NCBI RefSeq assembly: GCF_028640845.1
Contig: NC_080546.1
Coordinates: 76,077,551 to 76,141,550, forward strand
Direction: 5' to 3'
From: Ahaetulla prasina
Lineage: Eukaryota; Chordata; Lepidosauria; Squamata; Colubridae
Length of the DNA: 64,000 bases
Shown here: positions 1-64,000 of the stretch, in pieces
How the letters are laid out: each line of letters starts with the position of its first letter
How positions within the stretch are numbered: position 1 is the first letter of the stretch
Notes under the pieces: model-generated
The model's input: the letters and a program-made list of their open reading frames with translations, nothing else
Databases searched by the model: none
What the model was told of the DNA's origin: nothing
Made by a program: the position numbers and the translations under genes

Positions 1-155
1 CTCAACTGTATTGATATCAGATATATGGTATGGGTTCCAGACAGGCGAGCTGTAATCAAGAATTGGCCTAGCAAAAGTTTTATATGCTCTGGTCAGTAGC
101 ATGGTGTTTTTGGAAAAGAAGCTACGTAGAATTAAGTTAACAACTTAATGTTGTT
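1..155 (-). mobile_element. Rex1-like LINE fragment (RT C-terminal region)
   Basis: On the minus strand this decodes to a LINE 'thumb' peptide (LRSFFSKNTMLL, then a YSSPVWNPYH-like segment). The same DNA (GGTATGGGTT-CAGACAGGCGAGC) recurs at about 55676-55697 at the upstream end of a longer copy. It is a fragment cut by the window edge and carries stops, so it is not functional. Confidence 0.6.
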
Positions 156-335
156 AATGTTGGGAAAGAAGAGCAAAAGAAGAAGGGGACGGCAGAGAAC
201 GAGGTGGCTGGATGGAGTCACTGAAGGTGTGACCTTAAATGTACTCCACAGGATGGTACAGGACAGGAAGGCCTGGAGGAACATTGTCCATGGGGTCACA
301 ATGGGTTGCACACCACTTCACAACTAACAACAACA
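156..335 (+). mobile_element. Bov-B LINE 3' end
   Basis: The translation contains the Bov-B (RTE clade) C-terminal signature GRQRTRWLDGVTE followed by a DRKAWR-like block. The nucleotide sequence matches the longer copy at 19660-20050 and ends in the CAACTAACAA tail. It is 5'-truncated and decayed. Confidence 0.8.
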
Positions 336-486
336 TATCATTCCACTGACTAGTTAAGACCCAAATGGTTTAAATGTTCAGCCATCCATAAATTGTAACA
401 CTATGAAGTAAAGAATAATTAACCCAGTTTTATTTATAATGCACGTTATAAATTTCAAGTTGACATAGTTTAGTTTTTGTTCATTA

Positions 487-515
487 CCCCCCCCCCTTTT
501 TTTTTTGAGGGGGGG
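487..515. repeat. C10-T10-GA-G7 low-complexity tract
   Basis: Ten C are followed by ten T, then GA, then seven G. The C and G runs could pair as a hairpin. No other function is visible. Confidence 0.8.
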
Positions 516-643
516 AGAGAGTTATGAATACTTTCAGGCTATACATTTCAAGACAAATTGGTGTTCAGTTTGAGATTTAATCTATAAATTATGGAAAATG
601 GAACAGAATAGAGGTAGAATTCTTCTACCAATCCAGATGACAT

Positions 644-702
644 AGTGTAAGCCGCCCTGAGTCTTCGGAGAAGGGTGGGATATAAATGCAAATAAAAAAA
701 AA
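644..702 (+). mobile_element. 59-bp SINE/L2-type 3' tail insertion
   Basis: It carries the tail motif GCCGCCCTGAGTCTTCGGAG, then GGGATATAAATGC and poly-A. The 9-bp direct repeat AGATGACAT flanks it (635-643 and 703-711), so it is a complete but extremely 5'-truncated insertion. The tail matches the SINEs at 26098, 54147 and 55143. Confidence 0.85.
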
Positions 703-711
703 AGATGACAT

Positions 712-1667
712 GGGGGGAAAATCGTATTTTTAAATACATTTTGCCTTTTCTTCCTAGGATGTTTTAGTTTCTTTGGAACGAGTCCCTCAATATTTTCTCT
801 AGATAAGCTTATTTTTCATATCCCTCTTATAAAATAATATGCTTGTGAACATTCTACTGTCTCTTAAATTCCCTCAGACGAAACCTTCTGAATATTATAC
901 ACTTATACAACTAATCACTTCCAGATGTGCTACTGTTATTGTCATAAGACATGTCAGATGATTTTATATGATTTTATATGGTCAACAGATGTGTTGCTGC
1001 CCTGAAAGGCATTTTCTGTAATTAGGAAATTATATTATATTAGGAAACTTCCTGAAGGAGGTTAGAAAGGTATTTAGAATGCCAGAGAGAAAGGATAAAG
1101 GAGAAGAATGAAGAGTGTTGCATAAGAAGCGGATATAAGCAAAATAAAATGAAGTGCCTTCAGGGACAGCAGTCTGTGCTAATTAGTATTTGCAATTTAG
1201 TATCTGATTATCTTAAAACATAAAAAGTAAGGAAAAAGCAGGTGTCGAAAGTCAACACTTTAAATGTAAATGCCCAAAAGCACAACCAGCAAAATCAAAC
1301 CAAATCTAACCTTTGCTTTGCTGTGCAATATGTAGTGTGGAAATTGTATTTTTAAAGGAAGATTGAAAAAAAATATGAATATTTTATTTGGATATAGTCG
1401 ATAGGTTACTGGTAGGAAATCAAGTTTTAGATTTTAAGGTTTAAGTTTCATGCTTTTTTTCAAATATAAAGAAAGCATATGTTTCATTGGTAGCATTACA
1501 TCCTAAATTTCAGTCAACACGCCTCTTTTCATAGAAAGCAAGGCACACATCAGTCTATCATACATGTTTTAAATAAGTGCATTCTCTTATATTCTATAAG
1601 TAAGCAATTCAGTAAGGAAGGTAATCAAATGTAATTATTGAGATAGCAGTTAAATATCACATTGGAA
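712..1667. other. No recognised feature
   Basis: AT-rich sequence. I see no supported gene or repeat family here beyond short simple tracts. Confidence 0.5.
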
Positions 1668-1983
1668 CAATGGTGAAATCCAATTTTTTTTACCTCTGGT
1701 TCTGTGGGTGTGGCTTGGTGGCCATGGCAGGGGAAGGATACTGCAAAATCTCCATTCCCACCCCATTCCAGGGGAAGGATACTGCAAAATCCCCATTCCT
1801 TCCCCACTCCAGGGGAAGGATACTGCAAAATCCCCCTTCCCACCCCACCCTGGGACCAGCCAGAGGTGGTATTTGCCAGTTCTCCGAACTACTCAAAATT
1901 TCCGCTGCTGGTTCTCTGAACTGCTCAAAATTTCCACTACTGGTTCTCCAGAACCTGTCAGAACCTGCTGGATTTCACCCCTG
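1668..1983 (+). mobile_element. hAT-M1 non-autonomous element (MITE)
   Basis: The ends are inverted (CAATGGTGAAATCC and GGATTTCACCCCTG) and flanked by a perfect 8-bp duplication CATTGGAA (1660-1667, 1984-1991), the size made by hAT transposases. Inside are three tandem units of about 40 bp containing GGGGAAGGATACTGCAAAAT. It encodes no transposase. The open frames across it are by-products of the stop-poor tandem units. Confidence 0.9.
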
Positions 1984-2404
1984 CATTGGAAGCCTTCTAG
2001 TCAATAGATTTGACCTGGCCAAAAGACTTTTTCAACAAAAGATTATGATTAATTTTTGAAAGATGAAAATGGACAGATAAAGAACTAGATGGGTATTTTG
2101 GGAGCAAGAGTTCTAAAATGTAAATGCAAACACTGAAAAGTTCACTTTCTAATTATTGCCAGTGCAAGAAAGGCTTTTTATGACGGCATTAAAACCCATT
2201 TGAATTGAAATAAATCAAAGCTTCAGACTTAAACTTTAAGAACAGACTAGTTGCTTGAAAGGGGTTGCTGGTATGCTTCCTTCTCAAGTCATCTCTTGAG
2301 TTGACTGGCTTGTCTGAAGTCATCTGAAAGTTGAATCATTGCAGTCAGTGAAAAACTTTTAGGCAAAGAGTTGTTTTGGGGGGAAAGAATTCAGCATTTT
2401 AGAG

Positions 2405-2845
2405 AAGAATCCCGAGGTTGGTACGGCAGGAGTTGGTATATTCCTATGACTCTCTGCCTAACCGCCTTGTATTGACTGAGGAAGCTACCTGGATGGGCAG
2501 TGAAAGATCTATGACAGTAAAAATTAGTCCAGCTGCAATAATTCAACCTTCAGACAATCTTCAGACATCTCTGCCTGGATGGTTGAGAATCTTCATTGAC
2601 ATTTTGCAATGCATTTCAGGGAAGAATCCCATGAGGTTGGTGTGGCAGGAGTTGGTACATTCCAATGACTCTTTGCCTAACTACCTTGTGTTGAGTGAGA
2701 CAGTGAAACATCTCTGAAACCAAAAATTAGTCCAGTTGCAATAATAAGACGTTCAGACAACTTCAGAAATTCTCTGCCTGGATTATTGAGAAACTTGTTC
2801 GACATTTTGCAAGGCATTTGGAGGAAGAATCACCTAGGTTGGTGT
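2405..2845 (+). repeat. Tandem repeat, period about 200-216 bp
   Basis: Three unit starts are visible at about 2405, 2621 and 2823, each opening with GAAGAATC then AGGTTGGT, with shared inner blocks such as AAAATTAGTCCAG and TTCAGACA. The third unit is cut after about 25 bp. A further partial unit lies at 3972-4085. I do not recognise the family; it may be a relic satellite or duplicated promoter-like DNA. Confidence 0.75.
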
Positions 2846-3082
2846 TGTGTCAGCTATGGAGATTGTCTCTAAACAAGGCAGAATTTAATCTATGTGCCTT
2901 CTATCTATTCTGTAATCAGCTTGAGTCTCCTCAGAGGGGAAATCCTATCCTCATTGCCAGAATTATAAACTCAGCAAGGGTTGGCATGAATGAGGAGATG
3001 GCTTGTAACACAATCCGTTTATTGACAACAAAGGCAACTCCTGAAAACATTAGAAAGAGTTGGCAGCTCTTATATATTGAGC

Positions 3083-3590
3083 TGTTGTGCCTGCACCCCC
3101 TGAGCCGGGCCTGCTGCCAGAAAGTGACTTGGACAGTGAGGAGGAAGGGCCGTCAGGACTTACCTCGGGAGCACCGGCTTGCCTGGCTCAGCTCCAGGAG
3201 CCAGAAACAGGCCAGGTGGAAGACATAACGAGGCCTCCATCCCCTGACTCTTCCCCCCCCCAGGCCACACCTGCAGACCCAGCTGATGGCAATCAGGCTT
3301 GGTTTCGTAGGCAGGAGAGGAGGGAACAACAGAAGCAAGGGTGGGGCAGGCCTAGGAAATGCTGAGTCATTGAGCCACACCCCACAGGATATAAAAGGCA
3401 GCCAGAGCTGCTGTGTCTCTTTGTAACAGGCAAATCCACTGATTAAGAGCTGAAGTTTGTTTCTAGGTGACTCACCAGCGTCGTGGAAGATAACGGAGGC
3501 TCTTGGCAGATGCTGGCTATTCTGCTGCCAGAGCTGATAGTGACGGCTAATTAAGCCATCATTCGGATGGAGGCGAGGGAGGACAGAACA
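3083..3590 (+). mobile_element. Solo LTR (508 bp), TGTTGTG family, subfamily 1
   Basis: It begins TGTTGTGCC, ends GGACAGAACA and is flanked by a perfect 5-bp duplication TGAGC (3078-3082, 3591-3595). No internal region is attached, so it is a solo LTR left by recombination. Promoter-like elements in order: TGAGTCA at 3363-3369 (AP-1 type), CCACACCCC, and TATAAAA near 3390. A near relative lies on the minus strand at 40410-40913. Confidence 0.9.
3087..3365 (+). CDS. Open frame inside solo LTR (acidic protein with basic tail)
   Basis: The frame is open from the first LTR bases and codes about 92 residues from a GTG codon; there is no ATG near the front. It is rich in Pro, Ser, Glu and Asp (PESDLDSEEEGP at about residues 11-22) and ends in a basic block containing FRRQERREQQKQGWGRPRKC. 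The stop codon is the TGA of the AP-1-like TGAGTCA. The same frame and the same basic tail recur in the other LTRs of this window, which argues that it was once translated, probably as the C-terminal extension of an upstream retrotransposon protein. As a solo LTR it has lost that upstream part. Function unknown. Confidence 0.45.
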   Translation: MPAPPEPGLLPESDLDSEEEGPSGLTSGAPACLAQLQEPETGQVEDITRPPSPDSSPPQATPADPADGNQAWFRRQERREQQKQGWGRPRKC

Positions 3591-3640
3591 TGAGCTGTCA
3601 AAAACAACCACCACTAGCGAAGCCTTAATTTTCCCACCTA

Positions 3641-3968
3641 AATTTATTTATTTATTTATTTATTTCGATTTTTATACCGCCCTTCTCCCGAAGGACTCAG
3701 GGCAGTGTACAGCCAAATAAAAAGCGCAATATATAAATTAAAACAAGACTAAAACAAACATATTACAAACTGGCTAAAAATTTAAAAAATTTAAAACATT
3801 TAAAATAGTTTAAAAACCCTAAAAATATAAATAACCCCAGATTAAAATTTAATTAGGCCAGTCTAATTAATTAGGCCAGTCTAAAGGGAATATAAAGAAA
3901 AAGAAATAAACCAACCAGATCGCGTCACGTCAACACGCTCTACACTCCTTCGGCAGCTCTGCGGACAC
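3641..3968 (-). mobile_element. L2 LINE 3' UTR fragment
   Basis: (TTTA)n is followed by ATACCGCCCTTCTCCCGAAG, the reverse complement of the L2 3' end seen at 15250-15319. The AT-rich 3' UTR continues to about 3968, including a short local duplication of TTAGGCCAGTCTAA. 5'-truncated. Confidence 0.75.
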
Positions 3969-3971
3969 AAC

Positions 3972-4085
3972 AGTTGGTGTGGCAGGACTTGATACATTCC
4001 AATGACTCTTTGCCTAACTACTTTATGTTAAGTCAGGCAGCTGTCCAAGTGGGCTGTGAAACATCTCTGAAGCTAAACATTTGAA
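3972..4085 (+). repeat. Displaced unit of the 2405 tandem repeat
   Basis: GTTGGTGTGGCAGGACTTG and CATTCCAATGACTCTTTGCC match the units at 2621-2822 closely. The block is separated from the main array by unplaced sequence, a solo LTR and an L2 fragment, so the array was split by insertions. Confidence 0.7.
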
Positions 4086-4500
4086 GTTTAACATCTCCCC
4101 CCTCACAAATGCTTATATAGTCTCACTCAGATGTAAACCATCAATTTGAGAAGATTCCTATGTATATGATTGCTTGCAATCACAAAACAATTAATGGAAC
4201 TCTTCATGTGTGATCTGATTGTTTGCAGCTGATAGTTGCTATTCACAATTTTCTATCAGTGTTTGGTGATGCCTGTTTTCAAGGCAGCTCAAGCTTCATC
4301 GCACCGGCTTATCAGCAGTTCCCTTGCTTGAATGTCAAAGTGGCGTAGGGTTTCCTTCACAGTGTTTATGTAGATAATGACAAGATCTTTTCCCAGTGTG
4401 CAATATATCATAGAGCAACTGGCAAGGCATATATTTAGGAAAGCAATGTCTAGTTTGCATCTGAGCAAAACCATCTTCACTTGAGATCAGCAATCATTCT

Positions 4501-4735
4501 GTATAGCAATAGCACTTAGACTTATATACCGCTTCACAGTGCTTTTACAACTCTCTCTAAGCGGTTTACAGAGTCAGCATCTTGCCCCCAACAATCTGGG
4601 TCCTCATTTTACCCACCTCGGAAGGATAGAAGGCTAAGTCAACCTTGAGCCCGTGAAACCTAAACTGCCAAACTGTCGGTGATCAGCAGAAGTAGCCTGC
4701 AATACTGTATTCTAACCACTGAGCCACCGTGGTTA
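4501..4735 (-). mobile_element. tRNA-derived SINE (family 1)
   Basis: Read on the minus strand it starts CCACGGTGGCTCAGTGGTTA, a tRNA-like box A region. It then has a body containing GGACCCAGATTGTTGGGGGC and the 3' end GCGGTATATAAGTCTAAGTG. A second copy lies at 5774-6003. Pol III driven when active; this copy is decayed. Confidence 0.8.
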
Positions 4736-4832
4736 GTATCATAGTCTTCCAAAAATGGTCACCAAAACAGGATTTGTAGTACCAGTGTGCTCTATCCCAT
4801 CACAATTCCCAATCACTCTTAAGCATATTAAC

Positions 4833-5106
4833 CAGTGGTGAAATCCAAATTTTTTTACTACCGGTTCTGTGGGCGCGGCTTGATGGGCGTGGTATGGTTT
4901 GGTGGGCGTGGCTTGGTGGCTGTGGTAAGGGAAGGTTGCTGCAAAATCTCCATTCCTACCCCACTCCAGGGGAAGGATATTGCAAAATCTCCATTCCCAG
5001 CCCACTCTGGGGCCAGCCAGAGGTGGTATTTGCCAGTTCTCCGAACTGCTCAAAATTTCTGCTACCAGTTCTCCAGAACCTGTAAGAACCTGCTGGATTT
5101 CACCCC
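4833..5106 (+). mobile_element. hAT-M1 element
   Basis: The ends CAGTGGTGAAATCC and TGGATTTCACCCC are inverted. The interior matches the 1668-1983 copy, with fewer of the 40-bp units. The flanking 8-mers (ATATTAAC and ATTAGAAC) agree only partly, as expected for an old insertion. Confidence 0.8.
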
Positions 5107-5773
5107 AATTAGAACATTTTTTTGTATCTTCTTGCCTGGGATTCTAAGGAATTACAAATGTGCAATGAACGTATTGTATGAAAATTCAAAAACAAAAACA
5201 CATGTCCTTAGATTTTCAAGGCTGACCTTGCATCAAGCATATTGGACTGGATGATCTCCTTCCAACTATAGTTCCATGATTCTACTTATACAACCCTTAC
5301 TCATACTTCTACTTGAAAATGCCATGATCTGGTCATAAGGAAATACGGTTTATTTTATTTTTATTCTTTTTAAAGCAAATTCCTTTGTGTATTCCCCAAA
5401 GAAATGTCTATTCTAACAAGATTATTCATATGGTTCATAATTATAGTTCATCTTTTCTCCTGGGTTAGTTAGGCTATTTGTATTCAGATCAACCCCTGAA
5501 TCAAATCAAGTTGTAGACAAGCATAGATATTTATCATTTATCAAATGTAATGGAAACATGTCTGTTTCTAAGTAGCATATTTCTACCACATGCTGCCACA
5601 CTGGCCTGTTTATGCATATTCTTGAATCCCGAATTGTTCATTATCAGTGTTTAGAAATGCTTTGTTATCTCTTCCCTGTTATCCTTCCTTCCTTTGTTAC
5701 CCTTCCCTCTTGTAAAACATAGGAGTGATTCATATCATAAATTATAAATAACTATGCATTTCTCAGAGACCGA
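5107..5773. other. No recognised feature
   Basis: No supported gene or repeat. It includes a phrase at about 5220-5285 (GACTGGATGATCTCCTTCCA) resembling a CR1 3' end, too decayed to bound. Confidence 0.4.
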
Positions 5774-6003
5774 ATAGCAATAGCACTTAGACTTATATAC
5801 CGCTTCAAAGTGCTTTACAACCCTCTCTAAACAGTTTACAGAGTCAGCATATTTCCCTCAACAATCTGGGTCCTCATTTTACCCACCTCGGAAGGATGGA
5901 AGGCTGAGTTAACTTCGAGCCTGGTGAGATTTGAACTACCAAATTGCAGTCAGCAGAAGTAGCCTGCAGTACTGCACTCTAACCACTGCCCCACCGTGGC
6001 TCA
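5774..6003 (-). mobile_element. tRNA-derived SINE (family 1)
   Basis: Same structure as the copy at 4501-4735: 3' end ATATACCGCTTCAAAGTGC, shared body, and tRNA-like head ending CCACCGTGGCTC on the plus strand. Confidence 0.8.
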
Positions 6004-6164
6004 TAATAGTTTCCATTAAACATTAAAATAAATTCTCCTCCAAATGCTTGAAATTGCTTGTATCAATGATAAAAAAATGAAAGCTATAACTATTAATATT
6101 CAGGAAATCACTACCCAGAGCACCTAAAAAAATCTTCAGTTCTACCATCAGATTCATTTATTTG

Positions 6165-6447
6165 TTTGTTTGTTTATTACAGGTTTTTCATAAAATAACA
6201 GAACCCGTTTATTGTAGTGGTGATGGTGTTGAACTAGAAGCCAGGTGACTGAATTCTAGTCCTGCTTGAAGCAGGAAAGCCACCTGAATGATTTTGAGCC
6301 AGCCAGTCTCTCTCAGCCCAACCCACCTGACAGGGTTGTTGTTGTGAGAAAAACAGGAGAGAGAGAGAGAGAGAGGAGTATTATGTATATTGGAGGCAAC
6401 CTTCCATGAGATGGAAAGCTATATAAATCTGAGAAATAAAAATGTTC
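6165..6447 (+). mobile_element. Probable tRNA-derived SINE with internal (GA)n
   Basis: The head reads AGTGGTGATGGTGTTGAACT and GAATTCTAGTCCTGC (box B-like). A body with CAGCCCAACCCACCTGACAG and GGTTGTTGTTGTGAG follows, then a (GA)n run at 6357-6377, and the end GCTATATAAATCTGAGAAAT. A (GTTT)n tract precedes it. Family inferred from layout only. Confidence 0.5.
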
Positions 6448-6689
6448 AATGCTTTGTGTTCCTTATAAAGTAATAAAGTAATGTCTAACAAAATAAGTCA
6501 CTATAAAAAACAAAGCAAAAACAATAAAACGTAGTAAACCACAATTGGTTGAGTCTCTCTGAGCAAGGTTGTTTTGGATGTTTTATTACGCATCTAGGTA
6601 GAGTAATTGTGCAAGTTTGTTTGGGTTTTTTTGCCTGTTTATAGATCGTAGCATGCCCTGCCAGTTTTTGTAGGGATGTGGTTACCTTT

Positions 6690-7320
6690 TTGTTTTGTTT
6701 TTTGTTTTTTTAAAAAAATAATATTTATTGAATTTCCAAAAGTTAAAATACACAATACAAAACAACAACAACACAATACACACAAAATATATATATAAAA
6801 GACACAAAGACAAATGCATCAAAATTACATTACTCATAACAGCTTTTCCTACATCGGTATTTCTTATCCTATTTAACATCTATATACAGATTCTACTTCT
6901 AAGTATCTCTATAAACCAACATTCTTATTTAAATTATCTTAACCTCTATTCAGAATTCAGTCTTTTGACAAAAATCTTCCTTAAGTTTTATGCTTACTCT
7001 CCAGCCAGGAATACCATCTATTCCATATTCAATAGTACTTAGTATCTTCCCTCTCCTTCATTTCCATCGATAATCTATCCATTTCTGCACATTTATATAT
7101 ATATATTTATTATAATTTGATCCAGTGGGATATCCAGATGTTTCCAATTCTGTGCTTCACAATTCTACATGCCTTCAATATGTGTAATATGATATATTGT
7201 ATATTTTTTTCTATTTTCCCTTCCAGAATGCCCAATAGGAATAGTTCCAGTTTTTTTTTCTATTTTCTGCTCTGTTATTTCATCCAGCCAGTTTTTTAAT
7301 CTTCCCCCAAAATTTCTTAA
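6690..7320 (-). mobile_element. Possible L1 3' end
   Basis: A T/A-rich start (reverse-complement poly-A tail), TTTATTGAATTTCCAAAAGT, and a stop-riddled AT-rich stretch resemble the antisense of a squamate L1 ORF2 end plus 3' UTR. I could not find a diagnostic motif such as CWRC, so this is tentative. Confidence 0.3.
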
Positions 7321-7324
7321 TCTT

Positions 7325-7360
7325 AATCAAGGATCTACCCTTTTTGGTAGATCCTTGATT
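7325..7360. repeat. Perfect 15-bp inverted repeat, 6-nt loop
   Basis: AATCAAGGATCTACC and GGTAGATCCTTGATT flank CTTTTT. It is a strong hairpin of unknown origin, not at the edge of any element I can define. Confidence 0.9.
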
Positions 7361-7818
7361 TATAACATTATTTTCTGCCTGATATTGGTCTGGTATTAAT
7401 CCCCGTTTATTTGGTCTTGGCTGATGGAGGGGATGCGTTCTAATATTTTTGTTTCATTCTAAGTTTTTTACTCTTTTGAATGATGTGTAAATATGGCTTA
7501 TCATTATATGTCTAGTGATGACTGATTTGTCTGAATGCTAAGCATCTAGGAATTCCCTACATCTTTTGATCTGACTTGGTCTAAGATGCTAACAACTTTA
7601 AAAAAAAAACTGTGATTGAAACTGGGATAGAATTTGTCCATGTGTTGTGATAAAGACAAATGTTCATCATGTCTTCTGTTTGCTAGCTGATGTTCCTGGA
7701 TGTGCTCTGCTAATAGTAGCATTTACAGACCTTCGTGTATATTGTAGGTGATTCCTGTTTTTTCTTATTCAGTCTTCTATGTTTAAAGATGTTTTGGAAT
7801 ATTTTAGTTAGCATAGGT

Positions 7819-8225
7819 CAGTGCTGGCGAACCTTTCGCATTCTCGCATGCTGGCCCGCGTCCCAAAAGTGGCATGCGAAACCATCCTGTGCTGAAGGCG
7901 CGGCCTCGCTGGCTCCTGTCACATTTGTGTGCTCAAATGCGTGCCGGCCAGCTGGGTTTTGTGCGTGTGGTGCTAGTGACCCCGGAAGTGCGGCGATCCA
8001 TCGCGCATGTGCGCGATGCCAACCTGGAAGGCTGGGTGCCAGCTCACATATGCGCAATGGACTGCTGCACTTCTGGGCTCCACCGGCACCGTGTGTGCGG
8101 TGGTCAGCAGGCCAGTGTGAATTTGAGAGCAGGAATGCGATGAGGAGCCGGCGAGACCGCGCACTCAGCACAGGACGGTTTCACGTGCCACTTCCGGCAT
8201 GTGTGCTATAGGTTCGCCAACACTG
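7819..8225. mobile_element. hAT non-autonomous element (407 bp)
   Basis: The terminal inverted repeats CAGTGCTGGCGAACC and GGTTCGCCAACACTG are flanked by a perfect 8-bp duplication GCATAGGT (7811-7818, 8226-8233). The interior is GC- and CpG-rich compared with its surroundings. Long open frames inside reflect that composition, and no transposase motif is visible. Confidence 0.95.
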
Positions 8226-8478
8226 GCATAGGTTGTATTGCTGTACTATACTGAATTGTGTGCTCAGGCATTTTTTGATAAAGTTTTGATTTCTATTTTG
8301 TTGGAAGATGTTGCATGGAAGGTCTGCTCCCTCTTGTCCATGGTTGCTGCTGCTGAATGTGTTTTTGCCTGTCTGAATAAAGTTCTTAAATGGTCCCCCT
8401 TAAGGAAGGTTGGGTTGTTAACTTGCTAATAGAACATTTGGTTAGGTAGGTGGTTTTTCAGTAAACTTGGGGTTCTAA

Positions 8479-8674
8479 CAGGGGTGGTATTCACTTACTT
8501 TCGCTACCGGTTTGTAAATATGAGTACTCATTTCCATGCAGGCGCAGTGCCTTCCGCACATGTGCAGAGTGTCAAAACAGGACATGATGACATCCGGGCA
8601 GGTGGGCAGAATCTCCTGCAGCCACCATTACTGGTTCGCCTGAACCGGATAGAACTAGCTGAATACCACCACAG
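8479..8674. mobile_element. hAT-like MITE
   Basis: The inverted ends CAGGGGTGGTATTCAC and GCTGAATACCACCAC enclose GCTACCGG- and CTGGTTCGCCTGAACCGG-type blocks found in related elements. The flanking 8-mers match poorly (GGTTCTAA, GTTTCAAT), so the boundaries are approximate. Confidence 0.65.
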
Positions 8675-9414
8675 GTTTCAATAATTCCATTGTTGCCTCT
8701 GGCTGATGAAGATAACCACAGGAAGGATAGTGTGTTGTTTTTTTTCTTCTCTTGTTAATTTTACCTCTTTGAAAGCCAACATTTCTCCAATGTATTTCCA
8801 TTGGCTTTCACATTTGGCCTTACTCATAAGCCTGACTCCCAATTTTATTTTAGCTTTCTTGTTCTTTTGGTTTTGCACTTTGATCGTGATTAAAATAAGG
8901 TGAGTAATCTAGCCTTAATTCCACTGAGGCATTAATATCATAAAAAAGATAGGAAGGATTTTACGTGCTTTGGAGGAATGAATATTATTAGATTGGATGG
9001 GCGCATTTATTTAATTTCAAGATTTTCTATTGATGCAGGATATTAAAAATAAACAAGTTTAGCAGGTGGCAAAAATGTGAGAACTGTGACCTAGTTAAGC
9101 TTCCAGAGTATTCCAGAATATCACACCAGATATTCAATTTCAGACTGCCTTTTATGTCTTGTTATGCGCTTTAACCTTCTGCTTAAGACTAGGGCAGCAC
9201 ACATAAATGATTATTGATCGTCATCTGCATGTGTAAATATCATATCAACAAAACAAATAATAGGCTCTCTCAGAATTGCTAGAAGTCAACACAAGGACAG
9301 AAACACACATCTCTTCATATGAACTGATGTTGACTGATGAGGAAAAAGATCAATAATTTGTTAAGACGCTAGTATTTTTGCTGTATATTGCCCATAAGCA
9401 GTCCATGTCCTTAG
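8675..9414. other. No recognised feature
   Basis: AT-rich sequence with no supported gene or repeat. Confidence 0.5.
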
Positions 9415-10010
9415 TGTTGTGATCCACCAGCAGCCTGTGGAGCCGGCAGCAGAGTCAGAAAATGAGGAGGCTGGGGAGGACAATGGGTCAGTCCTGGAGT
9501 CAGGGGAAGGTCTAGATGAGGACTCTGCATCAGAGGCAGAGATGGGGCCAGGGCCATCTGGGAGCGATGCACGGACTCCGGAACCTCCAGAGGCAGACAG
9601 CAGAGAGGCAGACGAACAAGAGGAGCCTGTTCCTAGTGCACACATGCAAAGAGCTGCCAGAAGGCAAGAGCAGCTAAAGCAAAAAGGACGACTTGGGAGT
9701 AAAGCCAGGAGATGATTGGCTCCTCCCATAAGGCTTAAAAGAGCAGCAACGGCACTTGGGCTCGTTGTAGGAAAGCAACGTTGCTACAATTGTTTCTTGT
9801 CGGCATCTCCTGTTTCTGAACTTCGTGGAGTTCTTGCCAAGAAAAGCCTTTGGCAGGGTGCCAAAGAAAACAAAAGTTTGTGATAAGGCCAAAGGACTTT
9901 TTCTGAAGGATTTTGTTTTGGAATTAATTTGGACTAAGCTGAGAATGAAGTAGTTTTCAGCTGTTCTAATAAAATATGTTTGTTTAGGACTGATTGTGTC
10001 TGGTAATAAC
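9415..10010 (+). mobile_element. LTR, TGTTGTG family, subfamily 3 (3' end damaged)
   Basis: It starts TGTTGTGATCC and aligns along most of its length with the intact LTR at 44469-45086, including CCCATAAGGCTTAAAA (promoter) and GCCAAGAAAAGCCTTTGGCA. The expected CACAACA end is missing and there is no target duplication partner for CTTAG, so the 3' end was lost or diverged. Confidence 0.75.
9416..9715 (+). CDS. Open frame inside LTR (acidic protein with basic tail)
   Basis: About 98 residues are open from the LTR start with no early ATG. An acidic Glu/Ser/Asp stretch (residues about 10-75) is followed by AARRQEQLKQKGRL and a short Arg/Lys end. It aligns over its whole length with the frames at 44473, 53578 (minus) and 39796 (minus). 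It is likely a remnant of a retrotransposon protein reading into U3; function unknown. Confidence 0.4.
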   Translation, partial: VVIHQQPVEPAAESENEEAGEDNGSVLESGEGLDEDSASEAEMGPGPSGSDARTPEPPEADSREADEQEEPVPSAHMQRAARRQEQLKQKGRLGSKARR

Positions 10011-10345
10011 TATAAGAAGAATATTGTGATGAAGAGGGGATATAAATGTGTTCTCCCTTTATTTTTTCCTCCAATTTGCTACCTATATGCATGTAAATGT
10101 AAATAACTCATATCTTCAAGTCATTCTATTACTTGTATGTGGGCTCTCATGTTCTTTTTGAGAAATGCAGTCCTCAGTCCCCAAATACTCTCATTACCCT
10201 CCAGCCCATTGTATATACTTAATAGGTAATGTGTAATTGATTTTAAGTTAAATAGAAATCCTAAAAGCCAACAATGCAATCCTATTCTAATGTATTTAAG
10301 ATGAGATCTTGTGATGTGCCCGGCAGCATCCTAGGAGCCAAATAA

Positions 10346-10351
10346 TAATAT

Positions 10352-10398
<47 letters not shown>

Positions 10399-10560
10399 TT
10401 TGATTTGATTTGATTTGATTTGATTTGATTTATATACCGCCCTTCTCCCGAAGGATTCAGGGTGGTTTACAGCCAAATAAAAACGAGATTACAAAAATTA
10501 AGAAATAATTTAAAATCTAAATTCAATTAGGGCAAAAGATAAAAGAGCCAATTGGATTTC
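10346..10560 (-). mobile_element. L2 LINE 3' UTR fragment with (TTTA)n and (GATTT)n
   Basis: The tract at about 10346-10400 is (TTTA)n, followed by (GATTT)n to about 10430. Then ATATACCGCCCTTCTCCCGA marks the reverse complement of the L2 3' end, with 3' UTR to about 10560. It is a separate insertion from the long plus-strand L2 that begins about 110 bp later. Confidence 0.75.
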
Positions 10561-10677
10561 CTCTGTGATGTAAGTGATGTCTTGCTCTTGGAAGAAGAAA
10601 TCTATTGTTAAATTCTTCAAACATTGGAAATTCTAGGGGAATGCACTGGAAAATTACTTAATTACTTACTGAGCATG

Positions 10678-10695
10678 TCCAAGATGGCGCCGCCC
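10678..10695 (+). promoter_or_regulatory. Candidate YY1 site at the L2 5' end
   Basis: CCAAGATGGCGCCGCC matches the YY1 consensus AAGATGGCGGC closely and lies within about 10 bp of the apparent element start. That is the arrangement known from mammalian L1, where YY1 positions transcription initiation. Confidence 0.55.
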
Positions 10696-10755
10696 TGCTG
10701 ATCGGGGGAGCGGCGGTGGGCCTTTTCGGGCCCTGTCCGGTTCTGGGGGGGGCCT

Positions 10756-11440
10756 TGGTGACATCTTGGGCCCCCGCCCTGATGGGCGAACATCCAGTCA
10801 CCCGGAGGAGGGGTGACTTGGCGCAGGACGACTTCGGGGGGGCGTTGGGAGGAGCCCCGGAGCGTCCTGCTGCAGTGGTGATCATGGCGGCTTGCCGGGT
10901 GGCCGGGCGGCTTGCCGGGCGGCCTACTGGCTTGCCGGGTGGCCGCGGCTTGTCGCCGGCCTTTTTTTGGCGGTTTGGCGGCGGCGGTGGCGGCGGCGGC
11001 AGCGACGGCGATAGGGGGTCTCTGATGTTCAGGGCCCCCTCGGACCCCGCCCGTGGGAGGAAGCAGTGGCGGCCCTGGCAGCTAGCCGGGCGGCTTGCAG
11101 GGCGGCCTGCGGGTTGCCGGGCTGCCGCCGGCCCTTTTTGGCATTCTGGCGGCGGCGGCGACGGCGGCGGCGGCGGGGGCCTCTGACACCTTGGGCCCTC
11201 TTAGATCCCCGCCCTGATGGAGGAGGCTTCAGTCGTGGAGGAAGATGGATGACGGGCAACTTCGGGGGCGAGGGGAGGAGCCCCGGAGCCCCGGAGGAGT
11301 TGCGCCCAGTGGAGATCTGGAGGGCCTACCGGGCCTACCGGGGCCTCCGTCGGCCTTGTTGGCTTTTTGGCGGCGGTGGCGGCCTGGCTTCTTTGTCTGG
11401 CGCTGGCGTCGGTGGAGTGACTGGCGTCCCTTCCTAGATG
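10756..11440 (+). repeat. Degenerate tandem monomers in the L2 5' region
   Basis: Anchor block TGACA-CTTGGGCCC followed by CCCCGCCCTGATGG occurs at about 10758-10785 and 11184-11220, offset about 435 bp. A shorter related block (GGGCCCCCTCGGACCCCGCC) lies near 11031. Each is followed by a GGAGGAGCCCCGGAG- or GCTTGCCGGGCGGCC-type stretch and a (GGC)n run. This resembles the promoter monomers of rodent L1. Confidence 0.6.
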
Positions 11441-11752
11441 GGGGGGAGGTCGGTGGCCTCATCTTGGCGATGGGATGCTTTGGTGGCGGCGGCGGCGGGC
11501 GAAGGTGGCGGTGGCGGCGGCTACCTCGGCGCTTCAAGGCGGCGGCGGCCTGTTTAACATCTCTACCATCGGTCCGCCCCCGTCCTTCTTCCTTAGCACA
11601 CCCCTGACTATCTATAGGGGGTGGTGAACTGACTGAATGAGTGGTGTTGTTTTCTACCCCACGAGGATCACTATTGACTGCTTCCCATCAGGACTGACTG
11701 ACAGACCGGTTGTGGTCACTGTATCATCCGTTACCATCTTGACCGGCCCAGG

Positions 11753-11929
11753 ATGGGCCTCCTGCTGGACTTTCTTGGTGATGCGAACGCCACGGCGGCT
11801 GACCTTCTTGCCCTGCGAGATGCCCTCTCTCGGGTTTGGCCTCCATACTACCGAGGCCCCACCTTGAGGCGGGGCTTTGGAGCCCCGAGAGGTGGCATGC
11901 TAAAAATAGGAGGCTTAGGGGCTTTTTAA
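11753..11929 (+). CDS. Small frame upstream of the L2 endonuclease frame
   Basis: ATG to TAA, 58 residues, starting MGLLLDFLGDANATAADLLA, ending in an Arg/Gly-rich part and a GGLGAF tail. It precedes the endonuclease ATG by about 180 bp. It could be an upstream ORF or the remains of an ORF1. No domain recognised. Confidence 0.3.
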   Translation: MGLLLDFLGDANATAADLLALRDALSRVWPPYYRGPTLRRGFGAPRGGMLKIGGLGAF

Positions 11930-12109
11930 TTAGTTGTTTTAAGAGATTTTTTAAGGGGAGTTTTAATGGGGATTTTAAGGGTTTGGAAGGGGGGGGAGGG
12001 ATTCGACGGGTAGGGGAGAGAACCCGTTGGGAGGGGTGGGAGGTTAGGCGGGTATTGGGAGTAGCCCGGGTGGGAGCCAGTCCTTGCGCGCGCTCGTGGC
12101 GGTTCAGTA

Positions 12110-13678
12110 ATGGGTTCGGAGGTTATAGGGGGGAGTTGCGTTCCTTTTGGTGAGGGTGGTTCCATTTGCACGGTAAGTGGGAGGGGCAGATATGGCGGAA
12201 GGGGGGGACCGTATCGTTCTGGGGGGGCGCGCGCTCGATGTCTGCAGGCGATCGCGCGCCCCGATCCCCCTCCCTTCTCCCGTTCCCCGGATGGTCAAGA
12301 CCCTCAGAGCCTGGGCCTTCGTCTGATGTTATGCAACGCACGGTCCGTGGCCGATAAGGCCCCCCTAATACATGATCTGATTCAAGGGGGTGCCGCGGAT
12401 ATTATAGGCGTTACGGAGACCTGGTTGGGCACTGAAGGGGGCGTGCCCCTGGTCGAGATGTGCCCACCGGGTTTCCGTGCATTCCATCAGCCGAGGGCCC
12501 AGGGCAGGGGTGGGGGGGTGGCGGTTGTTATTAAAGAGAGTCTAGAGCCGAGAGAGACCACTGTACCTCAGATTGCCGGGTGTGAATCCCTCTTTGTGAG
12601 GTGGGGTCATAGGTGTCAGATGGGCTTGCTGGTCACGTACCTGGCTCCTTGCTGCGTGACAGCCGCCCTGCCCGAGCTCCTGGAGGTGCTGGCTGGGGTG
12701 GCAGTTGAGACCCCCAGACTTTTAGTCATGGGGGATTTTAACTTGCCATCTTCCGGCTCGTCATCGACGGCAGCTCGGGAGTTCATGGCTTCCATGACGG
12801 CCTTGGACCTGACCCAAGTAGTTGATGGCCCTACTCACATTGGGGGTGGCACTCTGGACCTGATTTTTCTCTCTGGTCAGTGGTTGAGAGATCTGGACTT
12901 AAAGGAAATAGTCACTGAACCTTTGTCATGGTCAGATCACTCTCTTCTTCGCCTGGACTTTCTGACCGCCATTCACCACCGCAGGGAGACGGAGCTGATA
13001 CGTTGGTTCTGTCCCAGGCGCCTGATGGACCCGGATGGGTTCCGGACGGAGCTTGGGCCATTTCCTGAGGGTCTGGCTCACGGCTCGGCTGAGGAACTTG
13101 TTGCGGCCTGGGAACGGGCCGCGGCGGGGGCCTTAGACCGTGTCGTGCCTTTGCGGCCTCTGACCCGGCGCAGGTCCCAACCGGCTCCTTGGTTTTCCGA
13201 GGAGCTGAGAGGGATGAAGCGCCGGAGAAGACGCCTAGAGAGTTCCTGGAGGTCTAGCCGTTCGGAAGCTGATCGGACACTAGTGAAGTCCTATACTAGG
13301 ACTTACCTAGTGGCATTGAGGGAAGCGAGGCGTAGCTGCGCCTCCTCCCTCATTGCATCGGCAGATAACCGCCCAGCCGCCCTGTTTCGGGTGACTCGCT
13401 CCCTCCTACACCAGGGGGAGCGGGATGACCCGTTGCAGGGACGTGCTGAGGAGTTTAACGGTTATCTATACGATAAAATCGTTCAGCTTCGGGATGGTCT
13501 GGACCAAGATTGCGGTGACACGGGTGAGATGCTCGAGGGTGGTCTTGGCGATATTGTTTGGGATGAGTTTGACCCTGTGGCTCCCGAGGACATGGACAGG
13601 TTGTTGGGTAGGCTGAATGCCACCACGTGTTTACTGGACCCGTGCCCTCCTGGCTGGTGCTGGCCACTCGGGAGGTGA
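12110..13678 (+). CDS. L2 endonuclease frame, intact, truncated before RT
   Basis: 522 residues from an ATG. Residues about 70-285 form an apurinic/apyrimidinic-type endonuclease that nicks target DNA in LINE retrotransposition. LMLCNARS holds N76, VTETWLG holds E103, VMGDFNLPSS holds D209 and N211, and LSWSDHSLLRLDF holds D276 and H277, so all main catalytic residues are present. Residues about 290-500 are the linker before the reverse transcriptase (MKRRRRRLESSWRSS basic region, then the REARRSCASSLIAS and DPLQGRAEEFNGY segments). The frame ends at 13678 because a frameshift near 13620-13680 throws it out of the RT frame. It is a LINE protein, not a host AP endonuclease; the 40-50 N-terminal residues are low complexity and the true start may differ. 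Confidence 0.85.
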   Translation: MGSEVIGGSCVPFGEGGSICTVSGRGRYGGRGGPYRSGGARARCLQAIARPDPPPFSRSPDGQDPQSLGLRLMLCNARSVADKAPLIHDLIQGGAADIIGVTETWLGTEGGVPLVEMCPPGFRAFHQPRAQGRGGGVAVVIKESLEPRETTVPQIAGCESLFVRWGHRCQMGLLVTYLAPCCVTAALPELLEVLAGVAVETPRLLVMGDFNLPSSGSSSTAAREFMASMTALDLTQVVDGPTHIGGGTLDLIFLSGQWLRDLDLKEIVTEPLSWSDHSLLRLDFLTAIHHRRETELIRWFCPRRLMDPDGFRTELGPFPEGLAHGSAEELVAAWERAAAGALDRVVPLRPLTRRRSQPAPWFSEELRGMKRRRRRLESSWRSSRSEADRTLVKSYTRTYLVALREARRSCASSLIASADNRPAALFRVTRSLLHQGERDDPLQGRAEEFNGYLYDKIVQLRDGLDQDCGDTGEMLEGGLGDIVWDEFDPVAPEDMDRLLGRLNATTCLLDPCPPGWCWPLGR

Positions 13679-15126
13679 CACGAGGCTGGCTCCAGGCGAT
13701 TACGATTGCTTCTTTGGTGGAGGGCGTCTTCCGGCCGCCTTGAAAGAGGCGGTGGTGAGGCCCTCCTCAAGAAGCCTTCCTGGACCCGGCTGTTTTAGGT
13801 AATTATCGTCCGGTCTCCAACCTTCGCTTCGCGGCGAAGGTTGTAGAGAGTATGGTGGCATATCAGTTTCCCTTACACCTGGATGAAACTGTCTATCTAG
13901 ACCCGTTCCAGTCCGGTTTCCGGCCCGGTTACAGCACGGAGACGGCTTTGGTCGCGTTGGTGGATGATCTCTGGAGGGCCAGGGATAGGGCTGTTCCTCT
14001 GCCCTGGTCCTATTAGACCTCTCAGCGGCTTTCGATACCATCGACCATGGTATCCTGCTGCGCGGTTGGAGGGATTGGGAGTGGGAGGCACCGTTTATCG
14101 GTGGTTCTCCTCCTATCTCTCCGACCGTCGCAGTCGGTGTTGACAGGGGCAGAGGTCGCCCCAGGCGCCTCATTTGTGGGGTGCCGCAGGGGTCGATCCT
14201 CGCCCCTACTGTTTAACATCTACATGAAGCCGCTGGGTGAGATCATCAGTGGTTTCGGTGTGAAGTACCAGCTGTATGCGGATGACACCCAGCTGTACTT
14301 TTCTACACCGGACCACCCCAACGAAGCTATCGAAGTGCTGTCCCGGTCTGGAGGCCGTACGAGTCTGGATGGGGAGAAACAGGCTCAAGCTCAATCCCGC
14401 CAAGACAGAGTGGCTGTGGATGCCAGCATCCCGGTACAGTCAGCTAAATCCGCGGCTGACCATCGGTGGCGAGTCAGTGGCCCCGATGGAGAAGGTTCGC
14501 AACTTAGGCGTCCTCCTGGATGAACGGCTGTCTTTAGAAGATCATTTGACGGCCGTCTCCAGGAGAGCGTTCTATCAGGTTCGCCTGGTACGCCAGTTGC
14601 GCCCCTTTCTGGACCGGGATGCCCTATGCACGGTCACCCACACACTCGTGACGTCTCGCCTGGATTACTGCAATGCTCTCTACATGGGGCTCCCCTTGAA
14701 GGGCATCCGGAGGCTGCAGTTAGTCCAGAACGCGGCTGCGCGGGTGATAGATGGAGCCCCTCGTGGCTCCCGCATGACACCCATCCTGCGCAGACTGCAC
14801 TGGCTACCTGTGGCCTTCCGGGTGCGCTTCAAGGTTTTGGTGACCACCTTTAAAGCGCTCCATGGCATTGGGCGGGTTATTTACGGGACCGCCTACTGCT
14901 ACCGCATGCCTCTCACCGACCCGTGCGCTCTCATAGTGAGGGTCTCCTCAGGGTGCCGTCAGCGAGGCAATGTCGCCTGGCGACGCCCAGGGGAAGGGCC
15001 TTCTCTGTGGGGGCTCCCACCCTCTGGAACGAACTACCCCCCGGCCTTCGTCAGCTTTCGGACCTTCGGACCTTCCGCCGCGGGCTCAAAACATACCTAT
15101 TTAATTGTGCAGGACTTAGCTAGATT
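13617..15126 (+). pseudogene. L2 reverse transcriptase, frameshifted
   Basis: RT blocks are recognisable in order but in changing frames: NYRPVSNLRFAAK (about 13799), FQSGFRPGYSTETALV (about 13908), [13 protein letters not shown] (about 14009-14050), [16 protein letters not shown] at 14275-14286, then [18 protein letters not shown]. The downstream SRLDYCNALYMGLP and [11 protein letters not shown] blocks are the thumb and C-terminal region, and LWNELPPGLRQL lies near the end (another frame, about 15030-15060). Both catalytic Asp regions survive. At least three frame changes and a stop (about 13800) inactivate it. Confidence 0.9.
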
Positions 15127-15319
15127 TTAAATTTATGGGTTTTAACTGGGTTTTCTTTTTTATATTTTAAAATACGGGCTTATAGAATAAGTTTCTTAAT
15201 TGTTTTTATAGTGTATTTATGTGTCTATGTGTTTTTTAAGTGCCTGTAAACCGCCCTGAGTCCTTCGGGAGATAGGGCGGTATATAAATATGATTAATAA
15301 ATAAATAAATAAATAAATA
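15127..15319 (+). other. L2 3' UTR and tail
   Basis: An AT-rich stretch, then the conserved stem-like end CCGCCCTGAGTCCTTCGGGA to GGGCGGTATATAAATA, which can pair (CCGCCCT with AGGGCGG), then (AATA)n. This is the part the RT recognises in stringent L2-type LINEs, and it explains the many isolated tail fragments in the window. Confidence 0.8.
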
Positions 15320-16784
15320 ATTGCAACGCCATTTGCTATACTGACAAACTAGAATTTCTGTGTAACCATTAATGTCAGAAACAAAATTGCACATAAAAAA
15401 GATCTCACATGACAGGTATAAAAAATTAATTATGCTTCAATTACCTGGTTCAGGGATAGCAAACGTTAAACTCATTAAACCCTTCAAGTGCTGTACTGTA
15501 AACCTTTAGTACTTAAATAATTTTATCAAATTAATTGAGTAAATGGGCAGTACAGACAATAAAAACTCTTTAACCTTCATAAATTCCCAGGTGAACCAAG
15601 TGGACCAAAGCTGCAGTTCAATTCAGTTAATCTATTCCTCCCCTGCTCCTCTCTTTCCTACAGCACCTGTTTTTGCAACACTATTATTTTATACATTTCA
15701 CTATTTATGGCTCAAAATATTCTTGTCTTTGGGTGAAATATTTTTTGGTATAATAAATTGACATGTTCCATAGATGGCCTTCTCACAGCAGCTTGCTCTG
15801 TGCTTACTAAGTCCATGCGTCTGTTTCGATTTTAGATAATCCTGCTCCCCTTCTTAGTACCGCGTTTGGGATGCAGCGTACTACCTCAAATAGAGCTCTT
15901 AGGAATTTGGATTGCATCCGTTCCAGAGGAGTAAAAGTGGAGTAAGATCTCAGCTGAGGAACATATACCTGAGTATAACTTCAGTGCTGCTGGAATATAC
16001 TGTGCTCCTCTGGAAAAATAAAAAAAAAATGAATTGCTACCAGTTTTTTGAGCATTTTGAATAACACAATTTTGATGTGCACTGCATTTAGTGGAGCTAT
16101 GGAAAAGCTCCATGCCCAAATATTTAAAGGAATTTGACTTGCTCAATTTTGTGACCATTTTTATCTCCAGGTGTGCAATTTAGGTCTTTTTGCAAGGTCA
16201 TATCTCAAATTGACGCAAAGTCAATATATAATGATGCACCTATTTTGAAAGTGTATTTTTCAGTCAGTAAGGTTGCCCCTCATTCTTAGTCCTCCTCATT
16301 ATAAGCTGATATTTTCATGTTTGTTTATTTGTTTATTATTTTTATACAAGTGAGTATATCTCCAAACGAATTATTGAACTGTAACTACTGATGACTTTCA
16401 TTTCCAAAGAATGTAATTGTGGTTGAGATGGGGCCCAGAGGCTTCTGGAAATAAAATAACTCAAGAAAATAAAACATTACTTAGAAATATACTACAGTTT
16501 GTTTAAAATAACATTTTTTTTAAAAAAAAGTATAAGGGCACAAGGTTCTAGGGTTACACTAGAGGCAGAAATATGAGTATAATATCTTCAAAGCATCTAT
16601 TATCTTCCTCAATGAGAACATCATGAGGAAATGACTTTGGAATTTACTTTTCAAAATGTAGGGCTTTACTGAGCTAGTGATTTTTATTCAGCTTTATGTG
16701 TGCTTGATGAGCATCTCTGTTCTTAAATATTTGGTTAATGGATTACAGGAAGGAGTTTTTTTAAACACTATCAAAGGACCCCAT
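15320..16784. other. No recognised feature
   Basis: AT-rich sequence without a repeat or gene I can support. It includes homopolymer runs near 16018 and 16510. Confidence 0.5.
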
Positions 16785-17245
16785 TTTTTTTAATTGAAAA
16801 AGTTTTACAAAAATTCCCCCCTTTCCCACCACCCTACCTCCCCCTCCCCCCTCCCTTCACAACCACCACCACCCCGACTTCCCGGAACAAACACAAGGTA
16901 TAGTTAAAAATAAAACAAACATATGCTAAAAAAATTTCCCTCCCAACTCAATTATACCCCTACAATTCTCATCAGTTCCTAACTTCCCCCAAAACAATCA
17001 GAAATAATACATCCTAATCATTCAAAGGCAGTCTGATAACTCTTAGTCTGATATCTACTTTGAATATAGTCAATCCATTTTTTCCATTCCTTTAAGTATC
17101 TTTCTTGCGTATTGTCTTTCAAAAAGGCTGAGATTTTTGCCATCTCAGCCAAATTAGCAACTTTCAATATCCATTCTTCTATTGTAGGTACTTCTTTTTT
17201 CTTCCAATACTGTCCTATCAGTAATCTTGCCACTGTTATTAGATT

Positions 17246-17996
17246 CAAATTTCTGGGTTCTATCATATCGCAAGATCTCAAATGGACAGCTAACATCAAA
17301 AACATCATTAAAAAAGGACAACAAAGAATGTTCTTTCTGCGCCAACTCAGTAAGCTCAAACTGCCCAAGGAGCTGCTGATCCAATTCTACAGAGGAATTA
17401 TTGAGTCTGTCATTTGCACCTCTATAACTGTCTGGTTCAGTTCTGCAACCCAACAAGAAAAACACAGACTTCAGAGGATAATTAGAACTGCAGAAAAAAT
17501 AATTGCTACCAACCTGCCTTCCATTGAGAACCTGTATACTGCACGAATCAAGAAGAGGGCCGTGAAAATATTTGCAGATCCCTCGCATCCTGGACATAAA
17601 CTGTTTCAACTCCTACCCTCAAAACGACGCTATAGAGCACTGCATACCAGAACAACTAGACACAAGAACAGTTTTTTCCCGAAGGCCATCACTCTGCTAA
17701 ACAAATAATTCCCTCAACACTGTCAGACTATTTACTGAATCTGCACTACTATTAATCGTTTCATAGTTCCCATCACCAATCTCTTTCCACTTATGACTGT
17801 ATGACTATAACTTGTTGCTGGCAATCCTTATGATTTATATTGATATATTGATCATCAATTGTGTTGTAAATGTTGTACCTTGATGAACGTATCTTTTCTT
17901 TTATGTACACTGAGAGCATATGCACCAAGACAAATTCCTTGTGTGTCCAATCACACTTGGCCAATAAAATTCTATTCTATTCTATTCTATTCTATT
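17246..17996 (+). mobile_element. L3/CR1 (Snake1-type) LINE 3' part inside L1
   Basis: The frame ending at 17708 encodes the RT C-terminal part: FLGSIISQDLKWTANIKNII, LKLPKELLIQFYRGIIESVI, RLQRIIRTAEKII and KRRYRALHTRTTRHKNSFFP. The 3' UTR ends CAATCACACTTGGCCAATAA followed by (ATTCT)n. Possible degenerate target duplication TTAGATTCAA / TTAAAATCAA. 5'-truncated; the remaining reading frame is open. Confidence 0.9.
17970..17996 (+). repeat. (ATTCT)n microsatellite at L3/CR1 tail
   Basis: About five units directly continue the LINE tail, the known snake pattern of CR1 tails seeding AATAG/ATTCT microsatellites. Confidence 0.9.
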
Positions 17997-18561
17997 TAAA
18001 ATCAATTTACTCTCAATTACTGTACAGTCCGTAATAATTCCCAGCAGAAAAAATTGCGGCAGGAACATTATCTTCTTTTTCAGAACATTTTGTAAAATCC
18101 ACCAAATTTTTATCCAAAAAGCCTTAATATTCTTACAAGTCCACCAAATATGAAAATATGTAGTGTCATCACAATTACATCTCCAACATTTTGCTTGCAT
18201 ATCTGGATACATACACGATAATTTCTTAGGATCTAAATGCCATCTGTAAAACATTTTATAAAAATTTTCCCTTAAATTCTGTGCCTGCGTGAATTTAACA
18301 TTTCTAACCCAAAATTTTTCCCAAGTTTCCAATAATATTGGCTCCTGAAAATTTTGTGCCCACTTTATCATACAGTCCTTTACCAAATCCCTTTCAGAGT
18401 CTATTTCAAGTAACACATTATACAATCTCTTTATATGCTCCTGAGATTGATTTCTAATTTGCTTTACCAAATTTTCCTCATTCTGGACTATACCAATTTT
18501 CTGATCCAAAAGACCCCATTACTAAATGCCCAAGATTGTTTATCATGTGGAGCATCTCTGA

Positions 18562-18770
18562 TAGTGATGGCGAATCTTTTAGGCACAGAATACCCAAACT
18601 GGAACGTGCATGTGAACGTGCGCTCCAGAGTGCCGGAAACACAACAACATGTGTATGTCAGAAACCCAATGACCAGCTGGGTGAGTTGGGGCAACACAAC
18701 ACGTGCCCCCAGAGACGGCTCTGCATGCCACCTCTGGCAGACATGTCATTGGTTCGCCATCATGGAGCTA
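18562..18770. mobile_element. hAT MITE, old
   Basis: The inverted ends TAGTGATGGCGAATC and GGTTCGCCATCATGG enclose a GC-richer core. The flanking 8-mers ATCTCTGA and AGCTATGA match at six of eight positions, fitting an old hAT insertion. Confidence 0.7.
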
Positions 18771-19655
18771 TGATATGCGATGATTTTGCAGGATAGCAGG
18801 GATCCATAGCACACATTGGAAATGGAATTCATTGCATGTATGCTGCTACTCCTTGGAGAAGGTTTTCAAAAATGCCATTGACAATTTTGATGGGTTCCCT
18901 TTTTTATCTTTGTTGATTCCAGAATGAAAAGTCAATGTTTCTCAATAAAGTAGCTTTAAATAAAATTATCTTTCATTTTTCATATAATGTTTGTGAATGA
19001 CTACGTTGAGCAAGAAGATTCAGCATGATGTCTTTTCCATTAATGATAATCCAAAATTTATTATAGGATGATATTCTGAGTAATAAGATCCTTTATGGGT
19101 TTAAAAGTTAACTACTAATACAGTAACTGCCAAAATCAATTATGATTCTTTATTTTTCACTCTAGTGAAATCCGAACCCTCTGGATGTCCCTGGCTGCAG
19201 ATGATACTCTATATCCTGAAGTGCTGAGTATTCTTCCCAGCAAAGTCCCCACAATGGATAAACTCAAGAAATGAGACATCTGCCTCTCTTATCAAATTTC
19301 TTCCATATTTTCCATCAACATGAATGCAGCCTGTCATTTCTGGCAATGCAACCCAGATTACAACTGGGCAGTATTTACATAATGGTTAATAACCTGCTTC
19401 TTAGCATATGAATTTGCTCCTATATTTTGTTAGAAACATACCAGGAGGTATGTGAAAAGTACTAAGTTTTGATGGACTGTTCAAACATTGTTTGAACGGC
19501 ATAAAGAGGTATGGGAACTGTAAGATACACAGAATGAACATTTTGTGCTGGCATCCCATCTTGATTCTTCATCTGTGTTCTCATCTTATGGATAGAACTA
19601 GAATCAGCCTACTGTCCAATATAGAATTTTTTTTTACATTCTATAATATATTTTA
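18771..19655. other. No recognised feature
   Basis: Unique-looking AT-rich sequence with no supported gene or repeat. Confidence 0.5.
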
Positions 19656-20050
19656 CTATAAGAAAGGCTGAGCGCCAAAGAATTGAGGCCTTTGAACTAT
19701 GGTGCTGGAGAAGATTCCTATGAGTCCCTTGGACTGCAAGGCGATCAAACCGGTCAGTCCTAGAGGAGATCAACCCTGACTGCTCTTTAGAAAGCCAGAT
19801 CCTGAAGATGAAACTGAAATACTTTGGCCACCTAATGAGAAGGAAGGACTCACTGGAGAAGAGCCTAAGGCTGGGAAAGATTGAGGGCAAAAGAAGAACA
19901 GGACGACAGAGAACGAGGTGGCTGGATGGAGTCACTGAAGCAGTAGGCATGAGTTTAAATGGACTCCAGAGGATGGTAGAGGACAGGAAGGCCTGGAGGA
20001 ATGTTGTCCATGTAATCGCGATGGGTCGGACATGACTTCGCAACTAACAA
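19656..20050 (+). mobile_element. Bov-B LINE 3' end
   Basis: 19808-20035 encodes MKLKYFGHLMRRKDSLEKSL, then GKIEGKRRTGRQRTRWLDG, GLQRMVEDRKAWRN and MGRT, the well-conserved C terminus of Bov-B (RTE clade) ORF2. It ends CAACTAACAA. Upstream (19660-19800) is the preceding part in decayed frames. 5'-truncated. Bov-B is known for transfer between distant vertebrates, including squamates. Confidence 0.9.
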
Positions 20051-20463
20051 ATTAATGTATTTGCTTACAATATGGCAGTAGAAGCCCTTTAAAATATAAT
20101 GAAAATGGCAAAATGTGACTCCCACATTTTGGACACAGCAGACAAAGACAATGGCTGGGACATGCTCATAGATGCTGAGGAGCAACACAATAGATTTGCT
20201 TCTCTAGGGAGGTAACATACAAAAATCTGTTTTAGAATGAGGCTTTAAAAGATGTGTTTAACTTGTCTAGTTGGAAGGACATCTTCTACCACTAATATGA
20301 ACATTTTCTCAATTTTCAGAGCAATGCAGATGTGCCTAATGGATTCCTTTCCTGGGAGATTGATTCCAGACTTATTTGATTATCCCTTTTTACACAAGGA
20401 AGGTTGGAGGAAGGCTGCATTTTTTGCAGAGGTTATATTTTTTTGCAAATAGCTAAATATGGA

Positions 20464-20712
20464 GAAAGGTCGGCAGTTCAGCGGTTCGAATCCCTAGTGC
20501 CGCATAACGGGGTGAGCTCCCATTACTTGTCCCAGCTTCTGCCAACCTAGCAGTTCAAAAGCACATAAAAATGCAAGTAGAAAAATAGGGACCACCTTTG
20601 GTGGGAAGGTAAAAGCGTTCCGTGCGCCTTTGGCTTTTAGTCATGCCGGCCACATGACCATGGAGACGTCTTTGGACAGTGCTGGCTCTTCGGCTTTTAA
20701 ACAGAGAAAGTT
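20464..20712 (+). mobile_element. Sauria-type SINE, truncated
   Basis: It contains GGTCGGCAGTTCAGCGGTTC with box B GGTTCGAATCC, GGGGTGAGCTCCCATTACTT, CAAGTAGAAAAATAGGGACC and CCGGCCACATGACCATGGAG. The tRNA box A head and the extreme 3' end are missing. A fuller copy is at 57847-58195 on the minus strand. Confidence 0.85.
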
Positions 20713-21187
20713 GAGAGACAGAGATTTGACCTGCTGATGCAATACCCACAACTACTTATTTCCCTTGAAAATAGAGTAGGGAATATGGGAAGTGACCAGA
20801 TTTAGCAGATAGAGGCTTTTTTTTTTTTAGTATTCTCAGCTTATTTTGTGAAAATATGGAACTGCTACATCAGAACTTAACAAGCAGCTAGAAAAAGAGA
20901 GCAGAGAAAGTGGTGGGATTCAACCCATTTAGCAACTGGTCTGTCAAAAATGTGAGTGTGCTCGCATGCGTGTGTGCATGGCTTCCACACATGCGCAGCT
21001 TATGCAAGTGCATGCACAGCTTCTGCACATGTACAGCTTCCTCCACGCGGTAAGGCTTGACCAAGGCCTGCTCCCCTCCATCTCTGCTCTCCAGGGCAGC
21101 CGCTGCTTCTCTCTGCTGCTGCTCTTGCTGGGAGAGAGTCTTATGCAATTTGGCAGCTGTGAGCTGCCACTTTCCTCTAAGTCCTAT

Positions 21188-21768
21188 TGTTGTGTCTCAT
21201 CCGATCTCACCACCACAGCCGGGGTCTGCTTATCTGCTTCCGAACACTGAAGAATGTCCTAGCATGCCTCCTGGCCCCAGCCCTGGCTCCATGCCCAGAC
21301 AGGCTGAGGAGGGGGCATCTCCCAGCCCCAGCCCTGGCTCCATGCCCAGACAGGCTGAAGAAAAGCAAGTATCTCCAGCCCCCAGCTCTGGCTCCATGCC
21401 CAGGCAAACGGAGCAACTAGACCCCTCCCCCTCCTCCACAGCATGTGAGCCTGAGGAAGGTTTATTACCAACAGCTGCCGATTGGAGTGACCCTCGCTTC
21501 AGAAGAATTGATAGGCGGCGGCGTCAGAAGGAAGGGAGGGGCAGGCCTGGATAAGTGCTGAGTCATGGAGCCACACCCCATGGCCTATATAAAGGATCTG
21601 CTTTCTGGCATTCTCTGAGTCAGGCAAAGTCTAAACATATCTTGCTGAAGTCACTTTCTGGTCTCCTGCTTGCCCTGAGGACTTTGCTAGGACTTTGGCA
21701 GAGCTGCAGAGGCACACCTGATTCGGATTTCCCTGACCCGGCCGTCAGCGGAGGAGTGGGACACGACA
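21188..21768 (+). mobile_element. Solo LTR (581 bp), TGTTGTG family, subfamily 2
   Basis: TGTTGTGTCTC to GGGACACGACA, flanked by a perfect 5-bp duplication CCTAT (21183-21187, 21769-21773). It has TGAGTCA at 21559-21565 and TATATAAA at 21586-21593. Close relatives are at 37481-38053 and 38244-38768. Confidence 0.93.
21189..21554 (+). CDS. Open frame inside solo LTR with GSMPRQ repeats
   Basis: About 121 residues are open from the LTR start (the frame also runs on upstream into the host MITE by chance). It contains three imperfect repeats of an 18-19 residue unit with the core PSPGSMPRQ(A/T)E, then LLPTAADWSDPRFRRIDRRR and a GRGRPG end. The repeat units keep the frame (multiples of 3 bp). It aligns with the 37485 and 38764 (minus) frames, and in its basic end with subfamily 1. 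Unknown function; inferred U3-encoded C-terminal part of a retrotransposon protein. Confidence 0.4.
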   Translation, partial: VVSHPISPPQPGSAYLLPNTEECPSMPPGPSPGSMPRQAEEGASPSPSPGSMPRQAEEKQVSPAPSSGSMPRQTEQLDPSPSSTACEPEEGLLPTAADWSDPRFRRIDRRRRQKEGRGRPG

Positions 21769-22252
21769 CCTATCTGGACTTAGATAGAGGGAGAGAAGCA
21801 GCAGCCATGTTGAATGCTGTTTTTCTCAGCTATGGAGGGAAGCAGTTGCTGACCCAGAGAGCACATGGAGAGTCTCTGCGAGTGACCAAGGCTCGGCAAG
21901 GGATGGAAGAAGCGGCTGCAAGATCTCCACTGCAGCGCTTTCCGGATGGGACTTCTTTCAGGTAAGAAGAACCATCCAGTCTGTTCCCAAATCAAATAAA
22001 TTGCTTCGGCCTGCCGGGGAGCCTAGTTTGAGGCCAGAGAGGGGGCAGCAGGGTGGAGGCCCAGGGCAAGGCTGGAGCCGGGGAATGGTGCATTCCTCAA
22101 CCCGGCAAAGGGTGAGTGGGCAGAGGCTCTGAGGCAAGGCTGGAGCCAGAGAATGGCATGTATCTGGGCCCTGACCTGAGGCAAAAGTGAGCAGGTGGTA
22201 TGCTTACCTTTGGCATGGGTAGCTGGGCCATGTGGGAAGATAATATATAGGG

Positions 22253-22282
22253 CAGGGCAGGGCAGGGCAGGCAGGGCCAGAC
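22253..22282 (+). repeat. (GGGCA)n microsatellite
   Basis: About six units of GGGCA, partly irregular, inside the hAT element. Confidence 0.85.
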
Positions 22283-22480
22283 GGTGGTTTATTTTGCCGG
22301 TTCTCCGAACTGTGCAAAATCTAACAAATGGTTCACTTGAACCAATCTGAACCAGCTGAATCCCACCCCTGAGTAGAGATGTGAAGAGAAGCTACAGTGG
22401 AGACATTCAGAGCTTTAAGGCTGCATTTATTTGTTCTACATTTTTATCCCAACTTTCCTTATTCCAATTGCATCAAACAG

Positions 22481-22806
22481 AGAATAGAATAGAATAGAAT
22501 TTTATTGGCCAAGTGTGATTGGACACACAAGGAATTTGTTTTGGTGCATATGCTCTCAGTGTACATAAAAGAAAAAGGAAAGAAAAAAAATACATCAAAG
22601 GTACAACATTTTAATCCTTAATGATAGCGACAAAAAGTTACAGTCATACAGTCATAAGTGGAAAGAGATTGGTGATGAAAATGATGAGAAGATTAATAGT
22701 AGTGTAGATTTAGTAAATAGTTTGACAGTGTTGAGGGAATTATTTGTTTAGCAGAGTGATGACGTTTGGGAAAAAACTGTTCTTGTGTCTAATTGTTCTG
22801 GTGTGC
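22481..22806 (-). mobile_element. L3/CR1 (Snake1-type) 3' UTR
   Basis: (AGAAT)n, then TTTTATTGGCCAAGTGTGAT, the reverse complement of the tail at 17950-17996. It continues through CAGTCATACAGTCATAAGTG to TTGTTTAGCAGAGTGATG and a few coding codons. 5'-truncated. Confidence 0.9.
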
Positions 22807-22854
22807 AATACTCAATAATGTATGACAGGACAGGACAACAATTGGGCTAAAACA

Positions 22855-23215
22855 TTACAGGTTGTCCTTGACATACAACTATAATGGAACCTTCCCATTA
22901 CGGTCATATTGCATAATGGCCATAAATTACGTTGGTCATGTAAACAACCAGATTTTATTACCGTTTTGTGAGTGTGGTTTTGCCATGAATCAGAAGTAAG
23001 TCTTGGTTTTCTGCAAAAGCATCGTCCAATGCAGTCAGGTGGGGCCAAGCATGCAAACTTAAGTCATGTGACCACGGAGGGGCCCCAACCATCACAATTT
23101 TAAATGTGGGTCATAAGTGCCCTTTTTGTGTCAGTCTTAACTTTGAATGATTGGTTATAATTTGAACTGACTGGTTGCAAAATGAGAATAACTTTTTGAC
23201 ACATCTATAAGAGAT
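22855..23215. mobile_element. Family D DNA repeat (unclassified)
   Basis: TTACAGGTTGTCCTTGACAT at the left, with internal TTACGGTCATATTGCATAAT and GGTCATAAGTGCCC, matches the general layout of the copies at 38775, 45222 and 53862. Transposon class not certain (possibly Tc1/mariner-like). Confidence 0.5.
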
Positions 23216-23227
23216 AAATGCCACGAG

Positions 23228-23597
23228 TGTCAAGGTTCCAGAAAAACCTCTTCTGCATAAAAAAACTCAGAAGCCATTGTCTTTCAGAGTTCTTTACTAG
23301 CATAAGGAAACTGGCACACGATGAGTGAAATTCCAAAACTGAAACTTCCGGATTCTTTCCCCAGTTATACAAACCCCAAGAGTCCTACCCCCCTAACCCC
23401 TTTGCTGGTCACATGGTCCCACGTTCTCCCAGTTCATTTGAATATCTTCTCGCCACTCCTCCTGCAGATGTGAACGCAATCCGACCTTGACCGCTTGAAG
23501 AATGTTATCATACCCCTCAACCCCCCTTCTTCCCCTCAGGGGAAAAATGTGGCAGCGTCTGGAACCCTAAAGCCTAGTATGGTTTCCAGGCCTGACA
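23228..23597 (-). mobile_element. Solo LTR (370 bp), separate family
   Basis: TGTCAAGGTTCCAG to CCAGGCCTGACA, flanked by a perfect 5-bp duplication ACGAG (23223-23227, 23598-23602). The inverted ends TGTCA.../...TGACA are visible. Minus orientation is inferred from TTATA-type and polyadenylation-like signals and is uncertain. Unlike the TGTTGTG family it has no long internal frame. Confidence 0.85.
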
Positions 23598-23602
23598 ACG
23601 AG

Positions 23603-24588
23603 ATCACTAGTAGGGAGAGCTGGTTACTTGAATTCACCCAAAGTATTCAGATGTTTTCTACGGCTTCTGCTCTGTAAGAGTGATACTGCTTTGATTTTCA
23701 AGAATCAAAGATAGATTGCAAGTTATCCTTCTCTATTGTTCCGTTCAGATTAGAGGAAGCCACTTTTTTAAAAAAGAGTTTTTTCATGGAAAAGATTTAT
23801 GCTGCCATGTAGGTTCTCCTTAATGACAACAACAGCATCATCCAAATATATAGCATTAGAAAAATCTGCAATGCAGTCCAGAGGCTGCCTTGGAAGGTAA
23901 GCTTGGACAGGTACTAATGAAGTACATGATGCACCATTGTATAGTGCCATCACCATTATTGAATGAATTTGGTTTCAGGTTTCATAATATAAACTTTTGT
24001 ATGATCTGCCTCTATATTTTATTCGTTAGAATTGATTAGACAATGGGGCAACATAATACAAATGATTTTATTCCTTTCAGATCAAAAAGGAAGAGGATCT
24101 AATTATAGAGTTTTGCATGAAGTCTCTAACAAAGCCATGCTATTCAAACATCAGGCAAGAGGCAATGGCAGGAATATTAAAGATCTTGTCCAACTCCTCA
24201 TCCAGTAGAGCTTCTGCTGCCATCAACATCACAATACAAGCCCAACGTATTTTTTTGTTGATGTAAGTAGCAGATATTGCCGAACAAACACTGCTGATCT
24301 TTCAAGAGCCATTAGGTTCCATAATTGCTTGAATTCCTACTAAAATTTGTGTGATGATCAAAGCTAATTATGAGTGGTATTGCTGAATGACAGCCATCAA
24401 CCTTTCCTTAATCACTGGTACTGAGCCAACATTATTTCCTAGTAAAGTGTGGCTTGCATACTGTTGGTGAGTATGTAGAGGTGGAAAAAAAAATCTTTTG
24501 ATGTACCACAATAATGGCACATTCGCTAGATGACAAAGATTACAGATCCACAGAAAATATATTTGGAAATTCAAGTCTTTGATGATTT
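23603..24588. other. No recognised feature
   Basis: No supported gene or repeat in this stretch. Confidence 0.5.
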
Positions 24589-24596
24589 GCTTACAT

Positions 24597-25115
24597 CAGG
24601 GGTAGTCAACCTTTTTATACCTACCGCCCACTTTTGTATCTCTGTTAGTAGTAAAATTTTCTAACCACCCACTGGTTCCACAGTAATGTGCTGTGTGTCA
24701 TCTGTGCATGCCTCTCGCGCATTGTGGATTGGGTTTGGGGGGGGGGGCACCGGCTACCAGCTCTGCTTGTCTGTTACAGCTGGGTGGTGTGGGGGGAGAT
24801 GCACGAGCTATTGTGGGATGAGGCTCTTTTGTTTGCGGTCGTACTATAGAGCCATTTAGTTTCACTTACATAACGTGAACTAAACTTATGCGTGGGAGAT
24901 ACAAATAGTATATTTTCAGAAATTTAAATTGTCACGGGGAATTTTATGAAAAGCTAATGAAAATGTTTTTAAATAATGCTATGAATTTTTTTAAAAAATT
25001 CAATTAAATTAAAAAAAAAAGGAAAGTGCTTCAGTATTGGACAAAACCCCTACCGCCCACCATGAAAGCTGGAACGCCCACTAGTGGGCGGTAGGGACCA
25101 GGTTGACTACCACTG
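24597..25115 (-). mobile_element. hAT non-autonomous element (about 519 bp)
   Basis: The ends CAGGGGTAGTCAACC and GGTTGACTACCACTG are inverted. The flanking 8-mers GCTTACAT and GTTTACAC differ by two transitions. The second copy, 59045-59553, lies in the opposite orientation and shares the whole sequence, for example CCCACTAGTGGGCG and TTTCACTTACATAACGTGAA. Confidence 0.9.
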
Positions 25116-25123
25116 GTTTACAC

Positions 25124-26097
25124 GTTTAGAAAAAACAATGAGTTCTGTTCAAGATATATCAAATTATTGAAGTGCTTCTGATTTCTAATATTGAAGTGTT
25201 CATTTTTGTCAGGAGGGTTCTTTGATGAGATAGAGAGCACTGGAAATGCTTGGTTAGTTGAGCAAATTCTTTTATTGGAGGTATGCTCGCTTCTGCGAGC
25301 AGGTGCAACAGAGTTTGGTAAATCTGCTCATTTATGTACAGGATGCTGATCCAGAAGCTAGAGAAGTAAGAAATATGCTTATTCTGATTACAGTGAATTC
25401 TCACTTCAGTGTGGGCTGGAACGGATCATAACATGGTAGAATAAGTGAAAAATCGGAGAAATACAGGTGTGCAATCTTGATTATATTTGCTGTGTCTGTG
25501 TGGGATCTGATAATAGCTTTCCTATGTAATGAAGCTGCACAAGTCGCAAGCAGTTTTCTTAAGGGTCAGTTCTTAAGATTCTGAACAGTCACATAAATGT
25601 CAGGAATCAGTGAGAGGAATGTGAACTTTAAAACCAAGATAAATAACTCCCTATTTTCTTCTGCTGTGGCACAATTAATTTCTGTTACTTGTAAGTTCTT
25701 ATGAACTTTCCATAAAGTTTACTATGTATGTGCACTGTGCTCCTGACATTTTGAGAATTTTTTTTGTTCTGTTTTTTTCCCCTCCATTGCGTGATAATCT
25801 CGAAATTGAAAAGCAGGCATGCTGCAAAGAGAAGCATACATGTTCATGAATCACTAGGGGGCAAACATGCACAATAATTAATATGCTAGTATATGCACAT
25901 ATTTAGATATGTACTCTACATAGTTGTTGTCTTGATCAAGCACCATAGAATTTAAAAAAATATGAAAGATATATATGAAAATATATGAAAGATATATTTT
26001 TGAAGTGTTCTAAACACTTAAGCCTGGATTCTATATGCATCTAGATTTAGAGGAGGAAAACAAGAAAAAAAAACAGTTTTTGGACTCTGTGTCGTGG
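25124..26097. other. No recognised feature
   Basis: AT-rich sequence with no supported gene or repeat. Confidence 0.5.
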
Positions 26098-26362
26098 TTT
26101 TTTTTTTTTAATTTGCATTTATATCCTGCCCTTCTCTGAAGACTCAGGGCGGCTTCTACTATGTTAGCAATAGTCTTCATCCTATTTGTATATTATATAC
26201 AAAGTCAACTTATTGCCCCCAACAATCTGGGTCCTCATTTTACCTACCTTATAAAGGATGGAAGGCTGAGTCAACCTTGGGCCTGGTGGGACTAGAACCT
26301 GCAGTAATTGCAAGCAGCTGTGTTAATAACCGACTGTCTTAACAGTCTGAGCCACCAGAGGC
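26098..26362 (-). mobile_element. tRNA-derived SINE (family 2, L2-type tail)
   Basis: On the minus strand: head GGTGGCTCAGACTGTTAAGA, box B region GGTTCTAGTCCC, a body shared with SINE family 1, and the tail GCCGCCCTGAGTCTTCAGAG then GGATATAAATGC and poly-A. Copies occur at 54147 and 55143. Confidence 0.85.
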
Positions 26363-26690
26363 CCAGATTGTGCAGGCCAAAACAGGCCCGTTTTTGGCCT
26401 CCTGAACCCTCTGTGTATCCTGTTTTCACCATAAATGTGCCCATTTTTGGCCTTCACAGTGCTTCTGGGGGCGGGGGGGGGGGCAAAAATGAGATGAGCA
26501 GAGGGTTCGGGAGGCCCAGTTATGGTGAAAACAGGACATGCAGAGCACTGCAGAGTGCTTCTGGGGGCCCGGGTGGCGAAAACATGACATGCGGCGGGTT
26601 CAGGAGGCCAAAAACAGGCCAGTATTCAGTCTATAAGATGCACCAAAATTTTCACCCACTTTTAGGGGTGAAGATGAAAGATGAAAAATA
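26363..26690. mobile_element. Probable DNA-transposon fragment, GC-rich
   Basis: It has internally repeated phrases (GAGGCC/GGCCAAAA-type, GTGCTTCTGGGGGC twice at about 26460 and 26560) and ends with CTATAAGATGCACCAAAATT. That looks like the edge of a common squamate MITE with TATAAGA-CGCACC motifs. Boundaries unclear. Confidence 0.35.
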
Positions 26691-27093
26691 TGTACACTTA
26701 AGTTGCAGAAATTTCTGATTAATTAAATGATCCATCTTTCCTTAGCTTTTTATGCATATTCCTTCTCATCCAAGAAGCTTCTTCAGTTCTGACTAACTAA
26801 AGGGGAATTGAAGGAGTTATATTCTTTGCAGCATTCTGAGTGTCAGGTGTTAGCAGTCTGGGAGTCCTTGAAGCCTTTTGGGGGCTTATCTGTTTCTTCA
26901 GAGTCACCTGAATCAGAGTGTAAATGGATGTGGACTCTTCTTGGAACTGCCGAAAGCATTGCATTGTGAACAGAAGACACGTGGGGTTGTATCCCACCCT
27001 TTTTGTTGAGGGAAGGCTTTTAATATAGATAGCCTCTTTGAATCTTCTTTGAAAGCAGAGGTCCTCTCTGTCCAGAATGTGAACCTTTTACTG

Positions 27094-27368
27094 CAGAGGT
27101 GGGCTTCAGCAGGTTCTGACCAGTTCTGGAGAACCGGTAGCGAAAACTTTGAGTAGTTCAGAGAACCAGTAATAAAAATTCTGACTGGCCCCGCCCCCAT
27201 CTATTCTCTGCCTCCCGAGTCCCAGCTGATCAGGAGGAAATGGGGATTTTGCAGTAACCTTCCTCTGGAGTGGGGAGGGAATGGAGATTTTACAGTATCC
27301 TTCCCCTGCCACACCCACCAAGCCACACCCACAGAACCGGTAGTAGAAAAATTTGAAACCCATCACTG
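27094..27368 (-). mobile_element. hAT-M1 element
   Basis: CAGAGGTGGGCTTCAGC to AAACCCATCACTG, flanked by TTTTACTG and CTTTACTG (7 of 8). It is the reverse orientation of the 1668 copy, with two of the internal units. Confidence 0.9.
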
Positions 27369-27572
27369 CTTTACTGCCCTGAAAAGTATGACCCTCTTCT
27401 TTCGGATGCAGATGAACTGCTGACTCCTGTCCTGAGGAGTTTGTTCATTTGTGCATTTGTGATGGGGTTGTTTTGTTTCCTTAATGTACAGACACGTATG
27501 TATGACACGTGCAGACTTAACAAAAACTAACACCATAGGAAACAGAATTTGGAATGTAAGTCAAGATAAACA

Positions 27573-27982
27573 AGAATAGAATAGAATAGAATAACAGAGT
27601 TGGAAGGGACCTTGGAGGCCTTCTAGTCCAACCCCCTGCTTAGAGGCAGGAAACCCTACACCACTTCAGACAAATGGTTATCCAACGTCTTCTAAAAAAT
27701 TCCAGTGTTGGAGCATTCACAACTTCTGGAGGCAAGTTGTTCCATTGATTAATTGTTCTAACTGTCAGAAAATTTCTCCTTAGTTCTAAGTTGCTTCTCT
27801 CCTTGATTAGTTTCCACCCATTGCTTCTTGTCCTACCTTCAGGTGCTTTGGAGAATAGTTTGACTCCCTCTTCTTTGTGGCAACCCCTGAGATATTGGAA
27901 GACCGCTATCATGTCTCCCCTAGTCCTTCTTTTCATTAAACTAGACATACCCAGTTCCTGCAACCATTCTTCATAGGTTTTA
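27573..27982 (-). mobile_element. CR1 LINE 3' end
   Basis: (AGAAT)n tail, then AGAGTTGGAAGGGACCTTGG, the reverse complement of the classical CR1 3' end. The minus frame 27963-27640 gives [29 protein letters not shown] and TVRTINQWNNLPPEVVNA, the RT C terminus. Confidence 0.9.
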
Positions 27983-28560
27983 AAAAATGTTAAGAGAACA
28001 CCTATCCACTTTGGACAAGTTCAAATTGCCAGAAGGAAATGGATTACATTCCAGAGTTCTGAAAGAGCTGGCAAATGTGATCTTGGAACCACTGAACATA
28101 GTCTTTCAGTCCTTTTGGAAGCACAGTGGGATTACCAGAGGACTAGAAAAAATGCTGTTGTGGTTCCAACCTACAATAAGGGGAGGCAGTGAATTCGGGG
28201 AAACTACAGGGTAATCAATATGACATCAATATCTGAAAATCTGGGAAAAGTTAACCAAGCAGTCCTTTTGTAAATCATGTAGAAATGAACAAGACAGTTA
28301 AAGGTTTTGTCAACAACAGGTCATGCCCTAGAAATCTTATTGCCTTCTTTGACAAAGTGACTAAATTAGCGGATAAGGGAAACACTCTAGGACAGGGGTC
28401 TCCAACCTTGGGAACTTTAAGACTCGTGAACTTCAACTCCCAGAATTCCTTAGCCAGCTTTGCTGACTGAGGAATTCTGGGAGTTGAAGTCCACGAGTCT
28501 TAAAGTTCCCAAGGTTGGGGATCCCTGCTCTGGGAGATGATCAATTATGAAAACTGAAGG
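27983..28560 (+). mobile_element. CR1 LINE RT fragment, inverted relative to its neighbour
   Basis: Plus-strand peptides LREHLSTLDKFKLPEGNGLH, VLKELANVILEPLN and, further on, NRSCPRNLIAFFDKVTKLAD are CR1 RT palm segments. They sit head-to-head with the 27573-27982 fragment. A hAT MITE interrupts it at 28393-28527. Frameshifts are present. Confidence 0.8.
28393..28527. mobile_element. Palindromic hAT MITE (135 bp)
   Basis: An almost perfect inverted repeat: arms of about 57 bp from CAGGGGTCTCCAACCTTGGG to its mirror CCCAAGGTTGGGGATCCCTG, around a loop of about 19 bp. The flanking 8-mers are CTCTAGGA and CTCTGGGA (7 of 8). Confidence 0.95.
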
Positions 28561-29440
28561 TCATTGTATATTATAAAAATAATAGCATAGAAATAATTGA
28601 ATTCACAGCAAAATATTTTTACAAAGTTAAAATAAGATCTAGTCAGTTGGTTAAACTGAGTTGTTTTTGTTAAGCTAAGGCATATATCCAGTTTTTGACA
28701 AAGGGCATGGTCACAAATGTGACCTTATCAACCCCAGAATTTTTATATTTGAACACTTTCAGGATCTTAGGGGCCAGTGTGTGAGAGAATTTTTTAAAAA
28801 GCAGTAGAAGATCTTCAATGGTTTTTGAAAGGCTCTGCTTTTCAATCTGTCTTCTATTCTTTACCTATTCTGGAAATAAATGTCATATGGAATATTGCTG
28901 ACTATTTTTTTGGGGTGTGTGTGAAATTTCACTACATTTAATATTAGAGAGGAGTTCATGTCTTTGTCAGCAATGGGTGACATTAGCAAAGAAATAATGA
29001 TTTTTGAAAAAGTGTTGCTGACAAAACCAAGTTGTGTGGTTATGATTGCAAAATCCAATGTTTTTAGTAGCAAAGGACTGCTAAGCTATTTTTGGCTGTC
29101 AAAGAGACTTTTGTTATTGTTGTTAAGAAAAAAAATCCAGTCTTGCCTAGATTCAGATAAATTGGTATAATGTCACTATGTCATTCATTAGGAGTTTTCC
29201 AAACACTCTTGAGGATTAAAGCAATCATTTTACTATAAGAACCATGCAGTACATTTCCCAATGGCAGGGCATTAGGTAGCAATCAATTCAAGACACCCTT
29301 AAATGACATCTGCTGAAGAACTGAGAAACAAACTCAAAGTATTTAACCACATACCTATGTTACCTCTCAATAATCCAAAGTGGTTGTGGGACCTAGATAT
29401 CAATGAGCTAAGATCACAGGCTGCAAAATATCAGTTAATT
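28561..29440. other. No recognised feature
   Basis: AT-rich sequence with no supported gene or repeat. Confidence 0.5.
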
Positions 29441-29449
29441 ACTTACAAC

Positions 29450-29925
29450 AAGAGAGATAATTTGGTCTAGTGGTTAAGGCACCAGATTTGAAAGCACACC
29501 TAGTGAGTTTTAGTCTGGCCTTAAGCTTTGAGCAGCCTTCTGAATCTCCGCACATCAGGGAAGAGATGTGTCTCTTGTTTGGAGACAGTTGCTTAGATGT
29601 TGCACTAAAGTCCTGTCGCCATTTTGTCGTTTGAATGTGCTGCCCGCCTCCCCGTAGCACATCAGCCAATCAGCATGCAGGATGCACATTCCACACTACA
29701 CATAGCTGAAAGTTGAGAGGTTTGCGCATTGGCCCATCTGCAACCATCTACAACCTATGCTTACACATCAAACCCTTTGTGGTGTAAGTATGTGTCAACA
29801 CCTACACACAGTTGTGGACAAGTCTAAATCAAGCTTTAGGCATGAAAGCCAGCTGTGTGACTTTGGTCCAACCACTCCCTCAGCCCATAACATCAGGCTT
29901 AGGCAACAAGCTAATCAATCAATTC
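29450..29925 (+). mobile_element. Possible split tRNA-derived SINE
   Basis: GGTCTAGTGGTTAAGGCACC at 29464 looks like a tRNA-type box A. GGCATGAAAGCCAGCTGTGT and CCACTCCCTCAGCCCAT at 29840-29885 look like the body of the same SINE type as 6216. About 320 bp of unidentified sequence lies between, perhaps an insertion bounded by AGCTTT repeats. Confidence 0.4.
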
Positions 29926-30039
29926 TTGTTGCATCAACACTCAAGTGAAGAATTGAATGGAAAAAATGGATTGATTATTTACAAAACAGATATCAGATTA
30001 AGAAATATCAGATTGCCTTTGAATAATTAGAAAGTATTA

Positions 30040-30250
30040 TTTTATGTAATGTGGGGGTTGGGAAATGAAAAGATCTGGATGAGGTTAATTGGATTAGAAG
30101 AGAAAATTTTACTCTATGTTTGGTTTATGTATAACAATACCTTGTGATTGACCCGGGAAGCAGGGGGAGGGAGGGGAAGGGGTTTTGTGGGGGAGGGGAA
30201 AAAGGGAAATGTTTTTGTTTGTTAAAACTTTTTCAATTAAAAAAAACACT
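30040..30250 (+). mobile_element. L1 3' UTR
   Basis: A purine- and G-rich tract (GGGAAGCAGGGGGAGGGAGG region) runs into AAAACTTTTTCAATTAAAAA. It is the plus-strand equivalent of the L1 3' UTR at 16800-16990. Confidence 0.7.
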
Positions 30251-31010
30251 CAAGTGAAGCAAAAAACAAAACTCCTCAACCTTGGCCTCTACAGTAGTAA
30301 AATACTCAACATGGAAGAACAAAGTAAGAAGTTCTGAGGTAATGTTACAAAGATGGCAAACATTGTTGGTAGAAAACAAAAACAAGCACTTTTTCTATTG
30401 TTTAAGAATTGAAACGAAGATAACAGAAAGGAAGATGAAGAATTGTGCAAACTTACTGAAGTAAACAAATGAGCAAAATAAAATCTACAAATGCAAGAAA
30501 TGAAATTAGGCCTGTGTTGCTACACCTTTCAATATGGAAGCTAACTACCCCAAAAACTATTTATCCAAACATCTGCAAAATTACAAAATACCAGGGAAAC
30601 ATGCCGTAGCTTTACAAATTATGTGTAAATGCTGAATGAATGCTAATATTCTGCAATGGCTTGTTCGAAATATGTATACCCAAAGTAACTTTTCTCAAAG
30701 TTCAGTGTTTCCAGAATAATTCAAAGCTATTTGCTGTGGGAATAATGCCTCCAGTATCAAACGTTATTCTGAGGCTATCTCTTTAAAATGAGACCACAAA
30801 CATAATATTATAGGATAGCAGAAAGTGGAGTAGAAAGGAAAGTGAATCTCACACAACAGCAAATGGTACACTGAAGATCAAAGCCCTATTGATTTTGGCT
30901 ACTGGAATGTGGCCAATGAAAAATTAACCAGAATGAATTTTGTCTATCAGCTGGGGGGGGGGGGACAGGATGGGACAGGACTATATATTAAATAGCATAT
31001 CCTTCCCTCA
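30251..31010. other. No recognised feature
   Basis: AT-rich sequence; only a poly-G run near 30953-30963. No supported gene or repeat. Confidence 0.5.
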
Positions 31011-31185
31011 GATCGATGGCCACTAGCTACTTTCCGCCAAAGCAAGAACAGTAACCAGAAAGCAAGCAAGAACAATGAGAACAATTAATCAGTGGAACGG
31101 TTTGCCTTCAGATGTTGTGGCTTCTCCATTACTGGAGGTTTCTAAAAAACAGATTGGACAGCCATTTGTCCATAATGGTATAAGG

Positions 31186-31578
31186 CAGTGATGGCTAACT
31201 TTTTTTCCTGTTGCATGCCAAAAGCAGGGGGAGCACGGAGGGGTTGCGCGCACACATGCCCACACCCATAATTCAATGTACCCCACCTGCCCATGCATGC
31301 GACCCCCCCACGTGACCCCCGCTTTTGGCACGTGATGGCACGGTGGGCCTGCTAGGTCCATTTTTCACCCTCCTCAGGCTCCAGAGCCTTTCTAGGAGCC
31401 TGGGGAGGGCAAAAACGGCCTTCCCCACTCCACAGGAGGTCTTCCGGAGGCTGGAAACAGCCTGTTTCCCTACTTCTGGTGAGCCCAGAAGGTCCAAAAA
31501 CAGAGCTGAGCTCGCCTGCCCACCAATATGGCTCCGAGTGCCACCTGTGGCACCTGTGTCATAGGTTCGCCATCACGG
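31186..31578. mobile_element. hAT non-autonomous element, left of a tandem pair
   Basis: CAGTGATGGCTAAC to GGTTCGCCATCACGG, flanked by GTATAAGG (31178-31185) and GTATAGGG (31579-31586). The core is GC-rich with GTGCCACCTGTGGCAC. Confidence 0.85.
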
Positions 31579-31586
31579 GTATAGGG

Positions 31587-32104
31587 CCATTGTGGTGAAG
31601 CTATACATGTGTGCCACGTGTGGCACACAGAGCCCTCTGCAGGCACACTAGCCATCCCCCAGCACAGCTTCACTGTGCATGCGTGTGCACATCACGCCTG
31701 CCAGCTGGTCCTCGGGTCTCCGCCGCACATTTGTGGGGGGCGGGGGGGCATGCGGGGCATACAGATGTGGAGGACGGGGCACATGCACAGAGCTGTGCAG
31801 GTTGGAGCAGGAGGCTTTCCAGGACCAAAATGGGGCGTGGGGGACCTCACACAGTGCCCTTGCACCCTGTTTTTGGCCTGGAAAGCCTCCTGCACCAATC
31901 TAGAAGCCAAAAAAGGGGAAGGGGGGGTGCATGCACAGGGTGGCTGGGGTGTATGCGTGGGAGTGCACATGAATGCAGAGGGGCAAGGTGAATGTGTGTG
32001 TGGGGGGGCTCGCATTGAATTTTGGGGGTTTGGGCACGCGCGCATGCATTGACACCTGCGCACGTGCTTTGGGCACTCGGCACCAAAAAGGTTAACCATC
32101 ACTG
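31587..32104. mobile_element. hAT non-autonomous element, right of a tandem pair
   Basis: The left end CCATTGTGGTGAAG is degenerate and the right end GGTTAACCATCACTG is clear. It is flanked by GTATAGGG (31579-31586, shared with the left element) and ATATAGGG (32105-32112). Confidence 0.75.
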
Positions 32105-32185
32105 ATATAGGGTCTCCTGTCTCAGCAGTGGGGTGGAATACAAGACCTCCACGGTGCCTTCCAACTCTGTTAATTCTGTATTCTC

Positions 32186-32957
32186 TTCAGTTATATATGT
32201 GACCAGAATGAAAACAAAATGACTTCACTGGAAACACAAAATGTTCTCCATTCATTGTGCCTGGTGGGACAAGTTGGTAACATTTAATATACTCTTTTCT
32301 TGAGCACTGATTTATTTATTTTATTTAAATGTTTAAAGCACATAACTGTAGAGCATAGATTTTAAAAGTAAAAAAAATAATAAGATAAAAGAACTTAATG
32401 TCCTTAAGAAAAACAGAGGCAGCATCCCCAAAATAATGCTGAGCCTCAAATAGCTGGTTCTGCCCATTATAAAGAGTGATATTATATTTAGGAACATTTG
32501 CCTATCTGAAAAAGGCAAAAAGGCCTAGAAAATGTTAGTTATTAACTTGTATGGGTTTCTAAATAAGGAATGTTATGTACATCGTACCCACAAAAGAATA
32601 GCATACACGTTTAGCCCATTTCAATAATTTTCTCTGATTGTGCTTGTCTTTCATGAAACATAATTTTGGTTATGTGCATTTTCAGATTAGTTTAATTTGA
32701 TTCCTGCTTATAGATTTAAATAGTCACTATAACTGTGCCCTGTAGTATGAAATTTTAAGCAATTACGGGACTTTTGTAATCAAGGTATGTTGCTAAGGAA
32801 CATTAGCTGTCACCCTGCTGTCTGGGATACAACATTAACTAAAACTGTCATATGTCTCAAAAAAATTATCTTTGTGATTGGACTAGGTAAGAGAAAATGC
32901 AATGTTCTTGGAGTTGCATGCAATATGATTTGAAACGTATGTTGCCTAGTACAATAC
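32186..32957. other. No recognised feature
   Basis: AT-rich sequence with no supported gene or repeat. Confidence 0.5.
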
Positions 32958-32965
32958 ATCCCCTC

Positions 32966-33102
32966 CAGTGGTGGGATTTAAATAATTTAACAACCAGTTC
33001 TCTGCCCTAATGTTTTCTTCCAACAACCAGTTTGCCAAAGTGCTCAGAAAGTTAACAACCGGTTCTCCCGAAGTGGTGCAAACTGGCTGAATCCGACCAC
33101 TG
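32966..33102 (+). mobile_element. hAT-M2 MITE (137 bp)
   Basis: CAGTGGTGGGATTTAAAT to GAATCCGACCACTG with a perfect 8-bp duplication ATCCCCTC (32958-32965, 33103-33110). Inside are paired AACAACCAGTTCTC and AACAACCGGTTCTC blocks. Confidence 0.95.
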
Positions 33103-33199
33103 ATCCCCTCCCCTTAATGGATAAGTGCAACAAAAATTTACAGTGCGTGAATAACTTCCCTGTTTCAACTCATGTATTAGGTTTGGAAATGTGAATTGT

Positions 33200-35140
33200 A
33201 ACATAACATAACATAACATCAGAGTTGGAAGGGACCTTGGAGGCCTTCTAGTCCAACCCCCTGCCCAGGCAGGAAACCCTACACCATCTCAGTCAGATGG
33301 TTATCCAACATTTTCTTAAAAATTTCCAGTGTTGGAGCATTCACAACTTCTGAAGGCAAGTTGTTCCACTTATTAATTGTTCTAACTGTCAGGAAATTTC
33401 TCCTTAGTTCTAAGTTGCTTCTTTCCTTGATCAGTTTCCACCCATTGCTTCTTGTTCTACCCTCAGGTGCTCTGGAGAACAGCCCGACTCCCACTTCTCT
33501 GTGGCAGCCCCTGAGATATTGGAACACTGCTATCATGTCTCCCTAGTCCTTCTTTTGTTAAACTAGACATACCCAGTTCCTGCAACCGTTCTTCATATGT
33601 TTTATCCTCCAGTCCCCTAATCATCTTTGTTGCTCTTCTCTGCACTCTTTCTAGAGTCTCAACATCTTTTTTACATCGTGGCGACCAAAACTGGATGCAA
33701 TATTCCAAGTGTGGCCTTACCAAGGCATTATAAAGTGGTACTAGCACTTCACGTGATCTTGATTCTATCCCTCTGTTTATGCAGCCCAGAACTGTGTTGG
33801 CTTTTTTAACAGCTGCTGCACTGCTGGCTCATATCTAGATGGTTATCCACTAGGACTCCAAGATCCCTCTCACAGGTACTACTATTGAGCAAGGTACCAC
33901 ATATACGGTACTGGTGCATTTTGTTTTTGGCCTAAATGTAGAACCTTACTTTTTCACTGTTGAATTTCATTTTGTTAGATAGCGCCCAATGTTCAAGTCT
34001 GTCAAGATCTTTCTGTAACTTGAGCCTATCTTCTGGAGTGTTGGCTATTCCTGCCAGCTTGGTGTCATCTGCAAATTTGATGAGTTCCCCATCTATCCCT
34101 CGTCCAAGTCATTGATGAAGATGTTGAAGAGTACTGGGCCTAAAACAGAGCCTTGGGGTACTCCACTGCATACTTCCTCCATGTGGATGTAGTTCCGTTG
34201 AGGACTACACGTTGAGTGCGGTTGGTCAGCCAGTTACGAATCCATCTGGTGGTGGTGCTGTCTAACCCACATTTTCTACTTTATCTAGTAGTAGGTTATG
34301 GTCTACTTTATCAAATGCTTTACTGAAGTCCAAGTAAATTATATCAACAGCATTCCTCTGGTCTACTAATTTTGTCATTTTGTCAAAGAATGCGATAAGA
34401 TTAGTCTGGCATGATCTGTTTTTGACAAACCCATGTTGGCTTTTGGTTATTACTTTGTTTGCTTCTAGGTGTTCGGTGATTCGTTGCTTGATTATCTTTT
34501 CCAGAATCTTCCCGGTATTGAGGTCAGACTGATAGGTCTGTAGTTTCCTGGATCTGTTTTTTCCTTTTTGAAGATGGGAACTACATCAGCTCTTTTCCAG
34601 TCCTCTGGCAGCTCCCCTGTGCTCCAGGATCTTTGAAAGATATAGTTCAGTGGTTCTGAGATCACGTCTGCCAGTTCCTTCAGAACCTTGGGGTGTAATC
34701 CATCCGGTCCTGGTGATTTGAACACGTCTAGGGTAGACAGGTGTTCACTTACCATTTTCTTACCTATTTTAACTTGTGTTTCTAATCTGTTTTTTGTAGT
34801 GCTGTTTTTGATAGGTTGGATTGTTTTTTCCTTTTGTGTAAAGACAGATGCAAAATATGAGTTAAGTAGATCTGCTTTCTCCCTGTTGCTTGTCATCTTC
34901 TTGCCACTTTCTCCCAGCAATGGGCCAATTGTTTCCTTGACTTTTTTCTTGTTTTTAACATGTTGGAAGAAGCTTTTTTTATTATTTTTTACTTTTGTCG
35001 CTAGCCTTTGTTCATTGTGAGCCTTAGCTTTCCTCACTTCATCTTTACAGGCTCGGGCTATTTGCTGATATTCTGCCTTAGTTATTTGCCCCTCTTTCCA
35101 TTTTTTTGTGTAGGTCCCTATTAAAATGCAGAATAAATAC
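33200..35140 (-). mobile_element. CR1 LINE, 3' 1.9 kb
   Basis: An (ACATA)n tail at 33200-33219, then the CR1 3' end and contiguous coding sequence back to about 35140. The RT C terminus ([20 protein letters not shown], then TINKWNNLPSEVVNAP) is at 33279-33747. The palm region with DFSKAF-, QGSV- and DD-type blocks lies in broken frames at 33750-34490. The RT N-terminal part is intact in the 34492-35142 frame. 5'-truncated. Confidence 0.9.
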
Positions 35141-35142
35141 AT
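34492..35142 (-). pseudogene. CR1 reverse transcriptase, N-terminal part
   Basis: 216 open residues: a Lys-rich linker (NNKKSFFQHVKNKKKVKETI at about residues 52-71), LLNSYFASVFTQ, then LSTLDVFKSPGPDGLHPKVL, LADVISEPLN and DPGNYRPISLTSIPGRFWKR. These are the first RT blocks of CR1. The frame is then broken by a frameshift near 34490, so the rest of RT is out of frame. No endonuclease domain remains. Confidence 0.85.
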
Positions 35143-35244
35143 TTCTCCCTAATCCTTATTTTAAAATAGCAATTTGTTCTCATCCCAAAAAATGTGAAAA
35201 GACTAATTAAAAGCTACTTTCTATTTTACTGTATCTGTTATCAC

Positions 35245-35575
35245 CAGTGGTGGTGTAATGTATCTTTAAACTTTAGGAGGGAAGTTTGGGTGGGAACAAG
35301 CACGTTGCTGATTGGTTGAAGCCTCAGCCAATATTGTATATAAAGAGGGGTTTTTGCCGGGTGTCTTTTGCTGGGTTCACTATAAACTAAAGAGCTGTTG
35401 TCACTCACTGGTCTCCTGCCTCTTTATTGCCCGAATCTAACAGGTGGGATTCAAGTAATTTAACAACCGGTTCTCTGCCCTAATGATTTCTTCCAACAAC
35501 CAGTTTGCCAAACTGTTCAGAAAGTTAACAACCAGTTCTCCCGAAGTGGTGCGAACTGGCTGAATCCCACCACTG
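35245..35575 (+). mobile_element. hAT-M2 MITE split by a solo LTR
   Basis: The left 9 bp CAGTGGTGG (35245-35253) are separated from GATTCAAGTAATTTAACAAC by a 189-bp LTR. The right end CCCACCACTG is at 35575. The MITE's own duplication is GTTATCAC (35237-35244) / GTTGTCAC (35576-35583), 7 of 8. Confidence 0.9.
35254..35442 (+). mobile_element. Short solo LTR (189 bp)
   Basis: TGTAATGTATC to CGAATCTAACA with a perfect 5-bp duplication GGTGG made from the MITE terminus (35249-35253, 35443-35447). TGTATATAAAGAGG at about 35335 is a TATA box. A different family from the TGTTGTG LTRs, with no frame inside. Confidence 0.88.
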
Positions 35576-35999
35576 GTTGTCACTGAAGAATTGCAAATTG
35601 GAAGAACAGAAAACGGCTTTAAAAGAAAAAGAAAAAAACTTTTCCTTTCTCAAATCTTATCAAGCAGGAGTCAGTAGGAAAAAAAACAACATATATCCAG
35701 AAGATTACAAAAACCAGCAGAGTTTTTTATAGAGAGCAAATGAGAAAATGGAATCACAATTCAAATATCATTAATCTTAAGTTCTTATCTTAAGCCTTAT
35801 GTAAAATAAATGTTAACAACTTTATATTGACTTTATAATTGCCTTTTCTGGCAAAAGTTTATTCACTTTTATAGTTATAAATAACCAGTGGCTTTTCTCT
35901 GACATTAAAATTTGAGCAAGATGAGAACAAATTGGATCAGTTTAGGGTGGTGATTAGCATGCTCAAATAGAACCATGGCATCTGCTAATGAAACACCAG

Positions 36000-36800
36000 T
36001 AATTTGGAACATAACCCCATGGACCATAGCACTGCAGGTCCCCCCCCCAGTCCTCCATTGTTTTCCTGAGTCTGCCCAAACTCATGCCCACTGCTTCAAT
36101 GACACTATCATTGAAGTGGTTACTTCAAGTCCCGGTTACTTACGGGACCGCCTGCTGCTACCGAATACCTCTCACCGACCCGTGCGCTCTCACAGAGAGG
36201 GACTCCTCAGGGTGCCGTCGGCGCGACAGTGTCGTCTGGCGACACCCAGGGGAAGGGCCTTCTCTGTGGGGCTCCGCCTCTGGAACGAACTCCCCAGGAC
36301 TTCGTCAACTTCCGGACCTCAGACCTTTCGCATGAGCTTAAAACTTACTTATTTATCTGCGCTGGACTGGGTTAGTTTTTTAAGTTATGGGTTTTTTAAT
36401 GGGTTTTATCTCCAAATTTTAATTGTGGCCAATTTAAATAAGTTTTTTAATTGTATTCTAATTGTATTTATAGTGTATTGTGTATTTTTACTTGGCTGTG
36501 AACCGCCCTGAGTCCTTCGGGAGAAGGGCGGTATACAAATTTAAATAATAAATAAATAAATAAATAAATCTAATCCTCAGCCATCATCCTTCTCCCTTTT
36601 GCCTTCAATCTTTCCTAGCATCTTTTCCAATAAGTCCTCTTTTCTCATTTGGTAGCCAAAGTACTTGAGCTTCAGCTTCAGTAGCTGTCCTTCCAAAGGA
36701 CAGTCAAGGTTTATTTCCTTTAGGAGACCAGGACTAATGGATTTTATTTCCTTGCAATACAAGGGATTCTGAAAAATCTTCTCCAACACCATATTTGGAA
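36000..36800 (-). mobile_element. Bov-B LINE 3' region, split by L2
   Basis: 36040-36118 (CAAACTCATGCCCACTGCTT, antisense of the Bov-B GVTEAVGMSL region) and 36571-36800 (antisense LKLKYFGYQMRKEDLLEKML and GKIEGKREK) are consecutive pieces of one Bov-B ORF2 end, interrupted by L2. Confidence 0.8.
36119..36570 (+). mobile_element. L2 LINE 3' end inside Bov-B
   Basis: It starts in the L2 C-terminal coding part (TACGGGACCGCCTGCTGCTA), with peptide REGLLRVPSARQCRLATPRG as in the 15-kb element. It ends CCGCCCTGAGTCCTTCGGGA, GGGCGGTATACAAATT and (AATA)n. Confidence 0.9.
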
Positions 36801-36809
36801 TGTTACTAG

Positions 36810-37428
36810 CAGAGGTGGTATTCAGCTGATTCTGATTGGTTCTGGCGAACTGGTATCAGAAATTTTGAATAGTTCGGAGAACCAGCAAACACCACCTCTG
36901 GCTGGCCCCACCCCCAATCTATTCGCCGCCTCCCAAGTCTCAACTGATTGAGTCTCAGCTGATCGGCTGGGTCTTCTTTTGTTGTCCTGCACAGGAGAAC
37001 ACAGCTGGAAAGAAGGTTAGTGGGGTGGGGAGGGAATGGGGATTTTGCAGTATCCTTCTCCTGGAGTCAGATGGGAGTGGAGATTTTGCAGTATCCTTTC
37101 CCTGGAGTGTGGTGGGAATGGGGATTTTGCAGTATCCTTCTCCTGGAGTGGGGTGGGAATGGAAATTTTGCAGTACCCTTTTCCAGGAGTGGGGAGGGAA
37201 TGGATATTTTGCAGTATCCTTCTTCTGGAATTGGATGGGAGTGGAGATTTTGCAGTATCCTTTCCCTGGAGTGTGGTGGGAATGGAGATTTTGCAGTATC
37301 CTTCTCCTGGAGTGGGGAGGGAATGGGGATTTTGCAGTATCCTTCACCTGCCATGTCCACCAAGCCATGCCACACCCACCAAGCCACGTCCACAGAACCT
37401 GTAGTAAAAATTTTGAATCCCACCACTG
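36810..37428 (-). mobile_element. hAT-M1 element with expanded minisatellite (619 bp)
   Basis: CAGAGGTGGTATTCAGC to GAATCCCACCACTG, perfect 8-bp duplication GTTACTAG (36802-36809, 37429-37436). Twice the length of its relatives because of the internal array. Confidence 0.95.
37041..37368 (+). repeat. 41-bp minisatellite, eight units
   Basis: GATTTTGCAGTATCC-type unit starts at 37041, 37082, 37123, 37164, 37205, 37246, 37287 and 37328, all exactly 41 bp apart, with point differences only. 41 is not a multiple of 3 and the units lack stops, which explains long shadow frames in several phases. Confidence 0.97.
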
Positions 37429-37480
37429 GTTACTAGCTACCATTTGAACCTGCCTTACAAGGCTCCATTTATAGGGTAAT

Positions 37481-38053
37481 TGTTGTGTCTTGTCCGCTCT
37501 CACCGCAGCCGGGGTCTGCTTATCTGCTCCCGAACACGGAGGAATGTATGCCTCCCGGCCCCAGTCCTGGCTCCATGCCCAGACAAGCTGCAGAGGAGGG
37601 GGCACCTCCCGGTCCCAGCCCTGGCTCCATGCCCAAGCAGGCTGCAGAGGAGGGAGCATCCCCCGGCCCCAGCCCTGGCTCCATGCCCAGGCAAACGGAG
37701 CAGCTAGACCCCTCCCCCTCCTCCACAGCATGTGAGCCTGAGGAAAGTTTACTTCCAACAGCTGCTGATTGGAGTGACCCTCGCATCAGAAGACTGGATA
37801 GGCGGGGGGAACAGAAGGAAGGAGGGCAGGCCTTAATGAGTGCTGAGTCATGGAGCCACACCCCATGGCCTATATAAAGGATCTGCTTTCTGGCAGTCTC
37901 TGAGTCAGGCAAAGTCGAACTTATCTTGCTGAAGTCACTTACTGGTCTCCTGCCTGCTCTGAGGACTTTGCTAGGACTTTGGGCAGAGCTGCAGAGGCAA
38001 GCCTGATTCGGATTTCCCTGACCCGGCCGTCAGCGGAGGAGTGGGACACGACA
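37481..38053 (+). mobile_element. Solo LTR (573 bp), TGTTGTG family, subfamily 2
   Basis: TGTTGTGTCTT to GGGACACGACA, perfect 5-bp duplication GTAAT (37476-37480, 38054-38058). TGAGTCA at 37844-37850, a CCACACCCC box, and TATATAAA at 37871-37878. Confidence 0.95.
37482..37877 (+). CDS. Open frame inside solo LTR with three GSMPRQ repeats
   Basis: About 131 residues, open from LTR nucleotide 2. Three tandem 18-residue (54-bp) units with core GPSPGSMP(R/K)Q, then ACEPEESLLPTAADWSDPRI, RRLDRRGEQKEGG and an extra tail caused by a small frame change near the end. No ATG near the front. Same frame register relative to the LTR start as the other copies. Confidence 0.4.
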   Translation, partial: VVSCPLSPQPGSAYLLPNTEECMPPGPSPGSMPRQAAEEGAPPGPSPGSMPKQAAEEGASPGPSPGSMPRQTEQLDPSPSSTACEPEESLLPTAADWSDPRIRRLDRRGEQKEGGQALMSAESWSHTPWPI

Positions 38054-38243
38054 GTAATATTTCAACATGGAATGCTATATATAGCATCCTTGAACTCTTA
38101 GAACAGAATGAGGTGTAGAAACTATAAAGCTCTTACTTAGCCTGTCCTTCAACCCATGAAATATACTGATAATAACATTAGCTATGTTTCTGCAGTCATT
38201 TTTTTTTGTGGAAATGCTATTCTCAGCAACAAAATACAGGTAG

Positions 38244-38768
38244 TGTCGTGTCCCACTCCTCCGCTGAGGGCCGGGTCAGGGAAATCCGAATCAGGCGTGC
38301 CTCTGCAGCTCTGCCAAAGTCCTAGCAAAGTTCTCAAGGCAGGCAGGAGACCAGGAAGTGACTTCAGCAATATAAGGTAGACTTTGCCTGACTCAGAGAA
38401 TGCCAGAAAGCAGATCCTTTATATAGGCCATGGGGTGTGGCTCCATGACTCAGCACTTATCCAGGCCTGCCCCTCCCTTCCTTTTGTTGACGCCGCCTAT
38501 CAATTCTCCTGACGCGAGGGTCGCTCCAGTCTCCAGCTGTTGGTAATTGACCTTCCTCAGGCTCACATGCTGTGGGGGAGGGGAGGGGCCTAGTTGCTCC
38601 GTTTGCCTGGGCATGGAGCCAGGGCTGGGGGCTGGAGGCACTTCTTCTTCCTCGGCCTGTCTGGGCATGGTGCCAGGGCTGGGGCCTGGAGGCATGCCAG
38701 GACATTCCTCAGCCTTCAGAAGGAGATAAGACGGGCCCGGCTGCGGGGAAAGCAAATGAGACACAACA
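38244..38768 (-). mobile_element. Solo LTR (525 bp), TGTTGTG family, subfamily 2
   Basis: Reverse complement of the same family: TGTCGTGTCCCACTC at left, GAGACACAACA at right. TGACTCA at 38446-38452 and a reverse TATA at about 38418. No convincing 5-bp duplication (GGTAG / GTGTC). It forms an inverted pair with 37481-38053. Confidence 0.88.
38450..38767 (-). CDS. Open frame inside minus-strand LTR, two GSMPRQ repeats, frameshifted end
   Basis: Open from the LTR start. It has two PSPG(T/S)MPRQ units instead of three. The final part (LRKVNYQQLETGATLASGE) is out of phase with the LLPTAADW-RRIDRR end, which continues in the 38457-38705 frame, so a small indel lies near the repeats. Confidence 0.35.
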   Translation of the reverse strand, partial: VVSHLLSPQPGPSYLLLKAEECPGMPPGPSPGTMPRQAEEEEVPPAPSPGSMPRQTEQLGPSPPPQHVSLRKVNYQQLETGATLASGELIGGVNKRKGGAGLDKC

Positions 38769-38774
38769 GTGTCA

Positions 38775-39170
38775 ATTCATAACCACCACAACAGACCAAA
38801 ATTTCCATACTTACACAAAGTGGTTGTTAAGTGAGTACTGCCTTATTTTACAATCTTTTCTGTTCACAACTCTTAAGCGAATCATTGCAGTCGTTAAGTA
38901 AATCATATGGGCATTAAATGAACCTGGCTTCCCCATTGTCATTGTTGTTAGAAGCCAGCTGGGAAGTTGTAAGTGTGAACATCTTACCCTGGGATGGTAT
39001 AACCATTTTTAAATATAGTACATGCCAATTGTACTATAGTACAATTGTACTATATAGTCACCCAAATTTCGATTGCGTGACTGTGATTCTGCAATGGCCA
39101 TAAGCGTGAAGACCTGTCATAAATAATTTTACAGTGCTATTGTAATTACAAATGATGGTTAAACAAATTG
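38775..39170. mobile_element. Family D DNA repeat (unclassified), decayed
   Basis: GGTTGTTAAGTGAGTACTGC, CAGTCGTTAAGTAAATC, CCTGGCTTCCCCATTGTCAT and GGCCATAAGCGTGAAGACCT match the internal blocks of the 53862 copy. A perfect 20-bp palindrome AATTGTACTATAGTACAATT lies at 39027-39046. Confidence 0.5.
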
Positions 39171-39458
39171 TTGAAAGCCCATCACTTGTTTCGAAGAAAA
39201 ATAGGATATGAATAAATGAAAATTACGCAGGACTATTTCCTTTGAACGGGAAAAGGACAGAAAATTGTCATTCCTTCTTAGCATCTGATTTCAGGATGCC
39301 AAGCTTAAGTATTTGGCCAAAGGGTTTACCAAACTATTGCTAACTGGGGAAGGGGCAAGAATCTTTAAAAAAATAATAATAATTCCAGAGAAGTATAAAG
39401 CCATCCATCACCAACCCAACAGAGACAGAACTGTAGCCATAGTGAAAGATAAGGCATT

Positions 39459-40057
39459 TGTTCTGACCTAGGCTCCCTTAAAAAGCAGGAAGCAGAGTTT
39501 TAGCCCCGACACAAGTTCTTTTATTTACATGACTGTGAATTACTTTCATTCATAATCAACAAGGCTTGTCCAAACAGTTTTTCAAAGGAATATTTATGAA
39601 CACACCTTACCTCGCTTGGCAAGCTGCCACGTAACTTTTTTCCAAACGCAGAGTAAAGCAAAACTTGGCACAGAGTCTCTTAGAGTCATGAACAGAACTT
39701 TCCACTCTTGAAATGACCGACCGAACAAACAAATTGTTTCCTGCAAAAGCCCCCTCCCTGTTCGCTTCTCTTTTGTTTCCTATGGGAGGGGCCAATCATC
39801 TCCAAGATGTGGCTTTAGTCCCAAGTCGACCCTGCTTTCTGAGTTGTTCTTGTCTTCTGGCAGCTCTGTGCATCTGCACACTGGGAACGGGCTCCAGGTG
39901 TTCCTCTGCCTGACTGCTGTCTATCTCCCTCTCTGCCTTCGATGCAAAGCCCTCATCCAAGCTTTCCCCAGCCCCCAGGATTGGCCCATGTTCCTCCCCA
40001 ATCTCCTCACTGTCTGACTCTGCTGCCAGCTCTGCTGGCCACTGGCGGGCCACAACA
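39459..40057 (-). mobile_element. Solo LTR (599 bp), TGTTGTG family, subfamily 3
   Basis: TGTTCTGACCTAGG at left and GGCGGGCCACAACA at right on the plus strand. The minus promoter region reads GGGAGGGGCCAATCA (CCAAT box) in the plus sequence near 39783. The flanks GCATT/ACATA match only 3 of 5. The closest relative is 46117-46698. Confidence 0.88.
39796..40056 (-). CDS. Open frame inside minus-strand LTR (acidic protein with basic tail)
   Basis: About 86 residues from the LTR start, with an AAESDSEEIGEEHGP acidic part and AARRQEQLRKQGRLGTKATS end. A stretch in the middle is shorter than in the 44473 frame, a deletion that keeps the frame. Confidence 0.4.
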   Translation of the reverse strand, partial: VVARQWPAELAAESDSEEIGEEHGPILGAGESLDEGFASKAEREIDSSQAEEHLEPVPSVQMHRAARRQEQLRKQGRLGTKATSWR

Positions 40058-40409
40058 ACATACCTGATAACACAGAAGGTAATATTCTTGAAAAGGAGAC
40101 TAGTCCTATTAATTGCATTTAACTCATTTTTAAAATTTTATTTTGTCCACTTCTTATCTTAGTTATGAGTACTTTTTGGCAGGCCACCCAAAAACCAGGT
40201 TTGGCTGTCAGTCCCAAAAGTGGTATATCTCATGGCATTAGGCCATCCACTCGTTGCCTTTCAAGGCATAGGGGTAAAAAAATACATCTTCCAGTAGCCA
40301 TCACTGTCATTAAAAAGAACCCATATGCGTATATAAGCATTGTTAATTATTTATATTTCATGGTTATTGCCTTACAGTATTCCTTATCTTGAATTTGAAA
40401 TCAGATGGC

Positions 40410-40913
40410 TGTTGTGTCTCTGTCTCACTCTGGAGTAATGAGCTGGCCTTCAGCCAGTGGATATACAGCTCTTATCAGTCCTGGCGGGAAAAGGGAAAAC
40501 ACAGCTGCCTGCCAAAAAGTTCAAACAGATTAAGACTTCAGCTCACTTCGACATGGTTCAGCTAATTTGCTTCCCATAGAACTGAAAGCAGTCCCAAAAC
40601 TCTTTATATATCCTGTGGGGTGGGGCTCCTGCCCCACCCTTCCCTTTGATGACGCCGCCTCTCTAATCTTCTGAAGTGTGGCTTGATCCAGGCTTGATTA
40701 GTATGATTATCAGCTGCATCTGTAAGCGTAGCCTGAGGAAGGGAGGAATCAGGGGATGTTGGCCTCATTATGTCCTCTGACTGGCCTGGTTCTGGCTCCT
40801 GGAGCCGGGCCAAAGGAATTGGTGCTCCTGAGGTAAGCCTTACCGGCCCTTCCCCCTCACTCTCAGAGTCACTTTCGGGCATGGGGCCAGGTTCGGAGGC
40901 TGGAGCCACAACA
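40410..40913 (-). mobile_element. Solo LTR (504 bp), TGTTGTG family, subfamily 1
   Basis: TGTTGTGTCTCTGTC at left, GGAGCCACAACA at right, perfect 5-bp duplication ATGGC (40405-40409, 40914-40918). The reverse TATA box is in CTTTATATATCC at about 40600. Confidence 0.95.
40604..40912 (-). CDS. Open frame inside minus-strand LTR (acidic protein with basic tail)
   Basis: About 102 residues from the LTR start: PESDSESEGEGPVRLTSGAP, ARLQEPEPGQSEDI, RPTSPDSSLPQATL, then HFRRLERRRHQREGWGRSP. It aligns over its full length with the frame at 3087-3365 although the two LTRs differ widely, which favours past selection on the protein. Confidence 0.45.
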   Translation of the reverse strand, partial: VVAPASEPGPMPESDSESEGEGPVRLTSGAPIPLARLQEPEPGQSEDIMRPTSPDSSLPQATLTDAADNHTNQAWIKPHFRRLERRRHQREGWGRSPTPQDI

Positions 40914-41216
40914 ATGGCCCAGTGAAAATGAAAAATGAAAAAAAAAAGGAAGAAATAAAACAGCAGAACAATTGAAAAAGGCCAGATAGCAAATATCTCA
41001 TTTCACCTACCCATGAGAATATGTTCTGTTTCTGTTCTTTGGCTCATAGGTGACAGGAGATAAAAGGAGTGACTGGCTGTTCAAAGCTGAAATGTTATTC
41101 AGAGGTGATATTCAGGACAGCTTCAAAAAATTTTCCCTGGGCTCAGTAAAGCCGAGGAAGCTACATGGATTTAACAGTGAAGAAGAAATGAAAGAACTTA
41201 AGGATGATATGCCATA

Positions 41217-41241
41217 TATGTGTGTGTGTGTATGTGTATGT

Positions 41242-41291
<50 letters not shown>
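41217..41291 (+). repeat. (TG)n microsatellite
   Basis: A TG run with a few TA interruptions, adjoining the end of the Penelope-like fragment. Confidence 0.95.
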
Positions 41292-41292
<1 letters not shown>

Positions 41293-41348
41293 AGGTCTTT
41301 GGTTATTCGGGTTTTCTCCCGCGTAAAATTGGAAGTGTCTTGGCGACG

Positions 41349-41378
41349 TTTCGACGAAGTCTCATTCGTCATCTTCAG
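41349..41378 (-). ncRNA. Candidate hammerhead-ribozyme core (PLE), minus strand
   Basis: On the minus strand: CTGAAGA, stem GACGA/TCGTC around a loop, then GAAA. This matches the CUGANGA-stem II-GAAA core of the hammerhead motifs known from PLE ends. The cleavage-site side was not resolved by eye. Confidence 0.45.
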
Positions 41379-41537
41379 GCTTCAGCTTCGTGCTTCTGGG
41401 AGCAATGTGTGATCGCAGCTGTTTCTTCCTTTTAACTGCTGGTGGGGGTTTGAACTGATTGAAAGACCTACATACAAACACCAAAAGGAAGAAACAGCTG
41501 CAATCACACATTGCTCTCAGAGGCATGAAGCTGAAGC

Positions 41538-41567
41538 CTGAAGATGACGAATGAGACTTCGTCGAAA
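41538..41567 (+). ncRNA. Candidate hammerhead-ribozyme core (PLE), plus strand
   Basis: CTGAAGA at 41538-41544, a 5-bp stem GACGA/TCGTC, and GAAA at 41564-41567. Same arrangement as the minus-strand copy. Confidence 0.45.
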
Positions 41568-41622
41568 CGTCACCAAGACACTTCCAATTTTACGCGGGAG
41601 AAAACCCGAATAACCAAAGACC

Positions 41623-41627
<5 letters not shown>

Positions 41628-41655
<28 letters not shown>
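41628..41655 (+). repeat. (TA)n microsatellite
   Basis: A pure TA run joining two PLE ends. Confidence 0.95.
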
Positions 41656-41658
<3 letters not shown>

Positions 41659-41745
41659 AACGTCGCCAAGACACTTCCAATTTTACGCGGGAGAAAACCC
41701 GAATAACCAAAGACCTACATACAAACACCCGCGAAAACCTCAGAA

Positions 41746-41750
<5 letters not shown>
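41656..41750 (+). mobile_element. Penelope-like terminal fragment
   Basis: CGAAACGTCGCCAAGACACT, then ACGCGGGAGAAAACCCGAAT and ACAAACACCCGCGAAAACCT. It starts just after the stem II half of the hammerhead core, so it lacks CTGAAGA. Confidence 0.75.

Positions 41751-41819
<69 letters not shown>
41751..41819 (+). repeat. (TA)n(GA)n compound microsatellite
   Basis: About 17 TA units directly followed by about 16 AG units, growing from the PLE end AAAACAAATATAT. Confidence 0.95.
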
Positions 41820-41822
<3 letters not shown>

Positions 41823-44463
41823 ACAGTTATAATTCATTAATTTCTTCAAAAAAGCATAGAAATAATAATAAACAGTTTTCTCCTAAGCATTGCAAAAGAC
41901 CTTAGCAAGCTGAGAATAAATTACAGTTTAGTAGGTGATTAGGATACTGAATTAGAACCAATGCATCCAGTCTCTTTTTTTCTGTATTTTTATATTTTAT
42001 ATTTGGATAAAATAATGAAAGGCATGTTGCAAGGATATCAATCATTTTCTCCTTCAGAGATAAAACTGATTTTGAATGAAATATACAGAATTGAACTATT
42101 TTTAAACGCCTTTTAGTTTTAAATATTAATATATGGGTGATTAATGTTGTAAAATGGGAAATGCAAAGCCAGTCCAGTCCGGGTATCCAGCAATGGTAAA
42201 TTAATTTGATACCGTATATAAAAACATAAATAATGATCATGAGAGACCACAAGACCACATTGACAGAAACTATGCATATAGAGATAAATCGGCGTTTCCC
42301 TTCAGTTTTGGTTCAAAGTGACTATAAAATATAATGTTGTTAAACTGTACAGTGAAAGAAGAGTGATTGCAATATATGGAAAATAAAGATTAAGCTTAGC
42401 ACAATTTCAAGTTAGACATGTACACTTTTCTGCTTAAGTAATAGATGTTTGATTGATTTCCTTATGGTTCAGTTCACCTGCTTTTATTTATTTTTTTCTT
42501 TTCTGAAGTTCCAAATCAAACTAAACTCTGAAGGACTTCACAGCTTTCTCTTTTGTCTCCAGCGTAGCACCCAAAGCCTTGTTCCCTCTTTCTTTCCCAG
42601 GATTTCTTTTTTCTTCAAAGCCCCTTCATGCAGCTTTTTTGTATTTTGTAAAGAAGGGGATTCAAAGTCTTGAATGTCTGAATCCATTTGGCATGAGAGC
42701 TTGAAATAGGTTTGTAAGTGTCGGTATGGTGACTGCAGGCTGGTCTTCATATCCCTGGCAAAGTTAGGGAACAAAGCAATAAAGGTATGACAAAGATCAG
42801 TACATATCATGCTGATACACTTTTTTTTGGCCAACACAATGGTGAGTGGATAGCAGTATAACTTGGAAATGAGAAAAGGCAAATTATGCCGGGACCGACA
42901 GAAAGCCTTCCCCTGTGTAACTGGAAAGCTAGCTAGACTTACAGATGGATTCTTTTAAACTGTCTCATTCTGATTTCTTTAGAACCTTAAACTTTTATCT
43001 GGCACTGAACTGTGGTTTGAATAGAAGGGCAGCTGAAGGTACAAGATGTTAATATCAAAAAGTCACAAGTACCAACAAATGGCCTCTATCAACCATCTGG
43101 CTGTCAATGCCCTGACTAGCAAACCCAAGCAAAGTAGATGCTCTCAGGAACTTTGAAATTCCCAAAGCAAAACTTTATTGGAGATACCATTTCGGTACTG
43201 AAGAATCAAAACCAACTCTGTTCCTTTCCCACGCAATGCCTGTATAGTTAAACAATAGCTTTTCTTTCTTCTACCCTTGGTTGCTCACATTGTCCAATTA
43301 TGAATCGTACTTTTGTTTGGAGAACTTTACACTTTTCTGTCAGACACCTGAATCAGTGGCCTTGGAGGGTTCTTGGTTCTCATGGTCCATCTCTAACATG
43401 TCTGCATCCTTTTTACCTTTCCCTTATTCCGCCCCCTCCCCCCAGTTCTTTGGCAAACTGAATAGCGATAAAACTTAAACGTTTCAAAAGCTGTTCAACC
43501 TTGACAGCTAAACTAGCTGCCACTTCAAAATTCCTTTTTTTTCCCTCAGATAACCAAGTGACTTAAATAGTAAAAATTATTTCAGTCTTTACTTCTTATT
43601 TGCAATATAAATTCCTTTATGCTATGTACTAAAATCCAGCTGTGACTCTAAAGTAAGTCATATACTATGGTATGAGTAGAGAGGGGAGATAAACTGAGAC
43701 AACACAAGTAAAAGCAGTCCTCGTATCCTTCTATTGATTAGCTATCAGTATAGAATATAACAACATTGCATCTTGTTTTCCTCCAGCCTACCATATGTTT
43801 TCAGAATATAACTCTTTAATCTATTTGAAAGTAAAGACCACAGTCAATTTGGGGGAAATGAAGTAATACAGCTAATAAAAAAAAATACAGCATGCAATTT
43901 TAAGCTACAGTGAACTGAATAAAATATGGATCAAGAGTTTGCAATTTTTTATGAAACCCATTAATCTTACTAATGATTTATTGGCCGTGGTGAGTATTTC
44001 ATTGCATAAAAAAAATTGATCTATGCTGCTGTATTTCTGTATGCATGCTTTTATGATAACTGCAGGGGTTCACTGGCTTAATATGTTCCTTATCTTTCTT
44101 TAAAAAGTCGACTACAAAAACAAATGTGATTTATGGTTGCAAATAGCCTAACTGGTTTATCTCACTTCTCAAAAGAATAATCAATACTTGAACAGCAGCT
44201 TCCTTTTACTAACAAGAGAAAGTAATAAAAATAAATAAATAAAACTACACAGGGGGAAAAAGCAATTTTTTTTCTTTTATTGAATGAAAAAGGTTTGTCT
44301 CAAGATAAGATTTACATTTAGAATGCTTTTACAATTTTGGGGTGGCAGTGATTTTCCAGGATACGTGGGAGGCATCCAATGGCCTTACTCCACAGATTGT
44401 CAGATGCAAGGTGATGTTTCTTAAATTGGGCATCAGGAGAGGTCAGCTAGGGCTGTTGCTATT
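41820..44463. other. No recognised feature (2.6 kb unique-looking)
   Basis: The longest stretch without a repeat I can name. Moderate AT content, scattered short open frames, no splice-flanked exon or conserved protein that I can identify. Confidence 0.5.
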
Positions 44464-44468
44464 GTACC

Positions 44469-45086
44469 TGTTGTGATCCGCCAGCAGCCTGCAGAGCTGG
44501 CAGCGGAATCAGACAGTGATGAAGTTGAGGAAGAACATGGGCCAGTCCTGGAGGCTGGGGAAGGCCCGGATGAGGGCTCTGCATCGGAGGCAGAGATGGG
44601 GACAGGGCCATCGGGGAGTGATGTGTGGACTCTGGAGCCTCTAGAGGCTGACAGTAAAGAGGCAGAGGAACAGGAGGAGCCTGTTCCTAGTGCATGCATG
44701 AGAAGAGCTGCCAGAAGGCAAGAGCAGCTCAAGCAAAGAGGACGACTCAGGAGTAGGGCCAAGAGATGATTGGCCCCTCCCATAAGGCTTAAAAAACCAG
44801 CAACGGCTCTTGGGCTCTTTGTTGGAAAACAACGTTAATAGACTTGCTACATTTATTTCTTGTCGGCGGCTCCTGCTTTTGAACTTTTGCCAAGAAAAGC
44901 CTTTGGCAGTTTGCCTAATTAGACCAAGGTGGGTGATAAGACTGAAGAATTGTGTTATGAAGAATTTGTTTTGAATTAGTTTGGACTATGCTGAGAATGA
45001 GTTTAATTCTCAGCTGTTCTCATCAAGTCTGTTTGTTTTCAAACCGATTGCATTTAATCATACCTACTTGGGCCTGGGTCACAACA
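44469..45086 (+). mobile_element. Solo LTR (618 bp), TGTTGTG family, subfamily 3
   Basis: TGTTGTGATCC to CTGGGTCACAACA with a perfect 5-bp duplication GTACC (44464-44468, 45087-45091). The promoter region has GATGATTGGCCCCTCCC (CCAAT box) and a CTTAAAA TATA-like element. It is the reference for the damaged copy at 9415. Confidence 0.95.
44470..44769 (+). CDS. Open frame inside solo LTR (acidic protein with basic tail)
   Basis: About 99 residues from LTR nucleotide 2: AAESDSDEVEEEHGPVLEAG, EGPDEGSASEAEMGTGPSG, EEQEEPVPSACMRRAARRQE, then QLKQRGRLRSRAKR. First half strongly acidic, end strongly basic. The frame ends just before the CCAAT/TATA promoter part. The parent element is absent. Confidence 0.45.
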   Translation, partial: VVIRQQPAELAAESDSDEVEEEHGPVLEAGEGPDEGSASEAEMGTGPSGSDVWTLEPLEADSKEAEEQEEPVPSACMRRAARRQEQLKQRGRLRSRAKR

Positions 45087-45221
45087 GTACCAGCCTCCCT
45101 GCTACATAGCAACTTCCCTGCCTGAGCTCTTCGATTGCGGAGCTGGAATCAACAGAATATTTCCTTAACAATAGTTATGCCACTGTCTCCTTTAACCAAA
45201 GGGGAGAAAACACTTTTTATA

Positions 45222-45552
45222 AGGCAGAATTATGGTAGTCTCAACTTGCAACCATTCGTTTAGTGGCTGTTCAACATTGTGAAAGCAGTGAAAAAAGTTA
45301 CTTAAAACTGTTTTTCACAATTGACCATTGCAGCCATCCCCTGGTCATGTGATCAAAATCCTGGGGTCATGACCTTCTGACAAGGAAAGTCAATAGGGAA
45401 GCCCATGTTACTCATCAACTGTAATGATTTGCTTAATAACAGTGGCAAGAAAGGTCATAAAATGGGGGGAAACTAGCAGCAACTAGTTTTAACAACTGTC
45501 TTGCTTAGCAATGGAAATGTGCCCAATTGTGGTCAAAGACTACCTGTATTTA
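45222..45552 (-). mobile_element. Family D DNA repeat (unclassified)
   Basis: GGTAGTCTCAACTTGCAACC at left and GTCAAAGACTACCTGTA at right are inverted. Internal ATGTGATCAAAATCC and AGTCAATAGGGAAGCC correspond to the 53862 copy in reverse. Confidence 0.6.
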
Positions 45553-45605
45553 TTTCCCTTAAACATGGGGGCAGTTCTCCCAGAACTGATGCATTCTGTC
45601 AGAAG

Positions 45606-45883
45606 CAGAGGTGGGTTTCAGCAGGTTCTGACTACCAGTTCTGGAGAACCGGTAGCGGAAATTTTGAGTAGTTCAGAGAACCTGTAGTAAAAATTCTGAC
45701 TGGCCCCGCCCCCATCTATTGTCTGCCTCCCAATTTCCAGCTGATCGTGAGGAAATGGGGATTTTGTAGTAACCTTCCCCTGGAGTGGGGTGGGAATGGA
45801 GATTTTACAGTATCCTTCTCTGGCCACGCCCACCAAGCCACACCCACAGAACCGGTAGTAAAAAAATTTGAAACCCACCACTG
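45606..45883 (-). mobile_element. hAT-M1 element
   Basis: CAGAGGTGGGTTTCAGC to AAACCCACCACTG with a perfect 8-bp duplication GTCAGAAG (45598-45605, 45884-45891). Two internal units. Confidence 0.95.
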
Positions 45884-46116
45884 GTCAGAAGATCCAGAAA
45901 ATGGCAGATAGCTTTCAGTTCAACCGATATGCTGCTCTGTCAATAGATTACATAGAATTCCTCTATTTTCAGAGTAGAAATAAATTCATAAGGGAAAAAA
46001 AACCAGATTACAATAGGAACAGATACTAATTAGGGACACATTCTAACTCAGGCAGATCCATGATGGATGACAAATTTTGGGACTTACTAAGCAGCCTACC
46101 TTTCACATAAATATTA

Positions 46117-46698
46117 TGTTGCCCGCCAATGGCCAGCTGAGCTGGTAGCAGAGTTGGACATTGAGGAGGTTGAGGAGGAACATGGGCCAGTCCTGGGGGC
46201 TACAGAAAGCTCGGACACGGGCTCTGCGTTGGAGGCAGAGAGGGAGCTACAGCAGTGAGGCAGAGGAACAGCTGGAGCCCGTTCCCAGTGTGCAGATGCA
46301 CAGAGCTGCCAGAGGACAAGAACAACTCAGAAAGCAGGGTCAACTTGGGAGTAAAGCTACACCTTGGAGATGATTGGCCCCTGCCACAGGAAACAAAAGA
46401 GAAGTGACTGGGGAGGAGGCTTTTGCAGGAAACAATTCATTCGTTCGGTCGTTGCAAGAGTGGAAAGTTCTGTTTGAGACTCTTTGCCAAGTTTTGCCTT
46501 ATACTGTGTTTGGAAACAAGTTATGTGGCAGCTTACCAAGTGAGATAACGTTTGTGTTGATAAATATTCCTTTGAAACACTGTTTGGACAGGCCTTGCTG
46601 ACTGTGAATGAAAGTAATTCACAATCGTGTAAATAAAAGAGGATTTGCAGGGACCAAGACTCTGCCTCCTGCTTTTTAAGGGAGTCTAGGTCAGAACA
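46117..46698 (+). mobile_element. Solo LTR (582 bp), TGTTGTG family, subfamily 3
   Basis: TGTTGCCCGCC to CTAGGTCAGAACA. The relative at 39459 (minus) shares the end. The flanks TATTA/ATTTA match weakly. The U3 frame is open to a TGA near 46259 and resumes one phase over (EAEEQLEPVPSVQMHRAARG at 46260-46330), so it is a decayed copy. Confidence 0.85.
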
Positions 46699-46703
46699 AT
46701 TTA

Positions 46704-47755
46704 TGGAGTTTCCACTTGAAAACCATTTTTGAGGTATTGGGGAGTGGTTTTCAACCTTCATTGCTTTTTGTTTTTTAAGCATGACCTTGGAAATGACATT
46801 ATGCATTGATGGAAGCATTTAAGGAGTAAAATAATATTGCTCTCATCTTTTCAGCAGGATTTGTTTGACATTTTGAAGTTTATAAAAAAAAAAGAGCTAA
46901 GTGAAAAATCCCTCACCTGCTCATAATTTGAAACAATAGGATAAGAAACCGAGATAGGTAAATACGCACAGAGACCTGAAGGTCACAGGACTTTTGATCC
47001 TTGCTGAAAATACTTACAATTCATGTTACATTTTGCTGGCAATCAAACCCCCTTGAATAGGAAGGAGACATAAAGTGGATCATAGCTAGATAATAATTTT
47101 ATTTAATATTATGTAAGTCATTAAGCAAGCAATTCAAATAAGTTTATTCATAATGGAAATAATATGTGATAATAGTCTGGTGATCCTTTATAATAAATTG
47201 GGCCAGCAGTAGCAATTTACACAAGAATAATGTGCCAGATTTAACTTGGTAATCTCTAATAAGTGTTTCCTCAAAAACAGTAGCCTGGGTTTGTAGCACT
47301 GAAAACTATTTTTTCCCTACCTTTACAATGAATAGTAATGGCTGCAGTTTAATAAATATTATTATTAGTTAATAATTAGTTAATAATACAGTTAATAACG
47401 AAATAATAAAGTTGAGAATCCAGGATGTTTTTTGCTTTTCAATAATTATGATTTGATACAATTGTGTCTTTTGTATGTGTGTCTGGGCACATATTTCAGT
47501 AAGATGATAACGCTCAGTAATGGCATTAAATGATGTATGATGCTTATGTTTTCACACCTTGCTAATTTCATTTTTATACTAAATGGCCGTAAGTTGTATA
47601 GTAAGAATAAACATTTTTAGGCTGAGGATTGGATCTTCAAAAGATGTTTTAAGATATATTCAATGATTAGATGAGGGCAAAGATTCAATTTGGTTTAATT
47701 TATTCAATTAATATTATGTTAAGTGCATTTCCCCACAAGTCCTGGTATCACATCA
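46704..47755. other. No recognised feature
   Basis: AT-rich sequence with no supported gene or repeat. Confidence 0.5.
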
Positions 47756-49130
47756 TGGTAGTGGAGGGATGAACAAAGGATGTAGGAAAACAGGAGCTCC
47801 CCAGGGCTGTGTGCTCTCTCCACTACTCTTCTGTCTATACACCAATGACTGCATCTCAAAAGATTCCTCTGTTAAAATACTGAAGTTTGCAGATGATACA
47901 ACAGTGATTGGTCTCATCCGAGACAATGATGAATCTGCATTCAGATGGGAGGTTGAACAACTAGCCTTGTGGTGCAACCAGAACAATCTTGAACTAAATA
48001 CACTCAAAACCGTAGAAATGGTGGTGGATTTTAGAAGAAAACCTCCTATACTACCACCTCTTACAATACTAGACAATATAGTATCGACAGTAGAGTCCTT
48101 CAAGTATTTATTTATTCATTCATTCATTCATTCATTCATTTATTCATGTATTTATTTATTTATTTATTTTATCAAGCATGTATTTTATGACAGATACAAG
48201 TGTAAACATAAGTATAAATACATGTAAAGGATGCGAATAAAAGAAAACATTAGGACAGGGACGGTAGGCACGCTGGTGCGCTTATGCACACTCCTTACAG
48301 ACCTCTTAGGAATTGGGTGAGGTCTACAGTAGACAGTCTATGGTTAAAGTTTTGGGCATTTGGGAAAGTTTCTAGGATCTATCATATCTCAAGACCTAAA
48401 TGGACACCTAACATCAAAAACATCATAAAAAAAGCTCAACAAAGTGTGTTCTTTCTGTGCCAACTCAGAAAGCTCAAACTGCCCAAAGAGCTGCTGATCC
48501 AGTTCTACAGAGGAATTATTGAGCCTGTCATCTGCATCTCTATAACTGTCTGGTTTGGTTCTACAACCCAACAAGACAGACACAGACTTCAGAGAATCAT
48601 TAGAACTGCAGAAAAAACAATGGCTACCAACCTGCCTTCCATTGAGGACCTGTATACTGCATGAGTCAAAAAGAAGGCTGTGAAAATATCTACAGACCCC
48701 TCACATCCTGGACATAAACTGTTTCAACTCCTACCTTCAAAACGACGCTATAGGGCACTACATAGCGGAACAACTAGACACAAGAACAGTTTTTCCCGAA
48801 TGCCATCACTCTGCTTAACAACTAATTCCCATAACACTGTCAAATTATTTACTAAGACTGTATTATTATTATTATTCTCTTCCTTACTAGTATCTATCTC
48901 TTCCCACTTATTATTATAACCATGTTGCTTGTATCTTTCAATTTATATTGTTTTTATTTGTTTTCTAGTACGATTTGATAGCTTATTAGTAACCTTGACT
49001 ATCACTAAGTGTTGTATCTTTTAATTCTTGATGAATGTATTTTATTCTCCTTATGTACACTGAGAGCATATGCATCAAAGACAAATTCCTTGTGTGTCCA
49101 ATCACACTTGGCCAATAAAGAATTCTATAT
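47756..49130 (+). mobile_element. L3/CR1 (Snake1-type) LINE, split by a Rex1-like fragment
   Basis: RT from the block TGAPQGCVLSPLLF, with FADDTTVI holding the catalytic Asp pair (about 47888), then LALWCNQNNLELNTLKT and LTILDNIVSTVESFKYL. After the 48118-48366 insertion come LKLPKELLIQFYRGIIEPVI and KRRYRALHSGTTRHKNS. The 3' UTR ends CAATCACACTTGGCCAATAA and ATTCTAT. 5'-truncated, few stops. Confidence 0.9.
48118..48366 (-). mobile_element. Rex1-like LINE 3' end inside L3/CR1
   Basis: A (TTCA)n/(TTTA)n tail on the left, then CATTAGGACAGGGACGGTAG and CCTTACAGACCTCTTAGGAA, which recur at 54460, 62860 and 51260. The flanks CAAGTATTT and AAGTTT suggest a short target duplication. Confidence 0.8.
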
Positions 49131-49438
49131 GCCAAGAGTATGTAATCCCAGCAGAGTCAGCCAAGGTATGAAGAACATTCCAGCTACCCAGCTAAAGCAA
49201 GCAGGCATCTATATTGAGCACCAGCAATATAGGAAGATGCCACAGACAGAGGATGGCTTTAGCCACAGTGGCAAAGGCATCAGGAGAAGACAATGGTAAA
49301 TTCATCTTGCATTTTTACCAAGAAAAAGGGCTGGATAGAGAATATAAAATGATTGACTACTACAGTGCAAATGATGGGTTCTCAGGCTGGATGGCATTCA
49401 ACATACTGCTAAGAAAGAGTACCAGGGAAGATCCTCGA
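49131..49438. other. No recognised feature
   Basis: Open in places but I recognise no protein. It lies between two LINEs. Confidence 0.4.
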
Positions 49439-50345
49439 ATAAAATAATAAAACAACGAATCTGCAAACACCTAGAAGCAAGCAAAGTTATAATCATAATC
49501 GAACATGTGTTTGTCAAAATCAGATCACACCAGATAAATCTTATTGTATTCTTTGACATAGTATCCAAAATTAATGGACCAGAGAAATGCTGTGGACACA
49601 ATATATTTTGACTTCAGTAAGGCATTTGACAGACCTACTAGTTAGATAGAAAAATGTGGGGTAGATAACATCACCACCAGATAGATTCATAACTGGCTGA
49701 CCAACCAGCCAATAGGTAGTCCTTAATGGGGGAAGTATGCAGTGGGGTACTCAAGGTTCTGTCTTCGGTCCAGTACTCTTCAACAGCTTCATAAGCAATT
49801 TAGAAGAGGGGATAGAGAGGGAACTCATCAAATTACATTTGCAAATGACACCAAGGTGGTGGGAATAGCCATCAGTCAAGAAGTTGAATTCAAGGTACAG
49901 AAAGACAAACTTGAACCCTGTGCCCTATCCAACAAAATGAAATTCAATAGTGAGAAAAGTAAGGCTTTACATTCAAGCAAGAAAAACCAAATGCACAGCT
50001 ATAGAAATAGTACTGGTTTTAATGCCGTGTAAGACTGCACTAGGAACACTACAACCAGATGAAGGCAGGGCAAGAAAGAATGGATAGAAAATTATCAAAG
50101 AGATCCAACCGAGGACTAAAAATTCCTGACAGTGAGAATAATCAGTGGTTCAGCTTGCCTTCAGACACTGGGGATGCTCCATCCCTGGGGGTTTTTAAGA
50201 AGAGATTGGACAGTCATTTGTCTGACATTTATTTTATTTTTATTTTATTTATTTATTTTGTCACAACATCATATAAAAAGGATTATATAGTATATAAACA
50301 TATATATGAGTAAATATTAGGAGGTATAAGCATCAATATATATAT

Positions 50346-51232
50346 ACACTTTAGGAGAAACCCTTCCATACTTCCACCTCTCACAATACTAGACAACACA
50401 GTATCAACAGTAGAAACCTTTAAATTTCTAGGTTCTATCATATCACAAGATCTAAAATGGACAGCTAACATCAAAAACATCATTAAAAAGGACAACAAAG
50501 AATGTTCTTTCTGCCCCAACTCAGAAAGCTCAAACTGCCCAAGGAGCTGCTGATTCAGTTCTATAGAGGAATTATTGAGTCTGTCATTTGCACTTCTATA
50601 ACTGTCTGGTTCGGTTCTGCAACCCAACAAGAAAAACACAGACTTCAGAGGATAATTAGAACTGCAGAAAAAATAATTGCTACCAATCTGCCTTCCATTG
50701 AGGACCTGTATACTGCACGAATCAAGAAGAGGGCCGTGAAAATATTTACAGACCCCTCGCATCCTGGACATAAACTGTTTCAACTACTACCCTCAAAACG
50801 ATGCTATAGAGCCCTGCACACCAGAACAACTAGACACAAGAACAGTTTTTTTCCCGAAGGCCATCACTCTGCTAAACAAATAATTCCATCAACACTGTCA
50901 AACTATTTACTGAATCTGCACTACTATTAATCTTCTCTTAGTTCCCATCATCAATCTCTTTCCATTTATGACTGTATGACTATAACTTGTTGCTGGCAAT
51001 CCTTATGATTTATATTGATATATTGACCATCAATTGTGTTGTAAATGTTGTACCTTGATGAACGTATCTTTTCTTTTATGTACGCTGAGAGCATATTTAT
51101 TTATTTATTTATTTATTTTATTAATCATATTTATATACCGCCCTATCTCCCGAAGGACTCATATGCACCAAGACAAATTCCTTGTGTGTCCAATCACACT
51201 TGGCCAATAAAAATTCTATTCTATTCTATTCT
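50346..51232 (+). mobile_element. L3/CR1 (Snake1-type) LINE 3' part
   Basis: Starts near AGGAGAAACCCTTCCATACT. It has FLGSIISQD-type and LKLPKELLIQFYRGIIESVI coding and shares most positions with the 17246 copy. 3' UTR with CAATCACACTTGGCCAATAA and (ATTCT)n at 51208-51232. Interrupted by an L2 tail at 51097-51164. Confidence 0.9.
51097..51164 (-). mobile_element. 68-bp L2 tail insertion inside L3/CR1
   Basis: (TTTA)n, then ATATACCGCCCTATCTCCCG and AAGGACT. Flanked by CATAT (51092-51096, 51160-51164). The empty-site sequence GAGCATATGCACC is seen in the other L3/CR1 copy at about 17913. Confidence 0.9.
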
Positions 51233-51345
51233 ATAGGAAGAAGAAAAGAAAAGAAAAACAATAGGACAGGAACGGTAGGCACGTGCCTACTTAGGCAAGG
51301 GATTGGATTAGAAGACCTCCAATGTTCCTTCCAACTCTATTATCG

Positions 51346-52100
51346 TGTTATATTTTGTATTGCAGCTTTAATTCAAAGTCAGATTTTTAAACCTTTAATT
51401 CTCAATGGAAGCTTAGAAAAATGACATTCACAAACCAATATTTTTATCTAGATATTGCAAATATACAGATATATCTAATGGTTAGTAGCATGCAGCACAT
51501 TTTATTCATTTTCAAAAAAGAATCTAGATTAGATACTGTCTAACAAAATAGTGTAAGTATGCTTAAAGTAAAGCTGAGTTTTAGTTGCAATTAGAGAAAA
51601 TTGACTAAAATATGAAAATACATTTGCTACTATCCTGACTTTTGGCAGAGAAAATAAAATGATTAAATTCTATTTAAGAGAAACTTATGATTAAATCTAG
51701 TAACCTAGTTTACATTTTCTACGGAACATGTCATTAAACAGCATTCATATGAAGTGTTTGTTGGCTAAAGACATGATGAGCAGGATGTATGTTGTGGGTC
51801 AGTGTATATCAGTTACATTTATACAATGTTAAAACAGCTTGAAATATAAAAAAAGTAAATGGCAAAGAGCATGAATTAATAAGTGATATGAAATAAAGAA
51901 AAGTAAATATGTTGCAATCAGTGAAAGCAGAAAAGATGTTATAAATCTTGTAAAATTGATAATAGATGTAGGCTCAGTTATGAAAGAAGAAAGAATGAAT
52001 TGGTATCATTTAAGTTGTGGCAGAGTACAAAAATAGAATCTATATATTGGTATTAATTATTGTGCCTTAGTGAAGGGTGATAATAGCATTTCAAAGGGTG
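51346..52100. other. No recognised feature
   Basis: AT-rich sequence with no supported gene or repeat. Confidence 0.5.
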
Positions 52101-52900
52101 ATGAAAAAATGATCAGGTGGTTATTTTGTTAAACATCTGAGAAGGTGTTTGGCAGAATTCTCATTAAAAAAGAAGCAAAATATAACAACAACCAAACCAG
52201 GAATGCCAGCGTGCCTTTATGAAAGGTGGTTGTGATAAGAGGCTAGAGTTTTACTCTTCAGCAGATAATTACAAGGATTTTAAAAGTGAGAAAAAGGCTT
52301 TTTGTATATTTATCAATACAAGAAAAACATATAATAAAACAAATAAGTTTAAATTCTAGAACCATTGCACAAATATAGAATTGGAGTTTGGTTGATAAAT
52401 GTGGTAAGACTGGTATTTGATGGAAATAAACCATGTGTGAAAATAGATGGAATGGTTGTCTAATGGTTCAACACAGCAAGGAGTAGGACAAAGAAATATG
52501 ATGTCCCCTTTAATGTTTAATATATTTATATGTTGTTCGATGTTTAAGGATTTGCTATCATTACATTAAAAGTATTTTACTTGTGGGTGTAAGTATATGC
52601 ACACCTTGGTACTCAAATGATGCTGCACTCTTGGCTGAGAACCTGAATGGTTTGCACTGAACATTAGGTAATTTGCCCAATACGGTAAAGGATTGTATCT
52701 AAAAGTTTAACTATCAGAGTCCAAGGTTGTTATATTTGCATGGAAATGGGACTGAATGATTCTACGTTTCATATAAATTGTGAAGTACAGAAAGTAATTG
52801 AGTGTATGTATCTTGGTAGAACGTTTATTGAAAAAGGAAAGATGGACAAAAGAGAAATATTAAGAAGTATTAATCTTCTTGTTATATATATACAAATGGC
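52101..52900 (+). mobile_element. Heavily decayed non-LTR RT (clade uncertain)
   Basis: Scattered plus-strand peptides look like RT: DGNKPCVKIDGMV (about 52420), a QG-x-x-SPLMFNIF-like block (about 52490-52530), and CMYLGRTFIEKGKMDKREIL (about 52806-52865, like the YLG-x-DG-x-EI block). Stops and frameshifts are frequent. It could be an RTE-like element. Confidence 0.45.
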
Positions 52901-52904
52901 TCTC

Positions 52905-52909
52905 TCTGT

Positions 52910-52956
<47 letters not shown>

Positions 52957-52965
52957 TGTGTGTTC
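52905..52965 (+). repeat. (TG)n microsatellite
   Basis: About 28 TG units with one A and two C interruptions. Confidence 0.95.
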
Positions 52966-52992
52966 CAGCATAACTCTGGAATGCCTTGAGCA

Positions 52993-53048
52993 ATTTCAAC
53001 CAACTTACTCTCTGGAAAAAATTTCAACCAACTTACTCTCTGGAAAAA
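52993..53048 (+). repeat. Perfect 28-bp tandem duplication
   Basis: ATTTCAACCAACTTACTCTC plus TGGAAAAA occurs twice in a row with no differences, so it is recent. It lies between two related TGTTCCAGCA-AACTCTG phrases (52961, 53108). Confidence 0.95.
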
Positions 53049-53238
53049 CATATTGTGGGGTAAGACACCTCTAACACCCCTCAGGGTGTGTGTGTCTATG
53101 TTTGTGTGTTCCAGCAAAACTCTGAAATGCCTGGGCCGCTGAAATTAAAAGGAAAGAATTATATCTATAGTGTCAAATCACAGTATTTTTGACAGTGATA
53201 GTGTGCATTTTGGATTCAAGTTCTGTTAAGATACAGCC

Positions 53239-53812
53239 TGTTGTGCCTTAAAATGGCTTCGACTGTACAGCACAATGGAGTTGCCATGGTAAAAGCTTCA
53301 CAGTACTCCACAAGGGAACTTTATTCGAACAGCTGGGAATTACTTCATTCCCAGCGTCGTTCAACTCAAAGAAAAACAAATGCCACCCAACACAAATTCC
53401 TCAGTTATCTAACAAGCCTTAGTCCAATTAGGCAAACTGCCAAAGGCCTGGCAAATGTCCAAAAGCCATAAAAACAAAGACATACACGAATCAGAAGACA
53501 GAGCAGCCACAACGTTGTTTTCCGGCAAAGCTGAAACACCGCTGCTGGTCTGTTTTAAGCCTTATGGGAGGGGCCAATCATCTCTTGGCCATACTCCCAA
53601 GTTGTCCTCTCTGCTTAAACTGCTCTTGCCTTCTGGCAGCTCTTCTCATACATGCATTAGGAACAGGCTCCTCCTGTTCCTCTGCCTCACTACTATCAGT
53701 CTCTGGAGGCTCTGGAGTCCGCACCTCACTTCCTGATGGCCCTGGCTTCACCTCAGCCTCATCGCTGTCCGACTCCATTGTCAGCTCCGTAGGCTGCTGA
53801 TGGACCACAACA
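53239..53812 (-). mobile_element. Solo LTR (574 bp), TGTTGTG family, subfamily 3
   Basis: TGTTGTGCCTTAAAATGGC at left and TGGACCACAACA at right. CCTTATGGGAGGGGCCAATC near 53562 is the reverse promoter region. The flanks CAGCC/TTTGT do not match. Confidence 0.85.
53578..53811 (-). CDS. Open frame inside minus-strand LTR (acidic protein with basic tail)
   Basis: About 77 residues from the LTR start; MESDSDEAEVKPGPSGSEVR, ETDSSEAEEQEEPVPNACM, then RRAARRQEQFKQRGQLGSMA. Shorter than the 44473 frame by an in-frame deletion of the first acidic part. Confidence 0.4.
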   Translation of the reverse strand, partial: VVVHQQPTELTMESDSDEAEVKPGPSGSEVRTPEPPETDSSEAEEQEEPVPNACMRRAARRQEQFKQRGQLGSMAKR

Positions 53813-54146
53813 TTTGTAAAAACATGTCCTGCTCATTTCTTATGTAGAAATGAGAGTTAAATATAGGTACTCCTTGACTTACGACAACAACTGAGCTAAG
53901 CCATACAGTTGTGAGTTTTGCTCCATTCCATGACCCTTCTTGTCACAGTTGTTACATTAGTCACATGGTTACTAAGTGACTCTGGCTTTCCCATTGACTG
54001 TGCTTGTCAAACAGTCGCAAAAGGTGATCGCAAGACCCTGGGACACGACAACCCTGATAAATGCATGCCAGTTTTATTTTATTTTATTTTATTTTATTTA
54101 TTTGTCACAACAGTATATATAGGCATAAGCATGAAATAACTATATG

Positions 54147-54410
54147 ATATATATTTTATTTACATTTATATCCCGCCCTTCTCCGAAGACTCAGGGCGGC
54201 TTACAGTGTGTAAGGCAATAGTCTCATTCTATTTGTATATATTTACAAAGTCAACATATTGCCCTCAACAATCTGGGTCCTCATTTTACCTACCTTATAA
54301 AGGATGGAAGGCTGAGTCAACCTTGGGCCTGGTGGGACTTGAACCTGCAGTAATTGCAGGCTGCTGTGTTTTAATAACAGGCTTCTTACAGCCTGAGCCA
54401 TCACGGCCCT
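54147..54410 (-). mobile_element. tRNA-derived SINE (family 2)
   Basis: ATATCCCGCCCTTCTCCGAA (tail), shared body, GGGACTTGAACCTGCAG (box B side) and GCCTGAGCCATCACGG (box A side), all on the minus strand. Confidence 0.85.
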
Positions 54411-54602
54411 GTAAGCATAAGTATGTAATAACTATACAAATTGGATACAATTAAAGAGAACATTAGGACAGGAATGGTAGGCACGCTGGTGCTCTTATGC
54501 ACACCCCTTACAGACCTCTTAGGAATGGGGTGAGGTCAATAGTACATAGTCTTTGGTTAAAGCTTTGGGGATTTTGGAAAGAGTCCACAGAGTCAGGTAG
54601 TG

Positions 54603-54991
54603 TTAAATTTAAATTTAACTTTAAATTTAGATTTAAACTTAATGTTAACCACTTTAATCTAGATTGCAGAAAATATGACTTCTGTAACAGAATCATCAGT
54701 GCTTGGAACACTTTACCTGATTCTGTGGTCTCTTCCCATAATCCCAAAAGCTTTAACCAAAAACTTTCTACTATTGACCTCACCCCATTCCTAAGAGGAC
54801 CATAAGGGGCGTGCATAAGAGCACAAACGTGCCTACCGTTCCTGTCCTATTGTTTTTCTTTTTCTTCATAATATATATATATGCTTATACCTCCTTATAT
54901 TTCTTCATATATATGTTTATATACTATATAATCTTTTTGTGTGATACTTATGTATATTGTTGTGATAAAATAAATAAATAAAAATAAAAAA

Positions 54992-55023
<32 letters not shown>

Positions 55024-55025
55024 AT
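54603..55025 (+). mobile_element. Rex1-like LINE 3' end inside an inverted copy of itself
   Basis: The peptide NRIISAWNTLPDSVVSSHNP and STIDLTPFLRG is the Rex1-like C terminus. The 3' end is TTGTGATAAAATAAATAAAT then (TAAA)n. It interrupts the minus copy between GTCAGGTAGTG and GTGTATTCC, which are contiguous at 62990-63005. Confidence 0.8.
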
Positions 55026-55142
55026 GGTGTATTCCAAGTATTAACAACTCTGTTACTGAATTCATATTTTCTGCAATCAAGATTGGAGCGGTTAACATTA
55101 AGCTTAAATCTATTGTGTGCTCGTGTATTGTTGCAATTGAAG

Positions 55143-55430
55143 TTTTTTTTATTATTATTATTTGAATTTATATCCCACCCTTCTCCAAAGACTCAGGGCG
55201 GCTTACATTGTGTAAGGCAATAGTCTCATTCATTTGTATATTATATACAAAGTCAACTTGTATTGCCCCCCCAACAATCTGGGTCCTCATTTTACCTACC
55301 TTATAAAGGATGGAAGGCTGAGTCAACCTTGGGCCTGGTGGGACTCGAGCCTGCAGTAATTGTAATTGCAGGCAGCTGTGTGTTAATAACAGACTGCATT
55401 AGCCTGTTGAGCCACTTCCCAGCCCTTGAA
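55143..55430 (-). mobile_element. tRNA-derived SINE (family 2)
   Basis: Poly-T and (ATT)n, then TATATCCCACCCTTCTCCAA, shared body, GGGACTCGAGCCTGCAGTAA and TTGAGCCACTTCCCAGCC. Confidence 0.85.
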
Positions 55431-55432
55431 GT

Positions 55433-55495
55433 AATGTCCTTCCAGTTGAAGACTACTTTAACCCAGTTGAAGTAGTCTTCAACTGGAAGGACATT
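55433..55495. repeat. Perfect 25-bp inverted repeat, 13-nt loop
   Basis: 55433-55457 is the exact reverse complement of 55471-55495 (arm contains CCTTCCAGTTGAAGACTACT). The right arm is native Rex1-like sequence (compare about 63088-63125). The left arm is extra. Confidence 0.95.
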
Positions 55496-55722
55496 ATAAT
55501 AGATGATTTTATGAGTTAAACTCAGGTCATGTTGAAGGCGGCGGAGTTCTAAATTTTCTAAACCCAGGATTTCAAGTCTGGTGGCATAAGGTATTTTGTT
55601 GTAAGCAGAGGAGTGGAGAACTCTTCTTGTAAAATATTTCTGGACATGCTTAATTGTATTAATGTCCAAAATGTGGTATGGGTTTCAGACAGGCGAGCTT
55701 CCAGACAGTTGCCAAGCATATG

Positions 55723-56865
55723 AATTCTGTGTGGGGTGCCGCAGGGGTCAGTGCTCTCGCCTCTCCTGTTTAACATCTATATGAAGCCGCTGGGTGAGAT
55801 CATCCGTGGTTTGGGGGTGAGTTGTCATCTGTACGCTGATGATACGCAGCTGTACATCTCCACCCCTAACCACCCCAACGAAGCTGTTGAAGTGATGTCC
55901 CAGTGCCTGGAGGCCGTGCGGGTCTGGATGGGGAAAAACAGGCTCCAACTCAACCCGTCCAAGACTGAGTGGCTGTGGATGTTGGCATCCCGGTATAATC
56001 AGTTGATTCCATCACTGACTGTGGGGGGCGACTTGTTGGCCCCCAGGGGGAAGGTCCACAATCTTGGCATCCTCCTGGATGCATGGCTGTCGTTAGAAGA
56101 CCATATGACGGCCGTTGCCAGAGGGGCTTTTTATCAGGTTCGCCTGATACGCTGGTTGCGTCCCTTCCTGGACTGGGATGCCCTGTACATGGTCACTCAT
56201 GCCCTCGTCACTTCCCGTCTGGACTACTGCAAAGCTCTCTACATGGGGCTCCCCTTGACGGGTACCCAGAGGCTTCAACTGGTCCAGAATGCGGCCGTGC
56301 GGGTGATAGTGGAAGTGGCTCGAGGCTCCCATATAACACCTATCCTGCGCGGGCTGCACTGGCTTCTGGTTGTCTTCCGGGTGAAATTTAAGGTGTTAGT
56401 GACCGTCTTTAAAGCGCTCCATGGCTCAGGATCTGGATACTTACGGGACCGCCTGCTGCCACCGGTGGCCTCCCATTGACCAGTGTGCTCCCATAGAGAG
56501 GGTTTCTTCAGGGTGCCGTCGGCCAGACAATGTCGGCCGGCGACCCCCAGGGGGAGGGCCTTCTCTGTGGGGGCCCCAGCTCTCTGGAACGAACTACCTC
56601 CAACGTTGCGCCAACTCTCTGACCTCCAAGCCTTCCGGCGTGAACTGAAGACTATTTTATTTCATCGAGCAGGACTGGCCTAATAGTTTTTAATACTTTT
56701 AATTAGTTTTTTAATGGGTTTTAGCAAATTTTTACATTTTGGCCAATTTAAATTTTTTTTAAAATTGCTCTTAATTTTTGTATTATTGCTTTTACTCGGC
56801 TGTAAACCGCCCTGAGTCCTCCGGGAGAAAGGCGGTATAAAAGTTGAAATAATAAATAAATAAAT
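55723..56865 (+). mobile_element. L2 LINE 3' part (RT C-terminal half)
   Basis: The frame from 55736 gives [29 protein letters not shown] (catalytic YADD at about 55835), [34 protein letters not shown] and a frameshift before LWNELPPTLRQL. It ends CCGCCCTGAGTCCTCCGGGA and (AATA)n. Duplication ATTCTG at both ends (about 55716 and 56868). Confidence 0.9.
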
Positions 56866-56995
56866 AAATTCTGATCATTGGGATGCTACAAAGATCGTAA
56901 ATATGAAAAGCAGTCATAAGTCCTTTTTTTCAGTGCCACTGTAACTTCTCATGATCACTAAATGAATGGTTGTAAAGTCGAGGACATCGTATAAT

Positions 56996-57840
56996 AGTGC
57001 TGATAATGAAATAGTATGATATGTATGTATGAAATTATAAACTATATTTATAGTTTAAATCATTAAAAATGAAGCTGGTCTTGCTGATTTCAAAGAGATT
57101 TCTTTGAAGTAGGTGTACTACTTTGTACTTCAAAGACAAAGAGAGTTAGACTGAAGACTCATTCTCTTTGTCTTTTTATCGATATAAAATTTAAATGCAA
57201 ATTCCTTGGAAATCTATTTTGTGGAGTATTAATAAATATATACTTTATTTTGCATCTTTGCATTATTTGTCATTAATCAGAAGAGTTTATAATCCTTAGT
57301 GTAATCAGTTACCATTTACAAAGGGAATCAATATTCACTCTTAATTATGCTTAAAATATTACTTGAACTCACAATTTAAATAGATGTTTGCCCTTGGAAG
57401 TCTGTTCGTAGAAGATAATGCTTAAATTGCAGATTTGTATTTTATCTCCAGTCTTCTATTTTAAAACTATGCTGTTAATTTAAGCAAGAATGTTATTTTA
57501 CAGTTGGGGTATCTTAAAGGTGAGATCCAGTATTTTGGAAGAATTGCATTGCTAGCAGCAAAACTGTTACTTCTTTAGACCTGAAACAAATATATTTCGC
57601 TGACATAGTTTTAAGTACAAAATGACTCCAGGAAGCCATTATCTTGCAAGGATCAAAAAAGCTGGTTCTGTATAAGATCTATTGTGGTATTCCCAGAAGA
57701 ACCATTTCCTTAAACAAAGACTCGTAAATTCTGAAGGTCCCACTGCTCTCCCCTCTTCGTGACAGCATTCAGCACCAATGTGCCTTGAAACAAGGAAGTT
57801 GAGCCTAACATCCATGCTCTAGAATAGCGTTAGGTAAAAG
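56996..57840. other. No recognised feature
   Basis: AT-rich sequence. A 13-bp perfect inverted repeat (57132-57144 / 57163-57175, AAAGACAAAGAGA) is the only structure seen. Confidence 0.5.
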
Positions 57841-57846
57841 AAAAGG

Positions 57847-58195
57847 TTCCCCTCACACATATGTGCTAGTCGTTCCCAACTCTAGGGGGCGGTGTTCATC
57901 TCTGTTTCAAAGCTGAAGAGCCAGTGCTGTCCAAAGATGTCTCCATGGTCATGTGGCCAGCATGACTAAATGCCAAAGGTGCACGGAACGCTGTTACCTT
58001 CCCACCAAAGGTGGTCCCTATTTTTCTACTTGCATTTTTTGCGTGCTTTTGAACTGCTAGGTCGGCAGAAGCTGGGACAAGTAACGGGAGCTCACCCCGT
58101 TATGTGATACTAGGGATTTGAACCGCTGAATTGCTGACCTTCTGATCGACAAGCTCAGTGTCTTAGTCACTGATCCACCACATCCCTTTTAATTG
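57847..58195 (-). mobile_element. Sauria-type SINE, near full length
   Basis: Read on the minus strand: GGTGGATCAGTGACTAAGAC (head), TTCAAATCCCTAGTATCACA (box B side), GGGTGAGCTCCCGTTACTTG, AAGTAGAAAAATAGGGACCA, CCACATGACCATGGAGACAT and the 3' part CTAGAGTTGGGAACGACTAG-GAGGGGAACCTTTT. Confidence 0.88.
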
Positions 58196-59036
58196 AGTCT
58201 ACTAGTGACCTGCTAATACATTTAGAAAGTTTTTATTTTTCTCAATTCCAAATGATTCTGAATTTTATTTATATCTTCCCTGGTAGCTATCTTATTCTGT
58301 TTTGTTTTGTTTTTGTAAACATTTCTTATACCTCTTCATCCAAATCATTCACTTTAAAAAAATTGGAAGAACCAGGATTGATTACTCTTGGGGAACAATG
58401 CTCACATAACTCCCCCAATATATGGTGAAATTGACAGAGAAGATCTATTATCTCTACTTGTGCATTTTTTTTTTCAAACTACTTTATGAATCATTTTAAA
58501 GTTGGAAATGTCGCCCACATACCACTGGCTTCTGCCAACTGATATCTAAAGTATGACTCTGTCAGTTATTTGTATTAAATGCTTTGGAGAGGGATAATTT
58601 CTCTATATTCCAGTTCAACCATTGCTTCTTCTTGTATATGGCTGTGATCACAGAAATAATTACGCTCAATCAAAACTGCCAATGAGGAACAAAAGTTGCT
58701 CATTTTTCTACTATTTTGTTATTACACCTTGCTGCGCTGTTTAGGAATAACCTGACATGGCATCCTCTAATGTAATTAGTAATGAATGGCAGAATCACAG
58801 TTCATGATTATTATGGAGCACACTTTGGGTAATTGTGCCAGTGCTAAAAAAAAATGCCTTCTGGGTAACTTAAATTAATGTCTAAAGCAAAGTACTGTTA
58901 AGAGTAATGATGTACATGAAAGAATTGCTTGTGATTAGACTTCTGGAGTACATATTAAAACAAGAATGTCTGCTTGGATGCTTTGAATCAGAATGAAAGT
59001 AGATGAAATTTATTACTAACATGAAACAATGTCATG
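58196..59036. other. No recognised feature
   Basis: AT-rich sequence with no supported gene or repeat. Confidence 0.5.
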
Positions 59037-59044
59037 TTCTAGGC

Positions 59045-59553
59045 CAGTGGTAGTCAACCTGGTCCCTACTGCCCACTAGTGGGCGTTCCAGCTTTCATGG
59101 TGGGCGGTAGGGGTTTTGTCCGATATTGAAGCACTTTCTTTTTTTTTAATTTAATTGACTTTTTAAAAAATTTTCATAGCATTATTTAAAAATATTTTCA
59201 TTAGTTTTCATAAAAGTCCCCGTAACAATTTAAATTTCTGAAAATTTGTATCGCCTGCGCATAAGTTTAGTTCACGTTATGTAAGTGAAATTAAATGGCG
59301 CTATAGTGCAACCGCAAACAAAAGAGCCTCATCCCAGAATAGCTCACGCATCTCCCCCCACACCACCCAGCTGTAACAGACAAGCAGAGCTGGTAGTTGG
59401 CGGCCCCCCTAAACCCAATCCATGATGCGTAAGAGGCATGCGCAGACAACAATACATGGTGCATTACTGTGGAACCGGTGGGCGATTAGAAAATTTTACT
59501 ACTAACAGAGATACAAAGGTGGGCAGTAGGTATAAAAAGGTTGACTACCCCTG
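59045..59553 (+). mobile_element. hAT non-autonomous element (about 509 bp)
   Basis: CAGTGGTAGTCAACC to GGTTGACTACCCCTG, flanked by TTCTAGGC and TTCTAGAC (7 of 8). Same family as 24597-25115, opposite orientation. Confidence 0.93.
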
Positions 59554-59660
59554 TTCTAGACTATTATTTTTTTTTATGAATGTGTTGTATGAAAACAAGG
59601 TAAGGTCAGAAAGTTGGCAGAAAATGGCAGTGGATGTTAAAGTAGCAAAGTTTCAAGGAA

Positions 59661-59726
59661 AGAAAGAAGGAAGGAAGGAAGGAAGGAAGGAAGGAAGGAA
59701 GGAAGGAAGGAAGGAAGGAAGGAAGG
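59661..59726 (+). repeat. (GGAA)n microsatellite
   Basis: About 15 GGAA units after a short AAAGAA lead. Confidence 0.97.
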
Positions 59727-59789
59727 ACAAGTCCTTTTAAAAGTTATACTAAAACTGTTATACAAAAGGTATTTAAGAGTTATAGCTTC

Positions 59790-59856
59790 TATGTCTGTCT
59801 GTCTGTCTGTCCGTCCGTCCGTCCATCCATCCATCCATCCATCCATCCATCCATCC

Positions 59857-59939
<83 letters not shown>

Positions 59940-60110
59940 CATCCAGTGGTGGGATTCAGCCAGTTCGCACCACTTTGAGAGAACTGGTTGTTAACTTTCT
60001 GAGCAGTTTGGTGAACTGGTAGTGGGAAGAAATCATTAGGGCAGAGAACCGGTTGTTAAATTATTTGAATCCCATCACTGTATCTATCTATCATCTATCT
60101 ATCATCACCT
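59790..60110 (+). repeat. Compound (TGTC)(CGTC)(CATC)(TATC) microsatellite, interrupted by a MITE
   Basis: Stepwise units: TGTC, CGTC, CATC, then TATC to 59943. The TATC phase resumes at 60081 after the hAT-M2 element. Confidence 0.97.
59944..60080 (-). mobile_element. hAT-M2 MITE (137 bp) inside a microsatellite
   Basis: CAGTGGTGGGATTCAGCC to GAATCCCATCACTG, with flanking 8-mers TATCCATC and TATCTATC (7 of 8). Opposite orientation to the 32966 copy. Confidence 0.95.
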
Positions 60111-60844
60111 TTGAATTTATTTGCCGCCCATCTCATAACAAAACAACTCCCTAAATATCTTTTAAAAAGAATAAAAATAGAACTTCCAATCACGATAAAA
60201 CCTAGTTAAAAATGGGATTGAGGGATCCGGATATGGGGCAGGGGGAAGGGATTACCTCTTAATTCAACACCACCTCCAATGTGATGCTATCCCATTAGGG
60301 CTCCACGCCATCTGGCAGAGCCAGTTCTTCAGGTTCTTGTGTAAGGGCAGAAAAGTGGGAGCCAATCTCACCTCAGGGGGTGATATGTTCCAAAAGGAAA
60401 GAGCCATGGCAGAGAAGATCTTTCTCTTGCACCCTGTCAGCTGGAATTCCTTGACTGATGGGTCTGTCGTAGAGTGTGCAAAATCTTTCAATTTTCCATT
60501 TCCAAACATTACAGGTGCTCAAAAGTTGTGACATGCCTTGGGGATTGTAAGTGTAATTTGGTTACTTTAATATAATTTAGATAATTTAGGTAAGTAACTA
60601 CATAAATATCATAACATTTTAACATTTTGTTTGGTTCATTACGGCATGCCTCTTCTGCCAGCACAGGTGAGGCAGGTCAGTCATAATGGGGTGACATAGT
60701 TCTCAAGTAGCCTGGACCCATATCTTTATAAGCTTAATAGTTTATTGCATATTTTATCTCTGCTGTAAGAAAATTGTTGTTGGTATGTCAAAGGCTACAA
60801 ACTGCTCATCTGTATCTGCTAAATCACCTCGCCAGGCTCCAAAC
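60111..60844. other. Possible old CR1/RT fragment, otherwise nothing
   Basis: The minus strand of 60264-60509 has an AMALSFWNISPPEVRLAPTF phrase that recalls the LINE end FWN-LPxEV. Too weak to bound a feature. Confidence 0.3.
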
Positions 60845-61290
60845 TACGGGTGGGCTTCAAAAATTTTAGCAAGGGGTTCTCTGCCCGGTTGCTGGGTGGG
60901 CGTGGGCGTGGTGGGTATGACCTGGTTGGCTTCCTGCACCATGATGGGGGGGCATTTTTTGCCCTCCCCAGGCTCTGGAGGCTTTCCTCAAGTCTCCGGG
61001 AGGGCCAAAATGGCCTCCCCTGGGCCTCCGGAGGCCTTCAGAATTTGGAAATGGGCCTTCTTTCTGGCTTTCTCAAACTTCCAGTAGGCCTGTTTTTCAC
61101 TCTCCCTGATCCTCCGTGCGCACCCTGCACTTACCTGCATTCAAAATGGGTTGTGTGGGGACTCCTGGGAGGGGCGGGATGGGTGGAGCCAGCCAGGAGT
61201 GGGATTTGCAGGTTCTCCAAACTGCACAGAATCTTAGCGAGAGGTTCTACTAAACCCCTGCAAACCGCCAGCAGCCCAGCCCTGCTCCAA
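60845..61290. mobile_element. Probable hAT-like non-autonomous element
   Basis: GGGTGGGCTTCAAAAATTTT with GGTTCTCTGCCCGG at left, and GCAGGTTCTCCAAACTGCAC, GCGAGAGGTTCTACTAAACC at right. These resemble other hAT-M1-like ends, with a GC-rich core of CCTCCGGAGGCC-type phrases. Ends and duplication not resolved. Confidence 0.5.
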
Positions 61291-61837
61291 ACAATAATAA
61301 TCTTCTCTAATGCAAAGTTGCTAATCAAATAATAAAAAAATGGAATTGGTGAACATTCATAAGCTCATCTTCTTTCCCTTGAATTTTCTATAATTGCAGT
61401 ATAATTATAACCTTTCAGAAGAATTTAACCTTTGTGCAGATTTTTCCTCCGCTCGTGGAAACAACCTTGATCTATAACTTTATCTAAGGCTACAGTATCT
61501 TCCCCCAAAGCTAAATACCTGCGTTCTTTGTCTTCAGAACCAAGTGAAAACTGAGAAAGGGCAGACAGAAATAAATGGACCATAATAAAGAGAACATCAG
61601 AAGAAAAGGCGAAGTGTTCAGAATTTGCTACTCAAGGATTATCAAAGATATGAAAGACCAGGAATTGATATGAAGATGAAAGTTGACAGGGTGAATGTAC
61701 AAAGCAAGCAATATAAACAGAGCCAGACAAATATTTATAGATTAGCTGAGGTTATAGAATATGCATAGAGATTGATTTTTCCTTCTCTGCTCTTCTGAGA
61801 GATTTTTTTTTTTAAATGCAAATAGAAAGTGTAGATT
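61291..61837. other. No recognised feature
   Basis: No supported gene or repeat. Confidence 0.5.
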
Positions 61838-61916
61838 GGAAAGGAAAGGAAAGGAAAGGAAAGGAAAGGAAAGGAAAGGAAAGGAAAGGAAAGGAAAGGA
61901 AAGGAAAGGAAAGGAA
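61838..61916 (+). repeat. (AAAGG)n microsatellite
   Basis: About 15 pure AAAGG units. The minus-strand FPFLS repeat frame is an artefact of it. Confidence 0.97.
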
Positions 61917-62700
61917 CAAACTAGCATCCAGCTTGACCTTCATTTCTTCAGCAGTATTTTCAGCCTAAGGTACTGAGCTAAAATGTAGGCTTAATGTTTT
62001 CATTATTAACATCTTGCTTGCAGCTAATATGCTTTGGGAAAATAATTTGGATTAAATGTTTTCTTTACCCATTGTAGCCAGCAGATATAGAAAGTAAGTT
62101 TTCCATTTTGGTAAAATCTTATCTTTTAATTTCCTATTTCATCACCCAGTTTTGATTTTGACTGGCTTGGATTGTTCAGTCCTTCTGTGAATGGAATAGT
62201 TAACATGCAGTATTTTGTTTTATTTTTTGCTTCTTCCCCAATGTAAAATTTTCTAGGTTGTGGGAAAAACCTACCTTATTTTAACTAAGGTACCAAAGAA
62301 TTTGGAGATACTGTAGATGCCATATGGTATCTTTTTGGGACATGCATAATAACAAATAATGGCCTTGGCTCTGGTTTATTCCACAGCAGAATATTGTGCC
62401 GGCGTGTGGCTTAACAGAGTCCACACCAAAATGGCTATTCTTGTTCTTCCATATCTGAATCAATGTTAATATCTGAATCAATGTTAATAAACCAAATGAT
62501 AGGGGTTTTTTTAAAATAAAAAAACTGAATTATTTTCAATCCCATTCTTTATATGCCAAAGTCATGATGATAAAATACTTTTTTGTTAGCCACCTTTTTC
62601 CGTTTTATGCTTTTTTCTCTACATTTTGAAGAAATGCACTATAAATTGTATGACATAAAATAAAGATGTTAGAAAGCATTCTAATCTGAATGTACCTAAG
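61917..62700. other. No recognised feature
   Basis: AT-rich. A short direct duplication (AATATCTGAATCAATGTTAA) occurs at about 62451-62487. Confidence 0.5.
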
Positions 62701-62701
62701 T

Positions 62702-62745
62702 ATTGTTGTTGTTGTTGTTGTTGTTATTATTATTAGTAGTAGTAT
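62702..62745 (+). repeat. (TTG)n(TTA)n(GTA)n microsatellite
   Basis: About seven TTG units passing into TTA and AGT units at the tail of the Rex1-like element that follows. Confidence 0.9.
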
Positions 62746-63258
62746 TTTGTCACACAGTATATATAAGCATAAGCTTGAAATAACTAAACAATATATAAGC
62801 ATATATATAAGCAGGAGTATATAATAACTATATTAATTGGATATAACGAAAGGAAACAACAGGACAGGAACAGTAGGCACGCTTGTGCTCTTATGCACGC
62901 CCCTTACAGACCTCTTAGGAATGGGGTGAGGTCAATAGTAGACAGTTTTTGGTTGAAGCTTTGGGGATTTTGGGAAGAGACCACAGAGTCAGGTAGTGTA
63001 TTCCAATATTAACAACTCTGTTACTGAAGTCATATTTTCTACAGTCAAGATTAAGCTTAAATCTATTGTGTGCTCGTGTATTGTTGAAACTGAAGCTGAA
63101 GTAGTCTTCGACAGGAAGGACATTATAATAGATGATTCTATGAGTTAAACTCAGGTCATGTCAAAGGCAGCGTAGTTCTAAATTTTCTAAACCCAGGATT
63201 TCAAGTCTGGTGGCATAAGGTATTTTGTTGTATTCAGAGGAGTGGAGAACTCTTCTTA
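62746..63258 (-). mobile_element. Rex1-like LINE 3' part
   Basis: TTTGTCACACAGTATATATA (3' UTR), AACAGGACAGGAACAGTAGG, CCTCTTAGGAATGGGGTGAG, GACCACAGAGTCAGGTAGTG, then GAAGTAGTCTTCGACAGGAA. It is uninterrupted, so it serves as the empty-site reference for the nest at 54072-55697. Confidence 0.8.
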
Positions 63259-64000
63259 TTATTGTTATTTTGGTATAGAAAGGTTACCTTTTTATATCAC
63301 TGTGAATGTAAGCAACTCAGTCTGGTTAATTCAAGAAGTGGTGATATTTTGCTAGTGATTCTTTATTCCAACTGTCCTGAGGACTGTAACAGGTTTTTAG
63401 TTGAAGGTTGTATCTAGATGTAGAATTCTGAGGAGCCAGAGTAAAGCCATGAGTGAAGCGGTGAGAAAAATTAAATTTTAGTTCAATATAAAAATATGAA
63501 ATTATGAGATGGATGAAATATAAACAATATGATTATATGAGTAAAACAAATACTACTTCCTCCTCCTCCTCCTCCTCCTCCTCCTCCTCCTCCTCCTCCT
63601 CCTCCTCCTCCTTCCTAGCCATTGTTTATCCACTGCAGAATGAAGGCCTCTTCCTCATGTCTTCAACCAACACAGTCCTGAGCTTTCTTTTGCTAATTGT
63701 GCCCACAATACTTGCTGATGTTCTCAATCCCTCTTGTTTTAGGTCTGTTTTGTAGACGCTTTTTATCAAGTGGGATCCCTTCTATGACTGCCTTGGTCCA
63801 GCTGCCCTCTTGCTATGTGGCCAGCCCATTTTCATTTCAATTCTTTTACTCTCTTGATGATATTGTATACTTTCATTTCTTTTCATTTTGATGTTAATCA
63901 ATGTGTGAGAATAGATTAAGGAAGCAACTTGGGGACTTGAAAAACCTAATTGAGTTCTGGCGTTAAGAGCATCCTTGCAACACTCCTGTAGCTCCCTATA
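63259..64000. other. No recognised feature apart from (TCC)n
   Basis: Unique-looking AT-rich DNA to the window end, with no supported gene. Confidence 0.5.
63555..63614 (+). repeat. (TCC)n microsatellite
   Basis: About 20 TCC units. The Ser-run frame across it is an artefact. Confidence 0.97.

Follow-up and report, generated by a model that had tools for sequence, protein, structure and literature searches.

Solo LTRs usually pass for noncoding DNA and serve as neutral clocks. In the window analyzed here, a DNA stretch of 64,000 nucleotides, an open reading frame begins at the very edge of LTR after LTR. We asked whether the parent elements used this frame to encode protein and, if so, what kind of protein it would have been.

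Ten LTRs in Three Subfamilies

The window contains 10 LTRs, each named here by the position of its first nucleotide, which form three subfamilies. Subfamily A has five members: 44469 (positions 44469-45086, forward strand, 618 bp, with TGTTGTG and CACAACA termini), 9415 (9415-10012, forward, 3' end placed by profile match), 53812 (53308-53812, reverse, 3' end unmatched), 40057 (39459-40057, reverse), and 46117 (46117-46698, forward, 85% identical to 40057). Subfamily B consists of 3083 (3083-3590, forward, 508 bp) and 40913 (40410-40913, reverse, 504 bp), and subfamily C of 21188 (21188-21768, forward, 581 bp), 37481 (37481-38053, forward, 573 bp), and 38768 (38244-38768, reverse, 525 bp, no exact target site duplication). 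A short fragment at 35317-35421 (forward) matches positions 376-480 of the subfamily C profile (E = 0.00047), outside the coding part. Nine of the 10 LTRs start with TGTTGTG, 46117 being shortened, and the clearest 3' termini are CACAACA or CACGACA. In addition to these TG...CA ends, an exact 5-bp target site duplication is found around five copies (TGAGC at 3083, GCCAT at 40913, GTACC at 44469, CCTAT at 21188, and GTAAT at 37481), whose lengths range from 504 to 618 bp; the remaining five are diverged, truncated, or without an exact duplication. As the exact duplications flank single LTRs, these five copies are solo LTRs. Together, the LTRs represent remnants, at least five of them solo, of a group of LTR retrotransposons that is probably Ty3/Gypsy-like; the 5-bp duplication is only compatible with membership in Ty3/Gypsy (Metaviridae). 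A 41-bp minisatellite of ~9-10 units lies at 36981-37385, beside the 37481 LTR, and related units are present near 1665-1848, 4826-5007, 27233-27371, and 45751-45885, one of these sites being located ~0.7 kb behind the 44469 LTR.

A Reading Frame Open from the LTR Edge

We counted the frame in codons from LTR nucleotide 2, which is the same frame as that starting at nucleotide 5. An earlier sequence-only reading had named nine copies in which it is open from the edge, and all nine are indeed open, over 77-131 codons: 99 in 44469 (44470-44769, including the TGA stop), 99 in 9415 (9416-9715), 77 in 53812 (53811-53578), 86 in 40057 (40056-39796), 93 in 3083 (3084-3365), 102 in 40913 (40912-40604), 121 in 21188 (21189-21554), 131 in 37481, and 105 in 38768. 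The tenth copy, 46117, had been described as starting alike but frameshifted, and its frame stops after 46 codons. In each of the 10 LTRs, the other two same-strand frames read from the edge are shorter than this one. Compared with 44469, the frame of 53812 has a 66-nt in-frame gap, and that of 40057 has a 45-nt in-frame gap and a 6-nt in-frame extra stretch. The frame reaches the stop of its subfamily in six copies (3083, 9415, 21188, 40057, 44469, and 53812). 40913 lacks 22 bases around the subfamily stop. Relative to 21188, 37481 carries a frame-breaking two-base deletion near the end of the frame and 38768 a one-base deletion midway, so that their terminal residues are non-ancestral and the full extent of their open frames is in part fortuitous.

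The frame product is Pro/Ser-rich and acidic, with a basic end. Of the acidic body and basic end that had been claimed, the former is present in all nine named copies (pI 4.1-5.2 ahead of the last 25 residues), but the basic end is strong in only seven of them, in which the last 25 residues have a pI of 11.7-12.0; the exceptions are 37481 (6.8) and 38768 (9.2). For the six copies reaching the subfamily stop the values are 4.1-4.4 and 11.7-12.0, respectively. A Pfam scan of eight of the 10 encoded tails at E values up to 1 returned a single, non-significant match and no chromodomain. The GRGRP at the end of the C tail resembles what we take to be an AT-hook core; we do not claim it as an AT-hook, as Pfam gave no such match.

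The mouse mammary tumor virus (MMTV) sag and foamy-virus bel genes are encoded in U3 of the 3' LTR and have start sites of their own. In a similar way, U3 of the present elements could encode a separate small accessory protein, translated from a spliced or internally started RNA, and an acidic body with a basic end would suit a nuclear regulator. Such a gene should possess a conserved start codon of its own. The claim that no early ATG is conserved holds for the group as a whole, there being no start codon common to A, B, and C and no in-frame ATG anywhere in the 3083 frame; in this the snake LTRs differ from the MMTV and foamy-virus genes. The claim fails within C, where in-frame ATGs near codons 23-26 and 32-35 are common to all three copies, in line with an accessory gene, and the four open A copies have one late ATG in common, just before the basic block. 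A start inside U3, however, would not need a frame that is open to the very edge, and we regard a separate accessory protein as unlikely. Openness to the first codon, together with the lack of a start codon common to A, B, and C, instead favors a last open reading frame that continued into the 3' LTR of the parent elements. We consider this run-in reading the probable one, although with some reservation, and infer that the frame in question was most likely pol.

Substitutions and Gaps Follow the Frame

Alternatively, the frame could be noncoding and open simply because a GC-rich U3 contains few stops, as the long antisense frame in A (133 codons at 44469 and 140 at 9415) might suggest. We addressed this with a permutation that shuffles the substitutions between two copies while keeping each within its own class of base and CpG context. 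The main test used exact LTR ends, the downstream control of earlier runs having included some flanking bases, and covered 365 codons in four independent pairs (44469/9415, 40057/46117, 3083/40913, and 37481/38768). As three of these eight copies are broken, the pairs were read column by column in the subfamily frame, and gapped codons were dropped. We found 1 stop where 7.4 were expected (p = 0.004) and 95 amino acid-changing codons where 120.6 were expected, with none of 1000 shuffles as low, which argues against an effect of base composition. When the same pairs are read in the first copy's own frame, there are 0 stops versus 6.0 expected (p = 0.0023) and 96 changed codons versus 122.4 (0 of 3000 shuffles); the stop count differs between the two readings because one pair, read in the own frame of a broken copy, hid one stop. 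In a second pair set, which is perhaps not wholly independent, 0 stops versus 5.3 and 101 changes versus 125.4 were obtained. Further against a noncoding origin, neither stops nor changes are depleted in the other two sense frames inside the region, and two of the three antisense frames likewise show neither effect. Third codon positions differ at 91 of 373 sites in the four pairs, compared with 108 of 741 at positions 1 and 2 (p = 5 × 10^-5), corresponding to a change rate 1.7 times higher.

Downstream of the stop, changes are mildly depleted in one of six frames (97 versus 108.6, p = 0.010), and the amino acid test alone is thus not perfectly clean. Stops there are below expectation at p < 0.05 in three of six frames (30 versus 35.3, 25 versus 31.6, and 21 versus 27.8). 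Given these downstream depletions, single p values near 0.01 are not reliable. Subfamilies B and C supply most of the amino acid signal. In A, changes are depleted at p < 0.05 in two of six tested pairs, the main pair 44469/9415 has 27 changes versus 28.4 expected, and three of four comparisons with 44469 show fewer changes at codon position 1 than at position 2.

The sequence-only reading had suggested comparing frame-breaking indels inside and outside the frame and determining whether dN/dS lies below 1. We counted gaps as distinct runs in the three subfamily alignments, such runs not being strictly independent events. Inside the frame, 10 of 13 runs have a length divisible by three, compared with 4 of 26 outside, in line with coding; with the gap across the stop counted, the inside value becomes 10 of 14, and p ranges from 0.0003 to 0.0007. 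The three inside runs of other lengths are each private to one broken copy. In-frame gaps could also arise in noncoding DNA from repeat units, and subfamily C does carry units of 51/54 nt, but if its in-frame gaps are removed and its two frame breaks are kept, 6 of 9 gaps are still multiples of three (p = 0.04). The dN/dS ratios gave a divided answer: NG86 values are below 1 in all 14 pairs (0.25-0.66), whereas the other two methods reach ~1, with YN00 yielding 0.56-1.17 in the five of 14 pairs that gave values and maximum likelihood 0.34-1.09 in 11 of 14, dS running away in the other three. The YN00 values near 1 in some pairs would suit a noncoding frame. The highest NG86 ratio (0.66) belongs to a close pair with one broken copy, as expected if decay follows insertion.

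The permutation of stops and changes, the codon positions, and the gap lengths together support the earlier claim of an LTR frame that encoded protein in the elements of origin. Overall, the frame behaves as a selected coding frame in U3, open from the LTR edge; the signal is weak for A alone. We conclude that the LTRs contain a real coding frame, for which support is good in B and C and moderate in A, and that a noncoding origin is improbable. Still more improbable is that, at least in A, the true coding frame is the antisense frame sharing the wobble position, as its stops are at or above expectation (14 versus 12.4; 13 versus 10.8 and 15 versus 13.1 in earlier runs) and it extends beyond the LTR in 9415 and 44469, reaching flanking DNA, while its depletion of changes, which about equals that of the sense frame overall (94 versus 116.8) and reaches p < 0.05 in four of six A pairs versus two of six, is accounted for by wobble positions common to both frames, through which depletion in one yields depletion in the other. 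The antisense open frames over the A coding part, at 44433-44834 (reverse, 133 codons) and 9361-9783 (reverse, 140 codons), are probably a shadow.

Stop Codon and Promoter Layout

In all three subfamilies the stop codon touches or slightly precedes promoter-like motifs. In 44469, ATTGG begins on the last base of the stop and is followed by CCCCTCCC and a TATA-like CTTAAA (44769-44793); CTTAAA is present in three of the five A copies and absent from 40057 and 46117. In 3083, the TGA stop forms the first three bases of TGAGTCA, from which CACCC lies 12 bp and TATA 27 bp on (start to start). The stop of 21188 begins 7 bp before TGAGTCA, which is followed by CCACACCCC and TATATAA in the same motif order as in 3083, and 40913 lacks TGAGTCA. 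We take ATTGG, CCCCTCCC, CTTAAA, TGAGTCA, CACCC, CCACACCCC, and the TATA motifs to have promoter meanings. As the stop adjoins them, U3 would be composed of a coding part and of what looks like a core promoter, arranged end to end, so that the stop falls within or next to a motif of regulatory appearance.

Two pairs of subfamily C copies show differences at 40 of 353 and 40 of 309 sites within the coding part, against 9 of 216 for the remainder of the LTR. The coding part thus diverges about three times as much and evolves faster overall, synonymous sites included. C copies in addition differ by whole units of 17-18 codons, of which 21188 contains ~3 and 38768 one fewer.

Relatives of the Encoded Tails

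B and C are related at the DNA level, and their tails score 6.1 and 6.9 s.d. above shuffles in the same frame, other frames reaching up to 6.6. The A tails compared with those of B and C score 1.0-2.8 s.d. above shuffles in the same frame in five of six comparisons; in the sixth, the same frame is not among the five best frame pairs. With same-frame scores this low and antisense frames scoring alike, homology of the A tails with the B and C tails is not established.

A protein search with the 44469 tail found no relative among seven candidates, and none of 474 candidate proteins of polyprotein length carries such a tail. Among 305 candidates of polyprotein length, the 21188 tail matched no polyprotein; its single match, and the only database relative, is a bone morphogenetic protein 2-like isoform X1 from Ahaetulla prasina (P0001, E = 9.6 × 10^-10). 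In this predicted protein, 57 residues correspond to a stretch of the subfamily C frame; with gaps included, 50 of the 75 positions in the alignment are identical to 37481. The match points to the presence of related LTRs in a snake, which gives indirect support to a snake origin of the window, and to a possible use of subfamily C LTR sequence as an exon, in frame, of the predicted gene model; it is not evidence that bears on pol. Protein and DNA-pattern searches of viral contigs and searches of prokaryote genome contigs gave no full-length or coding relative, and say little since these collections are viral or prokaryotic. The original proposal had two forms, entry of the last protein into the 3' LTR and an accessory protein encoded by U3. 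It is supported with regard to coding, but its two forms are not separated by a full-length element in these searches.

We also scanned seven of the 104 stop-to-stop open reading frames of at least 100 codons in the window with Pfam. Three have endonuclease/reverse transcriptase domains, two match ALKBH8_N, and two are without a match; with seven of 104 scanned, a decayed internal piece of the element elsewhere in the window is possible. A 537-codon open frame at 12065-13675 (forward) with an endonuclease/exonuclease/phosphatase domain is LINE-like and long for a decayed copy. The ALKBH8_N frames, at 17073-17705 and 50487-50927 (both forward; 57 and 34 bits), are LINE-like by their repetition within the window.

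Discussion

In the Ty3/Gypsy gene order, pol ends with integrase, and U3 upstream of the TATA box occurs in element RNA only at the 3' end. The frame is consequently readable only at the end of a genomic or spliced RNA. With pol running into the 3' LTR, translation would pass the polypurine tract into U3, and the last open reading frame would stop some 235-365 bp into the 3' LTR, just ahead of the core promoter. The ~80-120 codons contributed by the LTR would encode an acidic, Pro/Ser-rich and probably disordered linker with a short Arg/Lys-rich end, and would represent the C terminus of the last polyprotein, probably integrase. A C-terminal integrase tail of this kind would serve nuclear import, DNA contact, or target site choice, and by analogy a localization/targeting module of integrase is our likely guess. 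It is tempting, although we consider it unlikely, to extend this to squamate LTR elements that keep a fast-evolving integrase targeting tail inside the LTR, with solo LTRs recording its past variants. If so, the faster coding divergence and the changes in repeat number of subfamily C would suit a tail that changes its host partner.

A selected protein in about half of the LTR would bias both LTR dating and repeat annotation, and numerous solo LTRs might in that case document the evolution of a retroelement's protein tail. LTR pieces may moreover supply in-frame host exons, as suggested by the predicted snake BMP2-like isoform.

We compared the snake LTRs with other elements in which coding sequence enters the LTR. 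In plant CRM chromoviruses of group A, the polyprotein is reported to extend into the 3' LTR (PMC3059260); for the snake elements, run-in is the probable layout. The same report describes a 5-bp target duplication and inverted LTR ends, as found here, and places the variable end of integrase, with its CR motif, in the LTR-coded part. CRM group A LTRs end in TGATG/CATCA, while the snake LTRs start with TGTTGTG; the host here is an animal, and the eight tails scanned gave no chromodomain match. In the beet Reina-clade chromoviruses Bingo1-4 and Bingo7, the gag-pol open reading frame is reported to extend into the flanking LTR, with a chromodomain before the polypurine tract (PMC3605345); we liken them to the snake elements by layout and not by sequence comparison. 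Among the titles and abstract openings listed, subscription journals not included, none mentions a vertebrate element with an open reading frame entering the 3' LTR. The layout is already known from plant elements, and within this coverage the host group is apparently new. With regard to function, the C-terminal part of Ty1 integrase is described as a disordered end that combines a targeting domain with a bipartite nuclear localization signal, and that of Ty5 integrase as containing a targeting domain (PMC9673352). By these descriptions, the Ty1 and Ty5 integrase ends may provide a functional parallel for the snake tails, which would likewise be the ends of integrases.
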